IMG/VR virus record: IMGVR_UViG_3300021373_000401
Span: 1-20,098 of that record
DNA length: 20,098 nt
DNA from: a virus
Reading direction: 5' to 3' (one strand)
The translations under genes were made by a program, and so were the position numbers. The notes beneath the pieces were generated by a model. That model saw only the letters and a list, made by a program, of their open reading frames with translations. It was not told the origin of the DNA and ran no database searches. Each line of letters starts with the position of its first letter. The stretch's first letter is position 1. Below are positions 1 through 20,098 of this stretch, one piece after another.

Positions 1-117
1 TTAATGGATGAGCTAGATGACTTGGAAGGCGTAGGCATCTGCGAGCTTGAGGCTTGTGATATTGTTCGAAATCCTATTATCGGAAGAATAATGGCAAGAA
101 CTAACAAAATAAGATAA
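1..117 (+). CDS. 3' end of an unidentified gene (partial)
   Basis: An open frame runs from the first base of the window to a TAA at 115-117 and gives the last 38 residues of a protein, ending in the basic stretch MARTNKIR. It is acidic near the window edge (several Asp and Glu) and basic at its end. Too little is present to assign a function. It is immediately followed by a strong hairpin terminator, which supports it being the true end of a gene and of an upstream transcription unit. Confidence 0.6.
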   Translation, partial: LMDELDDLEGVGICELEACDIVRNPIIGRIMARTNKIR

Positions 118-166
118 AAAAAGGGGGCGGTCTTCTTTCGATTCATGTGAGACCGCCTCATTTTTT
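116..166 (+). terminator. Rho-independent terminator, possibly bidirectional
   Basis: GGCGGTCT at 126-133 pairs perfectly with AGACCGCC at 150-157. The stem extends outward by a G·U and a G-C pair to 124-159. The loop is about 16 bases. Six T residues (161-166) follow the stem and seven A residues (116-122) precede it, so the structure could terminate transcripts from either side. It begins one base inside the stop codon of the upstream partial gene. Confidence 0.88.
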
Positions 167-170
167 ACAA

Positions 171-202
171 AAACCCTGCGTTTATTGAAATTTAAACCCT
201 GC
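171..202 (+). repeat. Direct repeat of AAACCCTGC, 23-bp period
   Basis: AAACCCTGC occurs at 171-179 and again at 194-202. The 23-bp start-to-start distance is close to two helical turns. It lies in the intergenic region just upstream of the inverted repeat and the TATAAT box, which would suit a regulator binding two sites on one face of the DNA. That role is inferred; two copies of a 9-mer could also arise by chance. Confidence 0.35.
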
Positions 203-204
203 TA

Positions 205-220
205 CCGACATGAATGTCGG
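205..220. repeat. Inverted repeat, possible operator
   Basis: CCGACAT at 205-211 and ATGTCGG at 214-220 form a perfect 7-bp dyad with a 2-base centre. No T-run follows, so it is not a terminator. Its position 66 bp upstream of the TATAAT box, in the only intergenic region of the window, fits a repressor or activator binding site. It could instead be a small RNA hairpin. Confidence 0.4.
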
Positions 221-260
221 AACCAAAAGCTAATATTAATTTGACTAGCATCATATTTTC

Positions 261-291
261 TTGTGCAATTAATCAATTAAACAGATATAAT
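261..291 (+). promoter_or_regulatory. Candidate promoter for the long replication operon
   Basis: A perfect TATAAT is at 286-291 in an AT-rich stretch. The best -35 match is TTGTGC at 261-266 with a 19-bp spacer, which is longer than ideal. Transcription would start near 298. This is the only sizeable non-coding stretch before about 19.7 kb of same-strand genes, so a promoter is expected here. A TTGACA at 304-309 is a second possible -35, but it has only a poor -10 partner (CTTAAT, 327-332). Phage-modified promoters may not follow the sigma-70 consensus. Confidence 0.45.
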
Positions 292-308
292 ACAGTAGCA
301 CATTTGAC

Positions 309-337
309 AAGGCGTATTGTTAACGCCTTAATTTTTT
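309..337 (+). terminator. Terminator-like hairpin in the leader of the first gene
   Basis: AAGGCGT at 309-315 pairs perfectly with ACGCCTT at 323-329 across a 7-base loop, followed by AA and six T residues (332-337). It has the form of an intrinsic terminator. It sits between the candidate promoter (TATAAT 286-291) and the Shine-Dalgarno (GGAG, 344-347) of the gene starting at 354. It could attenuate entry into the operon, insulate the operon from upstream read-through, or act as a 5' stabilising hairpin. If transcription starts near 298, the hairpin begins only about 11 bases into the RNA. Confidence 0.65.
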
Positions 338-353
338 ACCAACGGAGCAAAAA

Positions 354-701
354 ATGCCACTTTACGACTTTGAATGTGAGCCTTGTGCTTACTACACTGA
401 AATAAGACAAGCTCACGATGCTCCATCTATCCACAAGTGTCCAGTTTGCGAAGAGCAAACGTTGACAAAGGTTTTTATCAACGCCCCTCACACATTTGTA
501 AAGGAAGAAAGAAAGACGATTGGTCAACTAGCAGAACACAATTGGAACCAGATGGGTGCTTATGAAAAAGAAGATAGAAAATTAAAAGACGGACTTGAGG
601 ATTCGGTTAAGAAGAAAAAGAAAGAAAAGCGTGAACGCAATCACAAGCTAACGTCAATGTCTAAAGAAATGCAAATGAAATGGATTAGAGAGGGCGACTA
701 A
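354..701 (+). CDS. FmdB-type zinc-ribbon protein
   Basis: This 115-aa protein begins MPLYDFEC and has two CxxC pairs, C8/C11 and C29/C32, matching the FmdB/CxxC_CXXC_SSSS zinc-ribbon family, whose members typically start MPxYxxxC. The remaining two thirds is highly charged, with a lysine-rich run around residues 85-95, and is probably helical or disordered. The family was named for a putative regulator of formamidase but its biochemical role is unsettled; small versions occur in phage genomes. It is likely a zinc-binding nucleic-acid or protein-interaction factor. The start has a GGAG Shine-Dalgarno at 344-347. It is the first gene of the operon, and its stop directly abuts the next ATG. Confidence 0.75.
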   Translation: MPLYDFECEPCAYYTEIRQAHDAPSIHKCPVCEEQTLTKVFINAPHTFVKEERKTIGQLAEHNWNQMGAYEKEDRKLKDGLEDSVKKKKKEKRERNHKLTSMSKEMQMKWIREGD

Positions 702-992
702 ATGCTTAACAAAAACCCTGATGAATTTGGTCACAGCAGTCCTATTATTGCTGGTTCAGAAATAAAAAAAATGGAAAAAAGAGAGAAGCCTCACTTAGCA
801 GTGATAACTTTTAAAATAGATATACGGGCTATGAATTCAGACGAGACTCTTGAGTTGCACGTAATGAATGATGCGGCATTAAAAAAATACGACATAGCAC
901 AAAAGGGTCAGATGATCGTTAAAGGATATAACGAAGCCGACTGTATAAACAACATTAAAAAAATACTAAGAAAGGTACAAGAACATGTCTAG
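702..992 (+). CDS. Small unknown protein
   Basis: This 96-aa protein was not recognised. It begins immediately after the stop codon of the zinc-ribbon gene and overlaps the next gene by 8 bases, so it is probably translationally coupled to both. Residues 30-96 alternate predicted strands and helices (for example LAVITFKIDI, then a basic helix near NNIKKILRKVQEHV). This suggests a small alpha/beta fold rather than a membrane or secreted protein; no signal peptide or hydrophobic segment is visible. There are no catalytic motifs. The real-gene call rests on tight packing and coding character. Confidence 0.6.
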   Translation: MLNKNPDEFGHSSPIIAGSEIKKMEKREKPHLAVITFKIDIRAMNSDETLELHVMNDAALKKYDIAQKGQMIVKGYNEADCINNIKKILRKVQEHV

Positions 993-1365
993 AGACGTAG
1001 ATGTTTCTCATCTAAATATAGATGAAACCACTTGTGAAATTTTTCATTTTGGTAAGAGTGGAGAAGTAATTGAAGGAAGAGATGAAAAGGCTTCCAGTAT
1101 AGATTTTAACTCGCTGCCAAGAACCTATGCAATTATGCAAGAATCCTCCAGAGGTGACAAATCCTCAAAAGATTTTTGGATTCTTATCAATCGTGGCGAA
1201 ATAGTAGATCCACACGGGGCAGACGCTCACATGTCCATTTTGGGATATAAACTTTGCAACTTCCAGAAGGTTGGAAGTTCTTGCTTCGATCACTATACGT
1301 CTTATTTAAAAACAAAGCGTAAATCTTATTATACTAAATCAAGAAGAACTTTAACATCAAGATAG
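985..1365 (+). CDS. Small unknown protein with basic C-terminus
   Basis: This 126-aa protein was not recognised. It overlaps the upstream gene by 8 bases and ends with TAG. The N-terminal third is acidic, the middle has a hydrophobic core (DFWILINRG), and the final 20 residues are rich in Lys, Arg and Ser (KTKRKSYY... SRRTLTSR), which could contact nucleic acid. No metal-binding or catalytic motif is clear. An AGGAGA Shine-Dalgarno for the next gene overlaps its stop codon. Confidence 0.55.
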   Translation: MSRDVDVSHLNIDETTCEIFHFGKSGEVIEGRDEKASSIDFNSLPRTYAIMQESSRGDKSSKDFWILINRGEIVDPHGADAHMSILGYKLCNFQKVGSSCFDHYTSYLKTKRKSYYTKSRRTLTSR

Positions 1366-1375
1366 GAGAAATTAA

Positions 1376-1765
1376 ATGTCAAATAATAAAAAAGGACCAC
1401 TGTCTAAAACCGAGAAAGAGATCATCGCAACAATGTTCCTGCATGGAGATGACCTCGAAACTATTGCTGATACCACCAAGCGTTCTAAGAATGTTATTGT
1501 GAAATACATGAATAGCGTGAAAGTTCCAGAAGTAGTCGAGGCCGAAGTTGAAAATAAAAATTCGGAAGCCTCAGAAGAGTCTCCTAATCCACTAAGAGGA
1601 AAAACTGGTGAAATGTTCGCTAGAAAAGAGGATTACGGAGTTGTTGCTATGACAGAATCGGCATCTGTAATGGGAGACGAAACTCGTTCACAAAGAGTCG
1701 TCAAAAACGACCATCAATCTCCGCCTCGATATCACAGACACATTCACAAAATTAAGGAAGACTAA
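1376..1765 (+). CDS. Small protein with predicted helix-turn-helix
   Basis: This 129-aa protein has a likely helix-turn-helix at residues 9-47: KTEKEIIATMFLHGDDLE, then a turn, then a Lys/Arg-rich recognition-like helix RSKNVIVKYMNSV. The pattern resembles homeodomain-like or resolvase-type HTHs that read short DNA sites. The rest is acidic and low-complexity (residues 50-70), then polar, ending in a His/Lys-rich tail. It may be a small DNA-binding regulator or a recruitment factor. The start is well supported by AGGAGA at about 8 bases upstream. The HTH was read by eye, so the assignment is moderate. Confidence 0.55.
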   Translation: MSNNKKGPLSKTEKEIIATMFLHGDDLETIADTTKRSKNVIVKYMNSVKVPEVVEAEVENKNSEASEESPNPLRGKTGEMFARKEDYGVVAMTESASVMGDETRSQRVVKNDHQSPPRYHRHIHKIKED

Positions 1766-1766
1766 C

Positions 1767-2294
1767 TTGGATAGGGTAGAAATTTGCACTAAGTTTGACC
1801 CATATATGAAAAAGCTGTGTCACTCAAATCTAATGATAAGTTGGATTGTAACACTTTCCGATTCAACCAAGGTTTTTGGAGATTACGACAGGCCTGGCTT
1901 TTTAAATCCGTGGGAAAGGCTTTCTCTGCACTGTAAAAAGACTGGTTTGTTTCCAGTAAAAGTTGAGCTTTACATGTTTGGTGCTCAACACAAGGTTTTC
2001 TTTGAAAACCCAAACGGCTTAGACGGACTTTGTGTAATGAGGGGGGTGGCTAAAGAGCAGTCTATGGACGGTTCTCACTCCCAATCCTTTCAAACTCTGA
2101 CGGTTCTTTTACTGGATGATTCGTGTAATTACATTAATGTTGCCAAGTACACTTGGCCGGACAATAACTTTGAAAAGAAAGAGTCGTTGCGAGGTTTAAC
2201 TTTTAAAAATCTTCAACATATGGTGTTTAAAAATGGATCAGAAAAAATCAAACACGAAAAAGTACAGCAGTATCTCAACGGGGCAGGAATGTAG
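1767..2294 (+). CDS. Unknown protein, probable TTG start
   Basis: This 175-aa protein was not recognised. It starts at a TTG one base after the previous stop, with the strong purine-rich Shine-Dalgarno AAGGAAG about 8 bases upstream. The first ATG in frame is 13 codons later and has no comparable site, so TTG is preferred. The sequence alternates hydrophobic strands and aromatic residues (NLMISWIVTLSDSTKVFGDY; GLFPVKVELYMFGAQHKVFF), suggesting a beta-rich soluble domain. There is no signal peptide, membrane segment or recognisable active site. Its 3' end overlaps the next gene by 62 bases. Confidence 0.55.
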   Translation: MDRVEICTKFDPYMKKLCHSNLMISWIVTLSDSTKVFGDYDRPGFLNPWERLSLHCKKTGLFPVKVELYMFGAQHKVFFENPNGLDGLCVMRGVAKEQSMDGSHSQSFQTLTVLLLDDSCNYINVAKYTWPDNNFEKKESLRGLTFKNLQHMVFKNGSEKIKHEKVQQYLNGAGM

Positions 2295-2709
2295 TGCTGC
2301 TCAATATATAGCAGAAAAGCTGTGCATTAGACGTGCTGAAAAAGAAAACAAAGGCAGTCTTGCTCATAAGTTCTGGAATAATTCAAAAACAAAAGAGTAT
2401 CAAACTCAAATTAGAGCCGCCAACAAAGCCATTAAAAAGTATGGAGAGAAGGCGGTTCTGCATTACCTAAATAGTCCTAGTGGAAAGAGAACCTATTCAC
2501 TAGGATATTTACATAGTAGTGGAAAGTTTGTTCTGCTTTTGGATTTTGTAAAGCGTGGTCTTGAGGAGTCTAAAAAGATTATAGACGCTGAAGAACAACG
2601 AGAGAAAAAAGTAACAACGCCAATTAAAGGCAGTTACAAATCAAGAAAATCAAAATCGAATTCACTCATGTCAAAGATAAGGAAAATAGATGGCAAAAAA
2701 GAAGGATGA
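2233..2709 (+). CDS. Basic unknown protein overlapping its neighbours
   Basis: This 158-aa lysine-rich protein was not recognised. It overlaps the upstream gene by 62 bases and the recombinase gene by 20 bases. The ATG at 2233 lacks a strong Shine-Dalgarno, but no ATG, GTG or TTG in frame sits at the end of the upstream gene, so the long overlap seems real unless a rarer start is used. The middle (residues 40-120) looks helical, with conserved-looking FWNNSKTKEYQ and VLHYLNSPSGKRTYSL. The C-terminal 30 residues are almost all Lys, Arg, Ser and Thr and may bind nucleic acid. Being next to the recombinase suggests, weakly, a DNA-related role. Confidence 0.55.
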   Translation: MDQKKSNTKKYSSISTGQECSAAQYIAEKLCIRRAEKENKGSLAHKFWNNSKTKEYQTQIRAANKAIKKYGEKAVLHYLNSPSGKRTYSLGYLHSSGKFVLLLDFVKRGLEESKKIIDAEEQREKKVTTPIKGSYKSRKSKSNSLMSKIRKIDGKKEG

Positions 2710-3790
2710 CATAACACCTGCATTTTTAAAAGATACTGTAAAAGAATACGGAGAAATTTTAAAAAGCGGCACTAAAGTTATGCAGGAAAAAGGCGAATAT
2801 GCAGTTATTTCTATTTCGCCAGCTTTAGATATTGGCTTAGGAGGTGGACAGCTAGAGGGAACTTGGATGACCCTATCTGGACCACCAAAGTGCGGTAAAA
2901 CAACAACGGCTATGCAAATCGCTGCCAATGTTCAGAAGGATAGAAAGATCATCTATGTGGATGCGGAGGGAAGGTTGAAAGGGCTAAACTTTCAGATTGA
3001 AGGATTAGACCCTGAGAAGTTTATGGTTATATCTCCCAATGGGCCACCTTTGCCAGCCGAGGTTTTGCTGCAAACAGCGTATGAGCTAATGAGTCATCCC
3101 GACTACCACGGTGCTGTTTTGATCATCGACTCCATATCGTCCCTGATTCCAATGCGTGAGTTAGAAGGAGACATGGAAAGCAAAAGACCTGGACTTCCTA
3201 GGATTCTTTCTACATTTACCAAAAAGATGGGACAGCTACTTCCTTCACAAAGAGGTTTGGTGATAGCCATTACTCACTTTATTACAGACATGAATGGGTA
3301 TGGAGGGGCTAAAGCAGATGGCGGTGTTAAAATTCAATACCAAGCGGACACACGTTTAGAGATTGGATATCCGGGCAAAGGAAAGGGTGCTGCCATTACA
3401 CCTTGGGTAGAAGGAGGCAAGGATGGAGATAGAATAGGTCAAATAATTAATTGGAAAGTTGTCTGTTCTTCAATGGGTCCACCTGGAGGCAATATTTTGA
3501 GCTACATTAGATACGGCAAAGGTATCGACAAAACCAAAGAAGTAGTCGGTATCGCTCAAGACGTTGGTCTTATAACTCAAGCAGGCTCTTGGATTTCATT
3601 CCCGTTTTTAGCCGACACAAAGGGCGGTCGAAAATTGGCAGAGTCTATTAAGCCAGAATTAAAGGATGCAGACCGAGATGAAGTTATCAGTGCTTTTAAA
3701 TTACAAGGTGCTGACAAAGCCTATAAGTTCATTTGTGAACACCCAGAATCCGTTGATATTCTCATGAAAGAGATTAGGCAGATGGTATGA
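2690..3790 (+). CDS. uvsX: RecA/UvsX-like recombinase
   Basis: This 366-aa ATPase would form filaments on single-stranded DNA and drive homology search and strand exchange, feeding recombination-dependent replication and repair. Visible motifs are: Walker A GPPKCGKT (residues 64-71); VDAEG (90-94), holding the catalytic Glu of RecA-type ATPases; Walker B VLIIDSISS (143-151); and ITHFITDMNGYGG leading into a Gly-rich loop and QYQADTRLEIGY, equivalent to the DNA-binding L2 region. The ITH at the sensor position is closer to UvsX (NH) than to bacterial RecA (NQ). The length is close to T4 UvsX (391 aa) and RecA (about 350 aa). The stop overlaps the next ATG as ATGA. The symbol reflects family resemblance, not proven orthology. 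Confidence 0.9.
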   Translation: MAKKKDDITPAFLKDTVKEYGEILKSGTKVMQEKGEYAVISISPALDIGLGGGQLEGTWMTLSGPPKCGKTTTAMQIAANVQKDRKIIYVDAEGRLKGLNFQIEGLDPEKFMVISPNGPPLPAEVLLQTAYELMSHPDYHGAVLIIDSISSLIPMRELEGDMESKRPGLPRILSTFTKKMGQLLPSQRGLVIAITHFITDMNGYGGAKADGGVKIQYQADTRLEIGYPGKGKGAAITPWVEGGKDGDRIGQIINWKVVCSSMGPPGGNILSYIRYGKGIDKTKEVVGIAQDVGLITQAGSWISFPFLADTKGGRKLAESIKPELKDADRDEVISAFKLQGADKAYKFICEHPESVDILMKEIRQMV

Positions 3791-4200
3791 TTGTAACTGG
3801 CTTAGATGGCAGGGAAATAGAATGGAAGCCAAAGGGCGGCAATCGCAGTAGAAAATCTTCCAAACTTCACCAAAAGGCTGTTGAAATAGTTGAAAAGCTA
3901 CTTCCTCATGATATAATATTGGAGGAAGTTAAGTTAGACGGAACAAAAACTGAGCGTCACGGCTTGCTGTATCTGGACATCTATTTGCCACTCAGACGGG
4001 TGGGGATAGAAGTTCAGGGACAGCAACACTTTGAATTTAACAACTTTCACTACAAAAGAAAAATGGACTTCTTTCGAGCTACTGCTAGAGACAGAAGTAA
4101 ACGAACTTGGTGTGAAATAAACAACATAATATTAATTGATCTAAAGTACGATGGGGATGAAGATGGATGGACAGAACTCATATCTCAAGCAGTTTCTTGA
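3787..4200 (+). CDS. Small PD-(D/E)XK (Vsr-like) nuclease
   Basis: This 137-aa protein resembles small single-domain PD-(D/E)XK nucleases related to Vsr and some phage or homing endonucleases. The core is LYLDIYLPLRRVGIEVQGQQHFE: D64 at the start of the second strand, E75-x-Q77 as the metal-binding and catalytic positions, and H81. It is followed by a helix with RDRSKRTWCEINN (D102, K105) and the closing strand IILIDLKYD. Q in place of the usual Lys is known in several branches of this superfamily. It begins inside the recombinase stop (ATGA), so the two are coupled. Plausible roles are mismatch or branch cleavage during recombination, or degradation of host DNA; the target cannot be read. 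Confidence 0.65.
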   Translation: MIVTGLDGREIEWKPKGGNRSRKSSKLHQKAVEIVEKLLPHDIILEEVKLDGTKTERHGLLYLDIYLPLRRVGIEVQGQQHFEFNNFHYKRKMDFFRATARDRSKRTWCEINNIILIDLKYDGDEDGWTELISQAVS

Positions 4201-4636
4201 TTCTATGGAAAAATGGGAAAACGCCTTAAACATACCAAAGGTAGAACACAATGAAGATATCGAGAGAATTTTAAATCTCGATCAAAAACACTTGAAACTC
4301 ATAAGTGGTGCGGATTGTTTAATGTATTCATACCAATTGATCGCCTACAGTGATTATATTCAATTGAGAATATCTAAAGAAAAATCTGTTTTAGATTGGG
4401 CAGAGTCTTCTATATGGTTTATAATAGGTAGTAAGGTTGATCAATACGGAGACAAGTACACGAAGTGGCAAATCAAATACTATTCTGCCATAAAAGAAAA
4501 CCCCCTTGCTACAGAGATATTAAAAATAAAAAACAACGCTCAAGCAAGACACGGTATACTAGAAGGAAAACAAAAACGTGCCGAAGGCATGGCAAATATT
4601 TTAAAGGAACTAGCTAGGAGAAAAAATGAATTCTAA
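4163..4636 (+). CDS. Unknown helical protein downstream of the recombinase
   Basis: The gene was not recognised by family. Three in-frame ATGs (4151, 4157, 4163) lie inside the nuclease gene. 4163 is chosen because TGGGGA at 4152-4157 gives it a usable Shine-Dalgarno; 4151 would add four residues. The 157-aa product is predicted to be almost all helical, with a central KYTKWQIKYYSAIKENPLATEILKIKNNAQAR segment spread over about 30 residues and a basic C-terminus (KELARRKNEF). Size, helical nature and position just after a UvsX-like gene are what one would expect of a recombination mediator such as UvsY, but no sequence match to UvsY can be shown here. Confidence 0.55.
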   Translation: MDGQNSYLKQFLDSMEKWENALNIPKVEHNEDIERILNLDQKHLKLISGADCLMYSYQLIAYSDYIQLRISKEKSVLDWAESSIWFIIGSKVDQYGDKYTKWQIKYYSAIKENPLATEILKIKNNAQARHGILEGKQKRAEGMANILKELARRKNEF

Positions 4637-5120
4637 AGACAGAGAACAGCTTGAAAACTTTAATGCGACACTGGAGGATGTAAAAAAAAGTCTTGCTTAC
4701 ATTCATTCGGATCTTTCTATGAAACTATCTGATGTTACTTCTACCATCTTAAAGTTTAAAGAAAATCTACCGGATTTAGAAGTAAAACCCACGTCCACTA
4801 AAATGGTTAAGTCCACCAAGGTTGATGATTTTTCTACGCTTCCAAACGAAGAGCTTAAAGTTGTTGAACGAACCGTGGTTACTCCACGAAATTCAGAGTC
4901 TAGACCCAACTTGTTTGTGGATGACGGATCTCTACATAGAGATGCAGAAAATATTACTCCGAAAACAGAATTAGTACCAAGACAAAGAGGTTCAGCGACA
5001 GAAAATTTCTCCCAAGTGACTTGTCAAAGGTGCAACGCTAGTGTACAAGTTCATCCAACACACGTAAGAGATTATTATATTTGCGATGGATGCCTTACTG
5101 GAAGATCAAGAAAAGGTTAA
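4626..5120 (+). CDS. Unknown protein, coiled-coil N-terminus and C-terminal zinc finger
   Basis: This 164-aa protein was not recognised. Residues 1-50 form a probable amphipathic helix or short coiled coil with heptad-like Leu/Ile spacing. Residues 55-130 are Ser/Thr/Pro/Glu-rich and likely disordered. Residues 131-160 hold two CxxC pairs (C133/C136 and C153/C156), with His residues between them, as in a four-Cys treble-clef or ribbon zinc site; the tail is basic (GRSRKG). It overlaps the upstream gene by 11 bases and ends 7 bases before the helicase. The architecture suggests an adaptor or nucleic-acid-binding accessory factor of the replisome, but that is inference from position. Confidence 0.55.
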   Translation: MNSKDREQLENFNATLEDVKKSLAYIHSDLSMKLSDVTSTILKFKENLPDLEVKPTSTKMVKSTKVDDFSTLPNEELKVVERTVVTPRNSESRPNLFVDDGSLHRDAENITPKTELVPRQRGSATENFSQVTCQRCNASVQVHPTHVRDYYICDGCLTGRSRKG

Positions 5121-5127
5121 ATAGATA

Positions 5128-6570
5128 ATGTCAAAGCATGAAGATTTAGGATCTGAAAGGGCAGTTCTAGCCGCCTTATGTCAGTACGGTTTAGATGTTT
5201 ACCTAGAAATAGATTTCATAACATCAGAAACTTTTACAGACCCTATGAATCAACTTATTTTTGGTTGTATCAAGAAGTCTATAGAACAAGGTGCTACTGT
5301 AGAACTTTCTTCTATTCTGTCTGCCGCAAACGACTTTGGCGTGGAGTCGCAGATCAACAACAAAGAAGAGATTGGTTTTATTAGATCTTTGTTTCAGTTT
5401 CCAGTTCAAAAATCTAATGCCCCTCACTACGCAGCTAAACTTTCTAAGTTGGAACTTGTTAGAGATTTCAAAAAGACTCTAGGAAGTGTAAAGAAGGAGT
5501 TGAACTCTTTAACTGGAGAAGAGGATGTTACGGAGATTATATCTAGAGTTGAAGAGCCTATTCTTGATGCAACGGCATCTATCTACCAAGATAGAGCCGA
5601 AGATATAGAAAGAATTGGAGATGGCGTTGATGCACACTTGGAACATCTTGCAGACAACACCACCGATTTTATAGGTATTCCAACTGGATTCTCTTTTTAC
5701 GACACCGCTATTGGAGGTGGCATTAGAAGAAAATGCGTTGATCTTATCGGTGCTCGGCCAAAAGTTGGAAAATCTCTGTTTGGAGACGCTGTTGCGAAGC
5801 ACGTTAGCTCCAACCTAGGAATACCAGTTCTTGTGCTCGACAGTGAAATGTCAAAAGAAGATCATTATCACAGGATGTTAGCAGATATTTCTGGAGTAAC
5901 AATTAACGATATAGCCACTGGAAAATTTGCACAAAGTCCAACAAGTCATCAAAAGGTTGTTCAAGCATCTCAAATTTTAAAAGATATGCCTTACGACTAC
6001 GCAAGTATAGCTGGTAAATCTTTTGAAAACATTTTAAGTATTATGAGAAAATGGATTTATCAAACAGTTGGATTTGATGAGTCAGGAAGAACAAATGATT
6101 GCTTGATCGTTTATGATTACTTGAAGTTGATGACTTCTGACGGGATCAATTCGAGTATGCAGGAATATCAAGTTTTAGGATTTCAAATTACCAAGTTGCA
6201 CAACTTCATGGTAAAGTATGACTGCCCCTGCTTGGCTTTTGTACAGCTTAACAGGGACGGTCTTACAAAGGAAGATACAGGAACAATTGCTGGATCGGAT
6301 AGACTTGCTTGGCTTTGTACTAGCTTTTCAGTATTTAAGAAAAAATCGCCAGAAGAAATCGCGGAAGACGGACAGCAAAACGGAGATAGAAAGTTGTGTC
6401 CTGTCATGTCTAGACATGGAGGCGGTTTAGATGACGGAGATTATGTTAGTATCAGGATGTTTGGAGAATACGGAAGACTTTTAGAAGGACAAACCAGAAA
6501 TGAAATCCACAACAGCGAGCAAGGATTTGAAACTCAAATTGACGAAGGAGACAATCTCATCCATCTCTAA
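5128..6570 (+). CDS. dnaB: DnaB-type replicative helicase
   Basis: This 480-aa protein has the two-domain build of DnaB/T4 gp41 helicases, which unwind the fork as a hexamer on the lagging strand using ATP. The N-terminal domain (about 1-105) begins LGSERAVLAALCQYG, typical of DnaB-N. A linker helix region follows. The RecA-like motor domain starts near 183 (GIPTGFSFYD). Motifs are: Walker A GARPKVGKS (208-216); VLDSEMS with E240 as catalytic Glu; Walker B CLIVYDYLKLM (325-335); and FVQLNRDG (371-378), the helicase H3-type motif. The length matches the family (DnaB 471 aa, gp41 475 aa). Its end overlaps the primase gene by 71 bases, keeping helicase and primase production coupled. Confidence 0.9.
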   Translation: MSKHEDLGSERAVLAALCQYGLDVYLEIDFITSETFTDPMNQLIFGCIKKSIEQGATVELSSILSAANDFGVESQINNKEEIGFIRSLFQFPVQKSNAPHYAAKLSKLELVRDFKKTLGSVKKELNSLTGEEDVTEIISRVEEPILDATASIYQDRAEDIERIGDGVDAHLEHLADNTTDFIGIPTGFSFYDTAIGGGIRRKCVDLIGARPKVGKSLFGDAVAKHVSSNLGIPVLVLDSEMSKEDHYHRMLADISGVTINDIATGKFAQSPTSHQKVVQASQILKDMPYDYASIAGKSFENILSIMRKWIYQTVGFDESGRTNDCLIVYDYLKLMTSDGINSSMQEYQVLGFQITKLHNFMVKYDCPCLAFVQLNRDGLTKEDTGTIAGSDRLAWLCTSFSVFKKKSPEEIAEDGQQNGDRKLCPVMSRHGGGLDDGDYVSIRMFGEYGRLLEGQTRNEIHNSEQGFETQIDEGDNLIHL

Positions 6571-7600
6571 TGAGATTTTCAACAACATTCATAGATTTTT
6601 AAAATACTTTGAGATAAACTACGTTGAGTATCCCAACAGAATTGCTTTCCCATGCCCTGTGCATGGAGGTGATAGTGAAGAGGGTTGTTGTATATTTACA
6701 GATGGAAACACAACAAAAGGCAATTGGTGCTGTTGGACTAATCATTGTGAAGAAGAATTTATTAAAACAATGTTTGGCTTTGTGCGTGGAGTTATGTCGG
6801 AAAGACAAAACCGAACGATTTCCATGAATGAGGTGGCAGAGTTTTGCTTAGAGCTTATAAAAAAGGATATTTCAGAACTTGAAAAAGTTGAACAGGTTTC
6901 GTTCAACTACTTAGACACTTTTACTAGAAGCGTTGAAAGGAACACTATAGCTATAGAAAGGTCTGAATTATTAAGTAAATTGGCGATACCTTCCAAATAC
7001 TACATAGGCAGAGACTACACTCCTGAAGTTTTGTCTATGTTTGACATTGGAGAATGTTTAGCATCCAATCAGCCCATGTCTGGAAGAGTTGTTGTTCCAC
7101 TATATGACGAAGATAATAATTACGTTGGTTGTTCTGGAAGAGCTATCAAAGAACATTTAAATCCTAAATGGCTTTATGGAAAAGGTTTTAAAAAAAATAT
7201 TCTTTATGGTTTAAATTTGGCTAAAGAGGCTATAATAAATACAGGGACGGTTGTTATAGTTGAAGGTCAAGGTGACGTTTGGCGGGCGTTTGAAGCGGGA
7301 TTGAATATGACCGTTGGAATGTTTGGCACTAATTTAACAGATGATCAATTGATTTTGCTAGAAAGGTCTGGGGCTATCAATATGGTGGTTCTTACAGACT
7401 ACGATGATGCAGGAATTAAAGCGGCAAAGAAGATTCAAGAAAAATGCGGAAGAAGGTTTAACTACATTAGACCTGAACTAACGCCTTGGTTCAACGAAAG
7501 AAAAATCCCCATGCAACAAAGAGACATAGGGGTAATGTCGATACAAAATATTAAAACTGAAATTTATCCGTATATAAAAGGAATAAAAAATGAAGACTAA
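6500..7600 (+). CDS. DnaG-type DNA primase
   Basis: This 366-aa primase would lay down RNA primers at the fork with the adjacent helicase. The N-terminus has a zinc-binding region, CPVHGG (C52, H55) followed by NWCCWTNHC (C77, C78, H82, C83), a variant of the CHC2 finger that recognises template sequence. The RNA polymerase core has RVVVPLYDEDNNYVGCSGRA (196-215), the basic motif of DnaG. The TOPRIM domain has IVEGQGD (E255) and VVLTDYDDAG (D300, D302) for metal binding. It is shorter than bacterial DnaG (about 580 aa) because the C-terminal helicase-binding domain is absent, as in other phage primases. The start lies 71 bases inside the helicase gene with AAGGA upstream. Confidence 0.88.
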   Translation: MKSTTASKDLKLKLTKETISSISNEIFNNIHRFLKYFEINYVEYPNRIAFPCPVHGGDSEEGCCIFTDGNTTKGNWCCWTNHCEEEFIKTMFGFVRGVMSERQNRTISMNEVAEFCLELIKKDISELEKVEQVSFNYLDTFTRSVERNTIAIERSELLSKLAIPSKYYIGRDYTPEVLSMFDIGECLASNQPMSGRVVVPLYDEDNNYVGCSGRAIKEHLNPKWLYGKGFKKNILYGLNLAKEAIINTGTVVIVEGQGDVWRAFEAGLNMTVGMFGTNLTDDQLILLERSGAINMVVLTDYDDAGIKAAKKIQEKCGRRFNYIRPELTPWFNERKIPMQQRDIGVMSIQNIKTEIYPYIKGIKNED

Positions 7601-8477
7601 GATAATCGGTTTTGCTGGTTCTAAACAAGCTGGCAAGACAACATGCTCAAACTTTTTGCATGGGTGTCAGTTGAAGTCTCACGATATTGTGAAAAACTTC
7701 AGCATCCTTGATGATGGCAGGTTAACTGTTGACACAGAAATTATTGACGACCAAGGATTAGAAAGTTTTGGAAGTTCCATTTTGGACGTTTCTCGGAATG
7801 ACTTGGAGTTTACAGAATGGGCTTTGTTTAGCATGTGGCCTTTTGTTAAAAAGTATTCATTTGCAGACACCCTAAAACAAATAGCTGTTCAGCTTTTTGA
7901 TATTCCTAGGGAGTGTGTGTTTGGCACAAACGAACAAAAGAACCAATTGCAAGAGCATTTACTGTGGGAGAATATGCCAGGGGTAATAACCCCTAATCAA
8001 CCAGCGGAAAGCGGGCTAGCGTTCCCAGAAGATCTTGATTTAAAAATTCACGAACCCGGACCAATGACCGCTCGTGAGTTTCTGCAATACTTTGGTACAG
8101 ATATTATGCGTAAAATGTACGAACCTATTTGGATTCAAAGAGTTATTTCAGATATTCAATCAGAAGAACCTTTACTCGCGATAGTTGATGATGTTAGATT
8201 TATTGATGAAGTTGAAGCAATTCAAAAAGTCGGAGGTAAAGTAATAGGATTGGAAAGGCAACCCTTTGAATCTTCTCATTCAAGTGAGCAAGTCGTAAAA
8301 GATCATCTAGATATGTTCGATGGAGTAATTGGTGCAGATAATGACATTCACGGTATGTGTCAAAACATACTGGATTACATGAGTGATTTTGGTTGGTTTG
8401 CTACCGATGTTGAGGTAGAGGAAACATCAATGAACAGAACTCAATCTTCAATTCATTCAATCAAGGGGAACAAATGA
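7590..8477 (+). CDS. Deoxynucleoside monophosphate kinase
   Basis: This 295-aa P-loop kinase resembles phage dNMP kinases such as T4 gp1, which convert dNMPs, including modified ones, to diphosphates for phage DNA synthesis. It begins with IIGFAGSKQAGKTT (Walker A, G10-T17). It continues with the family-typical FADTLKQIAVQLFDIP (residues near 90-105), a lid-like acidic segment, REFLQYFGTDIMRK, and LLAIVDDVRFIDEVEAI, which closes the nucleotide site. It overlaps the primase by 11 bases and the next gene by 4. T4 gp1 is about 240 aa; the extra length here is partly an insertion after the P-loop helix and a polar tail after residue 275. Confidence 0.82.
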   Translation: MKTKIIGFAGSKQAGKTTCSNFLHGCQLKSHDIVKNFSILDDGRLTVDTEIIDDQGLESFGSSILDVSRNDLEFTEWALFSMWPFVKKYSFADTLKQIAVQLFDIPRECVFGTNEQKNQLQEHLLWENMPGVITPNQPAESGLAFPEDLDLKIHEPGPMTAREFLQYFGTDIMRKMYEPIWIQRVISDIQSEEPLLAIVDDVRFIDEVEAIQKVGGKVIGLERQPFESSHSSEQVVKDHLDMFDGVIGADNDIHGMCQNILDYMSDFGWFATDVEVEETSMNRTQSSIHSIKGNK

Positions 8478-9505
8478 TAGTAACATACATTAGAAGTTCC
8501 AGCTACAACAATTTTGAATATTGCCAATTGCAGTATTTTATTACTTATGTTTTGGGATACAGGAGTGCGAGCGGAAAAAAAGCCCAACTAGGAACCGTTG
8601 TTCATAAAGTTTTAGAGGTTCTAGCTTCATGCACAAAAGAGTTGCAAGATAAGCCAAATGGAAAGAGGTTGAGCATTGAAGATGACGCTATTGGCAAGGT
8701 TAATTTTACACCTGCAAAACTCAAAACTAAAAAATTTGTCATGGAAACTCTCGACAAAAGTTACGAGTATTATACATCTACCTGTGAAGCGAAACATAAT
8801 TATACGAGTTCCGATTTTAAATTTTGCCAAGTTCAGACACTTAAGGCTCTCGACTTCAACGAAGGCCAATTTGACCCTCGCAACAGAAAGATCGTAGATA
8901 CAGAACCTCAGTTCGACATTGCTATTGATGAACCTTGGGCTAAATTTGAATACGAAGATCCGCAGACTGGTAAAAAAATGGTTGGTCAACTTGCAATCAA
9001 GGGGACTATAGACTTAGTTACCGAAGTAGACTCAGACACAATCGAGGTGGTAGACTGGAAAACTGGGCAGCGTAAGAACTGGGCGACCGGAGAAAAGAAA
9101 ACTTACGACAAACTGCTTGAAGATCCGCAACTTTTGTTGTATAATTATGCCATATCGAAACTTTATCCTAATTATAGCCAAGCTATTATGACGATATTTT
9201 ACACCAGAGATGGCGGTCCGTTTAGTATGTGTTTTGATAAATCGGATCACGTAAAGTTTTTAGGCATGTTAAAGAACAGATTTAGGCAAATCAACGAATG
9301 TAAGTCGCCGTCGCCATGCTCTAACACTAGAAAAAGCTTCAAGTGTACTAAGTTGTGTGATTTTTATAAAAAGAAATGGGAAGGCACAAACATGTCAATG
9401 TGCGAATATGTAGAAATGAATTTAGTTCAACTAGGTCATGACAAGACTGTAAAAGACTTAACCGCAAAGGGGCATAACGTAGGATATTACGAGGCTCCGG
9501 GATAA
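8474..9505 (+). CDS. RecB/Cas4-like PD-(D/E)XK exonuclease
   Basis: This 343-aa nuclease of the PDDEXK_1 (RecB/AddB/Cas4) group would degrade or resect DNA ends for recombination or replication. Motifs in order: SSSYNNFEYCQLQYF, the Cys/aromatic start typical of the family; LGTVVHKVLE with H44; KGTIDLV with D180; EVVDWKTGQ with D194 and K196; and QLLLYNYA (Q219, Y223). C-terminal cysteines C276, C282, C291, C295 and C310, with C17 at the N-terminus, resemble the 4Fe-4S arrangement of AddB and Cas4, although the spacing CxxxC differs from the usual CxxC, so a cluster is only possible. It overlaps the kinase as ATGA and the next gene by one base (TAATG). Confidence 0.85.
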   Translation: MIVTYIRSSSYNNFEYCQLQYFITYVLGYRSASGKKAQLGTVVHKVLEVLASCTKELQDKPNGKRLSIEDDAIGKVNFTPAKLKTKKFVMETLDKSYEYYTSTCEAKHNYTSSDFKFCQVQTLKALDFNEGQFDPRNRKIVDTEPQFDIAIDEPWAKFEYEDPQTGKKMVGQLAIKGTIDLVTEVDSDTIEVVDWKTGQRKNWATGEKKTYDKLLEDPQLLLYNYAISKLYPNYSQAIMTIFYTRDGGPFSMCFDKSDHVKFLGMLKNRFRQINECKSPSPCSNTRKSFKCTKLCDFYKKKWEGTNMSMCEYVEMNLVQLGHDKTVKDLTAKGHNVGYYEAPG

Positions 9506-9687
9506 TGTTTAAATTAAGTTACGAACTCCGTGATGAGCCACCAGACTTGAAAAAGTGTACTATATGCGGAGAAAAGGCAGAAGGTGGGTGTATCCCATTG
9601 GGGTCACTGTGCGGCCAACACGCAAAAGAGTGGAAAGATATGGTTTTAAAAACTTTTTGGAGTAAGAAAAATGTGGAATCCAATTAA
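9505..9687 (+). CDS. Small zinc-binding protein upstream of DnaE
   Basis: This 60-aa protein starts in a TAATG overlap with the nuclease gene and ends 17 bases inside the polymerase gene, so it is translationally linked to both. It has C18/C21 (KKCTICGEKAEGG), C29, C36 and H39 (SLCGQHAKEW), consistent with a single small zinc site of CCCH or CCCC type. A helical tail follows (EWKDMVLKTFWSKK). It was not assigned to a named family. Its position suggests a small partner of the polymerase or nuclease, or a zinc-dependent adaptor. Confidence 0.6.
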   Translation: MFKLSYELRDEPPDLKKCTICGEKAEGGCIPLGSLCGQHAKEWKDMVLKTFWSKKNVESN

Positions 9688-11230
9688 TTGTAAAACTCAT
9701 TACAGCCTTCAGCTTGGTTTTTGCAAGCCTGAAAAGCTAGCGAAGGCAGCTAAAGAAAGAGGTTATACGGCATGCGGAATTGCTGATTTTGGAACTATTT
9801 CTGGTGCTGTTGATTTTCAGCAAGAGTGTAAAAAACAGGGCATTAAACCAATCATTGGTTGCGAGTTTGATGGTTATATTTTGTACGCTAAAAACAAAAA
9901 CGGCTGGTTTGACCTTGTAAAGTATGTTTCAAATCAAAGTCTTGACGTATTGAAGGAAGTGGCTAAGAATGGCAACTTGCTTTGCGTTACGCCAAATGTG
10001 AACGGCTTCGCTAGTCTTTTTAAAGGTAATCATGTGCAGCTTGATTATGAGTCGCAAGCGATTTACTATGTCAATCAAGAAGAGGCTGAATGTCATAGGA
10101 TCATGCTTTGCAGCAAGCTAAAGACAACCTTGAAGAAAGTCAGTAAAATCAAGCATGAGTTTGAAAAGTTTTTCGATTGCGACAACTTTTACTTACCAAA
10201 ACAAGACGAAAAGTCCCCACAACTTAAGGGTAGCCAGATAGCTGAACTTTGTGAAGAGTACGATCTGTCTGAAAGTCCCATGCTTCCAGAGTTTAAGTGT
10301 CCCGAGGGTTATTCTGAAGATCAATGGCTAACTGAACTTTGTCGGATTGGATGGAAAGAAAAGCTGGTTCCTCAAGGCAAAGTTTCCACACAAGAAGATC
10401 AAGACGTATATTCAGAAAGAATTAAAAGTGAACTAAAGGTTATTTTTAAAGCCGAGTTGTCTGGTTACTTTTTGATCGTTCAAGATATTGTCAAGTGGGT
10501 AAAGGCTCAGGGTTGGCTCGCTGGCCCAGGACGAGGCTCTGCTGCTGGTTGTTTGATATCTTGGTTATTAGATATTACCGAGGTAGATCCAATTGAATAC
10601 GACTTGATTTTCGAAAGATTTTATAACGAAGGTCGAAACACAGAAGATCACGTTTCCTTGCCAGATATTGATGTAGACGTTCCTGCTGAACACAGAGACG
10701 AAGTAATTGACTATATCAAGTCAAAGTACGGGGTTGACAAAGTTGCTCAAATGGTGACATTCGGAAGATTGCAGGGAAGATCTGCAATTAAAGAGGTTCT
10801 TAGGATTAGCGATGTTGTTTCTTTTTCAGAAATGAACGAGGTCACGGATAGTATTCCACAAGAAAGCATGATATCTGATCAACTGGAGTTAATGGATGAC
10901 AAATCTGTTTTACGTTGGACTCTAATGAATGAGCCAGACGCACTCTCAAATTGGTGCGTTATGGAAGAAGACGGAAGTCTTAGCGGAACTTTGGCAGAAT
11001 ACTTTAAAATGGCGATGATTATTGAGGGGACAAACAAGTCTCAGGGCAAACATCCCGCTGGAGTTATTATATCTCAAGAAAAACTAGCGAACGTTTGTCC
11101 TATGACAATAGACAAAAATGGCGATCCTATTGTTGCTTTGGAAATGGCTCCTCTAGAGGGCTTAGGGCATGTCAAGTTTGATATTTTAGGAATTGATTTA
11201 TTAAGTAAAATAATGGAGATAGTTAAATGA
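9671..11230 (+). CDS. dnaE: DNA polymerase III alpha, N-terminal part (PHP, palm, thumb)
   Basis: This 519-aa ORF is the first half of a bacterial-type (family C) replicative polymerase. Residues 1 to about 235 are a PHP domain (GYTACGIADFGTISGAVDF; GIKPIIGCEF). The palm follows, with GYFLIVQDIVKW, then GPGRGSAAG (285-293), which contacts the incoming nucleotide, and LPDIDVD (330-336). The thumb region leads to QGKHPAGVIIS (458-468), and the ORF closes with GHVKFDILG, whose D504 is the third catalytic Asp. All three catalytic aspartates are therefore here. The usual HxHS at the PHP start is replaced (NCKTHYS), so PHP exonuclease activity is unlikely. The ORF ends where the fingers domain should begin. 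A GGAG Shine-Dalgarno lies at 9659-9662; the stop overlaps the next ATG as ATGA. Confidence 0.93.
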   Translation: MWNPINCKTHYSLQLGFCKPEKLAKAAKERGYTACGIADFGTISGAVDFQQECKKQGIKPIIGCEFDGYILYAKNKNGWFDLVKYVSNQSLDVLKEVAKNGNLLCVTPNVNGFASLFKGNHVQLDYESQAIYYVNQEEAECHRIMLCSKLKTTLKKVSKIKHEFEKFFDCDNFYLPKQDEKSPQLKGSQIAELCEEYDLSESPMLPEFKCPEGYSEDQWLTELCRIGWKEKLVPQGKVSTQEDQDVYSERIKSELKVIFKAELSGYFLIVQDIVKWVKAQGWLAGPGRGSAAGCLISWLLDITEVDPIEYDLIFERFYNEGRNTEDHVSLPDIDVDVPAEHRDEVIDYIKSKYGVDKVAQMVTFGRLQGRSAIKEVLRISDVVSFSEMNEVTDSIPQESMISDQLELMDDKSVLRWTLMNEPDALSNWCVMEEDGSLSGTLAEYFKMAMIIEGTNKSQGKHPAGVIISQEKLANVCPMTIDKNGDPIVALEMAPLEGLGHVKFDILGIDLLSKIMEIVK

Positions 11231-11457
11231 AAATTGAAAGTAGAGATAAAGAAGAGATTATGGCGGTTATTTACAATGGACTCATGGTTGTAAGCAAAAA
11301 TAATACGTCATTATGCAATCTAGAAGATCACATGATGGGCAACTTTGTACCCAGAAATAAATACCAAGTTTGGTCAGATCGTTACAAGGTTTACAGTTTG
11401 TACCATGATCTTAGCGAAGCAACAGATGAATTTTTAAAACTATCTAAGAGAAAGTAG
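11227..11457 (+). CDS. Small unknown protein inside the split polymerase
   Basis: This 76-aa protein starts in an ATGA overlap with the first polymerase half and ends with TAG. It was not recognised. It is polar and mixed alpha/beta, with no Cys pair or catalytic motif (IMAVIYNGLMVVSKNNTS; KYQVWSDRYKVYSLYHDL). It is in the same reading frame as the exonuclease that follows, separated by the TAG and a few codons, so occasional read-through would make a fusion. TAG ends other genes in the window (for example 1363-1365 and 2292-2294), so it is best taken as a real stop. Confidence 0.55.
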   Translation: MKIESRDKEEIMAVIYNGLMVVSKNNTSLCNLEDHMMGNFVPRNKYQVWSDRYKVYSLYHDLSEATDEFLKLSKRK

Positions 11458-11469
11458 AGGTGCGTTATT
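11454..11469 (+). promoter_or_regulatory. Shine-Dalgarno and ATT start of the exonuclease gene
   Basis: AGAGGTG at 11456-11462 is a strong Shine-Dalgarno match, about 4-6 bases before ATT at 11467-11469. The frame upstream is closed by TAG (11455-11457), and no ATG, GTG or TTG occurs in this frame before the first catalytic motif. Initiation at ATT gives MNYRDIIVFDFETTG, with the expected distance from start to DFETTG. The out-of-frame GTG at 11460 leads to a stop after three codons. ATT starts are rare but known (infC). Confidence 0.6.
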
Positions 11470-12150
11470 AATTATAGAGATATTATTGTTTTTGACTTTG
11501 AGACTACGGGGGCAAACCCGCATAAGTGTCAGCCCACTCAAATCGCCGCTGTAGCACTACATCCTAGAACTCTAAAAATTAAAGACGGGGGAGTTTTTGA
11601 AAGCAAGATTAGATGTATTGTTGACGACGAAAAGGCTGTCGCTGCCGGATTCGACCCCGTTGAAGAAAAAGCCTTAGAAGTAACTGGCAAAACTAGAGAA
11701 GAAATATCCAAGGGGCCATATCCAAAAACCGTATGGAAAAAATTTACAGAGTTTGTAAACAAGCATAACTTTAAAGGAACTAGCTGGTATGCACCAGTTG
11801 CTGCTGGTTACAATATCAATGGTTTTGATATGATTATTGTTGAAAGAATGTGTCAAGCGTTCGGGCCGGTAAATAAAAAGAGGGGTTGCCAAGACCTTTT
11901 TAATACAATTCACACAATGGATGTGATGCCAATGCTTTACAGTTGGTTTGAAGACAATCGAGATGTTACAGGAATGAGCATGGATTACTTTAGAGATTAT
12001 TTTTCTATGGATAAAACAAACGCTCATGACGCTCTGCAAGATGTTAAAGACACTGCCAATATCCTTATTAAGTTTCTAAAATTACAGCGAACGCTTTCTA
12101 AAAAAATTGTTTTTGAAAAAGCGTTTGCAAATGGACAAACTTATGTTTAA
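11467..12150 (+). CDS. DnaQ-like DEDDh 3'-5' exonuclease with ATT start
   Basis: Reading from ATT, the 227-aa product is a complete DEDDh exonuclease of the DnaQ/epsilon type, which would proofread for the polymerase. ExoI is DFETTG (D10, E12). ExoII is YNINGFD (N118, D121). ExoIII is NAHDALQD (H187, D192). An ATG-based call would start at 11830 (M122), just after ExoII, and give an inactive C-terminal half. The gene sits between the two halves of the polymerase and overlaps the endonuclease gene at its 3' end. The first half's PHP domain looks inactive, so this is the likely proofreader. It could act as a free subunit or, by TAG read-through, as a fusion to the 76-aa protein. A sequencing error changing ATG to ATT cannot be excluded. 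Confidence 0.85.
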   Translation: MNYRDIIVFDFETTGANPHKCQPTQIAAVALHPRTLKIKDGGVFESKIRCIVDDEKAVAAGFDPVEEKALEVTGKTREEISKGPYPKTVWKKFTEFVNKHNFKGTSWYAPVAAGYNINGFDMIIVERMCQAFGPVNKKRGCQDLFNTIHTMDVMPMLYSWFEDNRDVTGMSMDYFRDYFSMDKTNAHDALQDVKDTANILIKFLKLQRTLSKKIVFEKAFANGQTYV

Positions 12151-12493
12151 AATATGCACTAAGTGCAATCGTGCTAAACTACATCGTCACTTCCGGCTGT
12201 GTAGACCGTACAAAGGTATAACAGATGGTGAATACATGAGGTCTGAATGTAGATCTTGTGAGAAGATTGCTGGCAAACAGCTACGCAAAGCAAAATCAGA
12301 AGCCCCTCCTAAACCGAAAGTTTGTGACTGTTGTAAAAGAAAAACAAATAATTTTGTTTTAGACCATGATCATAAAACTGGAAAATTTAGGGGGTGGCTT
12401 TGCAGAAATTGCAACCAAGGAATAGGCAAGCTGGGTGATGATATTAAAAGTTTAGAAAAAGCCATTGATTATTTGAGGAATAAAAATGTTTGA
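12131..12493 (+). CDS. Endonuclease VII-like HNH nuclease, possible homing endonuclease
   Basis: This protein of about 120 aa has the endonuclease VII (recombination endonuclease) fold: CDCC (C65, C68) and CRNCN (C91, C94) as the zinc ligands, with VLDHDHKTGKFRGWLC (D78, H79, H81) as the beta-beta-alpha metal catalytic site and N95 directly after the last Cys, as in T4 endonuclease VII. A second CxxC pair set lies upstream (C9/C12, C40/C43). T4 endonuclease VII (157 aa) resolves branched DNA before packaging; many small relatives in phages are mobile homing endonucleases. The open frame extends to a TTG at 12107; ATG at 12131 is preferred, and ATG at 12143 is possible. It lies directly before the second polymerase half and overlaps it by 8 bases. 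Confidence 0.82.
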   Translation: MDKLMFKICTKCNRAKLHRHFRLCRPYKGITDGEYMRSECRSCEKIAGKQLRKAKSEAPPKPKVCDCCKRKTNNFVLDHDHKTGKFRGWLCRNCNQGIGKLGDDIKSLEKAIDYLRNKNV

Positions 12494-14075
12494 TATTAAC
12501 AATTTTGAAGATGAGTTAGTTTGGGATTTGATCTGCGATGGGGACACTAAGGGTGTTTTTCAGTTAGAGTCCAATCTGGGCAAGCATTGGGCAAAGCAAA
12601 CTCAACCAAGAAATATTAAAGAATTGTCTGCACTAGTAAGTCTTATCCGACCAGGAACCTTGTTGGCTAAAGATGCTAACGGAAAGTCAATGACTCAGGT
12701 TTATGCAGACAGAAAGGCTGGAAAAGCAGATTCGCCCGTTGAATACTTGCACTCATCGCTTGAACCAATTCTTAAGGAAACCTACGGCGTACTGGTTTAT
12801 CAAGAACAGTCTATGAAAATCGCTCAATCTTTAGCCGGTTTTAATCTAAAAGAAGCGGACGAACTAAGAAAGGCTATTGGAAAGAAAAAGGCCGACGTTA
12901 TGGCGAAGGTTAAGAAGAAGTTTGTAAAAGGTGCAAAAGAGGTCGGTATCATCTCTGAGACAATTGCTGACGAGATTTTTTCATGGATTGAGAAATCTAG
13001 TCGATACGCTTTTAATAAGTCTCACGCGGTTTCATACGCCATCAACGCCTACTGGTCTGCCTACTGCAAGTGCCATCGAAGGCAAAGGTTTTACGAAACA
13101 TATCTAAACAGAGCGGAAAAAAAGCCGAAACCCGACATTGAGAAAAAGCAGCTTATGTCAGATGCTAAAATGTCAGACGTTGACGTGCTTCCTCCTAGAC
13201 TTAGATATCTAAAGACTAACTTTACGTTAATTCCAGATACCTCGTCTATCATATATGGGATGCTACATATAAAAGGTGTTTCAAAAAAAACCTGTAATAA
13301 TGTAGAAAACCACGTCAAGGAAAATAATAAGGATATTGTTAACTACAACTGGATGGACTGTCTGATAAAAATGATTTACGAGTTAAACATAGACAAGCGT
13401 TCCTCAATAGCAATGATTTCGGTTGGTGCTTTTAATGGTGTAAATAACACACTGTCAAGACAGAAAATGCTTTATGAGTACGATAGCTGGCGACAGCTAA
13501 CTAAAACTGAGCAGGCGTGGATTGCAATGAATCATAATTCAGAGCTTCGCAAAGAAACGCTTTCCGATTCAATTGGGCAAATATTGCAAGGATTATCTCC
13601 TGAGAAACAAAGGAAGATAACCAAAAGACGTTATTCAACGGTCGAGGATATTAAAAATTCCATAGATAGCCCGTTTTACTCACTCGACGATTCGATTGCC
13701 AGTATTGCGGGGCTAGAAGAGAAGTTTTTAAGCTACTCGCTAACATGTAGCAAAGTTGACGGTATTAACCTACAAAATTCAATAAATATGTGTAAAGACA
13801 TAGCAAATTCGTCTATAATAGGTAAAGCGGTTCTTGCTGTCGAGATAGAAAAAATCAAGATAGTAAAAACCAAAAAAGGTAAAAATCCTGGTCAGTCAAT
13901 GGCTTTTTTGACGGTTGAAGATGGATCGGGATCTATTGATTCAGTTATTGTTTTTCCAGAGTGTTTTGAAGAGTTTAAAAACACGCTAACAGAAAGTAAC
14001 ACTGTTATGCTTCATGGAGAAGTTCCAGCTAAAGACAAATCTTCTTTTATTGTTAATAAAGTTATCCAAATTTGA
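12486..14075 (+). CDS. dnaE: DNA polymerase III alpha, C-terminal part (fingers, HhH, OB fold)
   Basis: This 529-aa ORF carries on exactly where the first half stops. Residues 1-30 (INNFEDELVWDLI... TKGVFQLES) align with the start of the E. coli DnaE fingers (DDKKSFDML... TAVFQLES). Further family motifs are LIRPGTL (53-59), ETYGVLVYQEQSMKIAQ (98-114), RKAIGKKK (128-135) and RYAFNKSHAVSYA (173-185). A helix-hairpin-helix-like region follows (IIYGMLHIKGVSKKTCNNV, 255-273). The end is an OB fold (about 446-529; AFLTVEDGSGSIDSVIVFP). Together the halves give 1048 aa versus 1160 in E. coli. No split-intein sequence is present at either end. A GAGGA Shine-Dalgarno at 12475-12479 gives this half its own strong start. 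The halves must assemble without covalent joining. Confidence 0.92.
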   Translation: MFDINNFEDELVWDLICDGDTKGVFQLESNLGKHWAKQTQPRNIKELSALVSLIRPGTLLAKDANGKSMTQVYADRKAGKADSPVEYLHSSLEPILKETYGVLVYQEQSMKIAQSLAGFNLKEADELRKAIGKKKADVMAKVKKKFVKGAKEVGIISETIADEIFSWIEKSSRYAFNKSHAVSYAINAYWSAYCKCHRRQRFYETYLNRAEKKPKPDIEKKQLMSDAKMSDVDVLPPRLRYLKTNFTLIPDTSSIIYGMLHIKGVSKKTCNNVENHVKENNKDIVNYNWMDCLIKMIYELNIDKRSSIAMISVGAFNGVNNTLSRQKMLYEYDSWRQLTKTEQAWIAMNHNSELRKETLSDSIGQILQGLSPEKQRKITKRRYSTVEDIKNSIDSPFYSLDDSIASIAGLEEKFLSYSLTCSKVDGINLQNSINMCKDIANSSIIGKAVLAVEIEKIKIVKTKKGKNPGQSMAFLTVEDGSGSIDSVIVFPECFEEFKNTLTESNTVMLHGEVPAKDKSSFIVNKVIQI

Positions 14076-14084
14076 AAGGTTCGT

Positions 14085-14387
14085 ATGAATAAGTGTCATT
14101 TTTTAGGTAAGGTTTTAGGTGTTGAGTTTAGAGAGCCATATGAAGAAGATTCATCTTGCATAATGTTCACGCTAGAAGTCGAAGAAGTTAGAAGATCTTC
14201 TAGTGGAAAAAAGATAAAAGAGCACAACTATCTTGACATGGAGGCTTGGGATTCTGCCGCCTGTGCTTTAAACCAGTACGTAGAAGACGGTTCTGAAATC
14301 GCAGTGGAGGCAATAGCCAGAGGCGATGGGGAAGCTACTTGGTTTAGAATAACAAACTTTAAAATTTTGACCAAAGGTATGAAATGA
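14085..14387 (+). CDS. ssb: SSB-like single-stranded DNA-binding protein
   Basis: This 100-aa protein reads as a single OB fold of the bacterial SSB type: MNKCHFLGKVLGVEFRE (strand 1 start, as in the MNKVILIGRL pattern), FTLEVEEV, KIKEHNYLDMEAWDSAA (equivalent to the family's conserved W region), LNQYVEDGSEIAVEAIARG, and a closing strand WFRITNFKIL. It is much shorter than E. coli SSB (178 aa) and lacks the acidic C-terminal tail that recruits partners, so it may have only the DNA-binding core. It lies 9 bases after the polymerase and overlaps the first glycosyltransferase by 4 bases. Binding to template during replication is the natural role. Confidence 0.78.
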   Translation: MNKCHFLGKVLGVEFREPYEEDSSCIMFTLEVEEVRRSSSGKKIKEHNYLDMEAWDSAACALNQYVEDGSEIAVEAIARGDGEATWFRITNFKILTKGMK

Positions 14388-16036
14388 GAAAAAAGAAAGT
14401 TTTGTTTGTGGGTGAGGCTAGTTGGAACACATCTGGCTACTCGGTCTACGCAAAAGAATTATTAACAAGATTGCACGAAGAGCCATCAATAGAAGTAGCC
14501 GAACTAGCCTGCTATGCTAACAAGGACGATATTAAGTGCCAAATGATGCCTTGGAAGGTTTATGGCAACAGTCCAAGCATTGGCTCTGTGGAGTGGGAGG
14601 CTTACAAAAGCAGACCTTCAAACACCTATGGAGAATGGAGTTTTGGCGTTGTGTGTGCTGATTTTAAGCCTGATATTGTTATAGATATACGCGACTTCTG
14701 GATGATTGAACATGAGCTAAGAAATCCGTTTTTTGACTACTTTCATTGGGCTATTATGCCAGCGGTTGACGCTATGCCTCAAAACTCTGCATGGATCAAC
14801 ACGTACAGAAAAGCCGATTCCCTATTTGCGTATTGCGAATTCGGCAGAGATGTATTGCTAAAACAAGGTAAAGATATCAATTATGTAGGTCTTACGCCTC
14901 CTGCTGCAAGTATGGATTACAAACCTTTGGCTAACAAGGCTGACAATAGAAGTGACTTAGGTCTTACTTCTGATTGTAAGATTGTAGGAACTGTTATGAG
15001 AAATCAAACTCGTAAGTTGTATCCCGATCTTTTTGAGTCTTTTGCAAGATATCTTGAAACAGACTTGGAGAAAACTAAAGACACTTTTCTTCACTGTCAC
15101 ACGTCATTTCCAGATATTGGTTGGGATATCCCAGACTTGTTAAGTCGATACTCACTTCACAACAGAGTCTTGTTTTCATACAAATGTATTAGTTGCGGCC
15201 ACCTATCTGTTGATTTTTTAAAGACGGGTGCTGCTTTCTGCGATAAATGCTATAGCTACAACAAACATTTGGTTAGCGGAAACAACAAGATAGACGAAAA
15301 GCAGTTGAATAAAATATACAACACTTTTGACGTATATGTTCAGTGGGCGAACCAAGAGGGTTTTGGTATGCCTCAAGTTGAAGCTGCGTATGCGGGCTGT
15401 CCAATTATAACCGTTGATTATTCAGCTATGGATTCAGTCGCTAAAAATCTAGAATGTGTGAGTGTCAAACCTCTTGCTTACTCAATGGAATGTGGCACTG
15501 GTAGACTTAGGGCAATACCTAACAATCAAAAGTTGACGGAAGAATTATCCCATGTTTTCACATTATCTGGAGAAGAAAGGGAAAATTTAGGTCTTAAGAC
15601 TAGACAAAACGCTTTAAATATTTATAATTGGGATAAAACAGCGGAGAACTGGATCAACAGAATTAAAGAGATAGATTGTAAGGACTTGTCGGAGACTTGG
15701 TATTCAGAACCCAAGATACACCAACCCTCTAAAGAAGTTCCTTATCATCTTGAAGATCCTGTGGATCAAGTTGACTTTTTGTTTGCTCATGTCTTGCACA
15801 AGCCTGACTGGATTGGTGGGCCATTGTGGGCGAGAGTTTTAAGAGATTTATCATACGGCTTTACACCTTCTGGTATAGACGAAGATGTTTACTGGACCGA
15901 TTCACATTCCGCAGATGTTAAAAACAAGGACTTTAGTTTAAAAGAGGCACATTCTCAACTTTCTGCATTAAGAGAACAATTTAATCAAATGGAAAGTTTA
16001 CGAATTGCAGTAAACAACGGAACGGAGATTTGGTAA
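14384..16036 (+). CDS. GT4-like glycosyltransferase with a zinc-ribbon insertion
   Basis: This 550-aa protein is a GT-B fold glycosyltransferase. The N-terminal domain begins KVLFVGEASWNTSGYSVYAKELL (acceptor side, Gly-rich loop). The C-terminal sugar-nucleotide domain has EGFGMPQVEAAYAGCPII, with the E-x7-E pair E325/E333 of GT4 enzymes. Unusually, the second domain carries two CxxC pairs, C268/C271 and C286/C289 (YKCISCGHL... FCDKCYSYN), a zinc ribbon between the first strands and the donor-binding motif. An extra C-terminal tail of about 100 residues follows the catalytic domain (after about 450) and may bind a partner. It is cytosolic by sequence, with no signal or membrane segment. It overlaps SSB by 4 bases. 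Donor and acceptor are unknown. Confidence 0.82.
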   Translation: MRKKKVLFVGEASWNTSGYSVYAKELLTRLHEEPSIEVAELACYANKDDIKCQMMPWKVYGNSPSIGSVEWEAYKSRPSNTYGEWSFGVVCADFKPDIVIDIRDFWMIEHELRNPFFDYFHWAIMPAVDAMPQNSAWINTYRKADSLFAYCEFGRDVLLKQGKDINYVGLTPPAASMDYKPLANKADNRSDLGLTSDCKIVGTVMRNQTRKLYPDLFESFARYLETDLEKTKDTFLHCHTSFPDIGWDIPDLLSRYSLHNRVLFSYKCISCGHLSVDFLKTGAAFCDKCYSYNKHLVSGNNKIDEKQLNKIYNTFDVYVQWANQEGFGMPQVEAAYAGCPIITVDYSAMDSVAKNLECVSVKPLAYSMECGTGRLRAIPNNQKLTEELSHVFTLSGEERENLGLKTRQNALNIYNWDKTAENWINRIKEIDCKDLSETWYSEPKIHQPSKEVPYHLEDPVDQVDFLFAHVLHKPDWIGGPLWARVLRDLSYGFTPSGIDEDVYWTDSHSADVKNKDFSLKEAHSQLSALREQFNQMESLRIAVNNGTEIW

Positions 16037-16037
16037 C

Positions 16038-17135
16038 ATGGAAACAAATATACTTTACGTAGGAAATTATAAGGACGGGACTGGATGGGGCAATGCAGCC
16101 GAAGGAAACATCCTAGCTCTAAATTCTGTTTCAGGGTTTAATGTTATCCCAGCAGTTGTTTCATATAAAAACTCGGGACACAAAAAAACCCCTGAGATTG
16201 ACTGGCTGTACAACATGAATAAAGATCTAACTCCAAGTGTAGTTATTCAGCATGTCTTGCCCCACTTGTATCATTATGATTCTCGTTTTTTCAACATTGG
16301 ATTTTTAGACTGCGAGTCTAGAGACTTCAGGGCTACTGGTTGGCAGCATCACATAAATCTAATGGATCAACTATGGGTTCCAAGTGAGAACAACAGGGAA
16401 ATCGCACTTAGAAGCGGAGTAGAAATTCCTGTCTATGTGGTTCCTCACTCTATAGATATTTCCAAGTACAACAGAGATGCTTATAGATATGGACTGAGAA
16501 TTAGTGAGTTGGAAAATTCTTACAACTTTGGATTCGTTGGGGAGTTTATACAAAGAAAAAACCTAAAGGCTTTGATTCAGGCTTTTCATTTAGAGTTTGA
16601 ACCAGAAGAGCCTGTTAATCTTTTGATTAAAACTTCTGGGTCTCTTGAGGGGGTGGAAAAGTTTTGCAGCGATATAAAAATGGGACTTAAGACCAGAGGC
16701 AGATTTAAAAGAGAGTTGGTTATAACAGATAGAATGGCAGATGAAGACTATCGTTCTTTGCTATGCCAGATAGATACGTTTGTTATGCCGAGTCGAGGTG
16801 AAGGTTTTTGCATCCCAGCTTTGGAGTGTCAAGCCTTGGGATCAAACATTCTTTATACAAGCGATATAGGAATGGAATGGAGTTCTGGAAAATCAGTTGA
16901 TTCTGTTCCTCAGCATTGCTTTGGTGCTGTTGAGGGCTTGCCAAGCGTGGACACGGCAGACAGTGAATGGTGTGAGATCTCAGTTCAACACCTTATGGAA
17001 AGAATGAGAGACGAATATGAAGAGTTTAAAGTGGATTATAAAAGGCCACACATGAAAAACGCCAAGTCAATTAAAGACGCACAGAATTTTAGCCATCAAA
17101 AGGTAGGAGAACTAATATGGAACCTAATGAAATAA
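16038..17135 (+). CDS. GT4-like glycosyltransferase
   Basis: This 365-aa GT-B enzyme starts NILYVGNYKDGTGWGNAAEGN, a Gly-rich acceptor-domain loop. It continues through LDCESRDF, QLWVPSENNREI and VYVVPHSIDISKYN, the hinge typical of this group. The donor domain has FGFVGEFIQRKNLKALIQAF (164-183), then TFVMPSRGEGFCIPALECQALG with E255 and E263 as the E-x7-E pair. Its length is typical of single-domain GT4 enzymes. It begins one base after the previous stop and overlaps the next transferase by 19 bases, so the three are co-translated. The substrate cannot be read; it could add sugars in series with its neighbours. Confidence 0.85.
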   Translation: METNILYVGNYKDGTGWGNAAEGNILALNSVSGFNVIPAVVSYKNSGHKKTPEIDWLYNMNKDLTPSVVIQHVLPHLYHYDSRFFNIGFLDCESRDFRATGWQHHINLMDQLWVPSENNREIALRSGVEIPVYVVPHSIDISKYNRDAYRYGLRISELENSYNFGFVGEFIQRKNLKALIQAFHLEFEPEEPVNLLIKTSGSLEGVEKFCSDIKMGLKTRGRFKRELVITDRMADEDYRSLLCQIDTFVMPSRGEGFCIPALECQALGSNILYTSDIGMEWSSGKSVDSVPQHCFGAVEGLPSVDTADSEWCEISVQHLMERMRDEYEEFKVDYKRPHMKNAKSIKDAQNFSHQKVGELIWNLMK

Positions 17136-18178
17136 ATCCCTTCGAGAAAACTTGTATACCTTACGCTGGCAAGCGAAACATCAGAAAAATAATCGTAGGA
17201 AAGAACAAGTCTAAAAAGTTAAATATTTTAACGTTTGCCACTCATGAAAGATATGAGGAATCTTTGTGCAAAACAGGTCACAATTTTTATTCGCTAAACG
17301 CTGGCAAACAGTGGGATACTACATACGCGGAAATTCCAGAAAATTATCATGTAATCGACAAGCTGCCGAACTATGTTGACTTTGACTTAGTGTTAAGTCA
17401 TACTAGCTGCAACAGAATACAACTTGCACACGATCTTTTATCGGAAAATCCTGGAACTTCTAACGCTATTACAATTCCTGTGTTGCGTCATTGTCACGTT
17501 TTACCGGACGTTAGGAGTGATGTAGGCCAGCAGGTTTATATGTTTCAACAAATGCCTAACGTCATAAACTCTTTTATATCAAATTACAATAGAGATCAAT
17601 GGGGTTCAAACGAGTCGAATTCCTACGTGATTCCTCACGGTATTAATACAGATTTCTGGAAACCAGTGGAAGTCGATTGGCGAGTCTCGCATGATTATGC
17701 ACTTTCAGTAGTTAACGAGTTTCCAACAAGAGATTGGTGCTGTGGATATAATTTATGGAGAAATATTAGCGAGAAAGTTCCATGTTTGGTTGTTGGTAAA
17801 TGTACCACTCATCCAAGTTTTTCTCAGCCAGCGGCTAACACAGAAGAACTGAGAAATCATTACAATTCGGCCAAGCTGTACCTTAATACATCGCTACACT
17901 CACCCGTTCCAACGGCAATGATGGAGGCTATGGCTTGTGGATTGCCAGTTGTCTCAACTGAAAACTGCATGATCCCCGAAATAGTAGAGCATGGAGTTAA
18001 TGGATTTATGTCCAACGATCCGCTTGAACTTGCGGAGTGCTGTCGAAAATTACTTATGGATCAGCACATGGCTCACGAAATGGGTTTAGCCGCAAGAGAA
18101 ACTATTGTGTCCAAGTTTGGAATGGATGCGTTTGTAAGCAATTGGAACAAGTTACTTTATAAAACAATAGGAGAATAA
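17117..18178 (+). CDS. GT4-like glycosyltransferase lacking the first catalytic-pair Glu
   Basis: This 353-aa protein has the GT-B pattern: a basic N-terminus, LNILTFATHERYEESL, a hinge YVIPHGINTDFWKPV (170-184), and donor-domain motif SPVPTAMMEAMACGLPVVS (262-280) followed by IPEIVEHGVNGFMSND, which is strongly GT4-like. In the E-x7-E pair the second Glu is E270, but the first position is S262. This occurs in some subfamilies and may alter donor preference. It overlaps the upstream transferase by 19 bases, and an AGGAGAA Shine-Dalgarno for the next gene lies at its end. Three different GT-B enzymes in a row suggest a stepwise glycan rather than copies of one reaction. Confidence 0.85.
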   Translation: MEPNEINPFEKTCIPYAGKRNIRKIIVGKNKSKKLNILTFATHERYEESLCKTGHNFYSLNAGKQWDTTYAEIPENYHVIDKLPNYVDFDLVLSHTSCNRIQLAHDLLSENPGTSNAITIPVLRHCHVLPDVRSDVGQQVYMFQQMPNVINSFISNYNRDQWGSNESNSYVIPHGINTDFWKPVEVDWRVSHDYALSVVNEFPTRDWCCGYNLWRNISEKVPCLVVGKCTTHPSFSQPAANTEELRNHYNSAKLYLNTSLHSPVPTAMMEAMACGLPVVSTENCMIPEIVEHGVNGFMSNDPLELAECCRKLLMDQHMAHEMGLAARETIVSKFGMDAFVSNWNKLLYKTIGE

Positions 18179-18179
18179 A

Positions 18180-18590
18180 TTGAGAATAATCATAGACTGC
18201 ACCAAAAGCTCTGGATTGAAAGAGTTGCAAAAGTTAGGAGCCTCTTTGGACTCTGAGTGTCGTGAAATAGTGTGTGTAAACCTGTTGTCATCTTTTAAAA
18301 TCTCAGAGCATAAATCAATTATAGATATGCTTCACAAAAAGATTAGGATAGGGGGAACTCTGGTTATAGAGGACTTTGATCTGAGAACTATTTCAAGAAG
18401 ATTTTATAGGGACGAAGTAACAATAAACTTCGTCAACTCTGCAATATTTGGAGAGTCGGCAAACCTTAAGTCTATTGTTGATATGGACTACGTAGAAGAA
18501 AACATCAATAATACAAATTTTGTAGTTTCTGAAAAGTCATACATTGGAGACGAAGGAAGATTCATCATTAAAATAAAAAGGGAGCAGTAA
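18180..18590 (+). CDS. Methyltransferase-like protein without the SAM motif, TTG start
   Basis: This 136-aa protein looks like the C-terminal half of a class I methyltransferase fold: REIVCVNLLSSF (equivalent to the EI..xxVLEHF region), MLHKKIRIGGTLVIEDFDLR (the LKPGGxLVIxD strand) and a long C-terminal beta/helix part ending FIIKIKR. The N-terminal Gly-rich SAM-binding motif (E/DxGxGxG) is missing. It may be degenerate, act as a non-catalytic partner, or be the remainder of a larger enzyme. The start is TTG at 18180 with AGGAGAA upstream; no ATG lies nearby in frame. It sits in the glycosyltransferase cluster between GT4 and GT2 genes, so it probably works on the same glycan or a shared scaffold. 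Confidence 0.55.
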   Translation: MRIIIDCTKSSGLKELQKLGASLDSECREIVCVNLLSSFKISEHKSIIDMLHKKIRIGGTLVIEDFDLRTISRRFYRDEVTINFVNSAIFGESANLKSIVDMDYVEENINNTNFVVSEKSYIGDEGRFIIKIKREQ

Positions 18591-19385
18591 ATGAGCGTTC
18601 AAACAAATTGCAAAGGTTGCGTCTTTGCCACACTTAATAATAAATCTATTCAAGAGGGGTGCAGTCTAAACAGACATGAGGGTTTGGGAGTTGGAGCAAA
18701 GGAAGAGAGTTTCGTCCTTGAGAGATTCTGTAACACCTATAGACCTCAAGAGTGGCTTGAAGGCTTAGACTTTCAGGAGTCTTTAGACACCAAGGCTACG
18801 GTTATGGATGAAGTTTCGATCAGAATGGGATACATCTTAAATATATGTGAAGAGAATTCTGAAGAAAGAGTTCTAGACGCTTTAATGGCTATCCAAAAGG
18901 CAGATGCTAGTTGGTTAAGTATTGTCACCGCTGACCCAGAGTGGAATGAATTTCTTTGGGGTCATCTTGTGCAAATTTTTGGCACAGATGGAGACGTAAA
19001 GTATCACATTGTCCAAGTCGGAAAGGATCATGCGATCAAGACAATTATTGACGAGGGCTTCAAGCACGCGGAAAACGGATGGGTTCACATCTTAAAATCT
19101 AAAGAGGGTATTCCCAATCTTACGGAACAAAAGGCTAATCTAAATAAAGCGATTAACGAGCAAGTAAAACAGGTTGTAATGGTTGAACGCTCGGATGATT
19201 TAACTGATCACGATGTTTGCTTTCCGGCCTATCTCTTTAAATTTTTGAATGGCAATCGCACTAAAATTTATAACGACGAAAACGCTGATAGTAGGGCTTT
19301 TTCGGTAAAAATTAAAGAGGCTGGAAAAAGAACAGACTGCAAAACAATTTACAAATGGAGTGAGCTTGATGAACAAACTTCCTAA
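18591..19385 (+). CDS. Unknown Cys-motif protein in the glycosyltransferase cluster
   Basis: This 264-aa protein was not recognised by family. It begins directly after the previous stop with SD GGGAG. The N-terminus has NCKGCVFA (C7, C10), EGCSLNR (C24) and RFCNTYRP (C47), giving CxxC-x13-C-x22-C, which could bind zinc or an iron-sulfur cluster. The rest (60-264) is mixed alpha/beta, with ADASWLSIVTADPEWNEFLWG and ENGWVHILKSKEGIPNL. This loosely resembles a degenerate GT-A or nucleotidyltransferase core, but no DxD is evident. It overlaps the following GT2 gene by 17 bases and so is probably translated with it. A role in the same glycan pathway is inferred from position. Confidence 0.5.
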   Translation: MSVQTNCKGCVFATLNNKSIQEGCSLNRHEGLGVGAKEESFVLERFCNTYRPQEWLEGLDFQESLDTKATVMDEVSIRMGYILNICEENSEERVLDALMAIQKADASWLSIVTADPEWNEFLWGHLVQIFGTDGDVKYHIVQVGKDHAIKTIIDEGFKHAENGWVHILKSKEGIPNLTEQKANLNKAINEQVKQVVMVERSDDLTDHDVCFPAYLFKFLNGNRTKIYNDENADSRAFSVKIKEAGKRTDCKTIYKWSELDEQTS

Positions 19386-20098
19386 AGTGGCTATTATTTG
19401 TGCGAACTATAACTATGGCGACTACATTATTCCTGCCATAGAAAGTATTGTAAGCCAAACTTACGAAGGACCACTTAGACTTTATGTCGTAGATGATGGA
19501 TCGTCTGATGATTCTTGGGAAAAGATTAAAGGTTTCAAAATAACTTACGGTGTGCAAAACTTGCATGATGTGGAGAAAATCAACGTAAAAAAAATCAAAA
19601 ACTCCGGTGCTAGTGTCGCCCGCAATGTAGCGATTGAAATGTGCTGGGACTGGGCTGATATTATCGGCGTTTTGGATGCTGATGACGCTTATCACCCAGA
19701 AAAGGTTGAAAAACTGGTGGCGAAACTTGTCGAACACGAAGAACTGGGAGTGGCATACGCTGATTACGAAAATGTATTCCCAGAGTACAGAAAGACTGAA
19801 TTTAAAGATTCTTTCAATAGAGATGGTTTGACCAAGAATTGCATGGTTCATAGCAATGCCTTAATTAAAAAAGAATACCTAGAAGCAGTAAGATTGCCTA
19901 ATGGAGAGTTTTATCGAAGTGAACTGCATGGACCGGCCTCTGAGGGCTTTATTGGATGCACTGAGGATTATGACCTATGGTTAAGATTAAGCACTGTGTG
20001 CGTCTTCTGCCACGTCCCAGAGGTGTTGGGAATAGCCAATCAGCATGGGAGAAACCAGTCAATGAAAATGACTGCGGAAATATTTAAAGAAAATGCAA
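19369..20098 (+). CDS. GT2 (GT-A fold) glycosyltransferase, 3' end outside window
   Basis: The ATG at 19369 lies 17 bases inside the upstream gene; the frame stays open to the window edge (243 complete codons). The N-terminal sequence VAIICANYNYGDYIIPAIESIVSQTY is the GT2 start, followed by VVDDGSSDDS (nucleotide-binding DDGSxD), SGASVARNVA, and GVLDADDAYHPEKVE, whose DADD is the metal-binding DxD. EDYDLWLRL near residue 200 supplies the usual catalytic-base ED. This is a complete catalytic core of an inverting GT-A enzyme; anything after residue 243 is unseen. It has a different fold from the three upstream transferases, so the cluster combines two enzyme types. Confidence 0.88.
   Translation, partial: MNKLPKVAIICANYNYGDYIIPAIESIVSQTYEGPLRLYVVDDGSSDDSWEKIKGFKITYGVQNLHDVEKINVKKIKNSGASVARNVAIEMCWDWADIIGVLDADDAYHPEKVEKLVAKLVEHEELGVAYADYENVFPEYRKTEFKDSFNRDGLTKNCMVHSNALIKKEYLEAVRLPNGEFYRSELHGPASEGFIGCTEDYDLWLRLSTVCVFCHVPEVLGIANQHGRNQSMKMTAEIFKENA

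What the first reader, a model, noticed from the sequence alone, without database searches (positions are those of the whole stretch)
9671..14075. Phage DnaE split at the palm/fingers boundary with three genes between the halves
Seen: the first ORF ends just after VKFDILG (third catalytic Asp), and the second starts with the segment that follows it in E. coli DnaE (... TKGVFQLES). Nothing appears lost, and no intein sequence is present. The break is a domain border: palm and thumb in one chain, fingers, HhH and OB fold in the other. Known: cyanobacterial DnaE is split at a different site (just before the FNKSH motif) and rejoined by a split intein; here FNKSH is intact in the second ORF. Inference: an active polymerase assembled non-covalently from two chains, each with its own start.
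Basis: partly seen in the sequence, partly recalled or inferred. Interest (0 to 1): 0.8.

Follow-up and report, generated by a model that had tools for sequence, protein, structure and literature searches.

The report
Two-gene phage DNA polymerase III alpha
A large group of uncultured phages builds its bacterial-type replicative DNA polymerase from two separately encoded halves, with the proofreading exonuclease gene between them; the split is real, old and under selection, and is an unusual but not wholly unprecedented way to make this enzyme.

Summary
The window encodes a family C (DnaE-type) polymerase in two ORFs: PHP+palm (9671-11230) and fingers+HhH+OB (12486-14075), which structurally match E. 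coli alpha 5-570 and 583-1073, so only an 8-12-residue loop is missing. Between them lie a 76-aa orphan, a DnaQ-like exonuclease that seems to start at ATT, and an Endonuclease VII-type HNH gene. No intein or known intron is at the junction.

It is no assembly error or pseudogene. In 209 distinct IMG/VR relatives none is fused, 207 have the exonuclease between the halves, and 25 have the HNH gene. The same test of 95 loci from cultured phages and genome assemblies fused. In a sister clade the halves lie 5-11 kb apart. dN/dS is about 0.02-0.15, all catalytic Asp are invariant in 50 sequences, and no family A or B polymerase was found in 17 records of up to 200 kb. The clade is monophyletic.

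Most likely: two independently translated chains assemble non-covalently into the phage replicase (inferred, not shown). Precedents limit novelty: a predicted minimal split Pol III alpha in jumbo phages, same-border splits in phages G and phiT1, and active split T4-type gp43. New are a near full-length split DnaE fixed in a large clade, the conserved N-exonuclease-C gene order, and recurrent ATT/ATC starts.

The parts
9671..11230 (+). DnaE N half, 519 aa: shortened PHP domain and complete palm, with catalytic D332, D334 and D504; ends 12 residues after VKFDILG
11227..11457 (+). 76-aa orphan ORF, overlapping the N-half stop by 4 bases; conserved only in the window's closer relatives
11467..12150 (+). 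DnaQ-like 3'-5' exonuclease (RNase_T, DEDDh-type motifs); apparent ATT start with AGAGG upstream; the only gene constantly found between the halves (207 of 209 distinct relatives)
12107..12493 (+). Endonuclease VII-family HNH gene (PF02945; first TTG at 12107, ATG at 12131 or 12143 more likely); optional, 25 of 209 relatives
12486..14075 (+). DnaE C half, 529 aa: fingers with uninterrupted FNKSH, HhH and OB fold; own SD (GAGGA) and ATG; overlaps the HNH ORF by 8 bases

Best explanation
The phage's replicative family C DNA polymerase is made as two separately translated polypeptides, PHP+palm and fingers+HhH+OB, which associate non-covalently across the normal palm-fingers contact to form one active site. 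A DnaQ-like exonuclease translated between them serves as the proofreading subunit, probably bound to the PHP-containing chain as epsilon is in E. coli. The split is ancestral to a large clade of tailed phages; the variable genes between the halves, including the HNH endonuclease, are later and dispensable. Shown: the anatomy, the conservation, the selection on both halves, the absence of an intein or Rfam intron at the junction, and wide separation of the halves in relatives. Inferred: assembly, activity, exonuclease binding, and use as the main replicase.
For: Domain and fold mapping leaves only an 8-12-residue loop gap. Three catalytic Asp and the TKGVFQLES, RPG, YQEQ and FNKSH motifs are invariant or nearly so in 50 sequences. 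No fused member among 209 distinct relatives, while the same test of 95 other loci fused. Halves 5-11 kb apart in sister-clade records. dN/dS about 0.02-0.15 on N, exonuclease and C. Each DnaE half has its own ATG start, with a clear SD before the C half. Exactly one palm gene and one finger gene and no family A or B polymerase in 17 records. Split clade monophyletic, UFBoot 99. Co-purification and activity of split T4-type gp43A/B and function of split NrdA are published (PMC2988022).
Against: No biochemical or co-folding evidence that the halves bind; the tools could not co-fold two chains. All direct relatives are metagenomic. CheckV completeness was not available, so absence of another polymerase in these records is not proof. 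Other polymerase families (X, Y, protein-primed B) were not searched.
Confidence: 0.86

Rival explanations
1. The halves are rejoined into one chain after translation by an unrecognised trans-splicing element, as in cyanobacterial DnaE.
For: Relatives carry split inteins in the C half at FNK|SH (L007, L067; L304 similar) and in-frame inteins in the fingers (L298/L299, L316, L317, L319), so inteins are common in this gene.
Against: No Hint or intein sequence at the N-half C-terminus or C-half N-terminus in any relative inspected: the N half ends soon after the last palm helix and the C half starts within about 45 residues of the fingers motif. No group I or II intron reached Rfam thresholds.
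Confidence: 0.03
2. The gene was split by insertion of the HNH homing-type endonuclease (genes-in-pieces, as with mobE in Aeh1 nrdA), and the present locus is the direct result. This concerns origin and is compatible with the two-chain enzyme.
For: An Endonuclease VII-type HNH gene directly precedes the C half and overlaps it; HEG insertion is a known cause of split phage genes (PMC2988022).
Against: The HNH gene is present in only 25 of 209 relatives, whereas the split is universal; the basal lineages L341 and L093/L077 are split with different interveners. A lost ancestral HEG cannot be excluded.
Confidence: 0.2
3. One or both halves are decaying or have been re-used for another role, with host or other polymerase doing replication.
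For: Jumbo phages with a minimal split Pol III alpha also have a family B polymerase (PMC7824862). The window's PHP lacks the HxH metal motif.
Against: Strong purifying selection and invariant catalytic residues. No family A or B polymerase in 17 records.
Confidence: 0.06
4. Assembly error, frameshift or nonsense artefact.
For: Occasional loci do show such breaks (L293, L303, L107, and a TAA in L414).
Against: Same boundary in 209 distinct sequences from many metagenomes with whole genes between.
Confidence: 0.005

Closest known systems
Predicted minimal split Pol III alpha of group 2.2 jumbo phages (Viruses 2021, PMC7824862)
   Same: Family C polymerase catalytic core encoded as two standalone proteins in phages, proposed to reconstitute one enzyme
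   Different: Those hold little more than the core catalytic and template-binding subdomains, lack other Pol III domains and accompany a family B polymerase; here PHP, HhH and OB are kept, no family A or B polymerase was found, and a DnaQ gene sits between the halves
Bacillus phage G gp329-331/gp339 and Rossellomorea phage phiT1 gp20/gp18 (GenBank JN638751, PV767480)
   Same: DnaE split at the same palm-fingers border; phiT1 has one 49-aa ORF between, phage G about 5 kb
   Different: Both fall outside this clade, so the splits look independent, though placement is weakly supported; no exonuclease gene is annotated between
Split T4-type gp43A/43B of Aeromonas phages and split NrdA of Aeh1 (PMC2988022)
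   Same: Essential phage enzyme made from two polypeptides and shown to be active
   Different: Family B polymerase or reductase; HEG or untranslated insertion
Cyanobacterial DnaE split intein (own knowledge)
   Same: DnaE in two genes
   Different: Different site and covalent rejoining by intein; no intein here
Fractured genes with split inteins and free-standing endonucleases (Dassa 2009; paper not held, own knowledge)
   Same: L007 and L067 have that arrangement inside the C half
   Different: The N/C split in question has no intein

Membership tests
Family C DNA polymerase, DnaE type | Palm (PF07733) and fingers (PF17657) with three catalytic Asp | tested here: met
   E 6.7e-70 and 1.8e-44; D332, D334, D504 invariant in 50 sequences
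Family C DNA polymerase, DnaE type | PHP first, exonuclease not inserted in PHP (unlike PolC); HhH and OB after fingers | tested here: met
   HHH_6 and OB scores only at their cut-offs; PHP shortened
Family C DNA polymerase, DnaE type | Single polypeptide (usual, though cyanobacteria and some phages depart from it; not treated here as excluding homology) | tested here: not met
   0 of 209 distinct relatives fused
Cyanobacterial-type split-intein DnaE | Intein N and C parts at the junction before FNKSH | tested here: not met
   FNKSH uninterrupted; no intein at the junction
Genes-in-pieces made by a homing endonuclease | Endonuclease gene between two parts of one coding region | tested here: met
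   PF02945 gene at 12107-12493, but only in 25 of 209 relatives
Genes-in-pieces made by a homing endonuclease | The endonuclease caused the split and homes to the unsplit allele | not testable with these tools
   no unsplit close relative found; homing not assayable
Genes-in-pieces made by a homing endonuclease | Halves assemble into active enzyme | not testable with these tools
   needs co-expression
Minimal split Pol III alpha of group 2.2 jumbo phages | Only core subdomains, co-occurring with a family B polymerase | tested here: not met
   PHP, HhH and OB present; no PF00136 in 17 related records, all possibly fragments

The most novel reading that the evidence does not exclude
The locus encodes an obligate three-chain replicase (alpha-N, exonuclease, alpha-C) whose gene order is kept by selection because the exonuclease binds the PHP-palm chain before the fingers chain docks, with exonuclease dosage held low by AUU/AUC initiation in some lineages. 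This would be a distinct architecture for a family C polymerase with proofreading.
Probability: 0.25. Interest if true: 0.7.

Novelty: new variant of a known kind. Interest (0 to 1): 0.55.

Why it matters
Bacterial replicative polymerases are normally one long chain. A clade of phages in which the catalytic palm and the fingers are always separate proteins gives a natural test of how the active site assembles and whether the fingers can be exchanged, and offers ready-made split polymerases for engineering. It also warns that genome surveys looking for full-length DnaE will miss or misclassify these phages.

Tried and rejected
Intein at the N/C junction: none seen in the terminal sequences of relatives. 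Group I/II introns: none above Rfam thresholds in window and nine relatives. Bacterial or archaeal split DnaE: L339-L341 sit in assemblies labelled Lokiarchaeota or Flavobacteriales but share the phage gene order, so I take them as phage contigs; L414 is a single in-frame TAA. Cultured member of the clade: DnaE, glycosyltransferase and helicase have only distant matches in the phage collection and DNA has none beyond short matches. A beta-clamp motif in the C half by a simple pattern: none found. Papers describing this clade: none found with the terms used; Dassa 2009 is not held.

Full report
Check of the observation. The window is a 20,098-base IMG/VR virus fragment. Two ORFs, 9671-11230 (519 aa) and 12486-14075 (529 aa), hold the two parts of a family C polymerase: PHP and complete PF07733 in the first; PF17657 fingers, HHH_6 and OB in the second. 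PHROG profile 405, an unsplit phage polymerase of 1190 positions, matches the first ORF to position 610 and the second from 627. AlphaFold2 models made from alignments of 50 clade members have mean pLDDT 92.7 and 92.0. Their best structural matches are Pol III alpha chains: N half Z up to 28.5, C half Z up to 23.2. The N half ends at E. coli residue 570, T. aquaticus 633 and M. tuberculosis 602; the C half begins at 583, 642 and 611. The gap is a loop of 8-12 residues.

Between the halves. There are three genes: a 76-aa orphan; an RNase_T/DnaQ-like exonuclease with DEDDh-type residues conserved; and an Endonuclease VII-type HNH gene. No Rfam family matches the window or nine relatives except one tRNA gene in L056.

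Conservation. Six IMG/VR scans gave relatives mostly at about 38-73% identity. With profile HMMs built here, 279 loci besides the window's own hold both halves (209 distinct sequences); none is fused, 207 of 209 have the exonuclease gene between, and 25 have an Endonuclease VII-like gene between. As a positive control, the same procedure called 86 of 95 loci from cultured phages and genome assemblies fused. Other genes between the halves vary: glycosyltransferases, methyltransferases, a ThyX-like gene, uracil-DNA-glycosylase-like genes and several nucleases, named here from sequence inspection only. In the sister clade (L077/L093 and relatives) the halves are 5-11 kb apart with no exonuclease between. 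L341 has about 1 kb and two other genes between.

Selection and exclusivity. dN/dS for close pairs is about 0.02-0.15 for N half, exonuclease and C half alike. The three catalytic Asp are invariant in 50 sequences. In 17 records of 20-200 kb there is one PF07733 gene, one PF17657 gene and no family A or B polymerase. The records may be incomplete.

History. In a maximum-likelihood tree of palm plus fingers, all split members of this lineage, including L093/L077 and L341, form one clade (UFBoot 99). Phage G and phiT1, also split at this border, fall outside it, although their exact placement is weakly supported. So the border seems to have been broken more than once. phiT1 ends its N half with VKFDLLGLKTLKVIQNSVDQINQGVAV and starts its C half with MFDILDIPLDD. 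Gordonia phage Djokovic is split elsewhere, before the palm motifs.

Mechanism. The halves have separate start signals and in relatives are kilobases apart, so read-through or frameshift cannot join them, no intron was recognised, and no intein sequence is at the junction. The simplest reading is two chains meeting at the natural palm-fingers contact. Published cases show that split phage enzymes can work this way: gp43A/43B of phage 25 co-purify and have polymerase activity, and split NrdA of Aeh1 is functional (PMC2988022). The exonuclease is probably the proofreader. The sister-clade N half read in full (L093) keeps the PHP HxH motif, and 10 of 11 IMG/VR records of that clade show no RNase_T gene. 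In the main clade the exonuclease is almost always present, and many members, the window included, have a shortened PHP without HxH. This fits a hand-over of proofreading from PHP to DnaQ, but that is inference.

Inteins. L007 and L067 have the C half cut by a split intein between FNK and SHAV, with a free-standing endonuclease gene (NUMOD3, DUF559) between, so their DnaE lies in three genes; L304 looks similar. Others carry in-frame inteins in the fingers. None was seen at the N/C break.

What is known. A predicted minimal split Pol III alpha in jumbo phages is published (PMC7824862). The present case differs in keeping PHP, HhH and OB, in showing no family B polymerase, in gene order and in being fixed in a large uncultured clade. 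I therefore call it a new variant of a known kind. Physical assembly and activity are untested.

Noticed in passing
window 11467-12150; L003, L007, L022, L111, L177, L184, L194, L223, L254: The exonuclease gene appears to start at ATT or ATC behind a strong SD in the window and about 23 of the fetched loci, in several sub-lineages, while most relatives use ATG. AUU starts are rare and can limit expression.
   Followed up: partly
L007:3530-6443, L067:4191-7023, L304:4112-7002: C half interrupted by a split intein between FNK and SHAV, a few residues downstream of the cyanobacterial DnaE site, with a free-standing endonuclease gene between in L007 and L067.
   Followed up: partly
L298, L299, L316, L317, L319, L323: In-frame insertions in the C half at several sites, identified as inteins in L299, L317 and L319 (two in L319, one with LAGLIDADG; an HNH-like match in L299).
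   Followed up: partly
window 9671-10270 and relatives: PHP domain shortened by about 100 aa and lacking the HxH motif in the window's sub-lineages, while other members and L093 keep it.
   Followed up: partly
L055, L061, L077 C-half N-termini: A short Cys-x-Cys N-terminal extension of the C half, absent in the window's sub-lineage, possibly a small metal-binding or docking segment.
   Followed up: no
L093:3740-6115 and phage G gp329: Palm domain with an insertion between the GxGRGS and PDID motifs in the sister clade; phage G is also interrupted in the palm, next to a homing endonuclease gene.
   Followed up: no
window 14384-18178: Run of glycosyltransferase-like genes directly after the replication genes; the first is kept downstream of dnaE in most relatives and matches only one cultured phage, distantly.
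   Followed up: no
L339, L341: Phage-like contigs binned into Lokiarchaeota metagenome-assembled genomes.
   Followed up: partly
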